Shown one piece after another: positions 1-64,000 of a stretch of 64,000 nt of DNA. How positions within the stretch are numbered: the stretch's first letter is position 1; each line of letters starts with the position of its first letter. The position numbers were made by a program, and so were the translations under genes. Source of the DNA: Ignavibacteria bacterium (GTDB lineage Bacteria; Bacteroidota; Ignavibacteria; Ignavibacteriales; SURF-24); assembly GCA_025612245.1 (NCBI GenBank), contig JAAXKQ010000002.1, positions 310,001 to 374,000 on the forward strand, in the 5' to 3' direction. The notes beneath the pieces are model-generated. The model was not told the DNA's origin and did not search any database. It saw only the letters and a program-made list of their open reading frames with translations.

Positions 1-1
1 T

Positions 2-553
2 TCAACTGTTATTAGTTCATTAAATAAAATGGGTTCAGTTAAAATTGGAGGAGATGTTCTGTCATCTTTAATAAATTCCTCAAATGCATTTTCTTTCCCA
101 AATATAATCTCTGAGGGTGGCTCAAATACCTTGCAGTTCATCCCGAGTGAGAATGGTGGTGGTGCTATTTATGCTGCTTCAATGCTTAATTTTAATAGTG
201 GTACTAATCTTGAGAACGTATCTCACGAGTTATATCATGGTTATCAGTCCGAGAATGGCGGAATCAAGGGTGTCAATAGTGAAGTCGAGGCTTACTTATT
301 TAGTCGGGGCGTGACATCGACATGTACCAAGATGTTGATGAGTTTTTCGGGCAATTCTTCATCAAGTGGTAAACAATATTCAGACGCCATGAACAATTTG
401 ATATTTAGTGAGAAATTTGACAAAGTGGATTTCAACACTGCAGTAAATTCATTCAAGTCAGGAACTCCAGCGGGAAATCTTTATAAAAATTCAAAGATAT
501 ATAAAGACTTTTCCCCAACCATCGGTGAATTTTTCCCATTAATCAGGTGGTAG
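2..553 (+). CDS. C-terminal end of a polymorphic toxin, metallopeptidase-type tip (5' truncated)
   Basis: The reading frame is open back to base 2 of the window, so this is the 3' part of a longer gene whose start lies outside. The visible part carries a zincin motif, HELYH (the first His codon is at 224-226), followed after about 18 residues by SEVEAYLFSR, where a downstream acidic residue could be the third zinc ligand. This layout (HExxH plus a nearby E-x-E-A-Y segment at the extreme C-terminus) matches the metallopeptidase toxin tips that end Rhs-like or other polymorphic toxins. No RHS repeats can be seen because the upstream part is missing. A small secreted protein follows one base after the stop, as expected for a toxin and immunity pair. 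Toxin function is inferred from architecture. The stretch is more AT-rich than the rest of the window, which suggests transfer. An ordinary secreted zincin is the alternative. Confidence 0.6.
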   Translation, partial: STVISSLNKMGSVKIGGDVLSSLINSSNAFSFPNIISEGGSNTLQFIPSENGGGAIYAASMLNFNSGTNLENVSHELYHGYQSENGGIKGVNSEVEAYLFSRGVTSTCTKMLMSFSGNSSSSGKQYSDAMNNLIFSEKFDKVDFNTAVNSFKSGTPAGNLYKNSKIYKDFSPTIGEFFPLIRW

Positions 554-554
554 T

Positions 555-1025
555 ATGAAAATGTTATTTTTAATCATTTTTATCATTGCAAAATCAGCCC
601 TTCCTCTGTTGGCCCAGGATACTTTAGATTGTCCAGTTCAGAATTTTGATATTCCATTTGAAATTAAAGATGATCCGAATATAAGGATATCATTTCCTGA
701 AAATTTCTTCTCAAAAGGGGTAAAAGGCATTGCTTTTGCACCAGTGCTGGTTGATGGGAAAGGGACACTGATAAAATATTGTGTTAATGCCATCCGCATT
801 CAGGATTCTACAAAAAAAAATTCTCTGGTTTATACAGATTACAATATGAAACTGGAAAATATTAATGGGATATCTGCAGAAATGCCAATTGAGAAATATC
901 CTTATTATATACGATTCATCGTAGAAGAAATTTACAAAAAAATTAAAATGATAAAATTTTTTTCTGATAAACCAGTATCAGCAAAAAAACAGTATCAATT
1001 TTCAGTTATCTTCAAGATGGAGTAA
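555..1025 (+). CDS. Small secreted protein, candidate immunity protein
   Basis: This 156-residue protein starts with a clear signal peptide (hydrophobic stretch ending LPLLAQ near residue 21), so it should act in the periplasm. The mature part shows a VLVDGKGTLI strand-turn-strand segment loosely like a TonB C-terminal fold, but I cannot assign a family. The ATG lies one base after the stop of the toxin-like gene, which implies cotranscription and probably coupled translation. By position and small size it is the best candidate for the cognate immunity protein; a periplasmic location would fit a toxin acting there. Composition is AT-rich like its neighbour. The gene is likely real; the immunity role is inference only. 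Confidence 0.55.
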   Translation: MKMLFLIIFIIAKSALPLLAQDTLDCPVQNFDIPFEIKDDPNIRISFPENFFSKGVKGIAFAPVLVDGKGTLIKYCVNAIRIQDSTKKNSLVYTDYNMKLENINGISAEMPIEKYPYYIRFIVEEIYKKIKMIKFFSDKPVSAKKQYQFSVIFKME

Positions 1026-1037
1026 GAACCTGCCTGA

Positions 1038-1232
1038 AATAATTCAAGATTATATAAGTTTGAGGTTCAAGATAGCATACTTGACAAATATGAGTTTTGG
1101 AATATTGATTTGGAAAGATGTATATTTTTTGTGGGACGGAGAGTAAATGGTGAATTCAATAGTTTTTACAAAGAATTGAAGCCCAAATATTGTGCTCTGA
1201 ACTCCAATTGCCAAAACAATGGTATTATTTGA
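1038..1232 (+). pseudogene. Decayed coding fragment behind the toxin locus
   Basis: A 64-codon open stretch without an ATG runs between a TGA at 1035-1037 and a TGA at 1230-1232. Its translation looks like real protein (it includes FWNIDLERCIFFVGRRVNGE and KELKPKYCALNSNC) rather than random sequence. The overlapping frame just upstream also reads protein-like up to a TAA (ending YFLWDGE), as if one gene had been broken by a frameshift. I do not recognise the family. Its place right behind a toxin and immunity pair suggests a remnant of another immunity or toxin cassette, which is common at such loci. Confidence 0.35.
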
Positions 1233-1341
1233 CTGTATAAAAGATATTAGTCTTCATAAAAATCCGCAACTTATAACAAAGATTATTATCTTCCTTGTTA
1301 AGGGAAAAGGTTCTAACTTCATTCAGCCAGCGGAGCTAATT

Positions 1342-1368
1342 AAAGCCCTGAATGCCATCGGGGCTTTT
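1342..1368 (+). terminator. Hairpin with T-run after the toxin/immunity region
   Basis: AAAGCCC (1342-1348) and GGGCTTT (1361-1367) form a 7-bp stem around a 12-base loop, and a fourth T follows. It sits about 320 bases after the immunity candidate and is the first terminator-like structure on the plus strand. The rest of 1233-1484 holds a 12-bp palindrome, CGAAAGCTTTCG, at 1400-1411 and no convincing gene. Confidence 0.45.
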
Positions 1369-1484
1369 CATATGGGCAGAGAGCATTCGGATGTTATTCC
1401 GAAAGCTTTCGTGATGCAGGCATGAGGCCCTCTTGCAGTGTGGATACATCCCCCCCACGGGAAAACCCCGGAGGTAAAATTTAC

Positions 1485-2720
1485 TCAGTATTTATTTAAT
1501 TCATTGAGCGCTGCATCAACTTCCGGATCCTTCCCTGAAAAGAAACTTTCAGATTTTACAGGCACTATGATCTCGGGGAGGATAAACATCCTGCTGTCAT
1601 TTATGCTTATCGGCTGATTGAATCCGGATGAAATTGTTCCCCGAAGGCCTGAAAACGGCAGTTTGAAGGGCCGTTCATTCCCGTAATGGTTCGGCTTTGA
1701 GCCCGTTTTCTCACCCAAAAAAAAAGCATTGGTCCATTGATCTATTCGTGATGCAAAAGTCTGTGCAGCCGAAAAAGTCATCCTTCCAACCAGTACAGCT
1801 ATTCTGCCGCCTTCCACGTCGAAGCTCACGCATGTCCTGAACAGTTCATCTGCCTTTGATGCTTCACCGCCATTATTATACCGTAAGTCCAGTATCATCT
1901 TCTTATATGGTTTTAACAGATTTCTTAATTCCTTCCCGAAATCTTTCAGAGTCTTTTCCTGGGAATCATTCATCGAATTTACGGCCACATAAAGCACGTT
2001 GGGCCTGATTTCTTCAACTCTAAAATTAGCCTCCCTATGCATGAGATAGGCCGGGGCAATCCCACCTTTGGGAGGAACAAGCTTAATTTCAAGCTTTCCC
2101 GGATCAATTGCTTCGGCAGTAAATGAATAATTTACATTATTCCCAAATGTAATTGTTGCTGAATTGCGGTCCTTAATTGCTCCTGCCGCAATCAGGAAAT
2201 CTGTTATTGTACAGTATAAAGGAGCGGCCCAGAGGAACTGCTGACCGTTATCCTGGCTTACATATGGCTCAAGCCTTTTCAAAAGCTCATCTGTCCTTAA
2301 GCTGCCGATGCGGAGAACCTTTTGGCCAATGAATTGTTTTTGTGGTGCGTCAATTACAAATAGGCCGTCGTCAAAGAGCCAGAACATGAGCGGAATCCGG
2401 AGTAGTTTTCCCTTATTCATGCCAAAGGGGAAAAGAATTGTATGTCCATCACCAACGGAAGCGAGCAGTTTCTGGATCTCAACAACAATTTGAGCATCGG
2501 TAAGGGAGCTGGCCCGGCTCTTTAAGTCCTCTTTTGCGCTGTCCAGGGATGCCGGCAATCCGCAATTGCTGAAGCGGGGATGTACCCGGGTTAATTTATC
2601 GGCGAGGTAATCTATGTCGCTTTTCCAATTGGCAATTGAATCAGCCGGTGTTCCGTTCTGTGCAGCACAGATTTGTCCCATGAAAACTATCATCGTAGCA
2701 AGTAAAAAATATTTTGTCAT
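1485..2720 (-). CDS. Secreted S41-family peptidase
   Basis: This 411-residue protein has a signal peptide ending near residue 20 (QICAAQ) and the layout of C-terminal processing (tail-specific) serine peptidases, family S41. SVGDGHT at about 88-93 is the conserved N-terminal motif. MILDLRYNNGG at about 275-285 is the strand and loop before the active site. GRMTFSAAQTFA at about 312-323 carries the predicted nucleophile Ser317, and a downstream GEKTG could supply the partner lysine. No PDZ domain is obvious. It should act in the periplasm or be lipid-free and exported. It is transcribed alone, divergently from the next gene, with about 300 bp between them. The substrate is unknown. Confidence 0.85.
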   Translation of the reverse strand: MTKYFLLATMIVFMGQICAAQNGTPADSIANWKSDIDYLADKLTRVHPRFSNCGLPASLDSAKEDLKSRASSLTDAQIVVEIQKLLASVGDGHTILFPFGMNKGKLLRIPLMFWLFDDGLFVIDAPQKQFIGQKVLRIGSLRTDELLKRLEPYVSQDNGQQFLWAAPLYCTITDFLIAAGAIKDRNSATITFGNNVNYSFTAEAIDPGKLEIKLVPPKGGIAPAYLMHREANFRVEEIRPNVLYVAVNSMNDSQEKTLKDFGKELRNLLKPYKKMILDLRYNNGGEASKADELFRTCVSFDVEGGRIAVLVGRMTFSAAQTFASRIDQWTNAFFLGEKTGSKPNHYGNERPFKLPFSGLRGTISSGFNQPISINDSRMFILPEIIVPVKSESFFSGKDPEVDAALNELNKY

Positions 2721-3021
2721 GCTGTCATTACCCCTTATAAAATTAACTTATGTCAATGTAAAAATTGCAAAATCCGGAATGTGAAACTTAAGACTAAATG
2801 AGATTATCCAAAATACCATTTTTAACAAAAAATGGGACTGGTTATGCCAGGTATTACTTCAGACGGATGTAATTATCGGTCCATGCTCCATGGCCTGGCA
2901 TTAGTCTTAGCGGAAGCCTCAATACATGCCGCAAAATTTCCAAGACTTATAATTGCTATTAAGTAATGAGACTTCTAAATTGCTGGTGTCCAATTTGAAA
3001 ATTAATTATTGAGGACGTAAT
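2721..3021. other. Divergent intergenic region
   Basis: This stretch of about 300 bp separates the leftward S41 peptidase from the rightward glycosidase and should hold both promoters. The only structure I see is an AT-rich inverted repeat, CCATTTTT (2816-2823) with AAAAATGG (2828-2835), too weak to name. No gene or riboswitch is evident. Confidence 0.4.
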
Positions 3022-5511
3022 ATGAAGAAATCTCTACTTTTGGTTCTGCTCTCATTTATTCTTATCTCTACTCTAAAAGCTCAAACCCTGGATACCCTTT
3101 CAAGCCGGTATGTCGGACCCGGTATTCTCTACACCGATATTATTGCACGAAAGGTTCCATGGACTATAAAGGTCCTTAGGGTAGAACTTAAAAATCCTTA
3201 CATTTCATTTGAAGCCGTTAAGGCTAAAGATACTTACTTTGGTAACGAAAGAACCAGCGCAATGGCCCAGCGCAGGACTTTTACCGGTCACAATGTAGTT
3301 GGCGCGGTCAATGCGGATTATTACGACACGCAAAACGGGGCCATTACAAACATACAAGTCGGCAACGGCCAGATGTACAGGGGCCCTCAGAATGTCAGCC
3401 TCATCGGTTTTGACATTAACAATAAGCCGATGATCGATATCTGTAAGTTAAATTCTTTTGTGGTCTCAGGCGCAACGTCGCTTAAAATCAATGAGGTAAA
3501 CCAGGCCCGCGGAACAAACCAGCTGATACTTTATAACTTCTATAAGGGAACTGCTACGGGGACAGATGCCTCGGGCAGCGAAGCTCTCCTGAGGCCTACA
3601 GCACAATGGCTCGTAAATGATACGCTTAAATGCGTAGTGGAAAAAGTTGAAGACAAAGCAGGTAACATGGCAATCCCGGCGGGCAAGGCTGTCCTCTCCG
3701 GCAACGGAACAGCAGCTTCATATATAATGGATAATCTTCATGCCGGAGATACCGTAAAACTCTACATGGGAATTACCACCAGCCTTAAGAAAATTAAGGA
3801 GCTCGTAGGCGGCCATCCAAGACTCGTAAAGAACGGAGTCAACTATCTGGATGAAGCATTAAAAGGGGGAGAGCCCGGTTCAAGCACTACTACTCCTGCG
3901 CCAAGAACCATAGCCGGCATATCGAAGGATACTACTTATCTTTATCTGGTGACGCTTGACGGCAGGCAGACCAGCAGTGCAGGCGCCACGCTAGATGATC
4001 TGGCAAACCTAATGATAAGGCTCGGACTTTATGATGCATTTAACCTCGATGGCGGCGGATCTACGACTATGGTTGTAAGAAATAACGTCATGAATTCTCC
4101 ATCCGACGGCAGCGAACGCTCGGTGGCAAACTGCCTGCTGGTGGTTTCTTCGGCTCCAAAGGCTCCGGACACACTGGGCAGGGTCGGCTTTACTTACAAC
4201 TACAGCAAATTTTTAATCTACAGCGCACAGCGGCTCCAACTGAGCACTTATGCCAACGACAAGTACGAAAACGCAGCTGTTATTGATCCCTCTCAGCTAA
4301 GTTTCAGAGTCTCGCCGGAATTGGGTAAGATTGATAACAGCGGCTATTTTACGGCAGTCAAAACTCCCGCTAAAGGCTATATTTACCTAAAGTACAAGAA
4401 TCTTACCGATTCATCATATATCAGTTTGATACCAATAACAAAGCTTACGCTCCCGGATCCATTAGTCATTGACGCTACAAAGTCTGTTAAACTAATTGCC
4501 CACGTTTTTGCCAGCGATGAATCCGAAAGGACAGTTGCGACAACGGACATAAGCTGGAAATCCCTCGATACCAACATTGCAGTTGTTAATGCTACGGGCT
4601 ACCTAATGGGAAAGAGTGAGGGCAAGGTTAAAATAGTTGCCTCTTTCCTGGATGATGTTGCAGATACTTTGGAGGTTACAGTTTTAATTGGCAGGGGAAC
4701 TACAGTTGTCTCCCCGATGGACAGCCTTGCGGGCTGGAGCCTTTCGGGCTCTAACGTGGATCTGACTGCCTCAAAGCTCGGAGTTTCAGGTGAAAGTAAA
4801 TCCGAGGGTGCGGCTTCACTAAAGGTCGATTTTAATTATGCCTACGATCCCAGCTTCACTAACCTGGTGTATCTGGACACAAATATCCCATTTTATGGAA
4901 TTCCGGATACCGTATTTATAGACGCCAGGACGGATACTTCCACAAATCAAATATTCCTGGTTGTAGCGAACGACCAGAATAAAACGTTTAGAATACCTGC
5001 TTCCCTGGATATCTCGGGCAGTGACAGGTTCAGGAAGATTCCCTTTGTGATGAAGAAAAACATTCCTCTTAATGGAGTTCCAATTACATACCCGGTCAGG
5101 CTTACAAGGATAGTAGTTCAGCCGCAGTACAACGATACTCGCAGGATTGCAGGACAAAAGTACTCAGGAACATTTTATCTCGATAACCTGAGATTAAAAT
5201 ATCCTGCAGCTACAAATGCAGTAGGGGTAGATGAGAAAAAGTTGCCTGAAGGCTATTGGCTGATGCAGAATTATCCTAATCCATTTAACCCTTCTACCGT
5301 AATTAAGTTCAGAACCGTGCAGGAAGGCAATACCTCTCTTAGAGTATACGACCTCCTGGGAAGGGAAGTGGCAGTACTCATAAATGGAAGGCTTGCGGCA
5401 GGAGAGCACAGTGCCACGTGGGATGCTTCCAGATGCCCGAGCGGGATTTATTTCTACAGGCTCATTAGCGGAAGTTTCATTGAAACGAAAAAGATGCTCC
5501 TTGTAAGATAA
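3022..5511 (+). CDS. T9SS-exported phosphodiester glycosidase (NAGPA-like)
   Basis: This 829-residue protein has a signal peptide (MKKSLLLVLLSF...LKAQ). Residues of about 60-375 form a phosphodiester glycosidase domain of the NAGPA/DUF2233 family: VVGAVNADYYD near 90-100, LYLVTLDGRQ, then FNLDGGGSTTMV near 340-350, the family hallmark. Enzymes of this fold remove GlcNAc-1-phosphodiester or similar sugars from glycoconjugates. Residues of about 455-555 resemble a bacterial Ig-like (Big_2) domain. A beta-sandwich of about 180 residues follows, and the last 80 residues are a T9SS type A sorting tail (MQNYPNPFNPSTVIKF ... KKMLLVR). It is therefore predicted to be surface-displayed or released. 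It is preceded by GAGGACG a few bases before the ATG and followed by a strong terminator. The natural substrate cannot be read from the sequence. Confidence 0.88.
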   Translation: MKKSLLLVLLSFILISTLKAQTLDTLSSRYVGPGILYTDIIARKVPWTIKVLRVELKNPYISFEAVKAKDTYFGNERTSAMAQRRTFTGHNVVGAVNADYYDTQNGAITNIQVGNGQMYRGPQNVSLIGFDINNKPMIDICKLNSFVVSGATSLKINEVNQARGTNQLILYNFYKGTATGTDASGSEALLRPTAQWLVNDTLKCVVEKVEDKAGNMAIPAGKAVLSGNGTAASYIMDNLHAGDTVKLYMGITTSLKKIKELVGGHPRLVKNGVNYLDEALKGGEPGSSTTTPAPRTIAGISKDTTYLYLVTLDGRQTSSAGATLDDLANLMIRLGLYDAFNLDGGGSTTMVVRNNVMNSPSDGSERSVANCLLVVSSAPKAPDTLGRVGFTYNYSKFLIYSAQRLQLSTYANDKYENAAVIDPSQLSFRVSPELGKIDNSGYFTAVKTPAKGYIYLKYKNLTDSSYISLIPITKLTLPDPLVIDATKSVKLIAHVFASDESERTVATTDISWKSLDTNIAVVNATGYLMGKSEGKVKIVASFLDDVADTLEVTVLIGRGTTVVSPMDSLAGWSLSGSNVDLTASKLGVSGESKSEGAASLKVDFNYAYDPSFTNLVYLDTNIPFYGIPDTVFIDARTDTSTNQIFLVVANDQNKTFRIPASLDISGSDRFRKIPFVMKKNIPLNGVPITYPVRLTRIVVQPQYNDTRRIAGQKYSGTFYLDNLRLKYPAATNAVGVDEKKLPEGYWLMQNYPNPFNPSTVIKFRTVQEGNTSLRVYDLLGREVAVLINGRLAAGEHSATWDASRCPSGIYFYRLISGSFIETKKMLLVR

Positions 5512-5531
5512 GACACGGGGAAAAAAAACTG

Positions 5532-5572
5532 AAAAAGCCTGCCTGTGAAGTTGTTTTCGGGCAGGCTTTTAT
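5532..5572 (+). terminator. Intrinsic terminator between convergent genes
   Basis: AAAAGCCTGCC (5533-5543) pairs with GGCAGGCTTTT (5560-5570). The A-run on the left and T-run on the right allow it to work for both the glycosidase gene and the convergent LysE-type gene. Confidence 0.85.
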
Positions 5573-5608
5573 TTTATTACCGGCTCCTCCTGGCTACAAA
5601 GCCAAGTT

Positions 5609-6226
5609 CTACCTGAAAAACAGGCTTACAATTGCATATATTCCCGCAATAAAAACCAGAATGCCGGCTATTTTATTGGCCAGGCGCATTCTACGCATGT
5701 CAAATTTACTCCTGAAAAATTTGATGCCAAATGTAAGTACCACGAACCAGATATAAGAGCCCGTAAATACGCCCGTTACAATGGCCAGTGCATGAAGGCT
5801 GTTGTACTCACTTGCCAGGCCGACTGTGGCAAACAGGGCAAGAAAGGCAAAGATTGTTATCGGGTTGGTTAATGCAATTATTGCGGCAGAAATGTATAAC
5901 TTAAGAACCCCGCCGTTGCGTAAACGGTTATTGGGATCGGGCGGTTCGGCTCGGAACATTCTGAAACCCATAACAAATAGAATTATTCCCCCGACAAGAT
6001 GTATCCAGAAGCGTTCGGCAATTAAGAAATCCGAGATAATTGTAATTCCGAATGCGGCAACCGAACTGTAGAACAGGTCACCGGTCGAAGCCCCAAGTCC
6101 CACAGCCAGCCCGCGCAGTTGTCCTTCTGCAAGTGTCTCACGAATGCACATTATTGTAAGGGGTCCGATGGAGATCGTCATTGCAAGTCCAATCAAAAAT
6201 CCCTTTAAGAAATATTCCACTATCAT
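5609..6226 (-). CDS. LysE/RhtB family exporter
   Basis: This 205-residue inner-membrane protein has about six hydrophobic segments. The N-terminal stretch GLAMTISIGPLTIMCIRETL contains the conserved SIGP turn followed by a charged residue that marks the LysE/RhtB translocators, which export amino acids or related small molecules. The middle LTNPITIFAFLALF is the second conserved motif. The length matches the family (about 200-210). The start ATG is at 6226. It stands alone, converging on the glycosidase gene across a shared terminator. The exported substrate cannot be deduced. Confidence 0.85.
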   Translation of the reverse strand: MIVEYFLKGFLIGLAMTISIGPLTIMCIRETLAEGQLRGLAVGLGASTGDLFYSSVAAFGITIISDFLIAERFWIHLVGGIILFVMGFRMFRAEPPDPNNRLRNGGVLKLYISAAIIALTNPITIFAFLALFATVGLASEYNSLHALAIVTGVFTGSYIWFVVLTFGIKFFRSKFDMRRMRLANKIAGILVFIAGIYAIVSLFFR

Positions 6227-6774
6227 TTATGATCCTTTAATTACCTTAGCTCCGCTACAGGCTATAATAAGTTATAGAGGCTAAAAAATGGGTACAGATA
6301 TTAAAAAAGGACAGCCATTTTATTTTCCTAATTTAGCAAAAGTTTTGTAACTGTCTGCAGTCAGAAATTTCAATTGTTGATTAATTCGAATTTAATTTCC
6401 AATAATAATAAACAGAAGAGCACATTTGAAACAAAAAAAAGTGCATGAGTAATAAAAAATAAAAGGCGCGGCATTCTATCGGGATCTTTATTCCCGCGTT
6501 TTTAAGCCCTCTTAGTGAAGATTTCCGGGGACTTCCTGATTGCTATAGTTACGCGGATTTTTAATACGATTGACTGATGGAAAATATTTTTGTAACTTTC
6601 TTTTACATGAAAAACGATTTATGGCAATGCCATAAATGATTATTCACCAGATTTCAGACAAATGAAATTTTAATCTCCTTTCAAATAAGCGCCCCTTACA
6701 AAGGGCGACAGTTCAATTCCCTTTTTCCGGGGAAAAATCTATCCATATTTAATTAAAGCCGGTCTTTATAGCTA
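6227..6774. promoter_or_regulatory. Long structured region upstream of the ABC-F gene
   Basis: About 550 bp lie here without a convincing gene. It holds several hairpins: CGGGA/TCCCG (6480-6496) followed by a T-run; CGCCC/GGGCG (6690-6707); and TTCCC/GGGAA (6717-6734). The last can alternatively pair with TTTCCCGG at 6797-6804 inside the leader peptide. Competing structures near a short upstream ORF are typical of attenuated ABC-F resistance genes. The promoter itself could not be placed. Confidence 0.4.
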
Positions 6775-6840
6775 ATGAATGTTATGCCTGCGGGAATTTC
6801 CCGGGGATATTTATTGCTTATGCCTGCTTTGCACACATAG
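6775..6840 (+). CDS. Candidate 21-residue leader peptide of the ABC-F gene
   Basis: ATG at 6775 opens a 21-codon frame (MNVMPAGISRGY...MPALHT) that ends in TAG at 6838-6840, directly before the Shine-Dalgarno sequence AAAGGAG (6841-6847) of the ABC-F gene. A perfect interrupted palindrome (CGGGAA-T-TTCCCG, 6791-6803) lies inside it. Short ORFs in this position commonly sense ribosome stalling by an antibiotic and open the downstream start. No strong ribosome-binding site precedes the leader itself, so it may be fortuitous. The internal in-frame ATG at 6820 is another possible start. Confidence 0.4.
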   Translation: MNVMPAGISRGYLLLMPALHT

Positions 6841-6853
6841 AAAGGAGATTTAT

Positions 6854-8443
6854 ATGTCACAGATAACCTTAAATAACGTAAGTTTTCATTACAGTACGCC
6901 ATACCAGGAAATATTCAGATCACTCTCAGTTTCAATTCCTGATGACTGGAAAGCGGCTCTTATAGGGCGGAACGGAAGAGGCAAGACGACGCTCTTTAAG
7001 CTTTTAACTGGAATTGAAAAACCTTCATCGGGCGCGGTAAGCATTCCATTTGAAGTGAAATACTTCCCTTACCTTCCCAAAAATCCCGGTGAAGCTGCTC
7101 AAAGGGTTATTAAGGAAAGCATTGCGCCTTATTCCTTCTGGGAAGAGAAGATGAATCTCTTGCTTGAAAAGGGGGACGATGAAAGCCTCAGGGAATACTC
7201 CGTATATTTTGACCTCTATATGCACCATGACGGGTACATAATTGATTCAATTATTGAAAGGGAAGCCGACAGAATAGGACTTGATGCTGAAGTGCTTAAC
7301 AGGCCCTTTGACACATTAAGCGGGGGAGAAAAAACGCGCGCCCTCATTTTGCCGCTTTTTTTGAGGAAGGATTCCTTCCCTCTTATTGATGAGCCTACAG
7401 ATCACCTGGATCTCAGCGGCAGAGAGTACCTGGCTGAATGCCTTGCGGGCAATAAAAAAGGCTTTATCGTGGCTTCACACGACCGCTACCTGCTGGACAG
7501 ATGTACGGATCATGTGATTTCAATAAACAAAACCGGCATAAAGGTAATGCAGGGGAATTACTCCGCCTGGAAGTATCAGTCGGATATTGAGGAGGAGTTC
7601 GAGCAGAGGCGGTATGACAACATACAGCGTGAGATAAACAGCCTCGAAAAAGCAGCGCAGCAGAGGCGGAAGTGGTCCGACAGCAAGGAGAAAGAAAAGT
7701 CGGGTGCTCCAGATAGCGGCTTTGTGTCGCATAAGGCTGCAAAGATGATGAAAAGGGCTACCTCAATTGAAAGGCGGATAGAAAACAATATTGAAAACAA
7801 AAAAGATCTCCTGAGGAATAAGGAACGTGAACTTTCCCTCAGGATGAAAGCTTCACTAAAGATGCCGGAAAGGCTGATATCAGTAAACGGCCTTAACGTG
7901 AGACTTAATGAAAATGAAATTCTTTCAGGAGTATACCTGAATGTTTTTAAGGGTGACAGGATTGCAATAACCGGAAGTAACGGATGCGGCAAAACCACAC
8001 TTCTTAATGCAATTGAAGGAACTGTGCCCGTAAAGGAAGGTGACATTTTTGTGGCCCCGAATATAAAAATTTCCAGGGCCTACCAGAATCCATTATGGCA
8101 GACGGGGCTTCTGAAAGACCATTTGTTTGAGGCGGGGCTGGATATGACAAACTTCCGTTTTGTAATGTCGGCACTGGAGATGACGGGAGAAATATTCGAT
8201 CATCCTCTAGAGACTTTCAGCAAGGGGCAGCTAAGGAAGATAGACCTTTGCAGAAGCATTGTCTCATCACCACAGCTACTCATCTGGGATGAGCCGCTTA
8301 ATTATCTCGATATTTCTTCGCGTGAACAGCTGGAGGAATTTCTTATAAGCCAGAAGCCTACAATTATATTTGTAGAACACGACAGGTTCTTTATTGAGGC
8401 CGTGGCAACGGAAGTAATAAGACTTGAAAAGCCGGGTGAGTAA
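6854..8443 (+). CDS. ABC-F family ATPase, Lsa-like ribosome-protection candidate
   Basis: This 529-residue soluble protein has two nucleotide-binding domains and no membrane segment, the ABC-F plan. Domain 1: Walker A GRNGRGKTT at 38-46, signature LSGGEKTRA, Walker B LIDEPTDHLD and switch His in ASHDRYLLDRC. A charged linker at about 240-345 would be the ribosome-contacting arm. Domain 2: Walker A GSNGCGKTT from 374, signature FSKGQLRK, Walker B WDEPLNYLD. DRYLLDRCTDHVISINKTGI closely resembles the Lsa/Vga-type antibiotic-resistance ABC-F proteins, which dislodge drugs from the 50S tunnel. I chose the ATG at 6854 because AAAGGAG ends six bases before it; an in-frame ATG at 6779 would add 25 unlikely residues. 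A housekeeping translation factor is the alternative. Confidence 0.85.
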   Translation: MSQITLNNVSFHYSTPYQEIFRSLSVSIPDDWKAALIGRNGRGKTTLFKLLTGIEKPSSGAVSIPFEVKYFPYLPKNPGEAAQRVIKESIAPYSFWEEKMNLLLEKGDDESLREYSVYFDLYMHHDGYIIDSIIEREADRIGLDAEVLNRPFDTLSGGEKTRALILPLFLRKDSFPLIDEPTDHLDLSGREYLAECLAGNKKGFIVASHDRYLLDRCTDHVISINKTGIKVMQGNYSAWKYQSDIEEEFEQRRYDNIQREINSLEKAAQQRRKWSDSKEKEKSGAPDSGFVSHKAAKMMKRATSIERRIENNIENKKDLLRNKERELSLRMKASLKMPERLISVNGLNVRLNENEILSGVYLNVFKGDRIAITGSNGCGKTTLLNAIEGTVPVKEGDIFVAPNIKISRAYQNPLWQTGLLKDHLFEAGLDMTNFRFVMSALEMTGEIFDHPLETFSKGQLRKIDLCRSIVSSPQLLIWDEPLNYLDISSREQLEEFLISQKPTIIFVEHDRFFIEAVATEVIRLEKPGE

Positions 8444-8586
8444 AAACGACCGGGCGAAATAAATTATGGGTAAGCGGAATATAATCTTGTATTGTAATCT
8501 TTTCCGGTTGCCGGAAATCCCAAAGAAATACTATATTTTACTGCAAAAATAAATTATTTATTCAGATAATAACATGGTCAAAAGAA

Positions 8587-9222
8587 ATGAAAGTAATAGC
8601 AGTTAACGGGAGTCCAAAGGCTGATGGAAATACTTTTCATGCCCTGAATATGGTGGGAAGTGAGCTTAAGGAAAACGGGATCGGTTTTGAGATCCTTCAC
8701 ATTGGCAATAAACAAATTCATGGCTGCCTTGGGTGCAACAAGTGCGGCCTGAACAAGGATGAAAAGTGTTCCATTAAAACCGATGACCTGAACGAGTACA
8801 TTCAAAAATTAAAAGAAGCCGACGGCATAATACTCGGCTCGCCTGTTTATTATTCCGGAATTGCAGGAACCATGAAGTGCTTCTTGGACCGCGTATTTTA
8901 CGTCTCTGGCTCAAACGGCAACCTGTTCCGCCACAAGGTGGGGGCAGCCGTCTGTGCAGTCAGAAGGAGCGGAGGCTCTTCAACGCTGGATGGCCTTTAT
9001 CATTACCTAACATATTCAGAAATGATCCTTGCTACGGCAAACTACTGGAGTATTATACACGGCAGGGCAGAAGGCGAGGCCTTAAGTGATACGGAAGGAA
9101 GCCAGATTATGAGAATTCTGGGGAAGAATATGGCATGGATATTAAAGATGAAAGAGGTTTCGGAATGCGCTGTTACCCCGCCCGAGAAAGAAAAAAAAGT
9201 AAGCATGAATTTTATAAGGTAG
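8587..9222 (+). CDS. Iron-sulfur flavoprotein-like NAD(P)H-dependent FMN reductase
   Basis: This 211-residue protein has a flavodoxin-like fold. NGSPKADGNT at 7-16 is the FMN phosphate loop and GSPVYYSGIAGTMKCFLDR is the second flavin-binding segment. Between them lie four cysteines, C47, C50, C53 and C61, a CX2CX2CX7C pattern that matches the compact [4Fe-4S] motif of the Isf family. This suggests electron transfer from NAD(P)H or ferredoxin to a small acceptor. It is cytoplasmic. The YciI-family gene starts 12 bases after the stop, so the two are probably one operon. The electron acceptor is unknown, and the cysteines might instead be structural. Confidence 0.8.
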   Translation: MKVIAVNGSPKADGNTFHALNMVGSELKENGIGFEILHIGNKQIHGCLGCNKCGLNKDEKCSIKTDDLNEYIQKLKEADGIILGSPVYYSGIAGTMKCFLDRVFYVSGSNGNLFRHKVGAAVCAVRRSGGSSTLDGLYHYLTYSEMILATANYWSIIHGRAEGEALSDTEGSQIMRILGKNMAWILKMKEVSECAVTPPEKEKKVSMNFIR

Positions 9223-9234
9223 GAAGGTTTTAGT

Positions 9235-9546
9235 ATGCATTTTCTTTTAATTTACGAACTCAATGAGGACTATCTGGAAAGAAGGGCTGAATTCAGGGAC
9301 GAGCACCTGGCACTTGCCTGGAAGTCGCACGACAAAGGGGAACTGATCTTAGGTGGCGCTCTTTCAGAGCCGGTTGATGAGGCAATCCTTTTGTTTAAGG
9401 GAGAGACGCCTGAAGTGGCAGAAAAGTTTGCCCGTGTGGATCCTTACGTATTGAACGGACTCATAAAAAAGTGGCATGTCAGGCCATGGACTACTGTTGT
9501 AGGCGATCTGGCAGCAACGCCTGTCAAGCCTGCGCCCAAAAGATAG
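9235..9546 (+). CDS. YciI family protein
   Basis: This 103-residue protein has the ferredoxin-like YciI fold: MHFLLIYEL at the start, RAEFRDEHLALAW with the conserved His, then LILGGAL and ARVDPYVLNGL with the conserved Asp of the putative active site, and WHVRPWTTV near the end. Some family members are dehydrochlorinases or muconolactone-like enzymes; most have no known reaction. AGGAAGG lies upstream of the ATG. It follows the flavoprotein gene by 12 bases, so they are probably cotranscribed. Function within the pair is unknown. Confidence 0.85.
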   Translation: MHFLLIYELNEDYLERRAEFRDEHLALAWKSHDKGELILGGALSEPVDEAILLFKGETPEVAEKFARVDPYVLNGLIKKWHVRPWTTVVGDLAATPVKPAPKR

Positions 9547-9714
9547 AAGTTGCATTGGCTTACGGGCAAAGTATCAATGTGTTAAGTTTTCATCGGAAAG
9601 CCACTTTAGAACGGTACTAAAGAATAGCAGGAATATTTCCCCGGCTCTCAGTATATTAAAAAATACTGCTTTGAATAAGCATGCGATTATTTAGTAACAA
9701 TAAATGGCAGGCGT

Positions 9715-10098
9715 ATGAAAAAGAGTGAGGAAATTCTAAAGGCCTGGATTGAGGCTGTTAACAAAAGAGAGATGGAAGGCATACTTTCCTTTTATAACCG
9801 GGATGCCGTTCTAATTTCGACATTTTCAAACAGGATACTGGACAGTCCAGAAAAGATCCGCGGTTACTTCGAGAAACTGGCCTCCAACGATGAGCTTAAT
9901 GTTTCTCTGCATGAAAATACCATGAAGGTGCAGAAGGTTTCCGAAAACATTTTTGCTTTATCGGGAATCTATCTCTGGAGGATGTCTGTAGAAGGGGAAT
10001 CCCTCAATTTTGAGGCACGGTTCAGTTTCCTTTTGGATCTGACGCTACAGGCGCCCGTTTTGCACCATCATTCGTCGCAAATACCAAGGATGCTCTGA
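9715..10098 (+). CDS. SnoaL-like / DUF4440 NTF2-fold protein
   Basis: This 127-residue protein lacks a signal peptide and has the NTF2-like cone fold of SnoaL/DUF4440 proteins. ILKAWIEAVNKREMEGILSF is the N-terminal helix, YNRDAVLI the first strand, and VLHHHSSQIP close to the C-terminus is the usual family ending. Members are ketosteroid-isomerase-like enzymes or small-ligand-binding proteins. The stop codon overlaps the ATG of the TonB-dependent receptor gene (TGATG), so the two are translationally coupled. The functional link is not obvious. Confidence 0.75.
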   Translation: MKKSEEILKAWIEAVNKREMEGILSFYNRDAVLISTFSNRILDSPEKIRGYFEKLASNDELNVSLHENTMKVQKVSENIFALSGIYLWRMSVEGESLNFEARFSFLLDLTLQAPVLHHHSSQIPRML

Positions 10099-12260
10099 TG
10101 CATTCTTACATAAAAACACTAATGCTCATTCTGGCAATTATCTGCTTTCTTAACGGGTTTTCAGCTGCGCAGTCAGAATACCTGCCGGAAGAGGAATTGC
10201 AGGATTCAACGGTATACTACCTGAATCAGATTACGGTTTCTGCTACCAGGTATCCATCTCACATTATGCAGATCCCGTACGCAGTTACCGTTCTGGATAA
10301 GAGTCAGTTAAGGCCCAGCAGAGGCTACGGGCTAAACGAGGTATTGTCCGGCGTTCCGGGTCTACTGGCGCAATCGAGGTATGGCAACCAGGACGTGCGC
10401 CTGTCAATCCGCGGCTTTGGTGCCCGCGGGGCGGGGGATCGTTCCAATTCCGGGACTTCTCGGGGCATAAAAGTGTTGATTGACGGCATTCCCGAGACAG
10501 AGCCCGACGGAAGGACTTCATTTGACCTTATTGATCCGAATATTGCAGAGAATATTGAAGTAATTCGTTCAAATGCCTCGGCTCTGTGGGGTAATGCCTC
10601 AGGGGGAGTAATAAATATTTCAACTGTTCCCACCGCTGAAAATCCTTTTATTCAGGCTTCGGAGATGATGGGAAGCTTCGGCCTGAACAATTTCCTCTTC
10701 CGGGCTGCAACCAGTCTGGGTACGGCAAAACTATACGCGTCTTTTTCCAACATCAATTTTAACGGGTGGCGAAGGCATTCTCAAAGCAGCAGGTCGCTTA
10801 TGAATCTTGGCATTCTGACAAAACCCGATACCGGGTCAATCCTGGGAGTATACATTGCGGCTGCCTCAGACGTATTCCACATACCGGGCCCTCTTACGCT
10901 AGCGCAGTTCGACCTGGACCCCGGTATGTCCAACCCTGTTTATGAGGCAAGAGATGAAAGAAGGTTTAACCGCCTGGGAAGAATTGGCGTAACATTCGAC
11001 CATGCAATAGATGAGTCCAATTCGATTTCTGCGATGGCATATGTCAATCCCAAATACCTGCAGCGTTCGGAAAGGGGGACTTTCAGGGATTTTACGCGTT
11101 ACCATACGGGTGGAAGCCTTATCTATAGAAATTCTACCAGCCTGGGCGGCAGCATTGTGAACAGGTTTTCCGTGGGGGCGGATGAAGCCTACCAGGATGG
11201 AGCGATACTCTTTTACAGCCTGTCTCCTGAAAACGGACGTGGCAGTACCTTGAGGGATAACAAAAGAGAAGGGGCAAACAGTTTTGGCGCCTTCCTGCAA
11301 AACGAGGCCGTCTTCAGCGGTAAGCTCAGCCTTATTATTGGAGGCAGGTACGACAACATAACATATTTTAACGAAAACTTTCTGGCATCAACGAATAATT
11401 ATCAGAAAAAGTCCTTTGCAAAGCTTACACCGAAAGCGGGCATTGTATATAGAATTACGCCAAGGCAGAGTATTTTTGCAAATATCGGGGGAGGCATTGA
11501 GGTCCCGGCGGGCAATGAAACCGATCCGGCGGGGACTTACGGGCAGGATACGGTTTACCTGATCAATCCACTCCTGGAACCCATCATTTCCACAACTTTT
11601 GAAGCAGGCACCAGGCATATCCTGCCCACTAGCGGCTTAATAAGCCAGGCTTACTATGAAATTTCATTCTATTATATACACATTAAAAACGACATTATTC
11701 CCTACAGGGGCGGAAGGTTCTTTTTTACGGCAGGAAAAAGCCATAGAACGGGGCTTGAGCTAAGCACAACCATTAACTTTTTCAAATCCCTATCACTTGT
11801 GGGAAGTCTTAGCTATTCCATAAATAAATATGACGACTACAAGGTTGACTCTGTACATTACGACCTGAGCAGGGCAGGAAAATTTGCCGACTATTCGGGC
11901 AATAAGACGGCCGGAGTGCCGGACATATTTTTCAGCGCAGGACTTATGTATTACCCGGAATTCATTTTGGGGCTTTACCTGAAAATTGACCTTAACGGCT
12001 CCGGGAAATATTTTGCCGATGATGCAAATAAAACTGAAGTTCCCGCCTATAACGTCATGAATGCATCGATCGGTTTTGAAGACCTTAGAATAAGCGGCCA
12101 TCTGAGCCTGAAAGGCTGGATAACGGTGAACAATCTTTGGGATTTGAAGTACGCCGCCTCGGCATTTGTAAATCCAGATATAGTTGAAGGGCGTCCTGTT
12201 TACCTGGAGCCAGGCTTGCCAAGGAATCTCTCGGTTTCCTTGTCGGTAGGATTTAATTAG
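10098..12260 (+). CDS. TonB-dependent receptor
   Basis: This 720-residue outer-membrane receptor has a signal peptide ending near residue 25 (FSAAQ). The plug domain spans about 45-170: VSATRYPSHIMQIPYAVTVL, then LSIRGFGARGAG, GIKVLIDGIPETEPDGRT and IEVIRSNASALWGNASGGVI. The remaining residues form a 22-strand-type beta-barrel ending in the expected aromatic-rich strand (LSVSLSVGFN). The RGFGARG and DGIP motifs resemble siderophore or ferric-dicitrate type receptors, so iron-complex uptake is plausible but unproven. No SusD partner is nearby. It overlaps the SnoaL-like gene by one base. No cobalamin riboswitch or Fur box could be recognised upstream. Confidence 0.88.
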   Translation: MHSYIKTLMLILAIICFLNGFSAAQSEYLPEEELQDSTVYYLNQITVSATRYPSHIMQIPYAVTVLDKSQLRPSRGYGLNEVLSGVPGLLAQSRYGNQDVRLSIRGFGARGAGDRSNSGTSRGIKVLIDGIPETEPDGRTSFDLIDPNIAENIEVIRSNASALWGNASGGVINISTVPTAENPFIQASEMMGSFGLNNFLFRAATSLGTAKLYASFSNINFNGWRRHSQSSRSLMNLGILTKPDTGSILGVYIAAASDVFHIPGPLTLAQFDLDPGMSNPVYEARDERRFNRLGRIGVTFDHAIDESNSISAMAYVNPKYLQRSERGTFRDFTRYHTGGSLIYRNSTSLGGSIVNRFSVGADEAYQDGAILFYSLSPENGRGSTLRDNKREGANSFGAFLQNEAVFSGKLSLIIGGRYDNITYFNENFLASTNNYQKKSFAKLTPKAGIVYRITPRQSIFANIGGGIEVPAGNETDPAGTYGQDTVYLINPLLEPIISTTFEAGTRHILPTSGLISQAYYEISFYYIHIKNDIIPYRGGRFFFTAGKSHRTGLELSTTINFFKSLSLVGSLSYSINKYDDYKVDSVHYDLSRAGKFADYSGNKTAGVPDIFFSAGLMYYPEFILGLYLKIDLNGSGKYFADDANKTEVPAYNVMNASIGFEDLRISGHLSLKGWITVNNLWDLKYAASAFVNPDIVEGRPVYLEPGLPRNLSVSLSVGFN

Positions 12261-12348
12261 CCTGACGCAATACTGAGGAAAATTCTTGATTTTAAATACC
12301 CGTAGAGTTAGTTTGCCTCTAAATTATACTCTTACACGTGGGGCATTC

Positions 12349-13935
12349 ATGACTGGAAAATCGGCAATTGTTTTTAGGGTAATATCTGTTCCATTGTTCT
12401 TTCTGTTCCTTTTTCTGCTTCAGGGCTGTTCAACATTAAAGGATGTCAAAAGGCAGAGTATTTCTCCGGATAGTCTTAGAGCCTTAGCTGACGCCCGCTT
12501 AGGCTTTTCAAATGATTTATCGCCATACCTGAAAGCACACATGAAAAATGGCAGTTTATACGTGCTTCAGGACTGGAAAATAGATGATTCAAAAAAAATC
12601 ATTACGGGTTCAGGCAAAAAATATGATGCCTACAGGAACCTCCTTTCTTCGGGCACGGTGGAGATGAGTGAAGACTCGGTCGCAATTTTTGAAACCAACA
12701 CTCTTGTAAACTCCGGCTCTGTTACGGCACTGACCGTCTTTACGGGCATTACAGCCGCAGTTACGGTATTCTGCATAATAAACCCCAAGGCATGCTTTGG
12801 CTCATGCCCTACTTTTTATACCAGGGACAGTGACACCTTAAGGCTTCAGGCCGAAGGATTTTCATCGAGCATTTCGCCTTCAATGGAGGCAACCGACATT
12901 GACGCACTTTACCACTCGAAGGTTGACTGTGACGAGTATTCGCTTGAGATGAGAAACGAGGCCATGGAGACTCACGTGGTAAGAAGCGCTAATCTGCTTT
13001 GTGTCGAAAAATCAAAAAAGAACAGCCGCGTTTTCTGCAGTCCCGACGGGAAGTTCTGGCAGTGCGATTCAATTATCCTGCCCCAAAGAGCTTTGGGTCC
13101 TGAGGGGGACTGTTTAAGCCTCCTGCAAAAAGCAGACGGAATTGAAAGGTTCAGCGTGGCGGACTCGGCCAACCTGGGGGAAAAGGAATTTATTGAGCTC
13201 GATTTTAAGAACGTTCCCGGGAAAAATTCCGGACTTATCTTAGGCTGCAGGCAGACGCTCTTATCGACTTACCTTTTATACCAGACTTTTGCTTACATGG
13301 GAAGCAATGCTGCGTACTGGGTTGCGCAAATAGAGCGGAATAAAATAAACGTGAAAGGAAACGAAATGCTCAATATGCTTGGCGGAATTGAAGTCCAGGT
13401 GCAGGATCTCTACGGCAACTGGCAAAGTGCCGGGTTTATTGATGAATTCGGGCCGCTAGCAACGGACTTCCATATCGTTCCAATTAAGGGCATTCCTGAA
13501 AAGAACACAAAGGTCAGGTTAAAGATGACAAAGGGATACTGGAGGATTGACTATGCGGCGCTTTCCCCGGTTTCGGAAGCAAAAAATCTTACAAGGCTGC
13601 AGCCGGAGGAAGTCCTGAAAGGCGGTAAAACAGACGAAAATGCAAGAAAGATACTATGCGATTCCTCCAGGGCGCTGGTCACTTTACCGGGTGACACATA
13701 CGAGCTCAAATACAGGATACCGTCCATGTTTAAGGATTATGAGCTATTTCTTGAAAGCCGCGGTTATTATCTTGAATGGATAAGAAGAGAATGGATGAAG
13801 GAAGAAAATGCTGCAAGGCTAGCTGAAATATTGCTGAATCCGGAAGCGGCATTAAAGCGTCTGGCCCCGGAATTTAAGAAAGTGGAACCAAAAATGGAAA
13901 GTTCTTTCTGGAGGAGCCGATATGCAAAACCTTAA
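12349..13935 (+). CDS. Large lipoprotein of unknown function
   Basis: I place the start at ATG 12349, which gives a proper lipoprotein signal (FLFLFLLQGC) and a 528-residue product anchored through Cys. A hydrophobic segment at about 125-145 leads into CIINPKACFGSCPTFY, a cysteine-rich signature, followed by LQAEGFSSSI. I recall this combination from conserved hypothetical Bacteroidota lipoproteins, but no function is known to me. The next lipoprotein gene starts 14 bases before this one ends, so they are cotranscribed and probably partners in the envelope. Upstream in-frame codons (from 12286) would add 21 residues before the signal peptide and are rejected. Confidence 0.75.
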   Translation: MTGKSAIVFRVISVPLFFLFLFLLQGCSTLKDVKRQSISPDSLRALADARLGFSNDLSPYLKAHMKNGSLYVLQDWKIDDSKKIITGSGKKYDAYRNLLSSGTVEMSEDSVAIFETNTLVNSGSVTALTVFTGITAAVTVFCIINPKACFGSCPTFYTRDSDTLRLQAEGFSSSISPSMEATDIDALYHSKVDCDEYSLEMRNEAMETHVVRSANLLCVEKSKKNSRVFCSPDGKFWQCDSIILPQRALGPEGDCLSLLQKADGIERFSVADSANLGEKEFIELDFKNVPGKNSGLILGCRQTLLSTYLLYQTFAYMGSNAAYWVAQIERNKINVKGNEMLNMLGGIEVQVQDLYGNWQSAGFIDEFGPLATDFHIVPIKGIPEKNTKVRLKMTKGYWRIDYAALSPVSEAKNLTRLQPEEVLKGGKTDENARKILCDSSRALVTLPGDTYELKYRIPSMFKDYELFLESRGYYLEWIRREWMKEENAARLAEILLNPEAALKRLAPEFKKVEPKMESSFWRSRYAKP

Positions 13936-14488
13936 AAATTTTCTTTCATTACTCCTGTTCTTTTTATGCGGATGCGCTTCTTTTCACGCTCCGTATAACT
14001 GGCTGACAATGCCGGAAAAAGTTGCCGAAGATCCTTATGGCGGCTGGATAGAGGTAACAGAATGCATCCCTCCTGAGGCGGCAAAGACTGAAATCAAACG
14101 GGGAGAGCTCATAGCCATAGATAAGGACACTCTTTATTTGTCGGATGATGCACTGAGGGCAATTCCCCTGTCAAATTTAAGGTCGGCACGCCTGGTAAAG
14201 TATTATTCAAACGAGGGAGCCGTTGGAGCACTGGCATTCCTGGGTTCACTATCCACCGTTTCCAACGGGTTTTATCTGATCTTTACCTTTCCGGTATGGT
14301 TAGCAGGAGGAAACATAGCGGCTATATCGAGGTCATTCGATCCTGTGATCGATTATCCCGGGGAGAAGCTTTCAGAGTTTATTCCTTATGCCAGGTTCCC
14401 GCAGGGAATGCCAGCCGGAATTGACAGGAATCTTCTTAAGCCGAAAAACCATTTCAGGCCTGTAGTTGCAGAAAAGAGCACAGATTAA
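13922..14488 (+). CDS. Lipoprotein of unknown function
   Basis: This 188-residue protein begins with a lipoprotein signal, LLFFLCGCASF, with the lipobox Cys near residue 18. A second hydrophobic stretch at about 100-130 (GALAFLGSL ... FYLIFTFPVWLAGG) could be a membrane hairpin. A short beta-rich part (RGELIAIDKDTLYLSDDALR) precedes it. It overlaps the preceding lipoprotein gene by 14 bases, so the pair is coupled. I do not recognise the family. It converges on the CsgG cluster, with a hairpin terminator between. Confidence 0.75.
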   Translation: MQNLKNFLSLLLFFLCGCASFHAPYNWLTMPEKVAEDPYGGWIEVTECIPPEAAKTEIKRGELIAIDKDTLYLSDDALRAIPLSNLRSARLVKYYSNEGAVGALAFLGSLSTVSNGFYLIFTFPVWLAGGNIAAISRSFDPVIDYPGEKLSEFIPYARFPQGMPAGIDRNLLKPKNHFRPVVAEKSTD

Positions 14489-14632
14489 GCCGGTTTCCGG
14501 GTTTTAAGTGCCCTAAATGCGTAAAAGTGTGCCTTTGAATGATGACTCCGGAATAGTTGCTTCCGTGTGCAGGAACTTAAGATTTTGTTAAGGTAAGTCT
14601 TTAGAATAGGTACTAATGAAAATAAAAGTAAA

Positions 14633-14662
14633 GACACCGCCAGTATTGCTGCCGGCGGTGTC
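14633..14662 (-). terminator. Intrinsic terminator of the CsgG lipoprotein operon
   Basis: GACACCGCC (14633-14641) and GGCGGTGTC (14654-14662) form a perfect 9-bp stem with a 12-base loop. Read on the minus strand it is followed by a T-rich run (TTTACTTTTATTTT), so it serves the leftward operon that ends at 14670. Confidence 0.8.
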
Positions 14663-14669
14663 GCAAAAA

Positions 14670-15359
14670 TTACTTCGATTTCGGTGTTTCCTTTTTATCA
14701 ATAATTATAATATTCTGGTCTTTCTGGTATGAAGGGTGATATGCACCGAAAGGCAGAGATTGCAGCACTTCCTCGTTTGCTTTTTTAGCCAGAGGGACGT
14801 AATCTGTTGTGGCGCTTTTTATTGCAGTAGTAACAGCCTTTGCCAGTAATCCGGCCCAGCCTGTCATGCCTCCATCGTCGCCGGTTGTGTTGACTACTAC
14901 GGTGCCATTATAGTACCAGAGGCGTTTGCCGGAAATAGCAGACTTTATTTCCGATTCCACTGCCACGGTAACATTCCCGCCCAAAACATAATATGAAGTG
15001 TCCCATTTAAGAATTTTGACGTACATAACGGCGTCGGTCCCAAAAAATTCCCTGAACTTCTCAGGAGCTACATTCGATATTGTTTCAGTGTCATACATTC
15101 CTTCCCGCTGAAGTATGTCAAATACGACCTCCAGTGGATAAACATAATAGCCGCTGGCAGTTAAAGGTTCTGCAATTGTTGTAGAATAGTACTCCTTTGC
15201 GTCGGCGGCAGTGGTTGAATTTATTGGAGGAAGCACCAAAATGGACTTCGGGTGATCTGCATACATATCGGGGAATGCATTTTCCTTTGTAATTCTGGGC
15301 TGGCAGCCCGATAAGGCTATCAGGGCTATTAAAACTAAGAATGACTTTAATGTTTTCAT
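14670..15359 (-). CDS. GNA1162/DUF799-type lipoprotein
   Basis: This 229-residue lipoprotein (lipobox ALSGC at about 15-19) matches the GNA1162 (DUF799) family: PKSILVLPPINSTTAADAKEYYSTTIAEPL, then GYYVYPLEVV and FGTDAVMYVKI. The family resembles TolB N-terminal or LptE-like outer-membrane lipoproteins and is regularly found with CsgG-like and DUF4810 genes. It is the last gene of a four-gene operon and overlaps its upstream neighbour by four bases. Its exact role is not known; the set is presumed to form an outer-membrane assembly or secretion complex. Confidence 0.88.
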   Translation of the reverse strand: MKTLKSFLVLIALIALSGCQPRITKENAFPDMYADHPKSILVLPPINSTTAADAKEYYSTTIAEPLTASGYYVYPLEVVFDILQREGMYDTETISNVAPEKFREFFGTDAVMYVKILKWDTSYYVLGGNVTVAVESEIKSAISGKRLWYYNGTVVVNTTGDDGGMTGWAGLLAKAVTTAIKSATTDYVPLAKKANEEVLQSLPFGAYHPSYQKDQNIIIIDKKETPKSK

Positions 15360-15724
15360 TTTTTCTCCGCGGTTTTTGCAGTATCCATAAGCAGTCTGTC
15401 AATGAAGACCTTTGATTCGGGATAAGTTTGCATTTCGAGTTCAAAATATTGCCTGGCTTCCGCCTGGTGGTTGGTTTTCAATAGCATGTAACCATACTCG
15501 CAATATACTCCCGGGGGAACACGTTTATTTAATTTCTTCGAATTTTCGATTATTGATTTTAGCATTTCCGTATGAGCAGCCATCGATTTCTCGTCGGGTG
15601 ATTTTTTAAGCTCATATAGCGTATTTGAGTAATCTCCCCAGTAGTAAAGGTCCTGAGAATGGGAACAGCCGATAACGAAAGTCGAAAGAAGGAGTCCAAA
15701 AGAAATGATAAGAGCTTTTTTCAT
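15356..15724 (-). CDS. DUF4810 lipoprotein
   Basis: This 122-residue lipoprotein has the signal LLSTFVIGC. YYWGDYSNTLYELKKSP after the lipobox and PPGVYCEYGYMLLKTNHQAEARQYFELEMQTYPES in the second half are the DUF4810 hallmarks; the latter reads as a single TPR-like hairpin. It overlaps both flanking genes by four bases (ATGA junctions), so it is translationally coupled within the CsgG cluster. Confidence 0.88.
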   Translation of the reverse strand: MKKALIISFGLLLSTFVIGCSHSQDLYYWGDYSNTLYELKKSPDEKSMAAHTEMLKSIIENSKKLNKRVPPGVYCEYGYMLLKTNHQAEARQYFELEMQTYPESKVFIDRLLMDTAKTAEKK

Positions 15725-16011
15725 GGTACTTTTATCTCCATTGTAGTTTTATTATCAAGGAAAACGAGGCGTTTGACAACAACCTGACTGTTCCTGGTGA
15801 TTTTAATTTCATGTTTCCCGGGTGCAGTCTGATACAGGTCTATTTTATTGTCAATTGGAAATGGATCTCCTCCATCAATTGATATTTGTATCATTTCGGT
15901 ATTACCGACAAACTTAAGATAGCTTTTATCGGCCTTTATGGTAATGCTTTCATTGTATCCGCATCCGGCAAGAAAGGTCATCAGTAAAACGAGTATTGCA
16001 AAATTTTTCAT
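15721..16011 (-). CDS. Small beta-rich lipoprotein of the CsgG cluster
   Basis: This 96-residue lipoprotein has the signal VLLMTFLAGCG. The mature part is a short beta domain (LYQTAPGKHEIKITRNSQVVVKRLVFLDN) with the look of a PEGA-type module, which often contacts cell-wall or surface polymers. It lies between the CsgG-like gene and the DUF4810 gene with four-base overlaps on both sides. I do not know a named family. Comparable CsgG clusters I recall have three genes, so this small fourth member may be a lineage addition. Confidence 0.7.
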   Translation of the reverse strand: MKNFAILVLLMTFLAGCGYNESITIKADKSYLKFVGNTEMIQISIDGGDPFPIDNKIDLYQTAPGKHEIKITRNSQVVVKRLVFLDNKTTMEIKVP

Positions 16012-16973
16012 TTATGCGCTCCCATAGGTTTATTTTCTTCAATGTATAAGTCACTGAAATCCTGTGCGGGTATATCGCCGGAAATCTTTTCGCAGTAGCT
16101 GATTTCCTCAGGTTCCGTATTTCCGAATGTGGAAATTACCTTTATGGACGCTATCTGTTTGCCCGGCAGCTCGATCACGGTATTCGTCTGGGGGTTATTT
16201 ACCTTTTTGCCTCTTCTGAAGACATTGAAAGTATCGCCTTCTTTTATTCCCTGCGATTTTCCCCCTGAAATAATTATATTATTATCCTCCAGTGAGAGTA
16301 TGTAGGATCTCCAGGGCTTGTCCAGCAAATTTTCAATAATATTATTAACGAGCTTAGAAATGGCGGCTGAGATTACCTTGTCATTTAATGTTGCGTCATA
16401 ATCGGCTCTTTCTCCAACACCTAAAACCGTGCCCGATTCTGCCGTTGCTTCTCCTTCGCCTTCCTCGGAATATATTATCTGGCTGGTGTGCACATCCACC
16501 AGTCTGATGTTGACTTTTGCATAAGCCGTTTGTGTTTTTGTACGGCTGAAGACGCCAACGTCGCTAGTTGTCTTTCGTCCGAATTCAGAAACAGAACCCA
16601 GTATGAGGTAATCGGCAGCAATATTTTCTTCGGAAATCTTTCCCATCCCCTTTTCTTTTATGACCTGATTCAGATCTGACCTTTCCAGCAGCAAAAACTT
16701 TCCGGTTGCGGCAAGTTTGGCCGACAGGATATCCATGGCCTGTTTTCCCAATGGGTCATCATTTTTGTCGTAAAAGAAACCCTGTCCGTATTTTGTTTCA
16801 TTTGTAAATCTTGCAATAGCTACCTTCCTCTTCAATGTTTTTTCCGGCTGAGTAAGAGTGGCACTTATCTGAGGCTTGGTCTCCGGAATTATCCTGACCT
16901 CCGGGGTTTTTACCGTTGCACATGCCTGGAAGATAAATGGCACGATCAGCAAATAGGGATATTTTCTCTTCAT
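16008..16973 (-). CDS. CsgG/HfaB-family outer-membrane lipoprotein
   Basis: This 321-residue lipoprotein has the lipobox FIFQAC near residue 18. The CsgG domain covers about 45-225: KRKVAIARFTNET, then LLERSDLNQVIKEKG, AADYLILGSVSEFG, and IRLVDVHTSQIIYSEEGEGEA. CsgG forms ring pores that export curli-type fibres; HfaB anchors holdfast. A beta-rich extension (IISGGKSQGIKEGDTFNVFRRGKKV) follows, a flagellar-assembly-like fold often seen after CsgG domains. No curli subunit gene is nearby. It is the first gene of the operon; the promoter should lie in 16974-17100. Confidence 0.9.
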   Translation of the reverse strand: MKRKYPYLLIVPFIFQACATVKTPEVRIIPETKPQISATLTQPEKTLKRKVAIARFTNETKYGQGFFYDKNDDPLGKQAMDILSAKLAATGKFLLLERSDLNQVIKEKGMGKISEENIAADYLILGSVSEFGRKTTSDVGVFSRTKTQTAYAKVNIRLVDVHTSQIIYSEEGEGEATAESGTVLGVGERADYDATLNDKVISAAISKLVNNIIENLLDKPWRSYILSLEDNNIIISGGKSQGIKEGDTFNVFRRGKKVNNPQTNTVIELPGKQIASIKVISTFGNTEPEEISYCEKISGDIPAQDFSDLYIEENKPMGAHK

Positions 16974-17459
16974 TATTCACCTTCGTTATGATTAAAGTAA
17001 GTGATATTTATTTTGTTTTAGATCATTTACAGATATGATGTTCGTGCAAAATATTACTCCGCCGGGCACTTCTCGTTCGAATGGAATTGGAATCTGTTTG
17101 CTTATTCGGTCCGCATTAACTAAAATATGGCTCATGAATGCATAACGTAATTTGTGGTGGCAGCAACAAGTACAATAAACACTATGTGACCGGTTCCTGG
17201 TAAAAGACTAAGCAAGTGTTTATTTGCCTTCAAAACTTGAAAAAATTATAAGGAATAATCAACAAAATATTGAACAAAATGACATTGAATAAAACCAGAT
17301 GGAGTCTTAACCATATGAAGTCGCCATGAAAGAATCTTTTATTGAATAAACATTTGCCGGGATTAATTTTTGGCGTTCTGCTGTGTTGTAAATTTGCCAT
17401 ATTTGCAGGGCTCTAATAAGGAACCCTATGTTATTTTAAGTAAAAAAATCAAAAACGAG
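16974..17459. other. Divergent intergenic region between CsgG operon and LIM peptidase
   Basis: These 486 bp are AT-rich and hold no convincing gene. They must contain the leftward promoter of the CsgG operon and the rightward promoter of the LIM peptidase. I find only weak inverted repeats (for example CAAGT at 17213 with ACTTG at 17235) and no strong RBS before the chosen LIM start. Confidence 0.4.
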
Positions 17460-18536
17460 ATGACCAGCTTAAATTCAAAATATATTTTCAGCTTTATGCT
17501 TCTGATTTTTCTTCTTTTACCGCTTTATTTACAGGCGCAGGAGTGCAGCTATTGCGGAAAAAAGATCACTGGCAGGTATGTTGAAGCCAGCGGCAGATAT
17601 TTTCATCCCCGGCACTTCATTTGCGCCGGGTGCGGAAAAGTTATTACGGGTTCCTTTGGAGAAAAAGACGGCAGGTTCTTTCATCCGGACTGTTATGCCG
17701 TAAAAGAAGGCCTGATATGCGACTACTGCAAAAAGGTTATTAAAGGGGAATATGTTACAAGCGAGGGGAAAAAGTACCATCCGGGCTGCTATGAGAACAA
17801 CGTGCTTGCTAAATGTTATGTTTGCGGGAAGCCTCTTAATGGTGAATATACTATAGATACTTACGGCAATAAATACCATTCATACCATAGCCGTGAGCTT
17901 TCCAGATGCGACAACTGCGGCAGGATTATATCCAATAAGACGACCGGCGGAGGAAGAGCTTATTCGGATGGAAGAGACATATGTAACCTGTGCTACAAAG
18001 AGGCGGTATTTGACAATTCCCGCATAAATTCTCTTATGTCCAAAGTTATGCAGAGGCTTAAGACTCTGGGGCTTGGTTTTAACGAAAGGACTATTTCCAT
18101 AAAAGGAGTTGACAGAAGGGAACTTAAAAGAGCTGCCGGGAGCAGGTACGAGGAGAATATGAAGGGGATCTGCAACACCAATTCACGCACTGAGTACATA
18201 AATAACCATGTATCAAAAAGTACAAAGAAGCATGAAATTTTTGTACTTAATGGAGTACCTTCACTGAACATTGAATCTGTAATTGCCCACGAGCTGATGC
18301 ACGCATGGCTTAATGATAATACCAGGGACGACCATTCCTCCGGGCTAAGGGAGGGCAGCTGTAACTATATTTCCTACCTATACCTTAAAACGGTAAACAG
18401 TTCAAAGTCGTACCAGCTGATCAAACAGCTTGAGGAAGATGAGGATGACACGTACGGGAAAGGGTTCCTGAAAGTGAAATCGGAATTCGAAAATAAAAGT
18501 CTTAGCCAGCTTCTGAACTATCTGAAAAAGCTTTAG
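17460..18536 (+). CDS. Secreted LIM zinc-finger protein with DA1-like metallopeptidase domain
   Basis: I choose the ATG at 17460, which gives a clean signal peptide (MTSLNSKYIFSF...LYLQAQ) and a 358-residue product; upstream codons to 17370 would bury it. Right after the signal come LIM-type fingers: CSYC...HPRH...CAGC...HPDC (about 29-80, with His in one usual Cys position), then CDYC...HPGC...CYVC...HSYH, then a half module CDNC...CNLC. The C-terminal part carries AHELMHAWL, with predicted zinc ligands His277 and His281 and catalytic Glu278, then LREGSCNYISYL, where Glu298 should be the third ligand. This order, LIM then HELMHAWL then an E-G segment, is that of the plant DA1 peptidase. The protein is predicted to act outside the cytoplasm. 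The substrate is unknown. Confidence 0.88.
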   Translation: MTSLNSKYIFSFMLLIFLLLPLYLQAQECSYCGKKITGRYVEASGRYFHPRHFICAGCGKVITGSFGEKDGRFFHPDCYAVKEGLICDYCKKVIKGEYVTSEGKKYHPGCYENNVLAKCYVCGKPLNGEYTIDTYGNKYHSYHSRELSRCDNCGRIISNKTTGGGRAYSDGRDICNLCYKEAVFDNSRINSLMSKVMQRLKTLGLGFNERTISIKGVDRRELKRAAGSRYEENMKGICNTNSRTEYINNHVSKSTKKHEIFVLNGVPSLNIESVIAHELMHAWLNDNTRDDHSSGLREGSCNYISYLYLKTVNSSKSYQLIKQLEEDEDDTYGKGFLKVKSEFENKSLSQLLNYLKKL

Positions 18537-18747
18537 TCGGCAAAATTTGTCCTGGGCCGGTTTCAATACTGGCCCACTATGAAAAGTTCTGCATTGCCGG
18601 ATGCCATAAGGCATTCCCATTTCAAAGTTAAAAAATCATCATTTTTAAGGCCTATTGAGCCGTTAGCTCAACTAAACGGCAGGTATAAGACCATGTGAGG
18701 GCATGGAGAAATCTTAAAAAAGTATGATTATTTTAAAATTCTAGGAG
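18537..18747. other. Hairpin-rich intergenic stretch
   Basis: No gene is seen. Three hairpins follow the LIM gene: GGGCC/GGCCC (18554-18575), ATGCC-ATAA-GGCAT (18601-18614) and nested repeats at 18655-18680, where TTGAGC can pair with GCTCAA or GCCGTT with AACGGC. The first may be the terminator of the LIM gene although no T-run follows. Confidence 0.45.
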
Positions 18748-18800
18748 AAAATTTTCCGAAATCGCTCTCTGTAACCATATATATATATATAATAGAAAAG
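18748..18800 (+). promoter_or_regulatory. Upstream box with (AT)7 tract, shared with the tandem paralogue
   Basis: AAAATTTTCCGAAAtCGC, then CCATAT repeats, then TATAATAGAAAAG (18788-18800) also occur, with small changes, upstream of the second giant gene (22284-22326). An (AT)7 run occupies 18777-18790. TATAAT could be a -10 element. The tract length differs between copies, so expression may vary with repeat number. Confidence 0.45.
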
Positions 18801-18907
18801 AATTTTTTTCCCCGGTGGCGTCCGGGAAAGGCTTACACGCCAAAAGAGATACAATTTTTTTCTTAGCACTAAAAATCACTAAATACAAAATATTCCGGAG
18901 CAAACGC

Positions 18908-21900
18908 ATGATTTTTTACAAAAGACAGCTCTTTTCTACGTTCTTAATTTTCTTTCTGATATTTTCGGCATTAGTTTGGGCAGAAAACAAGCCCCACAAA
19001 AATTCTACGAAATTAGTTATGCCGTGGCCTTGCATAAAACTAGACCTAAATAATCTTTCAACGTATAACTATAATGATGGGAGTTCAGACGATGACCTAT
19101 CAGGCAGCTCGGGGTTGGCATTCCCACGCGGCAGTGGTAAAATGGTCGTGTTCAAGTCGGGGATTATATGGGGAGCAAAAATAAAGGATTCCATTCATGT
19201 AGGCGGTTCTACATACCAATCCAGCCTTCAACCAGGGAAAATTATTTCCCCGGGGGTCAGTGAATCCCCTTTTGGTTTCAAAAACAGAATCTATAGGGTC
19301 AGACCCGATTATAAAACAGCAGATCTTTCAATTGAAGTTTCTGAGGAGGGGGGATCCGCAAGCGACATACGCACCCGGTATGAGCAGGACTGGATGGATT
19401 GGCCTGCAAGTGAAGGAGCTCCCTTTGTGGATATGGATGGCGACGGGAAATACGACCCGAATAAGGACATTCCTGGAGTTAAAGATGCCCTTCAGACCAT
19501 ATGGTTTGTGGCAAACGACCTCGATCAGAACAAATCTCTTGCTTTTTACGGTTCAACTTCGATGGGCATCGAGATGCAGGCTACAATGTGGGCATACGAC
19601 AAAGACTGGATTTTGAACAACACGTATTTTAAGAAGTATAAGTTAATAAACAAAAGTAATAACAATTTTAAGGATATGTATATTTCCTTCTGGACAGATC
19701 CGGATTTGGGAGATGGCAATGACGACTTGGCCGGTTGTGACACACTGCTAAATTTGGGCTACGTTTATAATGATGGTAGAGAAGACGCAATATATGGAAA
19801 CTATCCTCCAGCCGTGGGATTTGATATATTGCAGGGACCGCTGGTAAAAGGCATATCATCAGATTCTGCTATTTTTAATGGCAGGAGGGTCTATGGAAAG
19901 AAAAATCTTCCAATGAACGCTTTTTACTATTTCATCCCCGGGGATAACAATTACAGGGATCCCGAGATAGGAAACAACTATCAGAAGGGGGCGGTTGCAT
20001 TTTACAATTTTATGCAGGGTAAAATGGGTGAAAATTATTTCCCGGTTCCTGCTGAATTAGGCGGCGGGGTAACGAAGTTTCCTCTTTCAGGCGATCCTGT
20101 TTCTTCTTCAGGTTATCTGGATGGAAGCATATTCCGTAAAGGTGACCGCAGATTAGGCATGGCCTCGGGCCCTTTTGATTTGGCTCCTGGCGATACTCAG
20201 GAGGTTGTAATTTCAGAGATGGTTGCACAAAGCAGCAATAACTTACAGTCGGTTAAATTGTTAAAACTGTTCTCAACTGAAATTCAAAAGAAATACGATG
20301 CCTTCTTCAAATTTCCGGAAATCCCGGCACCCGAGTCTCCAAGGATTACGGGAACATATTCTAAAAATTCCATTACGATAAATATTCCAGAAAATGCACA
20401 GGTAGAAAACTTCGACCAGGATGGCTTTAAGTTTCAGGGCTACAACGTATATCAGCTGCCTAACGGCGTTCCTGAAAAAAGGGGAGCGTTATACCTGGGT
20501 ACGTTCGATAAAATTGACGGAATTCGAGCTATTACAGGCCGCGGTGTAGATACCCTGACGGGAGCACAGGTGAATCTTATGCAGCAGAGGGGCTCGGATT
20601 CCGGAATATTAAGGGAAGTTACATTTACAAGGGACTCACTTGGGCACGCCCCGTTCCTCATCGGGAGAAAATACTACTTCGGCATTTCGGCCTATACGTA
20701 CAGGAATGATCCTGTCAACAACTTTACGAACACAGAAAGTCCCCTCGGAGTAGTAGCTGTTACTTTCCAGGACAGCCTGCCGGGTCTGAAATATAATGAT
20801 GCACTAAAAATTACCAGAATTTCGGGACAGACAGAAGGAACAATTACTCCCATTGTAATTGATCCCACAAAGCTGACCGGGGATGATTATCAGATAGGTT
20901 TCGACAATGAAAACGGAATATCTGTATTGTATCTCAAAGACCTCACGAAAGGTTACAGAGTTACTAAGGACGAGTCAGCTTTATACGGCAGTTCTTTTGC
21001 TCCCGTTTATGATGGTATTTACATAAAAGTAGCAGACGTTCAGCCGGGATTAAAAGAATGGCAAATCCCCCATGGGAGTCTCAAATGGTCCTGGTCCGGA
21101 GCAACAGGCTTGGCCTTGGAGGGATTTAATGGTGCAATGGGCTATGGAGGAACCTGGCCCGGTACATCAGCAGGTATTGACAAGCTGCATAATGTGTTGA
21201 TTAAGTTTGCCTCAACAGATTCCAGCGGTAATATACTGGATGCGGGAGACCCGAATGTCTCGTATGCATACCGGTATTTGCGCAATTCGCTCCAGGCTCC
21301 TGCGAAGCCTGAATTTGCGCAGTTTATTATAAATAAAGGTTCGGGATATGTGTACCAGGACTTTATAAGGAACTTTCCTTTTGCCGCATACGACATGGAA
21401 AGCAACCCGCCAAGGCGTCTTGCCGTAGGTTATCTTGAGAATAATGCAACAGGAGGTTTGGTTGACGGGAAATACTGGCCTCCTACAATGGGACAGGATA
21501 ATTTTGGAGCAAGCAGTCCGAGAGAATGGTTCTTTATTTTTGACGTGCCGTACGGTGAAACCTTAGATGCTGAATTGCAGGGAAGTCCCTTATCGGGTTC
21601 TCTTCCGGTTCTTTGGATGGGAACTCCGACAAGAATCAGCAACATGACTTTCAGTTCAGATGACCAGTTCCTGATTCTCAGAAGCCATCCATTTACCTCA
21701 GAGGACGTATTTACATTTACCATGGAGCGCCAGGCTTCAGATGTCAAAACAGGGGCAATTCCGCTGAGCTATGAAATGTCTCAGAACTATCCGAATCCTT
21801 TCAACCCGGTGACGACGATCAGGTACTCTATACCTGAGGCATCAAGGGTAGAGCTGAAGGTCTATGACATACTGGGCCGTGAGGTAACTACACTGGTAAA

Positions 21901-22027
21901 CAAGGATCAGAACAGGGGAAGCTACAGCGTGCAGTTTGACGCAGGGAAGCTCAGTTCAGGAATATATATATATAGAATATCGGCAAAGAACTTCACGAAG
22001 ACCAGTAAGATGGTCCTGCTGAAGTAA
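18908..22027 (+). CDS. Large T9SS-exported surface protein, tandem copy 1
   Basis: I choose ATG 18908, which follows TCCGGAG and starts the signal peptide (MIFYKRQLFSTFLIFFLIFS...VWAEN); the product is 1039 residues. Residues after about 190 hold a dockerin- or thrombospondin-3-like calcium loop, DMDGDGKYDPNKDIPGV, and then WFVANDLDQNKSLAFYGS and SFWTDPDLGDGNDDLAGCD, features of a family of very large secreted proteins in Ignavibacteria. A fibronectin III-like part (FQGYNVYQLPNG) lies mid-protein. The last 85 residues are a T9SS type A tail (MSQNYPNPFNPVTTIRYSIP). It has a close paralogue immediately downstream. The function is unknown; surface display is inferred from the tail. Confidence 0.85.
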   Translation: MIFYKRQLFSTFLIFFLIFSALVWAENKPHKNSTKLVMPWPCIKLDLNNLSTYNYNDGSSDDDLSGSSGLAFPRGSGKMVVFKSGIIWGAKIKDSIHVGGSTYQSSLQPGKIISPGVSESPFGFKNRIYRVRPDYKTADLSIEVSEEGGSASDIRTRYEQDWMDWPASEGAPFVDMDGDGKYDPNKDIPGVKDALQTIWFVANDLDQNKSLAFYGSTSMGIEMQATMWAYDKDWILNNTYFKKYKLINKSNNNFKDMYISFWTDPDLGDGNDDLAGCDTLLNLGYVYNDGREDAIYGNYPPAVGFDILQGPLVKGISSDSAIFNGRRVYGKKNLPMNAFYYFIPGDNNYRDPEIGNNYQKGAVAFYNFMQGKMGENYFPVPAELGGGVTKFPLSGDPVSSSGYLDGSIFRKGDRRLGMASGPFDLAPGDTQEVVISEMVAQSSNNLQSVKLLKLFSTEIQKKYDAFFKFPEIPAPESPRITGTYSKNSITINIPENAQVENFDQDGFKFQGYNVYQLPNGVPEKRGALYLGTFDKIDGIRAITGRGVDTLTGAQVNLMQQRGSDSGILREVTFTRDSLGHAPFLIGRKYYFGISAYTYRNDPVNNFTNTESPLGVVAVTFQDSLPGLKYNDALKITRISGQTEGTITPIVIDPTKLTGDDYQIGFDNENGISVLYLKDLTKGYRVTKDESALYGSSFAPVYDGIYIKVADVQPGLKEWQIPHGSLKWSWSGATGLALEGFNGAMGYGGTWPGTSAGIDKLHNVLIKFASTDSSGNILDAGDPNVSYAYRYLRNSLQAPAKPEFAQFIINKGSGYVYQDFIRNFPFAAYDMESNPPRRLAVGYLENNATGGLVDGKYWPPTMGQDNFGASSPREWFFIFDVPYGETLDAELQGSPLSGSLPVLWMGTPTRISNMTFSSDDQFLILRSHPFTSEDVFTFTMERQASDVKTGAIPLSYEMSQNYPNPFNPVTTIRYSIPEASRVELKVYDILGREVTTLVNKDQNRGSYSVQFDAGKLSSGIYIYRISAKNFTKTSKMVLLK

Positions 22028-22057
22028 ATATTTCTAAAAGATGGGGCAGGGTTAATA
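21899..22057 (+). repeat. 159-bp block identical to the 3' end of the next gene
   Basis: By direct reading, bases 21899-22057 are identical to 25509-25667. The block covers the end of the T9SS tail, the stop codon and the first 30 bases after it, up to the terminator loop. Upstream of it the two genes have clearly diverged. Confidence 0.92.
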
Positions 22058-22066
22058 TCCTGCCCC
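22043..22066 (+). terminator. Hairpin after tandem copy 1, T-run lost
   Basis: GGGGCAGG (22043-22050) and CCTGCCCC (22059-22066) form an 8-bp stem. It corresponds to the terminator of the second copy, but here AAAG follows instead of a T-run, so read-through towards copy 2 is likely. Confidence 0.6.
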
Positions 22067-22283
22067 AAAGATAAAACTAATTGTTAAAAACATATCCTTA
22101 TTTTGACCCCAGAAAGCGTACAATGCTTAATGATAAAAGCCTTACTACTTTAAGGTTATAGTTGCCCAAAAGGGCAACGTAGTAATCATTATTATAGCCA
22201 CCGCCGCAGTACATGCATCATTAGATCCGTCTGAATTATCCGAAAGCCAAGCCTAAAAACAAAAAAAATGAAAAAAAATAAAA
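22067..22283. other. Intergenic stretch with long symmetrical hairpin
   Basis: No gene is seen. GTTGCCC-AAAA-GGGCAAC (22162-22179) is a perfect hairpin, and TTACTAC (22143-22149) with GTAGTAA (22180-22186) extends the symmetry around it. An A-rich run (22259-22286) leads into the shared upstream box. Confidence 0.5.
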
Positions 22284-22326
22284 AAATTTTCCGAAAACGC
22301 CTCTTGTCACCATATATATAGAAAAG
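22284..22326 (+). promoter_or_regulatory. Shared upstream box, (AT)4 version
   Basis: AAATTTTCCGAAAACGC, CTCTTGTCACC, ATATATATA and GAAAAG repeat the order seen at 18748-18800 but with about four AT units in place of seven. A hairpin, CAGTTC-TGAA-GAACTG (22351-22366), follows in the presumed 5' untranslated region. Confidence 0.45.
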
Positions 22327-22421
22327 GGCTCTTTTTTTAAGGTGAACAAGCAGTTCTGAAGAACTGATTTTATAATAAATTTAGAATCCTACTTTTCTCA
22401 ACATTCTCAGGAGCGCTATAA

Positions 22422-25400
22422 ATGAACAAAAAGCTTACAAAATTACTAATTGCAGTGTTGATGCTCGTGGTTTTTTCTGCCTATGCTTTTGCCGACGGAG
22501 TGCAGAAGGATAAGAAAAATGTCCCGTCAAACATAAAAGGCAGCCCAAAATCGGCACTACTTAACAATAATCAGATTTCGACCTGGTTTTACAATAATGG
22601 GATTTCAGACAATAATAGTCTGGGTAACTCAGGGTTTGTATATCCCAGGGGAAGCAATAAGGCAGCATTCTACCTGACCGGGTTCGTTTGGGGCGGCAAG
22701 ATAGATGGAGTAGTGCACGTAGGAGGTTCCACCTACCAGAGCGGTCTTCTTCCGGGAGCCATCAAGAATGGAAAACCTGAAGATCCCAATGCAGAAAATG
22801 TCCGCATCTACAGGGTAAGAAGAGACTACCGGACTGGCAGCTTAGCTATGGAAATTAGGGATGGGGAAGGAACTGAGAATCAAGTAAGGGCGCAATACGA
22901 AAAGGATTGGATGGAATGGCCTGCAATCGATGGTGCCCCGTATGAGGACCTTAATGGCGACGGGAAGTATGATCCAAGTACTGACATTCCGGGGGTGCCC
23001 GGAGCAGACCAGACCATATGGTTTGTCAATAATGATTTCGATACGACTACTGTCAAGGCTTTATACGGGTCGCTTCCGATGGGTTTGGAGTGCCAGACCA
23101 CAATCTGGAATTATTGTGTCGCTGGTCCCCTTGGGAACATGATCTTCAGGAAATATAAAATGATAAATAAAGGGAAGGACAACATTACTGATATGTATGC
23201 ATCAGTATGGAGTGATCCTGACCTAGGTGATGCAAATGATGACCTTGCAGGCTGCGACAGCACTCTGAATTTGGGGTATTGTTATAATGCAGGGAGCATT
23301 GATGCAATCTATGGAAGTAATCCCCCGGCAGCCGGATTTTCCATAGTGCAGGGACCCGTAGTAGAAGGCAATATTTCCGATACTGCTCTTGTAGATGGGC
23401 ACAAGGTATCTGGCAAGAAAAATCTTCCCATGACTTCTTTTTATTATTTGGTAAATCAAAGCAATACTTATGCCGATCCGGCAATTGGAGTGGATTACCT
23501 TAGGGGTACCCTGCGTCTATACAATCTTATGCAGGGCAAGATGAGCACAACCGGAGAGTTGTTTCCACTCCCGCCATCCTTAGGTCCGGGGACAACGAAA
23601 TTTCCGCTTTCAGGAGATCCCGTTTTGCATACCGGTTACCTGGACGGCGAAATCTTTCCAAAAGGGGACCGTAGATTCGGCATTTCTTCAGGCCCTTTTA
23701 TGCTGGCTTCTGGTGATGCTCAGGAAGTAATCATCGCCCAGGTTGCTGCCGGCGGACCCGGTTCAGGCTTAAATAATATCAACGCAATTACATTGCTGAA
23801 GAACTATGTCAAAGCCGCCCTGGGTAATTCTGATAACGAGGTAACACCAAAACCAGTTACTACCTCCCCAAAAGTTAAAGTTGCCGAACTGGATAAAGAG
23901 ATTATACTTGACTGGGGCAGCGATGCCATACAGGTGGAGGCAACAGAAGGCTACAATAATAAAGGCTTCACGTTTGAAGGTTATAATGTATACCAGCTTC
24001 CATCGCCTATGGCCACAAGGTCCCAGGCTAAAAGAATTGCTGTTTATGACAGGATCGATGACGTGAAATATATCCTGGGCGATGTTGTCGATCCTGAAAC
24101 CGGGGTTATTCTTAAAGCGGTTCAGCAGGCCGGCAACGATACCGGAATTAAGCGAACAATAAAAATTGACAGGGATTACCTGACCAACCAGCCTCTTGAA
24201 AACGGCAAGGAATATTACTTTGCAGTTACTTCATATTCATATAACCCTGATCCCGAGGCACTTATTAGCAATCTGGAAGACCCGATTTCAATTATCAAGG
24301 TGACTCCTCAAGCTCCGGCAGCGGGAGAAAAGTACTATGTGAATTATGGCGATACGGTGGCTGTTACGAGGGTTAGCGGAAGAAGTGACGGAAAGGTGGT
24401 TGCACTTGTTGTAAATCCCAAGGCCATTACCGGTCACAGTTATCAGGTTTCATTCAACAATAAGTCCGTTTTTGAAGGCACACGCTGGAAGGTAACGGAT
24501 CTTACGACAAACCAGATTAAAATTTCAGATCAGGTAAACCAGACGGGAGACGAAGCATACCTGACAGTTGACGGATTACTCATAAAGGTATTTGGTGTGC
24601 CATTGTTAATGAAGTCTCATGATATTAATGATAATCCGGCAACACCGGAAAACACGTGGGGCTGGAAAGTATTGAAAGGTCAACTAAGATTTACGTGGGA
24701 AGGAGCTGACGGCTATTGGCTCGAAGGCTTCGAGGGTGCAATGGGTGCCGGTACACTCTGGGGTACTCCTCTTACTCAGTTAAAGGATATAAAACTGGTA
24801 CTTGCCGCAACTGATACACTGGGCAATCCTCTTAATCCGGATGATCCCAATGTATCTTATGCATACAGATACCTGCGTAATGCGTATCTTGAAGCTGCAA
24901 AGCCGGAATTTGCCCAGTTTATAGTAAACAAAGAGTCGGGTTACCCGTATCAGGATTTCAAGAAAACCCTGCCTCTTGCAGCTTATGACATGGAAGATCC
25001 TCTGAACCCGAAGAGACTTGCAGTAGGTTTCCTCGAGAACAACGTTGCAGCGGGCCTGGTAGACGGCAAATACTGGCCGCCAATTTCTACGTCTGCAAAT
25101 AAGATAGACAACTACAGTACAACTGCTCCAAGAGAATGGCTGTTTGTCTTTGACGTCCCTTATTCAACAACCCCGGACCCACTCCTGCAGGAAAATAGAT
25201 TATCCTTTGGAGAGCTGCCTGTTATTATTTCCAGCCTGGCCAACAGGAACTCAAAATCCTGGCCGGGTGGTGATGAACTCGGTATCTATGTAAATCATTT
25301 AAATGCAGAAAACGATCTGTTTAACATCAGGACAGATTACCTTCTTACCTCAGTAGAAACTGAAGCAATTCCGACGAGTTACGAGATGTCTCAGAACTAC

Positions 25401-25637
25401 CCGAATCCTTTTAATCCGGTAACAACGATCAGGTACTCGATACCTGAGGCATCAAAGGTAGAGCTGAAGGTCTATGACATACTGGGCCGTGAGGTAATGA
25501 CACTAGTCAACAAGGATCAGAACAGGGGAAGCTACAGCGTGCAGTTTGACGCAGGGAAGCTCAGTTCAGGAATATATATATATAGAATATCGGCAAAGAA
25601 CTTCACGAAGACCAGTAAGATGGTCCTGCTGAAGTAA
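22422..25637 (+). CDS. Large T9SS-exported surface protein, tandem copy 2
   Basis: This 1071-residue paralogue of the preceding gene has a signal peptide (MNKKLTKLLIAVLMLVVF...AFADG) and a good RBS (CAGGAGCG). Shared landmarks appear in the same order: YPRGSNKAAF, VHVGGSTYQSGL, the calcium loop LNGDGKYDPSTDIPGVPG, SDPDLGDANDDLAGCDS, DGEIFPKGDRRFGISSGPF, FEGYNVYQLPS and the T9SS tail MSQNYPNPFNPVTTIRYSIP. The N-terminal two-thirds differ from copy 1 at many positions, while the last 50 or so residues are identical. It ends before a strong terminator. Function unknown; a ligand-binding or structural surface role is the only fair inference. Confidence 0.85.
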   Translation: MNKKLTKLLIAVLMLVVFSAYAFADGVQKDKKNVPSNIKGSPKSALLNNNQISTWFYNNGISDNNSLGNSGFVYPRGSNKAAFYLTGFVWGGKIDGVVHVGGSTYQSGLLPGAIKNGKPEDPNAENVRIYRVRRDYRTGSLAMEIRDGEGTENQVRAQYEKDWMEWPAIDGAPYEDLNGDGKYDPSTDIPGVPGADQTIWFVNNDFDTTTVKALYGSLPMGLECQTTIWNYCVAGPLGNMIFRKYKMINKGKDNITDMYASVWSDPDLGDANDDLAGCDSTLNLGYCYNAGSIDAIYGSNPPAAGFSIVQGPVVEGNISDTALVDGHKVSGKKNLPMTSFYYLVNQSNTYADPAIGVDYLRGTLRLYNLMQGKMSTTGELFPLPPSLGPGTTKFPLSGDPVLHTGYLDGEIFPKGDRRFGISSGPFMLASGDAQEVIIAQVAAGGPGSGLNNINAITLLKNYVKAALGNSDNEVTPKPVTTSPKVKVAELDKEIILDWGSDAIQVEATEGYNNKGFTFEGYNVYQLPSPMATRSQAKRIAVYDRIDDVKYILGDVVDPETGVILKAVQQAGNDTGIKRTIKIDRDYLTNQPLENGKEYYFAVTSYSYNPDPEALISNLEDPISIIKVTPQAPAAGEKYYVNYGDTVAVTRVSGRSDGKVVALVVNPKAITGHSYQVSFNNKSVFEGTRWKVTDLTTNQIKISDQVNQTGDEAYLTVDGLLIKVFGVPLLMKSHDINDNPATPENTWGWKVLKGQLRFTWEGADGYWLEGFEGAMGAGTLWGTPLTQLKDIKLVLAATDTLGNPLNPDDPNVSYAYRYLRNAYLEAAKPEFAQFIVNKESGYPYQDFKKTLPLAAYDMEDPLNPKRLAVGFLENNVAAGLVDGKYWPPISTSANKIDNYSTTAPREWLFVFDVPYSTTPDPLLQENRLSFGELPVIISSLANRNSKSWPGGDELGIYVNHLNAENDLFNIRTDYLLTSVETEAIPTSYEMSQNYPNPFNPVTTIRYSIPEASKVELKVYDILGREVMTLVNKDQNRGSYSVQFDAGKLSSGIYIYRISAKNFTKTSKMVLLK

Positions 25638-25667
25638 ATATTTCTAAAAGATGGGGCAGGGTTAATA
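25509..25667 (+). repeat. 159-bp block identical to 21899-22057
   Basis: Second copy of the perfectly conserved 3' block described for the first giant gene. It ends inside the terminator loop, where the two copies diverge again. Confidence 0.92.
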
Positions 25668-25682
25668 ACCTGCCCTTTTTTT
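25654..25682 (+). terminator. Intrinsic terminator of tandem copy 2
   Basis: GGGCAGG (25654-25660) and CCTGCCC (25669-25675) form the stem and seven T residues follow, a complete intrinsic terminator. Confidence 0.85.
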
Positions 25683-25829
25683 GTAATCCCCCATTTTTAC
25701 ATCTTTATAACTCAAGACCTCTTAATTGCCGCATAACGGGATATTAAATATCCTTAATCTTTCATATTTTAATTAGCCATTAAAGATAGTATTTTAAAAT
25801 TTATACCAGCTTAAAAGTATTTTTCAGGG

Positions 25830-28328
25830 ATGAAATCAGAAAATAATAAACTTCCGGTAGAAGAAGTTCTGCCGAGGCTTAAAAAGGCGCTTGCCGAAAA
25901 TAATATATGCATTTTAGCGGCTCCCCCGGGAGCAGGCAAAACAACCGTTGTTCCTGTAGCGCTGATGGATGAAGAGTGGCTGGAGGATAGAAAAATAATT
26001 ATGCTTGAGCCGCGCCGTATTGCGGCAAGGCGTTCGGCAGAATACATGTCCTCTCAAAGAAAAGAAAAATGCGGCCAGAGCATAGGCTACAGGATCCGTA
26101 CGGAAAGCTGTATAAGCCGGGAGACAAGAATTGAAGTAGTTACAGAAGGAATATTAACGCGCATGCTGCAATCGGATCCTGAAATGCCAGAGGCGGGACT
26201 GGTAATATTTGATGAATTTCATGAGCGCAGCATACATGCCGATACGGGGCTTGCATTTCTCCTGGACGTTCAGAAAAACCTGCGGCCTGACATAAAAATA
26301 CTGATAATGTCGGCTACGCCGGATATTCAAAAGCTTTCTTTGATGCTTGATAAGCCTCCCATAGTTGAATCCTCCGGAAGGGCATATCCCGTTGAGACAC
26401 ATTATCTGAGGCATACGAGTGAAAAAAGGCTGGAAATAAGGACTGCGGAAGCCGTTCTTGGCGCACTGAAAAAAGAGGAAGGTGACATTCTTACTTTTCT
26501 ACCCGGGAAGAAAGAAATAAAACGTACGGCAGAACTTCTTATTGACCGCTTCCGTGGCAGCGATGTTATACTGCACGAGCTCTACGGCGAGGCATCGAGG
26601 CAAGAGCAGGAGGCAGCACTCAGTCCGGCCCCATCGGGCAGAAGGAAAGTAATTCTTTCGACGAGCATTGCCGAGACGAGTCTTACAATTGACGGGGTTC
26701 GAATAGTAATTGATTCCGGGCTCTCAAGGATATCCTCTTTTGAGGTGAGGCGTGGAATGCCCGGTCTTGTAACGGTCCCGGTTTCCAAAGCCTCTGCCGA
26801 CCAGAGAAGGGGCCGCGCCGGGAGGCAATCGCCGGGCGTCTGTTACAGGTTATGGACAAAAGAGGAGGAAGAATTCCATCCGCCCTTTACTCAGCCGGAA
26901 ATACTATCGGCCGACCTTGCCTCACTGGCACTGGAGCTTGCAGAGTGGGGAGTGCCTGAAGCCGAAGGGCTTCTTTTCCTGGATCCTCCTCCAAAGGCAA
27001 ACCTTGCACAGGCAAGGTCAATTCTTTTTATGCTAGGTGCTCTGGACAAAGGCGGGAAGCTGACGCATATGGGAAAGCAGATGACGAGTCTCCCGGTGCA
27101 TCCGCGCTTGTCTGCCATGATACTAAGAGCGCAAAAAAGGGGACTTGAAGCCGAAGCCTGCCTGCTCGCCTCATTACTTGAAGAGACAGTCGGTCAGGGG
27201 AAAAGAGAGATAAACCTCAATGAGCGCTGGCATATGCTTCAAAATCCGAAGGATGAAAGGCAGGTCATGCAGGCAAAAAGAATTTACGTGCATGCACGCC
27301 GTCTGATGAAAATAATTCGTGCTTCCGAAGGAAAGATAGAAGGAGAGAACCTGGGCCTTTTACTGGCGCTTGCTTATCCCGAAAGAGTAGCCGTAAAGAG
27401 ATCTGTCACTCAGTACCAGCTTGCCCAGGGCACAATGGCGTCAATTCCTGACGGAGACCCTATGTCAAAAGAGGAGTTTCTTGCAGTTGCCGAAGCTGAT
27501 GCTGCAGGTGCGGTTGCAAAGGTGTTTCTTGCTGCTCCGATTACAAGGAATGAAATACTGGAGAACTTTAGGGAGGTCCTGTCGAGTGAGGAAACAGTTG
27601 AGTGGGAGGCAGGCACTGTGAAGGGAAAAAGAAAAATTAAGCTTGGCTCAATATCCATTCAGGAAAAAGAATTCACGCCGGAGGAAGAGGAAATTGAAAA
27701 AGCACTACTTAGCCACCTGCGTTCAGAAGGCATTAGTCTGCTGCCGTGGGATAAAGAAAGCCGGAATCTTATTGAAAGAAGCGAATGGCTGAGGCTTTAC
27801 GTGGCAGATAAAAACGACCCTGCGTTCTCTAACTGGCCTGTTTTGTCGGAAGAAAACATGACTGCTATGATGGAGGAGTGGCTCAAGCCCTTTCTTCACG
27901 GCCTAAGGCGGCAAAAAGACGTGGAACTCCTGGACATGAAAGAAATTATTAAATCCGTTTTTTCTTACGAACAAATGAGTATGCTGGACAGACTTGCCCC
28001 GGCATCCATAAAAGTACCGGGCGGCTCAAGCATAAGATTAAGATATGATGAAGGTGAAAAGCCTGTCCTTGCAGTAAGGCTTCAGGAATTATTCGGGCAG
28101 GTGGATACGCCAAGAATTGGCGGAGGGAAAATTCCTGTCCTTATACATCTGCTTTCTCCTGCAATGCGTCCTCTGGCAATTACGCAGGATTTGAGGAGCT
28201 TCTGGGCGAATACTTATCCAGGCATTCTAAAGCAGATGCGGATAAAATATCCAAAGCACGTCTGGCCCGATGACCCATTAAAGGCTGAAGCTACAAATAA
28301 GACCAGGAGGGGAAACACTCTGCGCTGA
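25830..28328 (+). CDS. hrpB: ATP-dependent helicase HrpB
   Basis: This 832-residue DEAH-box helicase has motif I APPGAGKTT at about 31-39, motif II DEFHERSIHAD, motif III SATPD, motif V STSIAETSLTIDGVRIVIDSG and motif VI QRRGRAGR. The helicase-associated domain follows, and the C-terminal HrpB-specific region includes IPVLIHLLSPAMRPLAITQDL and a final W-x(5)-R-x-KYPKHVWPDDP, diagnostic for HrpB. Length and order match the family (about 820). It is cytoplasmic; the RNA substrate of HrpB is not established in most bacteria. It converges with a lipoprotein gene 8 bases away. Confidence 0.95.
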   Translation: MKSENNKLPVEEVLPRLKKALAENNICILAAPPGAGKTTVVPVALMDEEWLEDRKIIMLEPRRIAARRSAEYMSSQRKEKCGQSIGYRIRTESCISRETRIEVVTEGILTRMLQSDPEMPEAGLVIFDEFHERSIHADTGLAFLLDVQKNLRPDIKILIMSATPDIQKLSLMLDKPPIVESSGRAYPVETHYLRHTSEKRLEIRTAEAVLGALKKEEGDILTFLPGKKEIKRTAELLIDRFRGSDVILHELYGEASRQEQEAALSPAPSGRRKVILSTSIAETSLTIDGVRIVIDSGLSRISSFEVRRGMPGLVTVPVSKASADQRRGRAGRQSPGVCYRLWTKEEEEFHPPFTQPEILSADLASLALELAEWGVPEAEGLLFLDPPPKANLAQARSILFMLGALDKGGKLTHMGKQMTSLPVHPRLSAMILRAQKRGLEAEACLLASLLEETVGQGKREINLNERWHMLQNPKDERQVMQAKRIYVHARRLMKIIRASEGKIEGENLGLLLALAYPERVAVKRSVTQYQLAQGTMASIPDGDPMSKEEFLAVAEADAAGAVAKVFLAAPITRNEILENFREVLSSEETVEWEAGTVKGKRKIKLGSISIQEKEFTPEEEEIEKALLSHLRSEGISLLPWDKESRNLIERSEWLRLYVADKNDPAFSNWPVLSEENMTAMMEEWLKPFLHGLRRQKDVELLDMKEIIKSVFSYEQMSMLDRLAPASIKVPGGSSIRLRYDEGEKPVLAVRLQELFGQVDTPRIGGGKIPVLIHLLSPAMRPLAITQDLRSFWANTYPGILKQMRIKYPKHVWPDDPLKAEATNKTRRGNTLR

Positions 28329-28336
28329 TAGAAAAA

Positions 28337-28846
28337 CTACCTGATTATGCGCGTAATGAGTTTTACATTTGAAGCCGAATAAACTGCAACGCTGTCTATC
28401 CTTATATATGCGGTTTTGGGGATGTTGCAGGGCCCGTTAATAGAAGCGGTTTTGGAAAGTCTTTTAAGGGTTTTCTCCCGGTTTGTGTACCAAATAAAAA
28501 CCGTATCGTTTATAGTGCTGACATCCTGAAACACCCTTGGCCCCTCAGGATAATAGTTACCATAGGAAACAAACAATTTCAATTTCGTTGAATCCCCGGT
28601 GTAAGCATCAGGATTGAGAGAATAGGGAATATATTCCTTTATCTGTGGTGCCAGGTTTATCTGCTCAATTACAATAGTAACATCTTTTTGAGGAGTCTTA
28701 AAAACGATTTCATCCAAATAGGCCGACTCATAGAAATGAGTTCCCTCGTCCTCCTTACCCTCCTTTGCGCATGAGATAAAAAACAAGGCGGCAGGAATGA
28801 GCAACAGGAGGACTAAAGCCGTGAATAACCGCATACTTCTAACCAT
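28337..28846 (-). CDS. Lipoprotein of unknown function
   Basis: This 169-residue protein has a lipoprotein signal, LLLLIPAALFFISC, with the lipid-bearing Cys near residue 26. The mature part is beta-rich and contains no motif I recognise (IDSVAVYSASNVKLITRIIR at the end). It is a single-gene unit, convergent with hrpB with only 8 bases between the stops. Start ATG 28846; an internal ATG four codons later is equally possible. Confidence 0.7.
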   Translation of the reverse strand: MVRSMRLFTALVLLLLIPAALFFISCAKEGKEDEGTHFYESAYLDEIVFKTPQKDVTIVIEQINLAPQIKEYIPYSLNPDAYTGDSTKLKLFVSYGNYYPEGPRVFQDVSTINDTVFIWYTNREKTLKRLSKTASINGPCNIPKTAYIRIDSVAVYSASNVKLITRIIR

Positions 28847-28925
28847 TGCAGCGCCTGATTATTAGAATTCTAGATAGATTATATAAGTGTAATAAAACTA
28901 AAAAATCCAAATATATAATCTATAA

Positions 28926-28938
28926 TATAATAGAAAAG
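28926..28938 (+). promoter_or_regulatory. Possible -10 element, TATAATAGAAAAG
   Basis: The 13-mer TATAATAGAAAAG repeats exactly the one at 18788-18800. Here it stands about 180 bases before the porin-like gene. A shared promoter element is possible; it may also be chance in AT-rich DNA. Confidence 0.3.
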
Positions 28939-29117
28939 GAAATTTCCGCAAAATGGGCGGGGCTTAGATTTGTTGCATTATTTATCTAAAGGGACTAAAT
29001 TAACAGCCAACTTTGTCCGATAATACGATGTTTGAATGCATCTGAATATCTGTCGTCAGGAAATACTGTTTCTTTCCGGTAACAATAAATTTGAAATACT
29101 TTTATTTGGGGAAAAAC

Positions 29118-29891
29118 ATGCGTCTTAAAAATATTTGCCTGCCTTTTGTTTTCTTTATTTTATTGCTAATTAATTCCTCAGTACTTCTTGCACAGGAAGC
29201 AGTGGATACGACCAGGACGGAATCAAAAGCTTATTCATTTAATTTCGGTGCCGATATTGTAAGCCGGTATGTATGGCGTGGAATTCAACTCGGCGGGTCT
29301 CCCGCGGTTCCGCAGATCCAGCCTTACGGGTCATTTGACCTGGAGGTGAATTCTCTGGGAAATTTCAGCCTTGGATTGTGGGCTTCATACGGCTTTACAG
29401 GGGATTATGCTGAAAATGATTTCTATCTTAAATATTCATACCCGACAGAATTTGGAACATTCTCTGCAACGGCAACCGATTATTATTATCCGTATATTGA
29501 CAGCCTGAAGATTTCCGACTTTAAGAATAATGGAGAAGGTGCCCACACCATGGAGGCGTCATTTCTCTACAACGGGCCGGAATCGTTCCCTGTCAGTTTT
29601 ACTTTGAGCAGCAACGTTTATAACGATATGCCGGGCAATAAGTCGCTTTACGTTGAAGTAGGCTACCCGCTTAGCATTAATGCTACTTCGATTAACTTTT
29701 TTGCCGGAGCAGCCCAGGGACCAAGTGTATGGCACTGTGTTACATCCGACAATTTTCAGCTGATCAACCTGGGCTTTAATGTTTCAAAGGAGATTAAGAT
29801 AACGCAGGATTTCAGCCTTCCTGTTGGCCTTTCCTTTATTATGAATCCGCACGTAAGAAATACATACGTAGTATTTAAGGTTAGTTTATAA
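29118..29891 (+). CDS. TorF-like outer-membrane protein
   Basis: I choose ATG 29118 because GGGGAAAA precedes it and a normal signal peptide follows (MRLKNICLPFVFFILLL...SVLLAQ); the product is 257 residues. After the signal, SFNFGADIVSRYVWRGIQLG is the opening strand of the putative porins annotated as TorF family (conserved S-x-Y-x-W-R-G). The rest is alternating beta strands ending RNTYVVFKVSL. It should be a small outer-membrane barrel. Its cargo is unknown. A chemoreceptor gene follows after a long hairpin. Confidence 0.75.
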   Translation: MRLKNICLPFVFFILLLINSSVLLAQEAVDTTRTESKAYSFNFGADIVSRYVWRGIQLGGSPAVPQIQPYGSFDLEVNSLGNFSLGLWASYGFTGDYAENDFYLKYSYPTEFGTFSATATDYYYPYIDSLKISDFKNNGEGAHTMEASFLYNGPESFPVSFTLSSNVYNDMPGNKSLYVEVGYPLSINATSINFFAGAAQGPSVWHCVTSDNFQLINLGFNVSKEIKITQDFSLPVGLSFIMNPHVRNTYVVFKVSL

Positions 29892-29918
29892 AAATATTTT
29901 AGGCGTTTTATTATCGTG

Positions 29919-29958
29919 ACCTTTATGCCCCGGTACTTTTGTGCCGGCGCATAAAGGT
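29919..29958 (+). terminator. Long hairpin between porin and chemoreceptor genes
   Basis: ACCTTTATGC (29919-29928) pairs with GCATAAAGGT (29949-29958), and the inner CCGGTAC pairs with GTGCCGG through one G-T, giving about 17 paired positions around TTTT. No T-run follows, so it may stabilise or process the transcript rather than stop it. Confidence 0.55.
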
Positions 29959-29991
29959 TCGCATTACAAAACTAAATGAGGGGAAAATTTC

Positions 29992-31905
29992 ATGATCCGG
30001 ACAATTAAACACAAGCTGAACAACCTCCTGATCAGAGACAAAATAATGCTCCTGATCTCTTTGTTCGGGTTCGTTATGATCGGTTATTATTCAATTTATT
30101 CTTATGAGCACGACAAGGCGGCTCTGGACAAGTCTATCGATGAAAAACTTGTTTCCGCAGTGTACGGCGTCTACTATGCCTTTGGGGATGCATATCACGA
30201 CAGCCTTACAGGGCCCGCTTCGGTATCAGCGGCTCAGAATCTGGAGAACACGAAAAAGCTCAATTTTATCACAAATAAACTGGGCCTGTCTTACGTTTAT
30301 ACCATGGTGCAGACGCCGGATGACAGCGTGCACTTTACGTCTTCCAGCGCAACGGATGAACAAATGGCGAAGGGGGAATATTCCCCATTTTTTGAGACTT
30401 ACACCGAGGCTTCAGATCTGCTGAGAAGTGTCTTCAGTGAAAAAAAGATGAACTTTGAGAATTTCACAGACAAGTGGGGCTCTGTGCGCTCAGCGCTTAT
30501 TCCTTTTACTACTCCCGGTGGGAAAACATACGTCATAGGCGCCGATTATTCGTTAAAAGACATTTATTCGGCGAGAGTAAAGACGCTCCTGACAAATATC
30601 GGCTCGGGTACGGTTTTATACATTCTCTTCCTTTTTATTACTTCCATCGTGATAAAAAAGATGACAATGCCAATTCATCATCTTGCACTGGCAGCAAAAA
30701 AGATTTCCGATGGCGATCTGAGCCTGTCACTTGCTGTAAGCAGCAAGGATGAAACACAAATGCTCGCGCAGTCACTTAGCAAAATGGTCGAAAGCCTAAA
30801 GCAGAGTCTGAAGAATCTGGCATCAGAAAAGGCAGGCGTTGAAAAGAAAGTGGAAGAGGCAATAAGGGAATCCGAAGCCAGTAAGAACTACCTCGAGAGG
30901 TCAGTTGATGAAATTCTACAGGCAATGGGAAAGTTCTCCAAAGGGGATCTTACCGTAAGGCTTCATAGCGATAAAAATGACACAATTGGAAAACTGTTCG
31001 AAGGGTTTAACAGTACAGTTGAGAACTTCAATTACATGGTAACAAACGTTGCAGATGCGGTCAGTGAAACAGCATCTGCAAGCGGGCAGATATCTGCTAG
31101 CACGGAGCAGATTGCAAATGGAAGCGCCAGCCAGGCTCAGCAGGCAGCTGAAATTGCCAGCGCAATTGAACAGATGACGAAAACAATCATTGATACGACG
31201 CAAAATACCACTCTTGCCGCACAGACGGCAAGGGATGCCGGTGAAAAAGCGCGTGACGGCGGAAAGGTGGTAAAAGAAACCATTTCCGGCATGAATAGAA
31301 TTGCGGACGTCGTCTTGACCTCGGCGGCAACCGTAGAGGAACTGGGCAAAAACAGCGGACAGATTGGCGAAATTATACAGGTGATTGACGACATAGCAGA
31401 CCAGACGAATCTTCTTGCCTTAAATGCAGCAATTGAGGCTGCCAGGGCCGGCGAGCAGGGCCGGGGCTTTGCAGTTGTAGCAGACGAGGTAAGGAAACTT
31501 GCCGAAAAGACAACGAAAGCCACAAAAGAAATATCACAGATGATCAACCAGATACAGAAAGATACTTCAGCCGCAATCGACTCAATTTCCAAAGGCACAT
31601 TTGAAGTTGAAAACGGAAAGGCTCTTGCCAACAAGGCGGGCAATGCGCTGGATGAGATAATCAACGGAACTGAAAAAGTAACCGGGCTTATTCTTCAGAT
31701 TGCTTCGGCCAGCCAGGAGCAGTCCAGTGCCAGCGAAGAGATCAGCAAAAATGTTGAGACCATTACGGACGTAACCCGCCAGTCCTCGGCGGGCATACAC
31801 CAGGTGGCACAGGCAGCCGAAGGACTTGAGCGCCTGACGCTGGATTTGAGGAGTCTCGTAAATAAGTTCCATATCAAATCTGAAACAGCCCTCCTGCAGG
31901 ATTAA
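29992..31905 (+). CDS. Methyl-accepting chemotaxis protein
   Basis: This 637-residue transmembrane chemoreceptor has TM1 at about 17-37, a periplasmic sensor of about 165 residues (a single-cache-like region containing YVYTMVQTPDDSVHFTSSS and KTYVIGADYS), TM2 at about 203-222, HAMP to about 275, a coiled coil and a second HAMP-like stretch (MGKFSKGDLTVRL). The signalling hairpin tip is IDDIADQTNLLALNAAIEAARAGEQGRGFAVVADEVRKLAEKT. AGGGG lies nine bases before the ATG. No other chemotaxis gene is nearby. The ligand is unknown. Confidence 0.95.
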   Translation: MIRTIKHKLNNLLIRDKIMLLISLFGFVMIGYYSIYSYEHDKAALDKSIDEKLVSAVYGVYYAFGDAYHDSLTGPASVSAAQNLENTKKLNFITNKLGLSYVYTMVQTPDDSVHFTSSSATDEQMAKGEYSPFFETYTEASDLLRSVFSEKKMNFENFTDKWGSVRSALIPFTTPGGKTYVIGADYSLKDIYSARVKTLLTNIGSGTVLYILFLFITSIVIKKMTMPIHHLALAAKKISDGDLSLSLAVSSKDETQMLAQSLSKMVESLKQSLKNLASEKAGVEKKVEEAIRESEASKNYLERSVDEILQAMGKFSKGDLTVRLHSDKNDTIGKLFEGFNSTVENFNYMVTNVADAVSETASASGQISASTEQIANGSASQAQQAAEIASAIEQMTKTIIDTTQNTTLAAQTARDAGEKARDGGKVVKETISGMNRIADVVLTSAATVEELGKNSGQIGEIIQVIDDIADQTNLLALNAAIEAARAGEQGRGFAVVADEVRKLAEKTTKATKEISQMINQIQKDTSAAIDSISKGTFEVENGKALANKAGNALDEIINGTEKVTGLILQIASASQEQSSASEEISKNVETITDVTRQSSAGIHQVAQAAEGLERLTLDLRSLVNKFHIKSETALLQD

Positions 31906-32031
31906 AATTCAATAAAGATTAGCAGACTAAGAGAAGCATTGTTTCTTTTGCTGCTAATCTTTATCTTCTTTACGTCAGCTTACTTCCCCGGTGCCTTAGG
32001 CAAGATTTTTTATGAGAAATGGTTTGATGTG

Positions 32032-33528
32032 ATGAGATGTAAGTTTTTTATTCCGGTCTTTATTTTAGCCCTGTTTCCCCTGACTACTTTACCCGCGCAG
32101 GATTCTGCAAAGTCAGGCCCTTATCCGGTCAATTCCTTTCTGGTCCTGAATAGCCTAGCCCTTGATGTCGGAGACCTGGAAAGGCAGTATGCCGGCCCCG
32201 GGGCAAAAAGCATAATCCAAAAATCGAACGGGCTTTGCTCTGTTGAACTAGCCGATAATTCGGGAAGTGACTTCGACACCATGCTTGTGCAGATAGAGAA
32301 GATATCTATACCCGGGGATGTACTTGCTGTATATTCATCAATTTCAAATGATTTCATGCCGGAGATCACTTTTTCTGAAGCGGGCTTTCATATCTTAAAT
32401 GCCGTACAAAAACGCCTGGAGGTACTCTTCCAAAGTCTCCGTTCGGATAAGAAGCTCGTAAATATGGCCGTTTTTGCTACCAGCAACCTGGAAATTAGCC
32501 GGATAAAAACGCGACTTGTAAGAAGACAGATACGAATTCTTTCGGAATGTGAGGAAAAAGAAGAAAGACTAAGGTGCTGGCTTGCGGTTAAAAGGATGCT
32601 GGATGAAATAGATATACCTAAGTCTGAAAGCGGCGACCTTGCAGTGCAGAACAGTCCTTACGGCATCGCGCTGTTGCCGGGTGAAATCTTGAGCAAGCTC
32701 AAGCCGCTTTCTGAAAATGAAAGCGATGAAAATATAAGGATGTATTCGGCCGGCGTGCTTAAGGCGCTTGAGGTGGCTCCTTCAAAATACAGGGAAGGCA
32801 CAATACAAATTGCACTTAATGAGCTGAGTAACTTTAATCCCAAAGACCGGCTTATAAATCCCGGTGCGCTGGAATTATTTCACAAGGCAGACAGCACTGC
32901 CGGCATTGAAGGGAAAATAGCACTCTATACAGAGGCAATTAAGATGGACCCGAAATTTACCGCGGCATACAGCAACCGCGGCAGCTGCTACTATGAGCTT
33001 GAGAATTACGAAAAAGCCGAAAAGGACTTTCAGAAAGCACTTGAGCTGGATCCGGGGCATTATACCCTCTATAAATATCTGGCTAACTGCAGATACAAAA
33101 CGGGATGCCTGGAGGATGCAGTGAAAAACTTTTCCGAAGCATTGAAGTATGAAATTACCGATACGCTTCTTGTTAACAGGGGAGTATGCTACATGAAGCT
33201 GGGGCAGCTTAAAGCGGCCGTTTTGGACTTCTCTTCGGCAATAAGGTTTAATGCCGGGTCGCTGCCGGCACGCATAAACCGTGTACAATGTTACCTGACG
33301 ATGAAACAATACGATGAGGCTGCAAATGATTACAGGAAACTGATACTGCTGCAGCCAAAGAACAGCAGTCACTACTATAATCTGGGCTGCCTTTATTCAA
33401 TACAGAAGGACTGGGAAAAAGTTGTAAGCACCTGGGAGCAGGGGTTACTGGTAAACCCGGGGGACGAAAATATTAGGAAAAACCTCCCCAAGGCAAAAGC
33501 AAACCTGAACAACGAGACGGGAAAATAG
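32032..33528 (+). CDS. Exported TPR-repeat protein
   Basis: I choose ATG 32032, which gives a signal peptide (MRCKFFIPVFILALFPL...LPAQ) and a 498-residue protein; a TTG further upstream (31939) would put a second hydrophobic stretch in front. The first half (about 30-300) is helical, without a family I recognise. The second half has at least five TPR units, with signatures such as AYSNRGSCYYELENYEKAEKDFQKALELDP, shown here only to mark the pattern, and YYNLGCLYSIQKDWEKVVSTWEQG. It should be a periplasmic or envelope scaffold. The two-site retropepsin gene follows after about 90 bp, probably in the same operon. Confidence 0.8.
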   Translation: MRCKFFIPVFILALFPLTTLPAQDSAKSGPYPVNSFLVLNSLALDVGDLERQYAGPGAKSIIQKSNGLCSVELADNSGSDFDTMLVQIEKISIPGDVLAVYSSISNDFMPEITFSEAGFHILNAVQKRLEVLFQSLRSDKKLVNMAVFATSNLEISRIKTRLVRRQIRILSECEEKEERLRCWLAVKRMLDEIDIPKSESGDLAVQNSPYGIALLPGEILSKLKPLSENESDENIRMYSAGVLKALEVAPSKYREGTIQIALNELSNFNPKDRLINPGALELFHKADSTAGIEGKIALYTEAIKMDPKFTAAYSNRGSCYYELENYEKAEKDFQKALELDPGHYTLYKYLANCRYKTGCLEDAVKNFSEALKYEITDTLLVNRGVCYMKLGQLKAAVLDFSSAIRFNAGSLPARINRVQCYLTMKQYDEAANDYRKLILLQPKNSSHYYNLGCLYSIQKDWEKVVSTWEQGLLVNPGDENIRKNLPKAKANLNNETGK

Positions 33529-33615
33529 AAAAGATGAATAGAACTTCGGTACAGCTCCTTCCGTCTAAACATTATAATTTCATATTCCGTACATCTTTGA
33601 CCAGGAGAAAATGGA

Positions 33616-35085
33616 ATGAGCCTGCGCATCTTTGCCGCTATTTTATCCCTTTTACTTTTGCCTGAAGTGTGTCGGATGGATGCTTATCCCTGTCCGGCAG
33701 GGAGTGAAAGGGGTTCCAGGGAAAAAGAAATACTGGACAGTGCACTTTCAAAAATCGGTTCAGGTGAAATCAGCAGTGGACTTGTCTTAATCGATAGTCT
33801 TCTGAAACACAGCAGTCAAAACTCTTACGCACTTTATCTTAAGGGGGAGTGTTTTATCCTTTCGGGTCGCAGGGAGGCTCTTGCCATTATTGATTCGCTA
33901 AGAAAGTTAAACATGGATGAGTATGCCGACGTGCTGGACCTTAAGACTTATCTTTTTCTGGGGGATTCCTGCTTCCGGGGAAAACTGGAAGAAATGAAAA
34001 AGAAATATCCGGCTAACTTCGAGGTAAAGCTTTCGGAATGGCTCTTCAGGCTGGATAATGGAGAGCATAAGTGGGCAAGGGAACATCTGGATGAAATTTC
34101 CGGGAGTGTTATCTTTCGCTTCCTTCCATATCAGGCCTTTTATCTTACAGTCCTTAGTGCGGATTATAATCAGGCAAAAGCTGTAGCGGAGACAGCAATG
34201 GATAAGAAACTTTTCAGGATGGGGAAAACCTACCGCCTTCAGGAAGCGCTGCACAGTCTACCTGAAGCTGTTTGCGATATTTACGAGGAGGAGCTTAAAT
34301 ATGCCGAATGCGGGCCATATTTCGGGATTGAAATGGAGGATTCTTCGGGTGTTAAATTGAAAGTGAGCCTGGATACGGGGACAGGCGGCGGATTCTTTTC
34401 CATTCACAACAGGCTGCTTGGTGAAAAGATTTCAGGCCGGAAGCCTGTGTGCCTGAAAGATGGCATTCAATACCGATACATGAATTCGGCGCGGGATGCA
34501 TTTATTAAGGCTGGTAATTTTAAGGAGCCATCAATAGAAAATATTCCCATATTATACTTTGAGGGCAGCCTTACTTCATCAGACGGGGTCTTCTCTCCAT
34601 TTGCATTCAAGAGCCTGTCAATTTCCGTAGATCCGGTAAACAGGAAGGTTACTCTCAGAAGCAAAGCTGCCTTGAAAGAATATCTTTCAAACCTCAAAAA
34701 TCATCACGAAGAAATAAAATATGTGGAACGCTTCGGGTGGGTTTTTATTCCTGCGAAGCTTCAGGGAAGAGAGGTACTGATGATGGTTGAAACGGGGTCA
34801 AGGGACGTGAACTTTAACTCTCTTGCGGTTGAAAGATACGGCATTCCTGTTCTTAAAAGTACCAGCATGTGGAACGGAAGGGAATATCCGGTTAAACGCC
34901 CGGAGGTATGCATACAAATTGGCAGTATCACCTATAAGCCGGAAGACGGATTTGTGGAAGACTTTGTGATGGGAAATAACATGTACGGCCTTGCCGCTTC
35001 GGGGGATATTGGGCCCGCGTTCCTAAAAAACTATAAATTCACAATCGACCCGTTTGAAAAAAGGTTAATACTGGAGAAACAGTAA
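33616..35085 (+). CDS. Exported protein with two retropepsin-like sites
   Basis: This 489-residue protein begins with a signal peptide (MSLRIFAAILSLLLLPEV). The N-terminal 230 residues are helical and TPR-like. Two aspartyl-protease-like lobes follow: VSLDTGTGGG with the predicted catalytic Asp253, and about 139 residues later MMVETGSRD with Glu392 where a second Asp would be expected. GPAFLKNYKFTIDPFEKRLIL near the end matches the closing strands of retropepsin-type folds (flap, then L-G-x-x-F/L-x-x-Y). The two lobes in one chain imitate a retroviral dimer. The Asp-to-Glu change may lower activity or make it a binding protein. AGGAG lies upstream, and an ATGGAATGAG overlap makes the ATG at 33616 likely. 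Confidence 0.75.
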   Translation: MSLRIFAAILSLLLLPEVCRMDAYPCPAGSERGSREKEILDSALSKIGSGEISSGLVLIDSLLKHSSQNSYALYLKGECFILSGRREALAIIDSLRKLNMDEYADVLDLKTYLFLGDSCFRGKLEEMKKKYPANFEVKLSEWLFRLDNGEHKWAREHLDEISGSVIFRFLPYQAFYLTVLSADYNQAKAVAETAMDKKLFRMGKTYRLQEALHSLPEAVCDIYEEELKYAECGPYFGIEMEDSSGVKLKVSLDTGTGGGFFSIHNRLLGEKISGRKPVCLKDGIQYRYMNSARDAFIKAGNFKEPSIENIPILYFEGSLTSSDGVFSPFAFKSLSISVDPVNRKVTLRSKAALKEYLSNLKNHHEEIKYVERFGWVFIPAKLQGREVLMMVETGSRDVNFNSLAVERYGIPVLKSTSMWNGREYPVKRPEVCIQIGSITYKPEDGFVEDFVMGNNMYGLAASGDIGPAFLKNYKFTIDPFEKRLILEKQ

Positions 35086-35189
35086 GTTTAAGGTCGAGTT
35101 ATGTGCGCAATTCAGTATAGAGCCCTTTCATGTTGAACTTTTGTGCTTATGCCCTGCGTTATAATTAAAACAGCATTTGAGGAAACAAT

Positions 35190-35705
35190 ATGACGAAGCT
35201 ACTTGTGTTATCGGTCTTAAGCGGTCTGCTATTTTCAGTTTTGGGAGGTGATGCTAAAACGTTAAAGGAAGGAGAAAAGGCTCCGGACTTTGTGCTTGAG
35301 GATGCCTACGGGCACAGCTACAAGCTCTCATCTTTCAGGGATAAATCTCCCGTTGTCCTTTATTTTTACCCAAAGGCAGGAACTTCGGGCTGCACAAAGG
35401 AAGCCTGCGGCATAAGGGACGATTTGAGCAAGTTCAAGAAAAACAACATTACGGTCCTGGGTGTCAGCGTGGATTCCAAAGCGGCAATAAAGAAATTCAT
35501 TGATGAGTACCACCTCAATTTTCCCCTTCTTTCAGACGAGGGCAAAAATGTTTCCAAGGACTATGGCGTCTTAAATAAACTTGGCGTGGATAACAGAATA
35601 ACCTTTATAATCGACAAAAAAGGAACGATCAACTCCATAATCCGCAACGTTGACGTAACCACGCATTCAGCCCAGGTTTACAGCATCGCTTCAAAGCTGC
35701 TTTAA
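35190..35705 (+). CDS. Exported peroxiredoxin of the BCP/AhpC-TSA type
   Basis: This 171-residue thioredoxin-fold peroxidase has a signal peptide (LVLSVLSGLLFSVLGG), so it should act outside the cytoplasm. The active site YPKAGTSGCTKEAC has the peroxidatic Cys68 and a resolving Cys73 in the CX4C spacing of the BCP (PrxQ) group. VLGVSVDSKAAIKKFIDEYHLNFPLLSD and the trailing GVDNRITFIIDKKG follow the family. Most BCP proteins are cytoplasmic, so the signal peptide is the unusual point. It should reduce peroxides or lipid hydroperoxides in the periplasm using a thiol donor not seen here. Confidence 0.9.
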   Translation: MTKLLVLSVLSGLLFSVLGGDAKTLKEGEKAPDFVLEDAYGHSYKLSSFRDKSPVVLYFYPKAGTSGCTKEACGIRDDLSKFKKNNITVLGVSVDSKAAIKKFIDEYHLNFPLLSDEGKNVSKDYGVLNKLGVDNRITFIIDKKGTINSIIRNVDVTTHSAQVYSIASKLL

Positions 35706-35721
35706 GCAGCGTTTTTATAGG

Positions 35722-35757
35722 CCTGCCCCGGAAAAGAGACTCCACAGCCGGGGCAGG
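35722..35757 (+). terminator. GC-rich hairpin after the peroxiredoxin gene
   Basis: CCTGCCCCGG (35722-35731) and CCGGGGCAGG (35748-35757) form a perfect 10-bp stem with a 16-base loop. No T-run follows; it is a probable terminator or transcript end. Confidence 0.65.
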
Positions 35758-35917
35758 AGAAGCTCCTTCCCTTGCTATTATGCCCTATTTGGCGTATCTT
35801 TTGCTTATTCCAGCCCCCCATAGTAGAGTAATGCAATAATGCCGGTTTGCACTGGAGGGGGGACATGTCCGGAAAATAATTTATTTACATACAATCCCAT
35901 CTGGGAGAAATCCTTTT

Positions 35918-38686
35918 ATGGATATGAGCCATACCGAAACAATTTCCAGGAATGACAATTCCCTGGAAAAAGGGGAATTACTCACTCTGCTTGAGAATCT
36001 TATAGATCCTTTTGCCTTAATCGTTCCAGAAGTTAATTCAGTGGAAAATAAAAAGAGGCTGATAGTTTCTTTTTCCAATGAGGCAGCTGCAAAGCATCTC
36101 GGGCTGGAGCAGATAAAAGGAAAAGATTTTATGGAGTTGTTCCCTGAAAAGCATAATGTGAGGTTAATTGGGGCAATTCATGAAGTGCTGGAAAAGCATG
36201 TGCCCGCAAAAATTACTTCAATGCCATATAAAACAAATACAGGACGGGAAAGGGGCCGCCTAGACGTTAGTATCTCGCCATTCGATAAAGGAATTGCGCT
36301 TTGCTGGAAAGAAAGCATATCAGTGACCAAAAAGAATGAGGAGCTCCTTCAGACGCTTGAGCGCGAGCGTGCTTGGTTCAATTCCGTGATGGCCCAGATG
36401 CCTTCAGGCGTTTCAATTGCCGAAGCTCCTTCGGGAAGGCTGCTCTACCACAATGAGCAGGGTATAAGGCTGATCAGGCATCCATTGCTCCCGTCGGATG
36501 ACTATACGGGATACGTAAAGTATGGTGCGATGCATGATGCCGAGACACCGTATGCTTTGGAGGAATATCCTATGGTCAGGGCCATAAAAGGTGAAGCGGT
36601 TCTGGGAGAGGAAGTTCTCTACAGAAGAGGTGACGGGACATTTACCTACCTTTCAATTAATGCGGCGCCTGTTAAGAATGCTGACGGCGAGATTATTGCT
36701 GCAGTAAGCACATTTGACGACATTAGTGAAAAAAAACGGGCTGAAGCTGAAATTGAGGAAAGCAAGCGTATACTGGATGCCCTCATGGAGTTTGTGCCCG
36801 AAGGCATTACAATTGCAGACTCCCAGGCTGTAAACATACGCATGGTCAGTCGCTATGGCGAAGAGAAGCTTGGCGGCGCCCACGGGGGCCTGACGGCCGG
36901 CGCGGTTGCAGAAAAGTGGAAGGTCTTTTACCCTGATGGAGTTACTGAAATGCCGGCAGAAAACCTGCCCCTGGTACGTGCTGTTAAAAATGGTGAAGAG
37001 GTGATTGATGCCGAACTGATACAGGTTAACTCCAGGGGTCAGGCTATGCACTTATTGTGCAATGCCGCTCCTATAAGATCCCGGCAGGGGGAAGTAACAG
37101 GAGGCATTGTTGCATGGAGGGACATAACCGAGCGCAAAAATGCTGAAGAGGCGCTGCGCGAGAGTGAAAGGCGCTTTAAGGAGCTTGCAGAAACGCTTGA
37201 GATTGAACGCGCAAAACTGGCGGCAATTATTGAGAATCTTCCGGCAGGCGTTGGAGTAAGCGACCCGTTCGGAAAGGTTATTTCGCTGAACAGAACAGGC
37301 TTGGTAATGCACGGTTCACGCTCCGAAGAGTTTACCAGCATGGATGTTGATGAGTACATGAGGGAGTTTGATCTTTTCTACACAAACGGAAAGATAATGC
37401 CTGTTGAGGAATGGCCGGTCTTAAGGGCCGTTAAAGGTGAGTTTGTAAAGAACTATGAACTAAGGCTGCATCATAAGAAAAACGGTTATGAAAGGATACT
37501 TTCCTATAGCGTCGATCCTGTTTACAACAGTCAGGGCGAGGTTGTACTGATAATATTTGTTATTGTGGACATCACGGAAAGGAAGCAGGCGGAGGAATCT
37601 CTGGAACTTGCACTGCAGCACCTGAAGTTTCACGTAGAGAATTCCCCACTGGCAGTTGTTGAATTCAATAACGATTATCAGGTAACAAGCTGGTCGGGAA
37701 AAGCTGAAGAGATATTTGGCTGGAGGGCTGAAGAGGTACTGGGCAAAAAAATCAGCGATTTCAAATGGGTGCATGATGAGGATGCAAAGAGAGTGGCTGA
37801 ACTTAGTTCTGCAATGTTTGCCTCTCAAAAAACCAGCAATATTCATACGAACCGGAATTACCGCAAGGATGGTTCTATAATTACGTGCGAATGGTACAAT
37901 TCGGCGCTCGTGGATTCAGAGGGAAATCTGGTCTCTGTTCTTTCACTGGTACTGGACATTACACAAAGAGAAAACACACTGCAGCAGCTAGAGGAGACGC
38001 TGAAAAACCTTGAGCGATCGAACCGCGAACTGGAGCAGTTTGCCTATGTGGCTTCGCACGACCTGCAGGAGCCTCTTAGAATAATATCAAATTATACTCA
38101 GATGCTTTCAAGAAGGTACAAGGATAAAATTGATGAAAGGGCGAACCAGCTTATTGAATTTATAATTGAGGGCTCCATGAGGATGAAAGCGCTCATAGAG
38201 GATCTGCTTTCTTTCTCGCGCATCACAACCAAAGGTGAGAACCGTACACTTACCGACCTGAATCTTGTAATGCAGAATGTAATGGATGACCTGAAGGTGA
38301 CAATTGAAGAAAATAATGCGAGAATTAACTTTGGCGTGCTTCCGGTAATAAATGCCGATACTACACAGATACGGCAGGTGTTTCAGAACCTCATTTCAAA
38401 TGCAATCAAATTCAGGGGAATGGATGATCCGGAGATCAGTATTGGCGCCGAAAGGAAGGAAAAGCAGTGGTGTTTCTCGGTTAAAGACAATGGAATTGGG
38501 ATTGCTCGCGAGTTTTTTGACAAGATATTTATAATATTCCAAAGGCTGCACGACAGGGAGGCATACCCGGGGACAGGAATCGGTCTGGCAATCTGCAAAA
38601 GAATAGTGGAACACCACGGAGGAAATATCAGGGTGGAATCCGAGGAAGGGAAAGGTTCAACTTTTTATTTCACAATTCCGGCATAA
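35918..38686 (+). CDS. Multi-PAS sensor histidine kinase
   Basis: This 922-residue kinase has no transmembrane segment, so it should be cytoplasmic. Five PAS units can be counted at about 20-140, 150-275, 280-420, 430-560 and 565-690, several of them ending in the PAC pattern DITERK. A coiled coil (NLERSNRELEQF) leads to the dimerisation and phosphoacceptor helix FAYVASHDLQEPL, with His714. The ATP domain has the N box NLISNAIKF, the G1 box VKDNGIGI and the G2 box PGTGIGLAI. GGGAG precedes the ATG. No response regulator is next to it, and it ends without a receiver domain, so its partner must be elsewhere. The sensed signal is unknown. Confidence 0.95.
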   Translation: MDMSHTETISRNDNSLEKGELLTLLENLIDPFALIVPEVNSVENKKRLIVSFSNEAAAKHLGLEQIKGKDFMELFPEKHNVRLIGAIHEVLEKHVPAKITSMPYKTNTGRERGRLDVSISPFDKGIALCWKESISVTKKNEELLQTLERERAWFNSVMAQMPSGVSIAEAPSGRLLYHNEQGIRLIRHPLLPSDDYTGYVKYGAMHDAETPYALEEYPMVRAIKGEAVLGEEVLYRRGDGTFTYLSINAAPVKNADGEIIAAVSTFDDISEKKRAEAEIEESKRILDALMEFVPEGITIADSQAVNIRMVSRYGEEKLGGAHGGLTAGAVAEKWKVFYPDGVTEMPAENLPLVRAVKNGEEVIDAELIQVNSRGQAMHLLCNAAPIRSRQGEVTGGIVAWRDITERKNAEEALRESERRFKELAETLEIERAKLAAIIENLPAGVGVSDPFGKVISLNRTGLVMHGSRSEEFTSMDVDEYMREFDLFYTNGKIMPVEEWPVLRAVKGEFVKNYELRLHHKKNGYERILSYSVDPVYNSQGEVVLIIFVIVDITERKQAEESLELALQHLKFHVENSPLAVVEFNNDYQVTSWSGKAEEIFGWRAEEVLGKKISDFKWVHDEDAKRVAELSSAMFASQKTSNIHTNRNYRKDGSIITCEWYNSALVDSEGNLVSVLSLVLDITQRENTLQQLEETLKNLERSNRELEQFAYVASHDLQEPLRIISNYTQMLSRRYKDKIDERANQLIEFIIEGSMRMKALIEDLLSFSRITTKGENRTLTDLNLVMQNVMDDLKVTIEENNARINFGVLPVINADTTQIRQVFQNLISNAIKFRGMDDPEISIGAERKEKQWCFSVKDNGIGIAREFFDKIFIIFQRLHDREAYPGTGIGLAICKRIVEHHGGNIRVESEEGKGSTFYFTIPA

Positions 38687-38865
38687 ATTGGCACTGGCAA
38701 GGGGAGGAAGGAATGATGAATAATTTGTAACATATCTTTAAACAGGCAAACACTTGCCTTTACTTCATAATCCAACGTTACCTTTAGAGAATTATGTTCG
38801 GAATTGAGCGGAAAAATCTTAGTTTTACCTGAAACATAAAAATATTTATTCAAGCTGTAACTATC

Positions 38866-40950
38866 ATGAGAACTTTTCGCTTATTTTCGCTTTTATCTCT
38901 GACTGCATTTTCAATTACTTCAGCTCTTATTGCACAGGCAAACACGGGCAGGCTGCAGGGGTTTATTAAAAGCCCATTTTTTAATGAACAGATTCTGAAC
39001 CTTTCATTAAGTCCTGAAGTCAGAATCCAGATAAACGTCCCTTCGGAAAGTGATTTTGACGTTAATAAACCGACGGAACTTATTTTCTTTGCGCTTCCCA
39101 ACGGCAATACCATTGAGCAGACAATTGGTAAAGCTGTAAAGGAAGGAGATGACTGGCATTTCGACATACAGCACATAGGTGCACAGGCAAGATTTCTACG
39201 GAGGCGTGCTAAAGAATATAACGTTGTATTAGTTTACCTGCAGACGGAAATGAAAAGCTGGCCTTCCTGGAGAAGTAAACATCCGGATAATGCGTCTCTT
39301 GTAAAAAATATTGTCGATTCGGTAAAAAGCATCTTTAAGAACTTTGATCCCTTCGTTGTCCTTACGGGCCACAGCGGTGGAGGCGGCTTTACCTTCAGCT
39401 TTATGAATGCTGCGGACTCAATTCCGGATATGGTTGAGAGGATTTCTTTTCTTGACAGTGACTACAATTACGAGGATTCTTATGGCAAAAAGCTGCTCGG
39501 GTGGCTTAAATCCTCAGACAAGCATTTTTTAAGCGTCATTGCCTATAACGACAGCATAGCTCTTTATAACGGCAAACCTTTTGTAAGTCCCACCGGGGGC
39601 ACGTGGTACAGGAGCAAAATGATGCAGAAGTACCTTTCGCAGTTTTTCAGCTTCAAACTTGAGACTGATACCTCATTTATAAAATATACGGCTCTTAACG
39701 GAAGAATTAAATTCATTCTGAAGGAAAATCCCGGCAGACAAATTTATCATACGGTGCAGGTGGAGCGGAACGGGTTTATTGAAGGCATGCTTTCAGGAAC
39801 CCCTTATGAGGAACAGGGTTACCGATACTTTGGTCAAAGGGCATATTCCTCCTTTATTCAGCCGGAGGTATATATAACCCGTCAGCTCGGCTTTCCGCAG
39901 AGGCCTGCAAATGCACTTACGGGGTCAGCCTTTATGCAGAAAGTAGAGTACATGACCTTTGAGCAGAGGGAGTCTGAGATATATAATGAAATTTCAAGGG
40001 GCAATATTCCTGATTTCCTGAGAAATATGGTGACCATCAGGACCACATTAAAGGATGTCTCAGGCATTTCGCACTCAGTAAGCTATGATGTTACGCCTGA
40101 TTACCTGGCTATTGGAAGCAACAGCGATTTTTGCCGCATACCTATGGGTCCGCTTACGGCGCAGAGGCTTGCAGACATTTCAGGGACAACCATGCCGACG
40201 AGTAAACTCGTCGACGATATTTATGTCCACTGTGAAACAAAGCTTGCTCCCGTCAGCTATTATCCGGTGGGCAATGCAAACGAAATGGTTTCGAAGTTTG
40301 TTGAGCACAACCAGGCAATTGAAGCCGGGAGGATGGCATCAGGAGGAATGCCAGGCGCTTTGACAGGGGGAATAAAAAAGGATGTCGTAATCAGCAACAA
40401 GATTACCGATCCGGCCAGGCCGCATCACGTAGTTATTTACGGCTGGCATAAGCTGGACGGGGTTCCAATACAGCCTCTAACGAATATTCATGCGGATTAT
40501 TATGTAGACTACAGCCACGGCATCCGGCTTTTGAATTCCGACATCATAATAGATGGAATAAGCCATAAGGCAGGGGACATATTGAAAGATCCCCTGCTTT
40601 ACAGCATACTAAGCAATGAAACTGCCCCGATGACGCAGGCTTCATATTTCAGTACGATTAGTGGTGCGCCGGTAGTTAAGGCTCCCGGCGGTTATGCGCT
40701 TTTTCAGAATTATCCCAATCCTTTTAATCCAACGACCATCATTTCCTATCAGATCCCGGAGGCTTCGGAAGTGGAAATAAAAATAATTGATGCTTTAGGC
40801 CGGGAGGTTGCCAATCTGGCAGACACAGTAATGCCTGCAGGGCATCACGAAATCCCTTTTAATGCGGGGAATCTTCCCGGTGGAATATATTTCTGCCGGT
40901 TTAAGGCGGGCAGCTACCTGGAAACCCGGAAGCTGGTACTGCTGAAATAA
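38866..40950 (+). CDS. T9SS-exported alpha/beta-hydrolase-like protein with an unassigned C-terminal domain
   Basis: This 694-residue protein has a signal peptide (LLSLTAFSITSALIAQ). Residues of about 50-300 look like an alpha/beta hydrolase: VLTGHSGGGG places the nucleophile at Ser170, preceded by strand FDPFVVLTG. A second region, about 390-600, has its own signatures (DYLAIGSNSDFCRIPMGPLT, HHVVIYGWHKLDGVPIQPL and DYYVDYSHGIRLL), which I recall from bacterial proteins of unknown function but cannot name. The last 80 residues are a T9SS type A tail (FQNYPNPFNPTTIISY). The C-terminal unit might itself be a catalytic or binding domain. Substrate unknown; surface location inferred. Confidence 0.75.
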   Translation: MRTFRLFSLLSLTAFSITSALIAQANTGRLQGFIKSPFFNEQILNLSLSPEVRIQINVPSESDFDVNKPTELIFFALPNGNTIEQTIGKAVKEGDDWHFDIQHIGAQARFLRRRAKEYNVVLVYLQTEMKSWPSWRSKHPDNASLVKNIVDSVKSIFKNFDPFVVLTGHSGGGGFTFSFMNAADSIPDMVERISFLDSDYNYEDSYGKKLLGWLKSSDKHFLSVIAYNDSIALYNGKPFVSPTGGTWYRSKMMQKYLSQFFSFKLETDTSFIKYTALNGRIKFILKENPGRQIYHTVQVERNGFIEGMLSGTPYEEQGYRYFGQRAYSSFIQPEVYITRQLGFPQRPANALTGSAFMQKVEYMTFEQRESEIYNEISRGNIPDFLRNMVTIRTTLKDVSGISHSVSYDVTPDYLAIGSNSDFCRIPMGPLTAQRLADISGTTMPTSKLVDDIYVHCETKLAPVSYYPVGNANEMVSKFVEHNQAIEAGRMASGGMPGALTGGIKKDVVISNKITDPARPHHVVIYGWHKLDGVPIQPLTNIHADYYVDYSHGIRLLNSDIIIDGISHKAGDILKDPLLYSILSNETAPMTQASYFSTISGAPVVKAPGGYALFQNYPNPFNPTTIISYQIPEASEVEIKIIDALGREVANLADTVMPAGHHEIPFNAGNLPGGIYFCRFKAGSYLETRKLVLLK

Positions 40951-41064
40951 ATGCAAAAAACGTTTAATTAAATTGTTACGGACCGGACTAAGAAAGTAAG
41001 AAAAAATCAGAGAAAGCAAAAAATAATTGCGCTTGCCATGAGAATTTACTAAGTTCGACATACC
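40951..41064. other. Intergenic stretch before the relic gene
   Basis: No gene and no clear terminator are seen. Together with 41222-41590, which is also empty apart from a hairpin ATCTGC/GCAGAT at 41533-41551, it flanks the relic at 41103. Confidence 0.5.
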
Positions 41065-41083
41065 AAAAGTTACACTAACTTTT
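41065..41083. promoter_or_regulatory. Perfect inverted repeat, operator-like
   Basis: AAAAGTTA (41065-41072), CAC, TAACTTTT (41076-41083) is a perfect 8-bp inverted repeat 20 bases before the relic start. It could be an operator or a small hairpin. Confidence 0.35.
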
Positions 41084-41102
41084 ACAAAATTACGGGGTGT
41101 AT

Positions 41103-41221
41103 ATGAAATGGTTCCGTCGAATTTCAATTCTGTTTTTCTTCTCATTATTTCCTTTATATCCTGCAACATATTTACAGATACAGATTTCTTAATTATGACG
41201 CATGGATTGATTATTGATTGA
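41103..41221 (+). pseudogene. Frameshifted relic of the small secreted protein that follows
   Basis: The frame from ATG 41103 encodes a signal-peptide-like start (MKWFRRISILFFFSLFPLYP) and stops after 29 codons. The overlapping frame then reads FTDTDFL before a TGA at 41219-41221. The next intact gene begins MKSFYRFAVLAFFSLIFLTS...FADTDFF, with the same spacing between the Met and the F-x-DTDF motif. The upstream bases also match (ACAAAA, GG-GTG, ATGAAAT). This indicates a duplicated copy broken by a frameshift and truncated. Confidence 0.55.
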
Positions 41222-41590
41222 ACTGACAATCCGATAAGGCAGGAAAGTGTTACAATTATCCATAGTGATGTTATCCCCTGCCTGAGGATCCGGCAATGAA
41301 GTTTATTCGTATGGGTGCCGGTAAAAGACATTCTATAGAAATGAGGTACCTGTAACCGGTGTTACGGTATTCTAAACCGTTCTTTATTCTTATGAAGCTG
41401 AACTATTGATAATGATTAACTTGCCAGGTAAGAACAGAGATTATTGAAGGCATTGCGGCTTTAACAGGCCGAAAGTTACCACACGCCATTATTCTTACCT
41501 AAGCAACAGTGAGTTTTGAGCATTGTTAATTTATCTGCTGTGAAAGCAGATTATTATAAACAAAAAACAATCACAAAACATGGAGTGAAC

Positions 41591-42070
41591 ATGAAATCGT
41601 TCTATCGTTTCGCAGTTCTGGCTTTCTTTTCGCTTATTTTTCTGACATCAGGAAATGTTTTTGCTGATACCGATTTTTTCAGTGTGTATTGTGCTCGCCA
41701 TGCAAACGCTTACGCGTATTTAGATGCCCCGGTTGAATTATATCATACAGTTACTTACACCGAATGGTTTATGGCAGGAGGTGCAAGTGAAGGTGTGGAG
41801 TTCCATCTTTCTGCAACTTATGATGAATATCCAAACGTAGTTTATCCCTGGGGATTAGAAGTATATGTAAATGGTGTATCGGTAATTAATACAACTTTCA
41901 GCCAAAATAGCAATCTTGATCAGAATATACATGTCCATGCAGGAGATGTTATAAGGGTTATAGTTACTCCAAGCGATTGCTTTATGATAGATGCTCAAAA
42001 AGCAGCCGCCACAAACGGAGCCCTGGTTCCTGGGATAATTGCATCAACAACTGTGCATTTCGGACTTTAG
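41591..42070 (+). CDS. Small secreted protein of unknown function
   Basis: I choose ATG 41591 because GGAGTG precedes it and the signal peptide (MKSFYRFAVLAFFSLIFLTS...VFA) begins there; the product is 159 residues. The mature protein starts DTDFFSVYCARHANAYAYL and is predicted all-beta with only two cysteines, one in YCARH and one in PSDCF, which could form a disulfide. HVHAGDVIRVIVTPSDCF resembles the closing strands of an Ig-like or jelly-roll sandwich. No sorting tail, lipobox or known motif is present. A decayed copy lies just upstream, so this gene family has duplicated here. Confidence 0.6.
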   Translation: MKSFYRFAVLAFFSLIFLTSGNVFADTDFFSVYCARHANAYAYLDAPVELYHTVTYTEWFMAGGASEGVEFHLSATYDEYPNVVYPWGLEVYVNGVSVINTTFSQNSNLDQNIHVHAGDVIRVIVTPSDCFMIDAQKAAATNGALVPGIIASTTVHFGL

Positions 42071-42232
42071 TATTTAATTAAAAATGGATTTACCGGAAGC
42101 TGTCCTAAATTATTTTGGGGCAGCTTCCATTAGATTTACATAGCTCTTTCTATAGCAAAGTGACGCATACTGAAATCAGGTTTAATAAATTTTAGAATAT
42201 TTGTGGCTAGCAGATCATATGATGAGTTTTTT

Positions 42233-44638
42233 ATGAAGTTTAATCCTGTCCTAATATTCATAATCGCTATAATTGTTATTATACTGCCAGATTACCGCAT
42301 TCAAATTTTAGCCCAGTCGAAAAGTGAAAAAAATATCCGGTGTGCCATAAAAGGGGTTGTACGGGACAGCCTCTCGGGAAAGCCGGTGGAAATTGCAAAC
42401 ATTACTGCAATATTTCTGGAAGACACCGCCAAAGTATACGGCGCTGTTTCTGCAGAAAATGGCGGATTCGAACTGACCAACCTTCATCCGGGAGAATATG
42501 AGGTAAGAATATCGCACCTGGGATACAGGACGAGGAGGAGGAGGAGAGTAAATCTGGTGCCAGGTAGTAATAACCTTGATCTTGGAACAGTACTTTTAAG
42601 CCAGGAGAGCATTACACTTGATGACATAACGGTTACGGCTTCCAAACCACCGGTTATCTTTGACATTAACAAAGTTGTTCTGAACCCGCGCCTGGAAAAT
42701 GGAAATAATGCGCTGGAACAGCTGGAAAATGCTCCTTTTGTCAATGTTAACTTTGATGGGCAGATGAGCATCGGGGGGATGAATGCAATAGAAATTTATA
42801 TCGACGGGCGGCCTGCAGCAATGTACGGCATTCGGCAAACCGATGACCTCCGTAGTGTCTTTTTTTCTGAGATAGACAGGATTGAAATAATTACAGGTCC
42901 CACCCCGGAATTCCCTGACGGTTCATTCAAAGGGATCGTAAATATTGTTACCAAGAAAGGGTTAAGCGACAAATACTCGGCACACATTGGCGGCGGAGTA
43001 ACCTCGAAAAGGAATTTATATGCTGATACAGATGTATCAGTATCTCTAAAGTCACTTATTGTCAGGGGCGGTTACCGCAATTCCTACTCAAGATTCTCTC
43101 AATCTTCTTCGGTAATTAAGCAATATGACCTGGATAACAAAAGCACTCTTCTGGAGCAGGTATTTAATGCCGAACGGAAAAATTCATCGAACAACGGGAA
43201 TATAAATATTCTTTTCATGCCAAATGAATATAGCAGTCTGAGCAATAACGTACAATATAGTTCTTCTTTGGGCAGAAATAACAGCATTGAGGATGGGCAT
43301 TACTATGAAAGTAACAGCACCTATAAAAAGAACGTAACCGGGAGGAATGACAATAAGTCCTTTAATTACTTGTTTTCTTATTCTGGAATGTTCAAAAATA
43401 AAATGACACTTGACGCAGGGTTTTCATATAGCAGAGGTTCAACTGATTTTGAAAATAATGTTCAGCAAAGCAACTTTCCAACACTGCAAGCCGAAAGTTC
43501 TGCGGCTACAAACACATTGTTAGGGGATAATAACAACACGTATTCAACTGATATATGCGGGAGATTTCCATTATCTTCCGGCCTGAAAATGTTTCTTTCA
43601 CTCAACAATAAGTACGTCCTTGTTAAAAGAAATACCAGCTACTTAAATTCAATTGAGGAATACTCCCCGGAAAGCGCAGGCAATCCTCCGGAAGTAAACT
43701 ACAGGAACAATGAAGGAATCGTCTCTATAGGACTGGATGGCGTACTCGGGAAGTTCAATTATTCGGGAAGTGTCTCAATCATGAATTATCTGATGAAGAA
43801 TACGATTGGACTAAATAATTATGAGTATAATAGTATCAGCATAGATCCTGTTCTGGGTCTTGGCATGGGTATAGCGCAATTCAGCCGTGTTAATTTAGGA
43901 TACTCCTACAGAAGCTGTAACCCAAGTAATGAACAAATCTCGCCTTTTGTAATTAATACCGATTCAACAAATATTATACTGGGAAATCCCCAGCTAAAAC
44001 CGTACAGAATTCACAATCTTACTTTAAACTATAATCAAATGCTGGGTGAATCTTTTTTTATGATTAGTGCCAATTATTACAATTCAATTGGCATTATCGA
44101 ACCCATTACTGAACTTATTACACCATTTGTGACAACGACAATAAACCGGAATATAGGCTCCTCCATAAGATATGAAACAATGCTAAGCGGCAGGACAAGA
44201 ATATTTAATGCGCTGGATTTGCAGCCATCGGTAACTTATTCGAAGAACAAGTATAAAAGCGCTTACACCGCAAATGAAAGCAACTCATGGTTTTCATCAT
44301 TGTCAATTGGCTCATCTTTGCGGTTTCTTAAGGTGCAGATGGATCTGAACTATTCATCGCCTACGGCAACAGCCCAGTCCAGATATAAAGCATTATTCTA
44401 CTGCAGTGCCTCAGTGAGAGGAAAATTGTTTGATAACAACCTGAACATTTCGCTAAGGGTAAGAGACATATTTAATAGTATGCAAAGGAATTATGACATG
44501 AATGGCAGGGGCATTTCTGTAAAAAACACGATGCATGAAGTATCGCGTGTATTCTCTCTGGATGTGAGTTACTTATTTCAAAGTAAAGCCTCATCGGAAC
44601 CAAGCGGTAAAACGGCCCGCCCCATTGATGATTTTTGA
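42233..44638 (+). CDS. Outer-membrane beta-barrel protein with CarboxypepD_reg and TonB-plug domains
   Basis: The product is about 801 residues from ATG 42233 (a GTG at 42203 would add ten). A signal peptide (LIFIIAIIVIILPDYRIQILAQ) is followed by a carboxypeptidase-like regulatory domain (CAIKGVVRDSLSGKPVEIAN ... SHLGYRTRRRRR), a plug-like part (VNFDGQMSIGGMNAIEIYID, then IDRIEIITGPTPEFPDGSFK) and a long barrel (about 250-790) of the outer-membrane beta-barrel family 3. The product resembles TonB-linked receptors of Bacteroidota. An RRRRR run is unusual at the domain edge. No SusD or TonB partner is adjacent. Ligand unknown. The RBS is weak for either start. Confidence 0.82.
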   Translation: MKFNPVLIFIIAIIVIILPDYRIQILAQSKSEKNIRCAIKGVVRDSLSGKPVEIANITAIFLEDTAKVYGAVSAENGGFELTNLHPGEYEVRISHLGYRTRRRRRVNLVPGSNNLDLGTVLLSQESITLDDITVTASKPPVIFDINKVVLNPRLENGNNALEQLENAPFVNVNFDGQMSIGGMNAIEIYIDGRPAAMYGIRQTDDLRSVFFSEIDRIEIITGPTPEFPDGSFKGIVNIVTKKGLSDKYSAHIGGGVTSKRNLYADTDVSVSLKSLIVRGGYRNSYSRFSQSSSVIKQYDLDNKSTLLEQVFNAERKNSSNNGNINILFMPNEYSSLSNNVQYSSSLGRNNSIEDGHYYESNSTYKKNVTGRNDNKSFNYLFSYSGMFKNKMTLDAGFSYSRGSTDFENNVQQSNFPTLQAESSAATNTLLGDNNNTYSTDICGRFPLSSGLKMFLSLNNKYVLVKRNTSYLNSIEEYSPESAGNPPEVNYRNNEGIVSIGLDGVLGKFNYSGSVSIMNYLMKNTIGLNNYEYNSISIDPVLGLGMGIAQFSRVNLGYSYRSCNPSNEQISPFVINTDSTNIILGNPQLKPYRIHNLTLNYNQMLGESFFMISANYYNSIGIIEPITELITPFVTTTINRNIGSSIRYETMLSGRTRIFNALDLQPSVTYSKNKYKSAYTANESNSWFSSLSIGSSLRFLKVQMDLNYSSPTATAQSRYKALFYCSASVRGKLFDNNLNISLRVRDIFNSMQRNYDMNGRGISVKNTMHEVSRVFSLDVSYLFQSKASSEPSGKTARPIDDF

Positions 44639-44682
44639 GGTTTGAAATAATTTATTTTCCCGGCATACTGCAGGTATTCATG

Positions 44683-46272
44683 CTAGATAAAACGTTTCTC
44701 GGATTCCCAGATTGTTTTCAATGGCAGCCTGAAAGAATTTCCCACATAAACCGGGAGATTGTTTTCATAGGGCATTGCAAATTCGCTTTTAATAAAGCCT
44801 TTTTGCTCGACTTTCTCCAGCACTCTCATGTGGTCCTCTTTCCTGCCCCCGATTATAATTACAGTGCGATAATTACTGAGGTTGGGTCTATTCTTTAGCT
44901 CCTCCCACTGCCAGAGCCAGAAACTGTTGTGAGGGCAGACTACTTTGGGAAGAGGATATTTTTTGCCGTAGTATTCAAGAGCGGAGGCTTCGCCATAATT
45001 CTGTGCAAAAACAAAAGCCGAGCGTCTTTCGCCTTCAGGCAATGCAAGGTATACTTCAGAAACCGTTCTGGCCATGTTTTCCCAGCCGAACATGTCGGCA
45101 TAAATCTGCGGGAGGCTGGAAAGCTTTTTGCCTTCATTGCCTCCGGGCTGAATGCCCGTCATGCGGCTGTACCCGACAAAAGTTTTAACCGGCAGGAAAG
45201 GAAGGCAGAAAGGGGAGAGAAGAATTCCCCCAACGGCAATTATCACGGAAAAGGCATAGCTAAGGCGCCTAAGATGCTTTTTACTCAGGAATTTCTCGAT
45301 GAGAATGCTTCCGCCTGCAAAAAGTACCGGGTAAGCCGGAGCGGCATATTCAGGCTTACTGTGCCAGTTGACCACCAGTATTGCAATTGTTGCCAGGTAA
45401 ATGATTCCTATAGCACGGAAGGTCTTTCCTTTTTTGTCGGAAAAAAAGTAGTAAACTCCGGCTATCCAGACCGGAAGGCTGAAAGGAAGCATGAGTAAGA
45501 TCTGGCCTGAAAGCAAATCCAAAGGAGTTACAGACCTGTATTTAATACCGGAGGCATTTTCCATAAATTCCAGGTGTGCCAGGCCGTGCTCAATATTCCA
45601 GATAACGAAAGGAATAAAGAGCAGGAAAGCAATTAAAGCCGCAGTATAGGGCCCGGGAGTCTTAAGGAAGTGTCTATACTGTCTGGTAAGGAGTGCCAGA
45701 AAAAGCCCTGTTCCGAACCACAAGATGCTGATCTTATTCAGGAGTCCCAGTCCAAGTATAATTCCAAGCCATATCCAGTAGCCTGTTGTTTTCTTCTGGG
45801 GAGAGGCATTTTCTTCAAACAGTAAAATCAGAATATAAAAGGCAGCTGTCCATAGAAGGATATCGAAAGCGTTCATGGAATAAATATTATTCATGGCCAG
45901 AAATACCGGAGCCGCAATATAACAGATAGAGGCCAAAACCACGGCAAATTTCCCTCCGCCAAGCCTTTGGACAATAAGTCCCGTCAAGAAAACGCTGAAT
46001 GCGCCTGAAAGTGCGGGAAAGATTCTAATTGCAAAGAGTGAATCGCCGAACACCATACGGCTTAGTGCAAGAAGAAAGATGGACAATGGGGGCTGGTCCA
46101 CGTAGCCCGCAGTTAATCTTCTGCTGCATGCCAGGTAATAAAATTCATCACGAAAAATCCCAAAACCGGTAACAGCGTTTGTGAAAAAGTGAATCAAAAG
46201 CGTTAATAAAGATAAAGAAAGTAAAATAACGGCGGGCTGGTACTTTTTTCCTGAATTTCCCGGTATACTCAT
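44683..46272 (-). CDS. GT39-family glycosyltransferase (dolichol-phosphate-mannose type)
   Basis: I choose the ATG at 46272, which has AGAGGGAAAG before it; the product is 529 residues. It has about ten membrane segments. Between the first two, GIFRDEFYYLACSRRL carries the catalytic Asp-Glu pair and GYVDQPPL the usual second motif of the PMT_2/ArnT-like glycosyltransferases, which transfer sugars from polyprenyl-phosphate donors to lipids or proteins in the periplasm. NNIYSMNAFDILLW and WHSKPEYAAPAYPVLFAGG follow the family. The C-terminal 140 residues form a soluble periplasmic domain. It converges closely with the beta-barrel gene. The sugar and acceptor are unknown. Confidence 0.9.
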   Translation of the reverse strand: MSIPGNSGKKYQPAVILLSLSLLTLLIHFFTNAVTGFGIFRDEFYYLACSRRLTAGYVDQPPLSIFLLALSRMVFGDSLFAIRIFPALSGAFSVFLTGLIVQRLGGGKFAVVLASICYIAAPVFLAMNNIYSMNAFDILLWTAAFYILILLFEENASPQKKTTGYWIWLGIILGLGLLNKISILWFGTGLFLALLTRQYRHFLKTPGPYTAALIAFLLFIPFVIWNIEHGLAHLEFMENASGIKYRSVTPLDLLSGQILLMLPFSLPVWIAGVYYFFSDKKGKTFRAIGIIYLATIAILVVNWHSKPEYAAPAYPVLFAGGSILIEKFLSKKHLRRLSYAFSVIIAVGGILLSPFCLPFLPVKTFVGYSRMTGIQPGGNEGKKLSSLPQIYADMFGWENMARTVSEVYLALPEGERRSAFVFAQNYGEASALEYYGKKYPLPKVVCPHNSFWLWQWEELKNRPNLSNYRTVIIIGGRKEDHMRVLEKVEQKGFIKSEFAMPYENNLPVYVGNSFRLPLKTIWESEKRFI

Positions 46273-46865
46273 GGCAGACTTTCCCTCTGGTGGTAATAAA
46301 AGCAAATTTAATGAGAATTCAGGAGATTTGCACTCCCAATAGGTTTAGCCATCTGTTAACGGGAAATCGATACAAACTGGCCTGCTGACCGGTCTTAAAT
46401 ATCATCCGGCAGGTATATAGGTATAAATTTTACCCCTGTATGGGCATTAAATTGCGTAAGATGTTTTCGATAATAAGGCAGGTAACTTGTGCACTACGGG
46501 AGAGAGTAAATTTCGCCGGGAAAAACTTTTGAGAATCAAAAAGAAAAAATCCCAATTGGTGTGGATTTGAAGATTCCAGTGAATGGTTGCCGAAATAGCG
46601 CCCAAAATCGCGAAAATTGCCCTAAAAACCAGGTTTTGTGGGCGTTTTAAGCATATAAATAATTTACCCGGGCGAAGCATATTTTATGTATTCGATTATT
46701 TGTCGATTACCCCTGTTGATTTAAAGAAATTTTTTAGTAAATTTGACCTGATTTTTTTTCGGGGATGGTTTGAGGAAAGTAGGCAGGGGCAGGATATTTA
46801 ATATAGTGCTGTATGATTTTTAATTTACGATTTTTTGAAGCTCTTTTTGTTAAGTTGTTTGGGAA
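46273..46865. other. Divergent intergenic region with a terminator-like hairpin
   Basis: About 590 bp without a convincing gene separate the leftward GT39 gene and the rightward isomerase gene. CGCCCAAAA (46599-46607) and TTTTGTGGGCG (46634-46644), followed by TTTT, form a terminator-like hairpin on the plus strand, although no plus-strand gene precedes it. It may end a short RNA or act as an attenuator for the isomerase. Confidence 0.45.
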
Positions 46866-48707
46866 ATGAAGAAATATTTATTATTTGCAGCTTTACTTGG
46901 TATAAGCATAAATACTGTCGCACAGGTGGAGGACCAGGTAGTTGCCAAAGTTGGCAACAGAACCATCAATGCTTCCGATATAAAAGAGCGCTTTGCGTTA
47001 ACTCCGTGGCCTAGGAACGAGAAGGATAAGTATTCAGATGATCCCAAAACTGATTTTCTTTACACTCTGATAGCCGAAAAACTTCTGGCACAGAAAGCCC
47101 AGGAACTCGGGTACGATTCTTCAGCCATCATGAATTCTGCTTTTAAAACAGTGGAAAAAATGTATGTTAGAGATGCCCTCTATAAACACGAGATCAGCAG
47201 TAAAATAAATATTACAAATGGCGAGCTTGATAAAGCCGTCCAAAAGAACAGGTACAAGCTCAAACTTGAATGCCTGAAAGCGAAAGATGAAAAAGGAATA
47301 AAGGCACTCTATAGCTCACTGAGGAAGGGTGTTCCTTTCAATACATTGCTCGAAAAGAATTCTGCCCTGGCGAAAGATTCACTCCTGGAAGTTTCCTTTG
47401 GCGATGTGGAAAGTTCTGTTGAAGAAATGCTCTTCAGTCTGAAGCCTGGCAAATATACTGAACCTGTTCACGGGCTTGACGGATGGATGATTTTCAGGCT
47501 CGTTAAGCGTATTGACAGGTATGCAAATCCCTCACAGGAAAGGGAAAAGGTAGTAAGCGAGGCCAGAAAAATTCTGAAGCAAAGAGCCAATGACGCTATT
47601 TACCAGAGCTACTACAAAAAGTTTTTCGCCGGCAGAAAGACTGAGGCCGACGGCTATATGTTCTGGAGTTTCGCCGATAAGATGATAAAAGTTCTTCAGG
47701 AAAAGCAGCGGGATACAACGGTTAGGGCGAAGGATAAGCCTTATGTAACCGCGGCAGACTTTTTGAAAATTGAGAAACAGTTCGGACCCGACAGTCTGAA
47801 TATGACGTTTGTACATCTGGATTCCGATCCGGTCACTTTGAAGCAGTTTATTGAACAAATGGCCTATGATGGATTTGTAGGCGTGAAAGTGGACCCCAGG
47901 GTTCTCAGAATACAACTTGAACACAGAGTTAAGGGTTTTATAGAAAATGAATTCCTGGCACGTGAGGGCTTTAAGATGGGTCTTCAGAATCTGCCGGAAG
48001 TCAAAAATTCAATACAGATGTGGCGCGACAGCTATTTAGCACAGCTAATAAAGTCGCATATAATGGATTCAGTTACTGCAAATCCGGGAGACCTGGAGGC
48101 GCTCAGGGCGCAGCTTGAAGGTAAAGACAGGGCTACGGATGTAACAATGGTTAATATTGTTGAAGTCTTAACAGACAGCCTGGAAACAGTTGAAAAAGTT
48201 TTAGACGAAATAAAGAGCAATAAAGACATACACGAACTTGCCCGTAAATATACAAAAAGAGAATGGACTAAAGAAAAAGGCGGTGAGTTCGGATTCTTCC
48301 CTTCCACCATGTATGGCGAGATTGGCAGGATTGCAGCAAAGATGAAAGTTGGAGAAGTATACGGTCCGCTCAAGACTGAGGATGGGTATTCCATCTTTAA
48401 GTTAATAGACAAGAAAAAAGAAGAGCAAGGACCGGGAAAAAGTAAAACTGAAAAAAACAGTTTAACTACAAGGGATCTGATTGATCAAAAATATCTTCAG
48501 AAACTTAATGGATATACCGCATCGCTTGCACAAAGCTACGGCGTAACGGTCAATAAAGATGTCTTCAATTCAATTGAAGGCAGAACTGAGAATATGCTTG
48601 CCTACCGCTATATGGGCTTTGGCGGCAGGATTATGGAAGTTCCGTTCACGGTACCCTTTTCGAGCTGGGTAAAATCCTGGCTGAAGGGCCGGCAGGATAT
48701 GCCATAA
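46866..48707 (+). CDS. Periplasmic parvulin-type peptidyl-prolyl isomerase (SurA-like)
   Basis: This 613-residue protein starts with a signal peptide (MKKYLLFAALLGISINTVAQ), then VVAKVGNRTINASDIKERF, the SurA N-terminal start. A degenerate parvulin domain lies at about 130-220 (LKPGKYTEPVHGLDGWMIF) and a fuller one at about 415-520: HELARKYTKREWTKEKGGEFGFFPS, then MKVGEVYGPLKTEDGYSIFKL. Such proteins fold outer-membrane and secreted proteins, here plausibly the many barrels and T9SS cargoes around it. The C-terminal 90 residues have no known match. GGGAA before the ATG is a usable RBS. Confidence 0.88.
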   Translation: MKKYLLFAALLGISINTVAQVEDQVVAKVGNRTINASDIKERFALTPWPRNEKDKYSDDPKTDFLYTLIAEKLLAQKAQELGYDSSAIMNSAFKTVEKMYVRDALYKHEISSKINITNGELDKAVQKNRYKLKLECLKAKDEKGIKALYSSLRKGVPFNTLLEKNSALAKDSLLEVSFGDVESSVEEMLFSLKPGKYTEPVHGLDGWMIFRLVKRIDRYANPSQEREKVVSEARKILKQRANDAIYQSYYKKFFAGRKTEADGYMFWSFADKMIKVLQEKQRDTTVRAKDKPYVTAADFLKIEKQFGPDSLNMTFVHLDSDPVTLKQFIEQMAYDGFVGVKVDPRVLRIQLEHRVKGFIENEFLAREGFKMGLQNLPEVKNSIQMWRDSYLAQLIKSHIMDSVTANPGDLEALRAQLEGKDRATDVTMVNIVEVLTDSLETVEKVLDEIKSNKDIHELARKYTKREWTKEKGGEFGFFPSTMYGEIGRIAAKMKVGEVYGPLKTEDGYSIFKLIDKKKEEQGPGKSKTEKNSLTTRDLIDQKYLQKLNGYTASLAQSYGVTVNKDVFNSIEGRTENMLAYRYMGFGGRIMEVPFTVPFSSWVKSWLKGRQDMP

Positions 48708-49069
48708 AAGGTTTTTAAGCCTCTCTGCTTTTTATGATCTTATATTTGTGACTTATATATTGTTTCCGGCATGATCGTGTGTCAAGGTGTGTTTATGTTA
48801 TGATTCTTATGCATATCAGACTTCGTATGATGGTTTTATGACTGTGGTATCCGTGTTTTAGGTTAATGATAATGTCCGAGAGTAAATTCTTAGAAGAATA
48901 TTGCTGAAAAGAAAATATTACTGAGTTTTTTCCCGGAATAAACTGAGATTATTATTAGATCCCGGTTTGTTCCAATTATAGATCAGATGGACCTGGTTCG
49001 AAGACAGTGTAACGGCAAGTGCCGGAGCCTGTCAGTTTAATTAATTAACCCAAAACAAAAGGAACAGTT
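48708..49069. other. Intergenic region before the surface-protein module
   Basis: About 360 bp hold the promoter of the FG-GAP gene and no convincing ORF or RNA. A short inverted repeat, ATTCTTAGAAGAAT (48885-48898 region), is the only structure noted. AAAGGAACAG precedes the ATG at 49070. Confidence 0.35.
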
Positions 49070-51046
49070 ATGAAAAAAATCTACTCGTTTCTACTGGTTA
49101 CTTTAGTTATATGTGGGGTAGTACGTGCACAGTCTCCAATAACAATGGGGAACATGCGCTCTATGTCCGTATATAACGCTGCTTTTGACCCCACACTACC
49201 AGACTCAGTAAAGAAGTTACTGCCATGGTACGGAGATCTGGGTGTAAGAAGAGTTATTGTTGCAGATGCAAACAACGACGGAAAGCAGGAAATTATTGCT
49301 ACTGATTACAATAATGGAGGAAGAGTTCACGTTATAGCTCCATCAGCAACAGATTCTTCAACTCTTGAAGTAATCTGGTCATCTCCAGCCCTTAAAACTT
49401 CCAGCGGATCTACTCCAAGATTCCCGGCCGTTGGCGACTGCGATGGTGATGGACTTCCTGAAATTATCTTCAGCCGTGGTGGCGATGGTAGTCTTGTATT
49501 TTACGAATGGAATCCTGAATTAGGTACCTGGGGATCAGATCCTTCAGGCGCACCTGATTTTTATATTAACACAGCTTCATACAGAGCAGCCGGAGCTGTA
49601 GAAGACCTCAGAACCAACAGAGAGCGCTTACTGGTACAGGATCTCGATGGTGATGGCAAGAGTGAAATCATCACTGCCGGTCTTTCTCCAAGTAAAGACG
49701 TTTATGTCCTCGGTGTAGATGGAGACATTCCCTCTACATTTGACACTAAACTTGTAATCGAAGGCGGCCTTCCAACTCAGACTACAAACGGTAGAAACTG
49801 GGCAGGCGGATCTTTCTATAACTCTGTAGCAGGAGATATAGATGGAGACGGCAAGCTCGAAATCATCAATCACCACTATGATTGCTATGGTTTCTGGTCA
49901 ATCGATGTTAATGGAAAAGATTCATACACATATCCTGACACATCCAATCCAAATAAAGCTAATATCTATTCAAAATTATTACCTTCAGATGATTATGCCC
50001 TTTTCGGCCAAGCAGTTGCCGATGTCAACGGTGATGGTACAGACGAAATTTTCGGCTCACCATACAGTGCAAATACAGGTATTAATATCATGACTTTCTC
50101 TAAAGCCGATACTGGTGTATATATCTGGAAAACCGACGCTGAAACAATGGCAAGAAGATATGGCGTAATTGGTCCGGTAAAAGAACTTGCTGCTTTAGCA
50201 GGCAAGACTAACGCCGGATTCCTTCCGGTTGTTAAAGGCGATCTTGACCAAGATGGTAAAGATGAGATTTATACAGGCGGCGGTACAGGACTTAACCTGA
50301 TTGCAATCTCGTATAAAGGCGACAAAAACAGCACATTGCCTCTTAATGATGCAAGCAGCTATGAAAAGCATCTTCTTTATACAGGTGCCGGCGGCGGCGT
50401 TTATGCAACCTATCAGATCTATCATGGAAGACTCGATACAGTACAAACTCCTACTGGCCCTAAAGTTGAGCTTGATCCTACAAAGATCGATACTGTACGT
50501 TCGGAAGTTCCCTTTACTTCTTATATATATGCAGACAATGTTGACCTGAATGGCAACGGTAAGATGGAAATCGTTCTTTCTGAACAGAGTGTTTACGATT
50601 CAATTACGGTTGAAAATTACAAATGGGTCGACTCTCTGAGCTCATGGGCTCTGGATGGACCAAGGTCAAAAATATTCAATGCTTACCGCAAAACCATCCG
50701 TGTACTTGAGTATACAGGACCTAAAAGCAGCCTAAAGGATGCAAATTACTCGATAGTTTATCCACAGGATTACAAACTCGAACAGAATTATCCGAATCCG
50801 TTTAACCCGACTACAAACATCAGATTTACCCTGCCATTGGATAAAAAGATCTCTCTAAAGGTCTATGATATGCTTGGCAAAGAAGTATCTACCATTATAA
50901 ATGACCAGATAATGAAAAAGGGTCAGCATGAAGTTATGTGGAACGGAAGGACGAACAGCGGTCAGAATGCCGCAAGCGGCAATTATATTGCCAGACTCAT
51001 TTATGGAAATTATTCTCAATCAATAAAGATGACATTACTCAAGTAA
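49070..51046 (+). CDS. T9SS-exported FG-GAP/VCBS-repeat protein
   Basis: This 658-residue protein has a signal peptide (MKKIYSFLLVTLVICGVVRAQ). Seven calcium-loop repeats of the FG-GAP/VCBS type occur between about 66 and 500: DANNDGKQEI (from 66), DCDGDGLPEI, DLDGDGKSEI, DIDGDGKLEI, DVNGDGTDEI, DLDQDGKDEI and DLNGNGKMEI (from 492). Such repeats fold as a seven-bladed, integrin-like beta-propeller. The last 80 residues are a T9SS type A tail (EQNYPNPFNPTTNIRFTLP). It is the first gene of a surface module with a receptor, a 1190-residue protein and PorV, though its own terminator follows. Role: probably a surface binding propeller. Confidence 0.88.
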   Translation: MKKIYSFLLVTLVICGVVRAQSPITMGNMRSMSVYNAAFDPTLPDSVKKLLPWYGDLGVRRVIVADANNDGKQEIIATDYNNGGRVHVIAPSATDSSTLEVIWSSPALKTSSGSTPRFPAVGDCDGDGLPEIIFSRGGDGSLVFYEWNPELGTWGSDPSGAPDFYINTASYRAAGAVEDLRTNRERLLVQDLDGDGKSEIITAGLSPSKDVYVLGVDGDIPSTFDTKLVIEGGLPTQTTNGRNWAGGSFYNSVAGDIDGDGKLEIINHHYDCYGFWSIDVNGKDSYTYPDTSNPNKANIYSKLLPSDDYALFGQAVADVNGDGTDEIFGSPYSANTGINIMTFSKADTGVYIWKTDAETMARRYGVIGPVKELAALAGKTNAGFLPVVKGDLDQDGKDEIYTGGGTGLNLIAISYKGDKNSTLPLNDASSYEKHLLYTGAGGGVYATYQIYHGRLDTVQTPTGPKVELDPTKIDTVRSEVPFTSYIYADNVDLNGNGKMEIVLSEQSVYDSITVENYKWVDSLSSWALDGPRSKIFNAYRKTIRVLEYTGPKSSLKDANYSIVYPQDYKLEQNYPNPFNPTTNIRFTLPLDKKISLKVYDMLGKEVSTIINDQIMKKGQHEVMWNGRTNSGQNAASGNYIARLIYGNYSQSIKMTLLK

Positions 51047-51062
51047 TAATTCTTGAATTCAG

Positions 51063-51096
51063 GAGCCGCGGTATGAGAACTACTGCGGCTCTTTTT
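51063..51096 (+). terminator. Intrinsic terminator after the FG-GAP gene
   Basis: GAGCCGC (51063-51069) and GCGGCTC (51085-51091) form a 7-bp stem, followed by TTTTT. It lies between the FG-GAP gene and the receptor gene, so the latter probably has its own promoter or depends on read-through. Confidence 0.8.
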
Positions 51097-51142
51097 AAGC
51101 TTAGTATGCGGGAAAGTGTCTTAATATTCACATGAGGCTTTA

Positions 51143-53983
51143 ATGAAAATTAGAAATTTATTTACTCTTTTGATTTTTCTAAGTTTTGCAATCACAGGCA
51201 GTCTGTATTCGCAATCCACCGGTAAGATCATGGGTAAAGTTCAGGACAAGGCTACAGGGGAACCAGTGCCTTATGCAAACGTGGTCCTGGAAGGTACCTC
51301 ACTCGGTGCGGCTACGGATGCCGATGGAAACTTTGTTGTGCTGAATATCCCTCCGGGGCTTTACAGCGTAACTGCATCCTACATCGGATATCAGAAAACA
51401 ACCGTTAAGGATGTCAGAATTAATGTGGGCTTTACAACAAGGCTCGAAATTGGGCTAAACTCAGGCGAAATTACACTGGGTGCAGTTGTAGTACAGGGTG
51501 AAAGAAACCCTTTAGTCAGACAGGACCTTACAAATCCGACAGTAGCTATTACTTCAGAATCAATACAAGTACTGCCGGTAGACAATATTTCAGATGTTAT
51601 TAAATTACAAGCCGGTGTTGTTACAGGTGACGACGGAAGTATTCACGTACGAGGCGGTTATGGCAATGAAGTTGCTTATTCGTTAAACGGTTTGTCTATG
51701 AATGACCCATACGGTAACTCCAGGGCAGTTGGTATCGCTACAAATGCCGTGCAGGAAGTATCAGTTTCGACCGGTACGTTCAGTGCCGAATTTGGTAATG
51801 CTCTTAGCGGTGTCGTTAATTACGTTACTAAAGAAGGAAGCGATAAATATTCTTTCAGCTTGAGAGGTTATGCTGGAGATTATGTTACAAATAGAACAGA
51901 CCTGTTTTATAATCTGGATAAAATTGACCCGGTAAACAGAGGTAGAGTTGAAGCTACCGCTGGCGGTCCAATTCCATATCTGGCAGGTACAAACTTTTTT
52001 GTATCAGGAATTTTTGAAAACTTTAAGGGTTCCTATTACGGAATAAGAAAGTACAACACTACCGATTCATATCTTGCACCAAACGGTTTCAGGTCAACTG
52101 ATCCGAGGTATGGCGATGCAACCGGTGCTTACTTCTTTAATCCTTACACACCGGGCAGCAACGGTTTGCCAACGGGTGACAACTCAGTTGTTTCAATGAA
52201 TCCTTCACAGAGCTGGAATATCCAGGGCAATATCAGCCATAAGTTCGGACCGCTCTTTAAGTTAAAATATGAACTGGTATATAATAAGGCTAAGTCAAAG
52301 GATTATTCCTATGCGTGGAAGTATAATCCTGACGGAGTCGGAACAAGCTACAGCAATGGTTACATTCATTCACTTGATATAACCCACACAGTTGGAAAGA
52401 ATACATTCTATACATTAAAGGGTTCATACTCTTATAATGAAGACGAATATTATCTGTACAAAGACTGGAACGATCCGCGTTATCTGCCAGGGCTTTACCA
52501 GGCTTCGCTTGCCGGTCTTGGATTTATAACAGGCGGAACAGATAACAGCATTTCCGATAGGTATACGAAAACATACGGCCTTAAAGGTGATATAGTTTCG
52601 CAGATGTTTGGTGTTCATGAAGTCAGGGCCGGATTTGAATACAGAACACATGAAATCTACAGGCTTGGGTATTCCATTAACTTTAGGAAGCTCCAGATGA
52701 TTAACGGAGTTCCAACAGAAACATCACTCAATGCAACTGATTTACTCTATACTCCAAATCTTACATTGACCAGGGATACAATACAGAGTGGTTCTACATA
52801 CGACAAAAAGCCTTTCCAAATTGCAGCTTATCTGCAGGATAAAATAGAATTGGATAAGTCACTCATACTTAATATTGGTTTAAGATATGAATATTTCGAT
52901 CCAAATACTATGTACAATCCTGACATATCCAGGAACCTGATGGATTCACTTTCTGGTTATCTGAATGCAGGAATTGAAAAGGTAAAGGGTAAACACATGC
53001 TGTCTCCCAGATTCAGCGTTTCATATCCTATAACCGATAAGGGTATCATTAGGTTCTCTTACGGGCACTTCTATCAGATCGGTTCCTTGTCTGAGCTCTA
53101 TCAGAACGATAAGCGTTATGTTGCAAACCTATCATCAATTCCAACATTTGGTAACCCAAATGTAAAACCTCAGAAGTCAGTTCAGTATGAACTCGGTCTT
53201 CAGCAGCAGCTTACGGATGATCTGAAATTCGATCTGACAGGTTACTATAAAGATGTTCGCGATTATATTTTCACGCAGACAGTATATACAACAAGTGCAA
53301 GAGAGTACTACATTCTGACAAATCTTGCATATTCAAATGTGAAGGGTATAACATTATCATTTTTGAAGAGAAGATCGCCCGACAGTTATTTTTCAGCTAC
53401 ACTGGATTATACTTTCCAGATTGCTGAAGGTAACAGGACATATCCATCAGAGGACCTTTACTTTAGTGAAGCTTCAGGCAAGCAGACTGAAACATATCTC
53501 GTGCCTCTTAGCTTCGACAGGCCCCACCTGATAAATGGTACAGTTACTTTCTCAGATCCGGAAAGCTGGTCGGTTGGCATTACTTATAATATTCAGGCAG
53601 GTACGCCTTATACACCGGTTATGCCGCCATCCCTTTCAACGATTACCTATGTACAGAATTCATCAGCAAAACCGATGAACTGGAATGTGGATTTCAAGGC
53701 TGAGAAGTTCTTTAAGCTCGGCAGCCTGGACTATTCAATATTCCTGCAGGTTGAAAACCTCTTCGATACTGAGAATGAAAGGTACGTATATGCTTCTTCA
53801 GGAAGAGCATTGTCGAATGTGGAGCAGACTCTGAATGCAATACAGTTCGATGAAATCAGAAGGCGTATTAAGCGGGATCAAGGCATGGTACCGATGTCAG
53901 AAGTAGACAACTACTACAGAAAGTCTGATAACTTAAATATGCCGCGCGAAATCAGGTTAGGTTTCTCAATATTATTCAATTAG
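51143..53983 (+). CDS. TonB-dependent receptor with carboxypeptidase-like N-domain
   Basis: This 946-residue outer-membrane receptor has a signal peptide ending near residue 23 (LYSQ), a carboxypeptidase regulatory-like domain (GKVQDKATGEPVPYANVVLE ... SYIGYQKTTVKDV), a plug (LPVDNISDVIKLQAGVV, IHVRGGYGNEVAYSLNGLSM and VQEVSVSTGTFSAEFGNALS) and a long barrel. The 1190-residue protein gene starts 25 bp after it and a PorV gene follows; I infer one transport or display unit. No SusD homologue is present, so it is not a classical Sus pair. The substrate is unknown. Confidence 0.9.
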   Translation: MKIRNLFTLLIFLSFAITGSLYSQSTGKIMGKVQDKATGEPVPYANVVLEGTSLGAATDADGNFVVLNIPPGLYSVTASYIGYQKTTVKDVRINVGFTTRLEIGLNSGEITLGAVVVQGERNPLVRQDLTNPTVAITSESIQVLPVDNISDVIKLQAGVVTGDDGSIHVRGGYGNEVAYSLNGLSMNDPYGNSRAVGIATNAVQEVSVSTGTFSAEFGNALSGVVNYVTKEGSDKYSFSLRGYAGDYVTNRTDLFYNLDKIDPVNRGRVEATAGGPIPYLAGTNFFVSGIFENFKGSYYGIRKYNTTDSYLAPNGFRSTDPRYGDATGAYFFNPYTPGSNGLPTGDNSVVSMNPSQSWNIQGNISHKFGPLFKLKYELVYNKAKSKDYSYAWKYNPDGVGTSYSNGYIHSLDITHTVGKNTFYTLKGSYSYNEDEYYLYKDWNDPRYLPGLYQASLAGLGFITGGTDNSISDRYTKTYGLKGDIVSQMFGVHEVRAGFEYRTHEIYRLGYSINFRKLQMINGVPTETSLNATDLLYTPNLTLTRDTIQSGSTYDKKPFQIAAYLQDKIELDKSLILNIGLRYEYFDPNTMYNPDISRNLMDSLSGYLNAGIEKVKGKHMLSPRFSVSYPITDKGIIRFSYGHFYQIGSLSELYQNDKRYVANLSSIPTFGNPNVKPQKSVQYELGLQQQLTDDLKFDLTGYYKDVRDYIFTQTVYTTSAREYYILTNLAYSNVKGITLSFLKRRSPDSYFSATLDYTFQIAEGNRTYPSEDLYFSEASGKQTETYLVPLSFDRPHLINGTVTFSDPESWSVGITYNIQAGTPYTPVMPPSLSTITYVQNSSAKPMNWNVDFKAEKFFKLGSLDYSIFLQVENLFDTENERYVYASSGRALSNVEQTLNAIQFDEIRRRIKRDQGMVPMSEVDNYYRKSDNLNMPREIRLGFSILFN

Positions 53984-54008
53984 TATTTGCCAGAGGTATA
54001 AAATTAAA

Positions 54009-57000
54009 ATGAAAAAAAGTTTAATCTTAATATTAACATACGTGCTGGCTTTTACTTTCTCGAGTTTCGCCCAGGAAAAAGATTCTCTCGGTAATTATGA
54101 CCTGAAAAAACTCACTTATGAGGACAATTTGAGGCTCTTTGGACCGATTACCGGTACAAAGATAAATAAGATTGCCGGCGATAAAAGGGAAGTAAAAGAC
54201 ATCATAATTAAAGGCAACAAGATCACGACCATTCTGTACAACTATGGTTCAATCTGTACTCCTAGTGCAGGTTCTTCAATAGGAAATATTGCTGACCTTG
54301 TATGGAACGGTTTGGGTTACGGTTGGGAATTCGGTGTTTTGGCTGGTGCTGAGGTTACTGATGTGGATGGAAATCCGCTGCACATAATCAGTGATTCGCA
54401 CGTGCAGCCGTCAATGGGAGATTACGATGCAAAGGGTGAGTTAAAATGGGGCTGGCTGCCTAAGGCAGGTTATTCTGATCCCAATCAGCTGCATGTAGCT
54501 TCATTAAATGCAGAGGATAAGGATGGTGACGGAAAACCTGACTCATGGCCACAGAGCTGGTACTCTGCAGGTGCCGGAAAGTATCTCTGGCCGGCTTTCC
54601 TGGGAGATATGTCAACTGCTCCGGATGAAGAAGTATATTATGCAATGGATGATTATACGAACTACGAGTTTATGGGAAAGTATGCTCCATTTCCAAGCGA
54701 CATTACCAAAGGCGGACTTGGTCTGGATGCTAGCGTAAGAATTCTCCAGTTCAATAACCCAATGGCTGAGGACATAATGTTCTCGGTTTATCAGATTACC
54801 AATGCAAGTGAAAAAGATCTTGGCAACATATTTTTTGGTATGTACGGAGATCCTCACATTGGTGGTTACAATGATTATGCCGATGATATGTCATACTTTA
54901 TCCCTCCAAAAGGAGAGAAGGCAGAAGGCTATGAACAACCTGCAAGAAGCATGGTATTTTCATGGGATCTTGATGGCACTGGAATGAATGGCAAAAAGCC
55001 AGGTTACTTTGGATGGAAATTTCTTGAGTCTCCGTCTTTTGCGAACGATTGGGTCGACAATGACGATGATGGAATTCAAGACGAGTCACCTTTTAATGGC
55101 AAGGGGCATTACATTGATGGAGTCACAGTACCCCTAATAGAAGGAATAGCAGATACTGCTAAGTATAGGAAAATATATGGAGCTCCTAAGCCAAGATGGT
55201 CGGGCGATGAAGATGGCGATTGGGATCCGACAAAACATGACGTCGGTATAGACGGTATCGGACCTGATTCGAAGAACTATCCCGGACCGGATTTCGGTGA
55301 AGGGGATGGAACTCCTACACAGGCATGGTATAATGACATGAATGGAAACGGAGTGCTCGATCCAGAGGAAAAAGCAACTTTGACCGAAGAGAATCTTCCC
55401 GGATATAAGTGGGCAGGTTCTGAACCAAACTTCGGGTACAGGGATATTTCCGAATCTGACCAGTTAGGTCTTACAGGATTTACAGCCGCAATTTTCAGCA
55501 CATCTAATGCTCCGAAAAATGATGAGCTGATCTGGCAGTGGTTTACTAAGCCCGAAATTGATCCGGAACAGGCTCTGCTTAGAAACGCGGGCGATAATAT
55601 CTTCTGCTTTTCGACCGGTCCCGTAAGTCTTTCTATGGGTGAAACTCAGAGATTTTCGATGGCAATTATGATGGGAGAAAACCTTAGTGATCTTTTACTG
55701 AATGCATCTACTTCTACAAAAATACTTGAAGCAGATTACCGTTTCGCACAGCCACCAGCAAAACCGATTGTTAAGGCTGTTGCGGGCGACCACAAGGTAA
55801 CTCTTTATTGGGATTCCAGATCAGAGGAATCGATTGATCCATTAACAAGTGAAAAAGACTTCGAAGGTTATAAAATCTATAGAAGCCGCGACTTCAATTT
55901 CTCTGATATATACAAAATAACAGACGCGAATGGCAACCCGTTTTTGGCACAGCCGTTCTATAATTCGCAAACATCAAAGTATGCTCAGTGGGATCTCGTT
56001 GATAATTATTCTGGTCTTGCCGAGAAGGAATATGATGGACGCGGAGTAAAATATAACCTTGGTTCAAACTCCGGTTTAGTCCACCAGTATGTCGATTCAA
56101 CTGCCCAAAACGGTGTAACATACTATTACGCAGTAGTTGCATACGACAGGGGTGCAATAAATAAGGTTACAAAACAGATGGAGCTGCCGCCGACAGAAAC
56201 ACAGGCTGTAATTCAGCAGGATCCATTAACCGGTAAGCTTATTTTTGACGTAAACACTGTTCAGGCTACTCCAAGTCCGGTTGGTGTTGGCTATGGAGAT
56301 GCTGAGGCTGGTGTTGGAGGACTTCCAAAGGTTCTTGCCGGAAACAGTACCGGTAGTGTTTCAATGAAAGTGCTTGACAATCTCTCAGTTCTGGATAAGC
56401 AATACAAACTGGAATTTGCTGATACACTTCATTATAGCGTTCTGGATTCAACGGGAGTAAGCAATAATTTTGTATCGAAAGATACAGTATTGGTATTCCT
56501 GAAGAATGGACACCTTGTTAAGGAAAGTGTTCAGGTAATTGACGCAGGAAATAACGAGGTTGATCCTTCCAAATATGTCGTCAATCCTCTGCTTGGTCAA
56601 ATAGGCGGGGCCTATCCGGGCAGTCTGCCAAAGGGAAATGTATATACTGTTAAATACAGGTATTATCCTTTATACCAGAGTACATTGATAAATTCTGAGG
56701 ACGGAAACCTGTCATTTGACGGAGTCAGGGTATATGTCCAGAATCAGAAACTGAACGCCGATAATGTAAATAGTAAATTTGTTAATGACGCAGTAGATGT
56801 TAAAACTGATATAGAATATCCTCCAACACCTACAAACATTAAGAAGTATGTTAAACTTGAGTCAGACTATGAAATAACATGGCTTGGTTCAGAACAGAAT
56901 CCGGATGGATCATGGAAAGTCTATGATTCTGTAAAAGTCGGAAGCTCATATATAAAGTTCCCGTTCAAAATAATGGATGTAACGAAAAATGAGCCGGCAA

Positions 57001-57581
57001 ATTTCTATCTGTTCCAGCTGTTACCCGGTCTTGACAAAAATAAACAGTTTGACTGGGGTGAATCTATTGTCCTGTTTGCCAAAAACGACACCAAACTGAC
57101 TTATGGTTCATATGAGATCAAGTTCAATATAGATACGACAAAACATCCAGCGGTTCTTCCGAAGGCTGGTGACATATTCAAATTGAGGATAAACAGGCCT
57201 TTCAAGGCTGGAGACGCATATCTGTTTGAGACAAAGAAGGCAGAGTATTCTCCTGAAACTGCAAAGGAACAGATAAATGACATATATGTAGTACCAAATC
57301 CATATGTTGCATACGGCATCTCCGAAAATCCAGGTCGTACTACCGGCAAACGTGGAGACAGGGCGCTACAATTCAGGAATTTACCTCCCAAATGTACAAT
57401 TAGAATATATACATTAACAGGTGAACTGGTTGATACAATAAATAAAGATGATCTGTCTAGTACCATAAGCTGGGATCTCTTAAGCAAAGAAGGCATGAGA
57501 ATTGCTTATGGAGTTTACTTGTACCATGTCGATATTCCCGGCGTTGGTGAAAAGATAGGTAAATTCGCTGTTATTAAATAA
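54009..57581 (+). CDS. 1190-residue secreted protein with variant sorting tail
   Basis: This protein has a signal peptide (MKKSLILILTYVLAFTFSSFAQ). It contains several acidic loops of the thrombospondin-3/calcium type (DKDGDGKPDSWPQSW, WVDNDDDGIQDESP, MNGNGVLDPEEKA) and a fibronectin III-like region (FEGYKIYRSRDF). The end is not NPFNP but a variant: IYVVPNPYVAYGISENPGR, then RALQFRNLPPKCTIRIYTLTGELV and a final strand GKFAVIK, a FlgD-like or CHU-type C-terminal fold. It follows the receptor gene by 25 bp and precedes PorV, so I infer the receptor's surface partner or cargo. The function is not known. It is distantly similar in plan to the tandem giants. Confidence 0.85.
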   Translation: MKKSLILILTYVLAFTFSSFAQEKDSLGNYDLKKLTYEDNLRLFGPITGTKINKIAGDKREVKDIIIKGNKITTILYNYGSICTPSAGSSIGNIADLVWNGLGYGWEFGVLAGAEVTDVDGNPLHIISDSHVQPSMGDYDAKGELKWGWLPKAGYSDPNQLHVASLNAEDKDGDGKPDSWPQSWYSAGAGKYLWPAFLGDMSTAPDEEVYYAMDDYTNYEFMGKYAPFPSDITKGGLGLDASVRILQFNNPMAEDIMFSVYQITNASEKDLGNIFFGMYGDPHIGGYNDYADDMSYFIPPKGEKAEGYEQPARSMVFSWDLDGTGMNGKKPGYFGWKFLESPSFANDWVDNDDDGIQDESPFNGKGHYIDGVTVPLIEGIADTAKYRKIYGAPKPRWSGDEDGDWDPTKHDVGIDGIGPDSKNYPGPDFGEGDGTPTQAWYNDMNGNGVLDPEEKATLTEENLPGYKWAGSEPNFGYRDISESDQLGLTGFTAAIFSTSNAPKNDELIWQWFTKPEIDPEQALLRNAGDNIFCFSTGPVSLSMGETQRFSMAIMMGENLSDLLLNASTSTKILEADYRFAQPPAKPIVKAVAGDHKVTLYWDSRSEESIDPLTSEKDFEGYKIYRSRDFNFSDIYKITDANGNPFLAQPFYNSQTSKYAQWDLVDNYSGLAEKEYDGRGVKYNLGSNSGLVHQYVDSTAQNGVTYYYAVVAYDRGAINKVTKQMELPPTETQAVIQQDPLTGKLIFDVNTVQATPSPVGVGYGDAEAGVGGLPKVLAGNSTGSVSMKVLDNLSVLDKQYKLEFADTLHYSVLDSTGVSNNFVSKDTVLVFLKNGHLVKESVQVIDAGNNEVDPSKYVVNPLLGQIGGAYPGSLPKGNVYTVKYRYYPLYQSTLINSEDGNLSFDGVRVYVQNQKLNADNVNSKFVNDAVDVKTDIEYPPTPTNIKKYVKLESDYEITWLGSEQNPDGSWKVYDSVKVGSSYIKFPFKIMDVTKNEPANFYLFQLLPGLDKNKQFDWGESIVLFAKNDTKLTYGSYEIKFNIDTTKHPAVLPKAGDIFKLRINRPFKAGDAYLFETKKAEYSPETAKEQINDIYVVPNPYVAYGISENPGRTTGKRGDRALQFRNLPPKCTIRIYTLTGELVDTINKDDLSSTISWDLLSKEGMRIAYGVYLYHVDIPGVGEKIGKFAVIK

Positions 57582-57598
57582 TATGTAGTTAAACAGTG

Positions 57599-57660
57599 CT
57601 GTTATTGAATAACAGTATAAATACAATCTGATTTTTCACAGGGCGGAAAATTTTCCGCCC
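57599..57660. other. Two palindromes between the 1190-aa gene and porV
   Basis: CTGTTATT-G-AATAACAG (57599-57615) and the perfect 20-bp palindrome GGGCGGAAAATTTTCCGCCC (57641-57660) stand close together. Either may terminate, process or protect the transcript between these two genes, or be a binding site. Confidence 0.55.
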
Positions 57661-57717
57661 CGGGTAAACAGAAATTCGAAGATATACAATGACAAGAGAA
57701 TTTTGGAGAAATCAAGC

Positions 57718-58749
57718 ATGAGAAAATCACTTTACTTAATGATTTTACTTGCAGCCTTCAGTTTCAGCCAGGTAAATGCCCAGATTTTCAGGGATATTAC
57801 CAAGGTTGGTACAACTGCGGCACAGTTCCTGAAAATTGGTCCTGGCGCCAGGGCCATTGGTATGGGCGGTGCTTATACGGCTGTTAGTAATGATATATAT
57901 TCTACATACTGGAATCCTGCAGGTATTGCTAATACAGAAGGATCAGGCCAGGTTGCATTTAACCACACGCAGTGGCTGGCTGATGTCCGTTATGATTATG
58001 CAGCAGGATCAATTAATTTGCCTGAATTAGGAACTATGTTCCTTACTGTTACCTCTCTGGGAGTACCGGAAGAAAAGGTAAGGACTTTTGACAATCCTGA
58101 AGGTGACGGAAGATACTGGGATGCCGGTTCTCTGGAAATGGGTTTCGGTTTTGCCAGAAGACTTACCGACAGGTTTTCAATTGGCTTCCAGGCAAAATAT
58201 ATCAAGGAAAGCGTCTGGAACAGCAGCGCAAGCGGCTTTGCTCTTGACGTAGGTACATATTATGTAACACCATTCAACGATCTCGTTATCGGTGCTGCAA
58301 TTAGCAACTTCGGTTCAAAGATGCAGCTCGATGGGCGTGACATTCAGTTTAATAACGATCCTAATTCTGATGACAATTCAGGTCCTAATAACGTACCTGC
58401 AAAGTACGAAATGGATTCTTATGATATGCCTCTTTCTTTTAGGATCGGTCTTTCTATGGATGTTATAAAGACAAGGTATATTCGCCTGAAGACTGCCGTT
58501 GATGCGATACACCCGAATGATAATAATGAATACGTTAATGCAGGTGCTGAACTTGCTTATGACGAAACATTCTTCATCCGCGGCGGTTACAAGTCTCTCT
58601 TCCTTAACGACAGTGAGCAGAGCTTTACTGTAGGCGCAGGTATTAACTATGAAGTTAGCGCTGGCTTGAAAGTAATGGTCAACTATGCTTATGCCGATTA
58701 TGGAAGACTGAAGAATATTCAGTACATAGATCTGGGCCTTAGTTTCTAA
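57718..58749 (+). CDS. PorV/PorQ-like T9SS outer-membrane protein
   Basis: I choose ATG 57718 (TTTGGAGA upstream); the product is 343 residues. After the signal peptide (MRKSLYLMILLAAFSFSQVNAQ) comes GTTAAQFLKIGPGARAIGMG and GGAYTAVSNDIYSTYWNPAGIA, the hallmark of PorV/PorQ-type FadL-like barrels. The remainder is beta-strands ending IQYIDLGLSF. PorV shuttles T9SS cargo from the translocon to the attachment machinery. Its placement right after a large secreted protein suggests a dedicated partner. A strong terminator follows, so it ends the unit. Confidence 0.9.
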   Translation: MRKSLYLMILLAAFSFSQVNAQIFRDITKVGTTAAQFLKIGPGARAIGMGGAYTAVSNDIYSTYWNPAGIANTEGSGQVAFNHTQWLADVRYDYAAGSINLPELGTMFLTVTSLGVPEEKVRTFDNPEGDGRYWDAGSLEMGFGFARRLTDRFSIGFQAKYIKESVWNSSASGFALDVGTYYVTPFNDLVIGAAISNFGSKMQLDGRDIQFNNDPNSDDNSGPNNVPAKYEMDSYDMPLSFRIGLSMDVIKTRYIRLKTAVDAIHPNDNNEYVNAGAELAYDETFFIRGGYKSLFLNDSEQSFTVGAGINYEVSAGLKVMVNYAYADYGRLKNIQYIDLGLSF

Positions 58750-58770
58750 GCTAAATGTGAAACAGACAAA

Positions 58771-58806
58771 AAAAGCGCCTGCCGATAAATACGGCAGGCG
58801 CTTTTT
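58771..58806 (+). terminator. Strong intrinsic terminator after porV
   Basis: AAAAGCGCCTGCCG (58771-58784) and CGGCAGGCGCTTTT (58792-58805) form a perfect 14-bp stem around a 7-base loop, followed by further Ts. Confidence 0.92.
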
Positions 58807-58880
58807 GCTTTTAAATACAACTAATACTTATATTTCCGTTGCATTTCTAACATATTAATAACAATTGATAACGGATTGAA

Positions 58881-59516
58881 ATGAAAAAAATCATTTTTGC
58901 TCTTTTATTTCTTCCCGCACTTCTATTGGCACAGCAGACTTCAAATGAACTTATCCGGGTAAAAGACCTCATCCCTGATATTGTGCTTGACTTAAAGTAC
59001 AATACAGTAAATAACTTTACCCACCAGAAACTTTATACGACAAATGAATGCTATCTGCTGCTGGATGCAGTGAAAAAGCTAAAGGTAGTGCAGGACAGCC
59101 TTAGGAATGTTACTTCACTTAACGGCGTTTCTTATCCTAAAGGCTTGTCTATTAAAATATGGGACGGCTACAGGCCAAGGGCGGTGCAGTACCTGATGTG
59201 GGACATTATGCCCGACCCATCGTTTGTTGCAGATCCGAACAGCGGTTCAAACCACAACAGGGGCGGTGCGGTAGACCTGACACTCGTTGACAGGGCAACT
59301 GGCAAGGAACTAAAAATGCCAACCGGATTTGACGATTTTACCCCCGCTGCCTCACATAGTTTTAATTTGCTAACCCCTGAGGTTAAAGCCAACAGGGCAT
59401 TCCTTCTGAATATGATGGTTAATGTAGGCGGATTTCAAATGTATGATGCCGAATGGTGGCATTATAACGTTGCAGGCGCCGGTAATTATCCATTACAAGA
59501 TTTTCAAATGAAGTAG
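58881..59516 (+). CDS. vanX: D-Ala-D-Ala dipeptidase (VanX family, M15D)
   Basis: This 211-residue exported zinc dipeptidase has a signal peptide (MKKIIFALLFLPALLLAQ). The active site SNHNRGGAVD contains zinc ligands His125 and Asp132, and DAEWWHYN supplies catalytic Glu191 and the third ligand His194, spaced as in VanX. IWDGYRPRAVQYLMW carries the conserved arginine. It cleaves D-Ala-D-Ala. The usual vancomycin partners (VanH, VanA) are absent and the protein is exported, so cell-wall dipeptide scavenging or recycling, as in the DdpX type, is more likely than resistance. The T9SS repeat gene starts 10 bases after the stop. Confidence 0.9.
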   Translation: MKKIIFALLFLPALLLAQQTSNELIRVKDLIPDIVLDLKYNTVNNFTHQKLYTTNECYLLLDAVKKLKVVQDSLRNVTSLNGVSYPKGLSIKIWDGYRPRAVQYLMWDIMPDPSFVADPNSGSNHNRGGAVDLTLVDRATGKELKMPTGFDDFTPAASHSFNLLTPEVKANRAFLLNMMVNVGGFQMYDAEWWHYNVAGAGNYPLQDFQMK

Positions 59517-59526
59517 GGAAAAGCCG

Positions 59527-61803
59527 ATGAAAAAACTAATCTTAATTTTATTACTAATGCTTTCCTTTAAGGCTTTTGCACAGTCTGAGTTCCTGGTAAA
59601 TTCAGCTACAGATTCAACGCAGAGGTCACCGAGGGTTGCAGGACCCGACTTAAACGGAAATTACGTGGTGGTATGGCAGTCCTTTAACGGCTCCAATGAT
59701 ATATATCTGCAAAAGTATGACAAGAATAATGCTAAAGTTGGCTCCGAAGTCAGGGTTAACGATATAACCGATGGGGAGCAGGAGCGCCCGTCAGTGGCGA
59801 TGAATAAAACCGGCAGCTATGTTGTGGTTTGGTCGTCTTACACTGAAAACGAAGCCTCATACATGTACGACATAAAGGCAAAAGTATTCCCCGCTTCTTC
59901 CAGTCCATCTCAGGAATTTCTGGTAAACAGAACGAGAGAAAACACACAGACATCTCCCGATGTGGCAATTGATGAAAATGGAAACATCGTTGTTGTCTGG
60001 GAATCCTGGTTCCAGGATGGTAGTGACAGGGGCATATTTGCTCAGAGACTTCGGCCCGACGGCTCTTACGAGGGGAATGAGTTCCAGGTAAATACCACCA
60101 CGGCATTCAGCCAGGCGAGACCCAGCATAGAATTCTTTAACGACGGACGATTTATTATTGCCTGGGAATCGTGGACCAACAATCAGGCATATGACGTTTA
60201 CGCGCAGTGCTTCAAAAGCGACGGGACAAAGGAGAATGGAGAGTTTCGTGTCAACACAACTGTTGCAGATAACCAGTGGTTCTCAAGCATTGCGGTAAAC
60301 TCAGATAACAGCTTTTCAATTCTCTGGTGCAGCTGGGAGCAGGATGGTGATGACGGCGGAATATACCTGCAGCGTTACATGCCAGACTGTACAAAAAAGG
60401 GAGGTGAATTCAGGGTAAATACAACTACAAAGTTCTATCAGTGGCTCCCAAGAGCAAAATATCTGAAGGATGGAAAACTTGCCGTTGTATGGTCCAGCTG
60501 GCAAACTGACCTGAACCGCGAAGGTGTTTATTATTCTATCCTTGATACACTAAACAATAATCTGACACTGGAAAGAAAAGCAAATAATTATGTCATAAGC
60601 TTTCAGTGGGAGCCGGATTTAATGGTGAAAGATAACGGCGATTTAATGCTTTTCTGGTCATCATGGGGCCAAATTAATAAAGATTACGACGTATTTGGAA
60701 AGAATATAACCCCCGATTATCCCACAGAAGTCGTAAAACCCTCCACTTTAAGCCATAGTGAGGGACAGTCGGCAACAGAGTTGATTGTACACGTTCTGGA
60801 TAGGACCAAGTTAACAGGGCATACTTACCAGGTCAGCTTCAGTTTTCTCCAGGGCAAGTATTTTGATATGACGGTAAAGGACCTTATGAAAGGCACTCCG
60901 GCCGTGACTAACGTTCCTCTCACATATGGATCAAATATTTTTTACATGACTGATGAGTTTGACGGTATAGCTGTTGAACTCAGGCCCAGGTTCAATCTAG
61001 ACTTGGATACAGCAACTGCACACGTAATTGCTTCATCAAAAACAAATCTTCAATTCAGGGCCGGGCTACCGAAAATCGGCAAACCCATTCTGGCTCCGGT
61101 TGACGTGGCACTCGTTTGGGGAAAAACCGATACGCTTTCCGGTGGAGCGTATGCAAGTCCATTGGACACTGCGTTAAACGGCTCTTCAAAAAAAGTGATT
61201 CTTATTCCATTTAAGGCCGTGAATATGCAAAATAATAAAAAGCTGGACGTGCTTGTAATGGAAAATACGGCAACAAAAAATAACAAGTGGGACCCAGGAG
61301 AGACAATAATTTTACTTACACCTCCCGAATACAGGACCTCCACGCTCAATACGCACGCTCAGCTGACTTCGCCAGCCGGCGGTGCTTCAAACGTAATAAT
61401 GCCTTCAGAAGGGGATACTTTATTTCTGCGCACATTAAAGCCTCTTAGCGCACAGGATAGTTATTCTTTTAGCACTTCTACTGATAACATTACGCTTGGG
61501 CTGGCAGAAGCAGTGGTAAAACCTGAGAGTTTTCTCCTTGAGCAGAACTATCCAAATCCTTTTAATCCTACTACCACCATCAGGTTTTATATTCCAAAAG
61601 AAGGAAATGTGGAGCTTAAGATATTCGACCTATTGGGTCGTGAGGTAAGGACAATGACGGAAGGATTCTTAAGAAGCGGCATTCATTCATTTGTATGGAA
61701 CGGCAAAAATGACAATGGCTTCCAGGTTTCTTCAGGCGTATATATTTATCGCTTAAAATCCGGCAGCTATATGCAGTCTAAAAAGATGGTTTTGACAAAG
61801 TAA
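59527..61803 (+). CDS. T9SS-exported beta-repeat protein
   Basis: This 758-residue protein has a signal peptide (LLLMLSFKAFAQ). From about 25 to 360 it has six repeats of about 50 residues, each with the pattern EF-x-VN-TT and a GNYVVVWQSF-like strand pair (for example GNIVVVWESWFQDGSDRGIF). This suggests a beta-propeller or similar fold. A middle domain (about 400-670) contains SEGQSATELIVHVLDRTKL and a KWDPGETIILL strand. The end is a T9SS type A tail (EQNYPNPFNPTTTIRFYIP). It lies 10 bp after vanX, probably one operon, so a wall-related or peptide-binding surface role is possible. Function unknown. Confidence 0.82.
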   Translation: MKKLILILLLMLSFKAFAQSEFLVNSATDSTQRSPRVAGPDLNGNYVVVWQSFNGSNDIYLQKYDKNNAKVGSEVRVNDITDGEQERPSVAMNKTGSYVVVWSSYTENEASYMYDIKAKVFPASSSPSQEFLVNRTRENTQTSPDVAIDENGNIVVVWESWFQDGSDRGIFAQRLRPDGSYEGNEFQVNTTTAFSQARPSIEFFNDGRFIIAWESWTNNQAYDVYAQCFKSDGTKENGEFRVNTTVADNQWFSSIAVNSDNSFSILWCSWEQDGDDGGIYLQRYMPDCTKKGGEFRVNTTTKFYQWLPRAKYLKDGKLAVVWSSWQTDLNREGVYYSILDTLNNNLTLERKANNYVISFQWEPDLMVKDNGDLMLFWSSWGQINKDYDVFGKNITPDYPTEVVKPSTLSHSEGQSATELIVHVLDRTKLTGHTYQVSFSFLQGKYFDMTVKDLMKGTPAVTNVPLTYGSNIFYMTDEFDGIAVELRPRFNLDLDTATAHVIASSKTNLQFRAGLPKIGKPILAPVDVALVWGKTDTLSGGAYASPLDTALNGSSKKVILIPFKAVNMQNNKKLDVLVMENTATKNNKWDPGETIILLTPPEYRTSTLNTHAQLTSPAGGASNVIMPSEGDTLFLRTLKPLSAQDSYSFSTSTDNITLGLAEAVVKPESFLLEQNYPNPFNPTTTIRFYIPKEGNVELKIFDLLGREVRTMTEGFLRSGIHSFVWNGKNDNGFQVSSGVYIYRLKSGSYMQSKKMVLTK

Positions 61804-61825
61804 GATAGTTTTAACATATCAATAA

Positions 61826-61855
61826 GGCTGCCGTTAACAAAAAATAACGGCAGCC
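61826..61855 (+). terminator. Hairpin after the T9SS repeat gene
   Basis: GGCTGCCGTTA (61826-61836) and TAACGGCAGCC (61845-61855) form a perfect 11-bp stem with an 8-base A-rich loop. No T-run follows; it is a probable transcript end. Confidence 0.65.
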
Positions 61856-61913
61856 AATTCAAAACAGTACCTACATGAGTTTTTAGATATCTTACCATTA
61901 ACAAAACAAAAAC

Positions 61914-62642
61914 ATGAAATGTAAATTATTATTTTACTTCTTCGTTCTCTGCTTCTGTGGTGCCGGATGCACGCAGGAATCCGCCCTTTCCGACGTGGAG
62001 CTAAAGGACCCCTCAGCTATTCGTCCGGAAATAGTGTTTTCAAAAGCAAAAGAAAATGGGTCGATTACGCAGTATGTATATGCATGGATTAATGACAAGA
62101 ATAACGACCCCGTTGAACTTAAAAACGGAGGCGTACTGCTGAATGGAAAGGAAATGCAGGTAAAGACGCTCCAGGGGTTGCCCTATTATTCGGGGCTTGA
62201 CATTATCTCGGACATACGTGCGGGATATATTTACAATGTTGGCATAAAGCTGAATTCCGAGAAAACTTACAGCGCATCCATAAAGATCCCGGATAAGGAC
62301 CTCTCAACGCTTACACTTCCTCTTTCACAGAACAGGAATCAGGATATGGTGATTAGCTGGACTGAAATTGATCCAAACAGGGAGCTGAAACTGGACATAC
62401 TGAATTATTACAGGAAAGATAACCAGGAGCAAACGGAAGAGTTCCCGCTTTCTATTCCTCAAGAGAGCCTGAGCCAGGGGAAGCATACGATACCGTCTTC
62501 TTATTTCAAGAATACAGAAAATGTTTATAAGACAAAAATAACTTTAATATCCACTGTAAAAGGAACGATATATGAAGGCTTCAGGGCAGGAAGTAAAATT
62601 GAGGCAACGATATCAATTGCCAAATCCTGCCAGGTATATTAA
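61914..62642 (+). CDS. Lipoprotein of unknown function
   Basis: This 242-residue protein has a lipoprotein signal (LLFYFFVLCFCGAGC). After it the protein is beta-rich, with NGGVLLNGKEMQV and IDPNRELKLDILNYYRK. It has the general shape of Bacteroidota DUF4249-like or Ig-like lipoproteins, but I cannot assign a family. A hairpin (62680-62709) follows. No partner is evident. Confidence 0.65.
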   Translation: MKCKLLFYFFVLCFCGAGCTQESALSDVELKDPSAIRPEIVFSKAKENGSITQYVYAWINDKNNDPVELKNGGVLLNGKEMQVKTLQGLPYYSGLDIISDIRAGYIYNVGIKLNSEKTYSASIKIPDKDLSTLTLPLSQNRNQDMVISWTEIDPNRELKLDILNYYRKDNQEQTEEFPLSIPQESLSQGKHTIPSSYFKNTENVYKTKITLISTVKGTIYEGFRAGSKIEATISIAKSCQVY

Positions 62643-62679
62643 GGATCAGGGGATACTCTAAAGCAGTTTTCTTTAAAGA

Positions 62680-62709
62680 GATGGTCCTGAAATAAAAGTC
62701 AGGACCATC
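62680..62709 (+). terminator. Hairpin terminator after the lipoprotein gene
   Basis: GATGGTCCTGA (62680-62690) and TCAGGACCATC (62699-62709) form a perfect 11-bp stem with an 8-base loop. On the minus strand it also follows the decayed gene next to it. Confidence 0.7.
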
Positions 62710-62719
62710 GTTAAAAACT

Positions 62720-63003
62720 TTACATCAGCATCAAGCTCACCACAAAAGTTCCAATCAGCCCAACAATGATCGCAATTCCGTGGATTATGACCAGAGAAAA
62801 AGATTTTCAGAGGGCAGAGTAAGTTTTCTGAGGGAAGGCATTTTCATGGATACGATAAAACAAAATATTGAGATCACAACAGTTGCCAGGACAAAACATG
62901 CTGAATGATACAGAATTTCCAGTCCCCTCCCCGGGCTGCCGCCGCCACTTGTAAGGAGGTATTTCCGTATAAGGAGCTTTAGCGGCAGGCCCGGTAAGCC
63001 CTG
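62720..63003 (-). pseudogene. Decayed membrane-protein gene next to the YeiH permease
   Basis: On the minus strand, directly in frame after the TAG of the YeiH gene, about 73 codons read as protein (LIRKYLLTSGGGSPGRGLEI, then YHSACFVLATVVISIFCFIV) until a TAA at 62785-62787. The neighbouring frame then continues SLVIIHGIAIIVGLIGTFVV to a TAA at 62720-62722. Adding one T to the T5 run (plus-strand AAAAA, about 62797-62801) joins both into one reading with two hydrophobic segments. No ATG start is present. I infer a former small membrane protein broken by an indel; a sequencing slip in the homopolymer is the alternative. Family not recognised. Confidence 0.4.
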
Positions 63004-63939
63004 CTAAACTACAAAAAACAGAGAGACCGACGAAACCGCAAGCCAGAGTAGTATGCCAAGTACAAATGGTCTTATTCCCACGGTTTTCAATGTAGAACGG
63101 GACAGGTTTGCCCCAATTAGGAAAAGCGTTACCACGAGTCCTCTTTTTGCAATCTGGTAAATAATTCCGGATAGGGGGCTCAAAAAGGGCAGATAGGTAT
63201 TAAGAATCATGGCGGCAAAAAATGCAAAAATGAAATATGGAATTTTGACCTTTTTTATGTTGCTTCTAAAGGCAAAGCCCGAAGCCAGGGCAACGGGAAT
63301 AATCCAAAGGGCCCGGGCTAACTTTATTGTTGTAGCAGTTGCAAGTGCAGACTTGCCGTACTGGGCAGAGGCCCCAACTACGGAGCTGGTATCGTGAATT
63401 GCAATTGCCGACCAGAGGCCGAACTGGCCCTCCGAAAGGTGGAAGTGATGGCCAACAGCCGGGAAAACCAAAAGTGCAATGCTGTTAAGAATAAATACCA
63501 CTCCCAGTGCAACAGAAGTATTTTCGTGTTTGGCGTCGATTACGGGGGCTACGGCAGCAATGGCGCTGCCACCGCAGATTGCAGTTCCGGCTGAGATGAG
63601 GTAGGAAGTTTTCCGGTCCACTTTAAGAATGCGCGAAATAACAAAGCCAAATGTGAATGTAAAAGCTATTCCTGAGACGGTAAAGATAAAGCCTTTTTTA
63701 CCGGCATCCAAAGCTGCCATTGCATTCATGCCGAAGCCGAGGCCGATTACTGAGAATTGCAGGAGCTTATGAGTAAGTCTGCCTGTTTTCTCCTGGAACG
63801 GGTTTCCGGTAGAAAGAGAAAATGCAATGCCCAGAAGGAGTGCAAGAGGCGCTGCTACAAATGGGAAGATGCAGAGTAGAATGAGAAAAACAAATGTTAC
63901 TTTTATAAGTGTCTGTTTTGAGAAAGAAAGTTTAACCAT
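63004..63939 (-). CDS. YeiH/PSE family putative sulfate-exporter permease
   Basis: This inner-membrane protein of 311 residues from the ATG at 63939 (a GTG eight codons earlier is possible) has about ten hydrophobic segments. GTAICGGSAIAAVAPVI is the hallmark of the YeiH/PSE family, and LWSAIAIHDTSSVVGASAQYG is the second conserved stretch. ANLSRSTLKTVGIRPFVLGI near the end also fits. Family members are annotated as putative sulfate exporters; transport has not been shown for most. The coding region ends before the decayed gene, in the same frame. Bases 63940-64000 are upstream sequence. Confidence 0.9.
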   Translation of the reverse strand: MVKLSFSKQTLIKVTFVFLILLCIFPFVAAPLALLLGIAFSLSTGNPFQEKTGRLTHKLLQFSVIGLGFGMNAMAALDAGKKGFIFTVSGIAFTFTFGFVISRILKVDRKTSYLISAGTAICGGSAIAAVAPVIDAKHENTSVALGVVFILNSIALLVFPAVGHHFHLSEGQFGLWSAIAIHDTSSVVGASAQYGKSALATATTIKLARALWIIPVALASGFAFRSNIKKVKIPYFIFAFFAAMILNTYLPFLSPLSGIIYQIAKRGLVVTLFLIGANLSRSTLKTVGIRPFVLGILLWLAVSSVSLFFVV

Positions 63940-64000
63940 ATCCGAAATCCAAATTTGTGACACGGTAAAACTATCAGTTTTTCCAGTTAAGGTCTAATGA

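Follow-up and report, generated by a model that had tools for sequence, protein, structure and literature searches.

The ABC-F ribosome-protection-like gene at 6854..8443 on the + strand of the window (the whole 64,000-nucleotide stretch of DNA analysed here) raises the question of what controls its expression. The original prediction proposed a 21-codon ORF, which ends just before the Shine-Dalgarno (SD) sequence of the gene, as a candidate leader peptide for antibiotic-induced attenuation. The gene itself was correctly recognized as an ABC-F. The encoded protein of 529 amino acids scores 433 bits with NF000355 (ribosomal protection-like ABC-F; cut-off 380) and contains two ABC_tran stretches, corresponding to two ABC domains, which places it in this family. 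Its score with the Lsa family model NF000167 (463 bits) lies below the cut-off of 750, and its nearest solved relative in a phmmer search is Lsa(A) (7nhk, E 3e-87). By homology, the protein may act as an antibiotic-resistance (ARE) factor against drugs of the large ribosomal subunit. The mechanical ORF list carries the frame upstream to 6779; because the relatives start at MSQI or MSHI, 6854 is the likely start, and it is also backed by an SD.

Counting the window's own genome (G000), we detected the gene in three of the 59 near relatives (E <= 1e-70), and the proteins of the other two, G001 and G004, are 78% and 69% identical to that of the window. It is carried by three of the five genomes of the family, and the protein is found in 15 of the 391 genomes of the class (E <= 1e-100); given this distribution, the proposal of intrinsic resistance in this lineage is only weakly supported. 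The neighbours of the gene in G001 are as in the window, and those in G004 are different. In G001 (L091, 1409-2491), an RsgA-like gene was noted by eye upstream, one gene away from the ABC-F gene, and in G605 (L131) another ends a short distance upstream of the ABC-F gene. Within the window, 3022-5511 encodes a large protein that looks secreted; it has a phosphodiester glycosidase domain and carries a Por secretion tail.

The region first put forward as the leader began at 6227, whereas the part conserved among the three genomes starts only at approximately 6570. There, a promoter-like site with a weak -10 element (TTGACT-N17-TAACTT, 6570..6598, + strand) aligns at equal spacing with TTGACT-17-TAATTT in G001 and TTGACA-17-TATTTT in G004, giving the consensus TTGAC[TA]-N17-TA[AT][CT]TT. 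A consensus promoter scan reported the G004 site only and none in the window or G001. Transcription would start near 6605. Beyond the promoter-like site lies a leader block of 79 nt (6609..6687, + strand), which is nearly unchanged: 74 of 79 positions are identical between the window and G001, 61 of 78 between the window and G004, and 62 of 78 in the third pair. At the fourfold-degenerate sites of the ABC-F gene, the same comparisons gave 62/158, 35/132, and 45/136. Because the block is near-identical while these sites are close to randomness (near saturation), it is under strong selection, and its conservation at the nucleotide level exceeds what a peptide alone would need. Since the similarity begins at the promoter-like site even though the neighbours differ in G004, promoter, leader, and gene appear to travel as a unit. 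The block is followed by a poorly conserved spacer with local hairpins (6690..6838, + strand), whose gap-free identities of 63/120 (G001), 76/141 (G004), and 46/118 (G001 with G004) are inflated by the alignment.

We found just two ATG-to-stop frames to be conserved across the three leaders: overlapping mini-ORFs within the block, each with its start and stop kept. The first, uORF1 (6636..6665, + strand), has nine codons and reads MIIHQISDK in the window, MIIHQTSEK in G001, and MSIHQSSQQ in G004 (consensus M[IS]IHQ[ITS]S[DEQ][KQ]), each followed by a stop. The second, uORF2 (6662..6673, + strand), has three codons and reads MKF-stop in the window and G001 and MRF-stop in G004, the changes of AAA to AGA and TTT to TTC being the only ones. 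The start of uORF2 overlaps the stop of uORF1 as ATGA, and no SD is visible before either frame. The variable columns of uORF1 are distributed 3/2/2 over the codon positions, which gives no coding signature, and uORF2 has two variable columns; with three sequences only, both are putative coding frames. Two other candidates for a conserved leader ORF, MKNDLWQCHK (6607) and MAMP (6621), were rejected, being absent from G004.

The stop of uORF2 overlaps an 11-nt segment, AATCTCCTTTC (6672..6682, + strand), which is a perfect complement of GAAAGGAGATT (6840..6850, + strand), the SD region of the ABC-F gene, and lies 157 nt from it. We refer to this segment as the anti-SD. In 274 of 20000 column shuffles, the end of a conserved ORF fell no more than 5 nt from the start of the anti-SD. 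In the lowest-energy folds, the SD and anti-SD form a duplex that has 11 uninterrupted pairs in the window, 14 pairs and one bulge in G001, and 12 pairs around a small interior gap in G004, with predicted pairing probabilities in the free leaders of 1.00, 1.00, and 0.95, respectively. The leaders as a whole fold better than their shuffled counterparts (z of -4.09 in the window, -4.43 in G001, and -2.47 in G004); in the window, 0 of 200 shuffles folded as well, which bears out the structured leader described in the original prediction. A complement as long as the anti-SD occurred in 3/2000 shuffled leaders for the window, 74/2000 for G001, and 204/2000 for G004. The complement is thus significant on its own in the window only, and the G004 duplex is unexceptional, as 55 of 500 shuffles did as well. 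SD-like motifs precede 10 of the 36 long ORFs of the window as compared to 6.2% of random places; the count took the farthest start and is therefore an underestimate, which missed the ABC-F gene itself, among others. Since the own 16S was not found in G000, G001 and G002 were used for the 16S tail, and both read GGATCACCTCCTTTCTA. Given this enrichment and these tails, hiding an SD is meaningful here.

Subsequently, we modelled the ribosome as a 31-nt footprint kept unpaired in constrained folding. A footprint at the start codon of uORF2 lowered SD/anti-SD pairing to 0.12 in the window, 0.51 in G001, and 0.00 in G004, and one with codon 3 of uORF2 in the P site abolished it in all three. The cost of opening the SD decreased from 10.3 to 2.7 kcal/mol in the window, from 10.9 to 2.7 in G001, and from 6.3 to 3.9 in G004 upon placing the footprint at the uORF2 start. 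With a ribosome on uORF2, the SD was unpaired on average at only 0.21-0.57, as other pairs form. A footprint at the start of uORF1 left the pairing at 0.96-1.00. A control footprint at -150 overlapped the anti-SD in G001 and was not clean, so the entire leader was scanned in 10-nt steps instead. Pairing was lost in all three leaders only over the anti-SD, the exceptions being G004, with a partial loss at -32 beside the SD, and G001, where the loss at -80 was slight. Release over the anti-SD only is expected from the pairing itself, and it is the reason why we assign the sensing to uORF2 instead of the 21-codon ORF.

Together, the conservation, the complementarity, and the predicted folds suggest that the ABC-F leader is probably a translation attenuator triggered by stalling on M[KR]F-stop. 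Two features expected of such a device were obtained by prediction: the SD is sequestered in the resting fold of all three leaders (0.95-1.00), and a ribosome on the uORF frees it in constrained folding, though only partially when it sits at the start codon in G001. Without drug, ribosomes would clear uORF2, the anti-SD would lock the SD, and little ABC-F would be made. A drug acting at the peptidyl-transferase centre would stall a ribosome on M[KR]F-stop, at the start codon or the first codons; the footprint of the stalled ribosome would cover the anti-SD, and the freed SD would permit translation of the ABC-F gene. The role of uORF1 would probably be to deliver ribosomes to M[KR]F-stop via coupling at ATGA. 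In this scheme, the transcription start, the translation of the uORFs, their coupling, the stalling, the induction, and the resistance are the steps that we infer. Counting against it are the small set of three sequences, the uORFs with no visible SD before them, the uORF1 start codon at the foot of a hairpin, a conservation beyond that of a peptide, the incomplete opening of the SD with a ribosome on uORF2, and the modest complement statistics of G001 and G004.

An alternative is that uORF1 itself is the stalling peptide, with a stall at its last codons opening the switch, either because a small hairpin at the end of the frame is broken or because the ribosome reaches the anti-SD. The conserved start and stop of uORF1 would fit this, as would the hairpin (UUCA/UGAR), which is paired in all three sequences. 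In the constrained folds, however, a ribosome at the start or at codon 5 of uORF1 left SD pairing at 0.94-1.00, and even at codon 9 it was still 0.86 in the window, 0.86 in G001, and 0.41 in G004. Moreover, residues 2, 6, 8, and 9 of uORF1 vary without third-position bias. We therefore consider it unlikely that uORF1 does the sensing.

The start codon of uORF1 sits at the foot of hairpin H1 (6617..6637, + strand), whose nine pairs are formed in 27 of 27 cells across the three sequences, one pair varying as UA/UG/CG. A covariation shuffle control for H1 was not significant (319/500), as is expected with three sequences. On the minus strand, 6609-6637 reads as H1 followed by T5, a terminator-like site that may mark an antisense end or an insulator. 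The block could be read as a DNA or antisense element, with H1 as an operator or with H1 and T5 as the minus-strand terminator of an antisense RNA. H1 with its T-run does score as terminator-like on the minus strand in the window and G004, and the AAAAA preceding H1 is invariant in the three genomes. Yet the H1 stem has only three GC pairs in the window, its loop differs by 2 nt in G001, which is awkward for an operator, and the region to the right of H1, where an antisense promoter would be expected, is unconserved. Neither an operator nor an antisense terminator explains the anti-SD, and we regard both as very improbable accounts of the block.

The 21-codon ORF (6775..6840, + strand) is present as described, reading MNVMPAGISRGYLLLMPALHT and stopping directly before AAAGGAG, and could in principle sense a drug or, through termination and re-initiation, couple translation into the ABC-F gene. 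ORFs ending near the SD also exist in G001 (MFCLPQCRP-stop, nine codons) and in G004 (29 codons with a TTG start), and both are unrelated to it in sequence. Conservation of the leader peptide had been set beforehand as the test that could refute the idea, and in the aligned upstream DNA we found no related ORF in either G001 or G004. Among 5000 dinucleotide-shuffled leaders, 2823 contained an ATG-initiated ORF of 21 codons or more at some position, which puts the length of the 21-codon ORF at chance level; in 109 such an ORF stopped no more than 3 nt from the SD, and 759 had an ORF of nine codons or more that stopped no more than 15 nt from it. Folding in alternative states separated the candidates: a footprint on uORF2 opens the SD, whereas footprints on the upstream part of the 21-codon ORF leave it locked, and a ribosome near the end of this ORF would itself cover the ABC-F SD. 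The ORF is probably incidental, and its acting as the sensor or by re-initiation is very improbable. Thus, ribosome-controlled attenuation, the class of mechanism originally proposed, is well supported, while the element that carries it is another one, a candidate switch approximately 90-165 nt further upstream. A 10-base direct repeat, TTATGCCTGC, was noted by eye within the 21-codon ORF at 6782-6791 and 6818-6827. Last, an RNA that hides the SD by binding a ligand or sensing temperature, without ribosome stalling, would suit the predicted sequestration and the nucleotide-level conservation, which includes the non-paired TATTCACCA, but is highly improbable, as no Rfam family matches anywhere in the window and the ABC-F genes of known regulation, as far as PMC10201436 describes them, use uORFs.

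Next, we searched for the block beyond the three genomes. Covariance models gave strong matches only in these three, both among the 391 genomes of the class (model R1) and among the 164 genomes of the order (model R2). In R1 the second helix was misplaced by two columns; the order search was repeated with R2, and the class and locus searches are from R1 only. Since strong matches are confined to the trio and the protein occurs in 15 of the 391 class genomes, the gene appears patchy and the leader limited to one family. With R1, 81 more distant loci (L011-L090 and L093) gave no strong score, and the exact block pattern had 0 matches in viral_contigs. Weak covariance matches outside the trio were followed by eye at seven loci. 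One of them, L101 (31.8 bits, R1), is flanked by convergent genes and overlaps the end of a coding region, and another, L100 (38.3 bits, R2; E 0.0047 per genome, with 164 genomes searched), precedes an unrelated gene; both were judged to be chance. Inspection by eye of the DNA upstream of the class homologues beyond the trio (12 loci, L093 and L124-L134) revealed no block, L125-L128 aside: the upstream DNA of the short locus L127 was missed, that of L126 spans only 158 nt, and in L125 and L128 the start codon is unclear. A look-alike was seen by eye in the class relative G152 (L093, approximately 1400-1500), where CCTCCTG, the complement of its own SD CAGGAGG, stands just before ATGAAGAACTGA (MKN-stop). 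No tRNAs were found in the window.

A terminator-hairpin scan detected a strong intrinsic terminator between the uORFs and the ABC-F gene in none of the three leaders. A looser scan of the + strand found none in the leaders of the window and G004 and one weak site in that of G001. The homologous Lsa-like ABC-F genes of more distant, mostly Firmicutes, bacteria (L011-L090) are approximately 36-42% identical, and among the leaders listed many have tiny ORFs and hairpins upstream. Their leaders differ from that of the window in lacking a strong block match and in that 42 of 77 readable ones carry a terminator-like hairpin (the short L016, L041, and L060 were dropped from the 80).

It is conceivable, and we propose it only tentatively, that the locus represents an ABC-F switch that dispenses with a terminator, in a non-Gram-positive lineage. 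ATGA-coupled ORFs of nine and three codons would form a two-stage ribosome sensor, the stop of uORF2 would lie inside a long-range anti-SD, and any stall at initiation or early elongation would release the main gene. If true, the same sensing logic, a very short ORF and a drug-stalled ribosome, would have arisen on a different expression platform in another lineage, one indicated by gene content such as Por secretion tails, and a compact leader would act on translation alone. With an 11-nt anti-SD and a three-codon ORF as its key parts, it would offer a simple test bed. A leader switch would also support the view that the ABC-F gene encodes a protection factor responding to drugs rather than a housekeeping factor.

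Our literature search returned no publication dealing with an ABC-F leader from the source lineage. Published uORF control of ABC-F genes, in the accounts cited here, concerns Gram-positive bacteria and mostly involves transcription terminators. By analogy, M[KR]F fits the series of uORFs reported by Obana et al. 2023, namely MR[I/M] for CplR, MIN for VmlR, MK[L/Q] for VmlR2, and MAGN for LsaA (PMC10201436). A close likeness is with the cplR leader of Clostridioides (uORF MRI): as described there, a three-codon M-[KR]-x uORF is combined with a hidden SD that stalling frees, as is predicted here, and translational attenuation alone is sufficient for the regulation of cplR. In cplR, the SD resides inside a terminator hairpin with a poly-U tract, whereas here its partner would be an anti-SD far away, on the stop of the uORF, and no strong terminator is seen; we claim no sequence homology between the two leaders. 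The vmlR leader of Bacillus subtilis (uORF MIN) likewise has a short uORF in the 5' leader and a sequestered SD, and its stalling is caused by lincomycin-type drugs; according to the account of Takada et al. 2022 (PMC9226507), it combines SD sequestration with an intrinsic terminator, of which no strong one is detected in the window leader, and also uses RNA polymerase pausing. The tetQ leader of Bacteroides, listed as a translation attenuator in a review (PMC5418344), similarly acts on translation of a ribosome-protection gene; tetQ is a different resistance gene from ABC-F, and the likeness extends to the review's description of the attenuator only. Compared with these known ABC-F leaders, that of the window is set apart by an anti-SD placed on the uORF stop, far upstream of the SD, and by its two overlapping uORFs.

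What the first reader, a model, noticed from the sequence alone, without database searches (positions are those of the whole stretch)
17460..18536. Secreted LIM-domain protein fused to a DA1-like metallopeptidase
LIM zinc fingers followed by HELMHAWL and a downstream E-G segment give the plan of plant DA1, a ubiquitin-activated peptidase. Here it carries a signal peptide, so it would act outside the cytoplasm in an organism with no visible ubiquitin system. One LIM position has His in place of Cys. What such an exported LIM peptidase cleaves is not known to me.
Basis: partly seen in the sequence, partly recalled or inferred. Interest (0 to 1): 0.75.

Follow-up and report, generated by a model that had tools for sequence, protein, structure and literature searches.

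The report
Exported bacterial LIM–DA1 metallopeptidase
A bacterium of the Ignavibacteriales exports a zinc-finger (LIM) protein joined to a zinc peptidase related to the plant growth regulator DA1; it belongs to a sizeable family of mostly exported bacterial enzymes, so this peptidase plan can exist without the ubiquitin machinery that switches on the plant enzyme.

Summary
Confirmed. ATG 17460 to stop 18536 encodes a 358-aa protein: signal peptide, LIM zinc fingers (Pfam LIM 6e-18), then a DA1-like peptidase (PF12315, 1.1e-14). AlphaFold2 models it well (pLDDT 91.8); residues 25-117 match PINCH LIM domains and 182-358 match the aminopeptidase N (M1) catalytic domain. The start and export signal look real. 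A congener keeps the same ATG (81% identity, dN/dS about 0.13) but not the frame upstream. All 21 aligned homologues have a hydrophobic N-terminus ending [A/G/S/P]-Gln, the signal peptidase I 'Q-rule' site reported for Ignavibacterium. Of 66 distinct homologues from about a dozen phyla, 58 of the 62 with a complete N-terminus look exported. The 'odd' His is an ordinary LIM ligand (paxillin has it). The invariant core is a LIM-like double zinc module plus peptidase; the fingers in front vary in number. DsbB and VKOR were not found in the genome, which would help the thiols stay reduced and bind zinc. Bacterial LIM–DA1 proteins are already in print (Roseiflexus; Burroughs 2011, Dong 2017), so this is a new member of a known kind. 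Export and lack of UIMs separate it from plant DA1. Substrate unknown.

The parts
17460..18536 (+). Whole gene: exported LIM–DA1-like zinc metallopeptidase, 358 aa
17369..17396 (+). Possible Bacteroidetes-type promoter (TTTG 17369-17372, N16, TAAATTTG 17389-17396), partly conserved with the congener although the reading frame is not; the TTG start listed at 17370 lies inside it
   Evidence: two upstream sequences printed; promoter type from general knowledge, tentative
17460..17537 (+). Sec signal peptide, residues 1-26, predicted signal peptidase I cleavage A26|Q27
   Evidence: Q-rule PMC5837995
17544..17693 (+). LIM domain 1: C29 C32 H49 H52 / C55 C58 H75 C78
17715..17789 (+). Extra half-LIM zinc module C86 C89 H107 C110
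17814..17993 (+). Invariant LIM-like double module C119 C122 H140 H143 / C150 C153 C175 C178
   Evidence: all eight invariant in 21 homologues
18009..18533 (+). DA1-like peptidase domain, residues 184-358, M1 aminopeptidase-like fold
18288..18302 (+). HELMH zinc-binding and catalytic motif (H277, E278, H281)
18351..18356 (+). E298-G299; E298 is the presumed third zinc ligand
18453..18464 (+). Y332-G-K-G335; Y332, G333 and G335 invariant; Y332 a candidate catalytic Tyr
   Evidence: role inferred

Best explanation
The gene encodes a Sec-exported zinc endopeptidase of the DA1-like family that most likely works in the periplasm. Shown from sequence: it is made with a signal peptide, the gene is under purifying selection, and it carries LIM modules, the LIM-like module and an M1-fold peptidase with HExxH-x16-EG. 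Inferred: signal peptidase I removes residues 1-26; the mature protein (no lipobox or T9SS tail seen) binds zinc through its five Cys/His modules and one catalytic site; the invariant LIM-like module packs on or gates the peptidase; the variable LIM fingers in front act as protein-binding adaptors that pick envelope substrates for limited cleavage. Control would be by partner or substrate binding to the zinc modules, not by ubiquitin.
For: Pfam LIM and DA1-like hits (all 21 members have DA1-like and 20 have LIM). AF2 pLDDT 91.8. Fold matches: PINCH LIM, Z 11.1, 93 aligned, rmsd 4.2; aminopeptidase N, Z 10.3, 146 aligned, rmsd 3.0. Same ATG and 81% identity in a congener, dN 0.113 / dS 0.865. 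Signal-peptide-like N-terminus in 58 of 62 complete homologues (count made). [AGSP]Q before the first Cys in 21/21, fitting the Q-rule; Ignavibacterium album Q-value 77% (PMC5837995). No DsbB or VKOR found in the genome, with ringing controls. LIM-like ligands and catalytic residues invariant while N-terminal LIM number varies. In plant DA1, mutating a LIM-like Cys (C274Y) abolished peptidase activity (PMC5322733).
Against: No activity, zinc content or localisation has been measured. The signal peptide was judged by a hydropathy script and the Q-rule pattern, not by SignalP. Substrate choice by the LIM fingers is inferred. Thioredoxin-like oxidases other than DsbB/VKOR were not searched for, so some cysteines could form disulfides. 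No conserved operon partner points to a substrate.
Confidence: 0.65

Rival explanations
1. It is an exported LIM–DA1 peptidase tied to peptidoglycan synthesis: it cleaves or matures a cell-wall enzyme such as a class A penicillin-binding protein.
For: In one clade (L069, L074, L083) the gene lies 85-193 bp downstream of a class A PBP gene on the same strand.
Against: No such neighbour in the window or in the Ignavibacteria loci; the association was seen in three related loci only.
Confidence: 0.12
2. The cysteine modules form disulfides in the periplasm and the protein is an exported, disulfide-stabilised peptidase, not a zinc-finger protein.
For: It is exported, and CxxC pairs outside the cytoplasm often oxidise (general knowledge).
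Against: His ligands (H107, H140, H143) are invariant, as zinc binding needs and disulfides do not; DsbB and VKOR not found in the genome.
Confidence: 0.1
3. It is a general scavenging or quality-control protease of the envelope with little substrate choice.
For: Stand-alone gene with no conserved partner; patchy distribution (30 of 96 relatives); M1-like fold.
Against: Strong conservation of the LIM-like module and retention of adaptor-like LIM fingers suggest selectivity; plant DA1 cleaves chosen proteins (PMC5322733).
Confidence: 0.13

Closest known systems
Plant DA1/DAR family (Arabidopsis DA1, PF12315)
   Same: LIM plus LIM-like plus clan MA peptidase; HExxH with E-G at matching distance (plant HEMMHX15EE, PMC5322733); PF12315 over cut-off
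   Different: Plant DA1 has ubiquitin-interacting motifs, is activated by ubiquitylation and acts inside the cell; here there is no UIM and a signal peptide
Bacterial LIM–DA1-like proteins (Roseiflexus; Burroughs, Iyer and Aravind 2011, cited in Dong 2017)
   Same: DA1-like proteins with LIM-like CxxC/H pairs reported in bacteria; from memory, the 2011 abstract proposes prokaryotic LIM domains as partners of membrane-associated peptidases
   Different: Neither the Roseiflexus protein nor the 2011 paper could be read here, so whether they were described as exported is not known to me
M1 aminopeptidases (e.g. aminopeptidase N)
   Same: Fold of the catalytic domain (Z 10.3), HExxH plus Glu
   Different: Here far shorter, without the other M1 domains; M1 Pfam score below cut-off (18 against 27.7 bits)
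Eukaryotic LIM adaptors (PINCH, paxillin)
   Same: LIM sequence and fold, including the H-x2-H ligand pair
   Different: Cytoplasmic/nuclear, no peptidase

Membership tests
DA1-like peptidase family (PF12315) | Score over Pfam gathering cut-off | tested here: met
   54.8 bits against 25; 21/21 homologues match
DA1-like peptidase family (PF12315) | HExxH plus downstream Glu at conserved spacing | tested here: met
   H277/E278/H281, E298; spacing 16-18 in all 66 homologues
DA1-like peptidase family (PF12315) | LIM and LIM-like modules in front of the peptidase | tested here: met
Plant DA1 (ubiquitin-activated) | N-terminal ubiquitin-interacting motifs | tested here: not met
   No UIM in Pfam scan at E<=1; mature chain starts two residues before LIM1
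Plant DA1 (ubiquitin-activated) | Activation by ubiquitylation | not testable with these tools
   no PF00179/PF00240 match in the genome, but without a ringing control
Plant DA1 (ubiquitin-activated) | Intracellular location | tested here: not met
   Conserved signal peptide by sequence; location itself not measured
LIM domain | Two linked zinc modules with eight Cys/His/Asp ligands and LIM fold | tested here: met
   LIM1 29-78 by Pfam and VIA-align Z 11.1 to PINCH; zinc itself not measured
Peptidase M1 | Pfam M1 score over cut-off | tested here: not met
   18 bits against 27.7; fold alike only

The most novel reading that the evidence does not exclude
An extracytoplasmic class of LIM-regulated peptidases, spread over FCB-related phyla, in which LIM zinc fingers work outside the cytoplasm as substrate adaptors; the plant DA1 growth regulator would be a later, cytoplasmic, ubiquitin-wired offshoot of such bacterial enzymes.
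Probability: 0.3. Interest if true: 0.7.

Novelty: new member of a known kind. Interest (0 to 1): 0.48.

Why it matters
How plant DA1 is held latent and then activated is not settled (Dong 2017 says the conformational step still has to be analysed). A compact, exported, ubiquitin-free relative with an invariant LIM-like module lets one ask what that module does to the active site by itself. LIM domains are known to me only as intracellular adaptors; a large bacterial family that exports them, in an organism where DsbB and VKOR were not found, would widen where this fold can work.

Tried and rejected
No relatives in viral contigs, phages or plasmids. Neighbour genes as substrate clue: the CsgG/DUF4810/GNA1162 lipoprotein operon upstream is not next to the congener's copy, and T9SS-tailed neighbours are probably too common in these genomes to mean much (base rate not tested). 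No DA1 peptidase came up among the 60 PDB sequences listed of 98 matched. Burroughs 2011 (PMC5938088) is not held. Downstream-start or upstream-start objections rejected: the frame before ATG 17460 is not conserved and the congener keeps the same ATG. Sampling caveat: one search fished with AHELMH[VAS]W taken from exported members, so the share of exported forms may be inflated.

Full report
The window is G000:C22:310001-374000. Comparing the relatives' contigs with named records shows that the relatives include Melioribacteraceae and Ignavibacteriaceae, so the genome is of the order Ignavibacteriales (its family is not named). ATG 17460 to stop 18536 gives 358 aa. Pfam reports LIM (6e-18) and DA1-like PF12315 (1.1e-14), both well over cut-off; Peptidase_M1 comes at 0.0024, under its cut-off. 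It is the only LIM protein found in the genome and the only PF12315 protein.

Start and export. ORF lists give a TTG start at 17370, but that codon sits in a stretch that looks like a Bacteroidetes-type promoter. The congener (L099, 81% identical) keeps ATG 17460 and not the frame upstream. dN/dS over the gene is about 0.13; the signal peptide is looser, as signal peptides often are. The N-terminus MTSLNSKYIFSFMLLIFLLLPLYLQA|QEC has a charged start, a hydrophobic core and A|Q. All 21 aligned relatives have [AGSP]Q just before the first zinc Cys. That is the Q-rule of signal peptidase I, for which Ignavibacterium album has a Q-value of 77% (PMC5837995). By my count, 66 distinct homologues were found; four have cut or masked N-termini (L086, L090, L091, L098); 58 of the other 62 have a signal-like segment (L063 borderline), and L068, L089, L095 and L096 do not clearly have one.

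Anatomy. LIM1 is C29 C32 H49 H52 C55 C58 H75 C78. A half-LIM C86 C89 H107 C110 follows. The LIM-like module C119 C122 H140 H143 C150 C153 C175 C178 is invariant in 21 homologues, as are H277 E278 H281 W283 E298 G299 Y332 G333 G335. The number of modules in front varies between homologues. So the core is LIM-like plus peptidase, and the front fingers are add-ons. AlphaFold2 gave pLDDT 91.8. VIA-align puts 25-117 on PINCH LIM (Z 11.1, rmsd 4.2, 93 residues) and 182-358 on aminopeptidase N (Z 10.3, rmsd 3.0, 146 residues).

Relatives. PF12315 is in 30 of 96 relatives and, drawn evenly from the phylum, 18 of 395 genomes, all in the same order. The genome collection gave 57 loci in Ignavibacteria, Zixibacteria, Marinimicrobia, Calditrichota, Eisenbacteria, Krumholzibacteria, Spirochaetes, a cyanobacterial MAG, Opitutia, Bacteroidales, Fusobacteria and others. 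In the tree the window gene sits in an Ignavibacteria clade (100/97). The two clearly unexported forms (L095, L096) fall with L060 and L063 in another clade (98/98).

Setting. The gene stands alone: divergent from a CsgG/DUF4810/GNA1162 operon and 375 bp before the ATG of a T9SS-tailed protein. No partner is conserved across loci, but in L069, L074 and L083 it follows a class A PBP gene by 85-193 bp. DsbB and VKOR were not found in the genome, with ringing controls, which favours zinc-bound thiols in the periplasm.

What is known. Dong 2017 (PMC5322733) describes DA1 as ubiquitin-activated with HEMMHX15EE, reports that C274Y in its LIM-like part kills activity, and notes similar proteins in Roseiflexus, citing Burroughs 2011. 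The bacterial architecture is therefore in print; the export, its conservation and the Q-rule site are what this analysis adds, as far as the papers held here show.

Noticed in passing
L069:188-2155, L074:695-2773, L083:4150-5712: Class A penicillin-binding protein gene directly upstream (85-193 bp, same strand) of the LIM–DA1 gene in one clade.
   Followed up: partly
14670-16973: Minus-strand lipoprotein operon: GNA1162-like, DUF4810, a small protein, CsgG.
   Followed up: partly
18815-25637: Two tandem large paralogous exported proteins; the first has a T9SS sorting tail (PF18962), and the congener's single copy matches both (66% and 48%).
   Followed up: partly
18171-18173 (residue C238): A 'G-[FYI]-C' cysteine before the active site is common in Ignavibacteria but often Thr in others; possible switch residue.
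   Followed up: no
L068 and L092: One cyanobacterial MAG (RYN_339) carries two LIM–DA1 genes, one with and one without a signal-like N-terminus.
   Followed up: no
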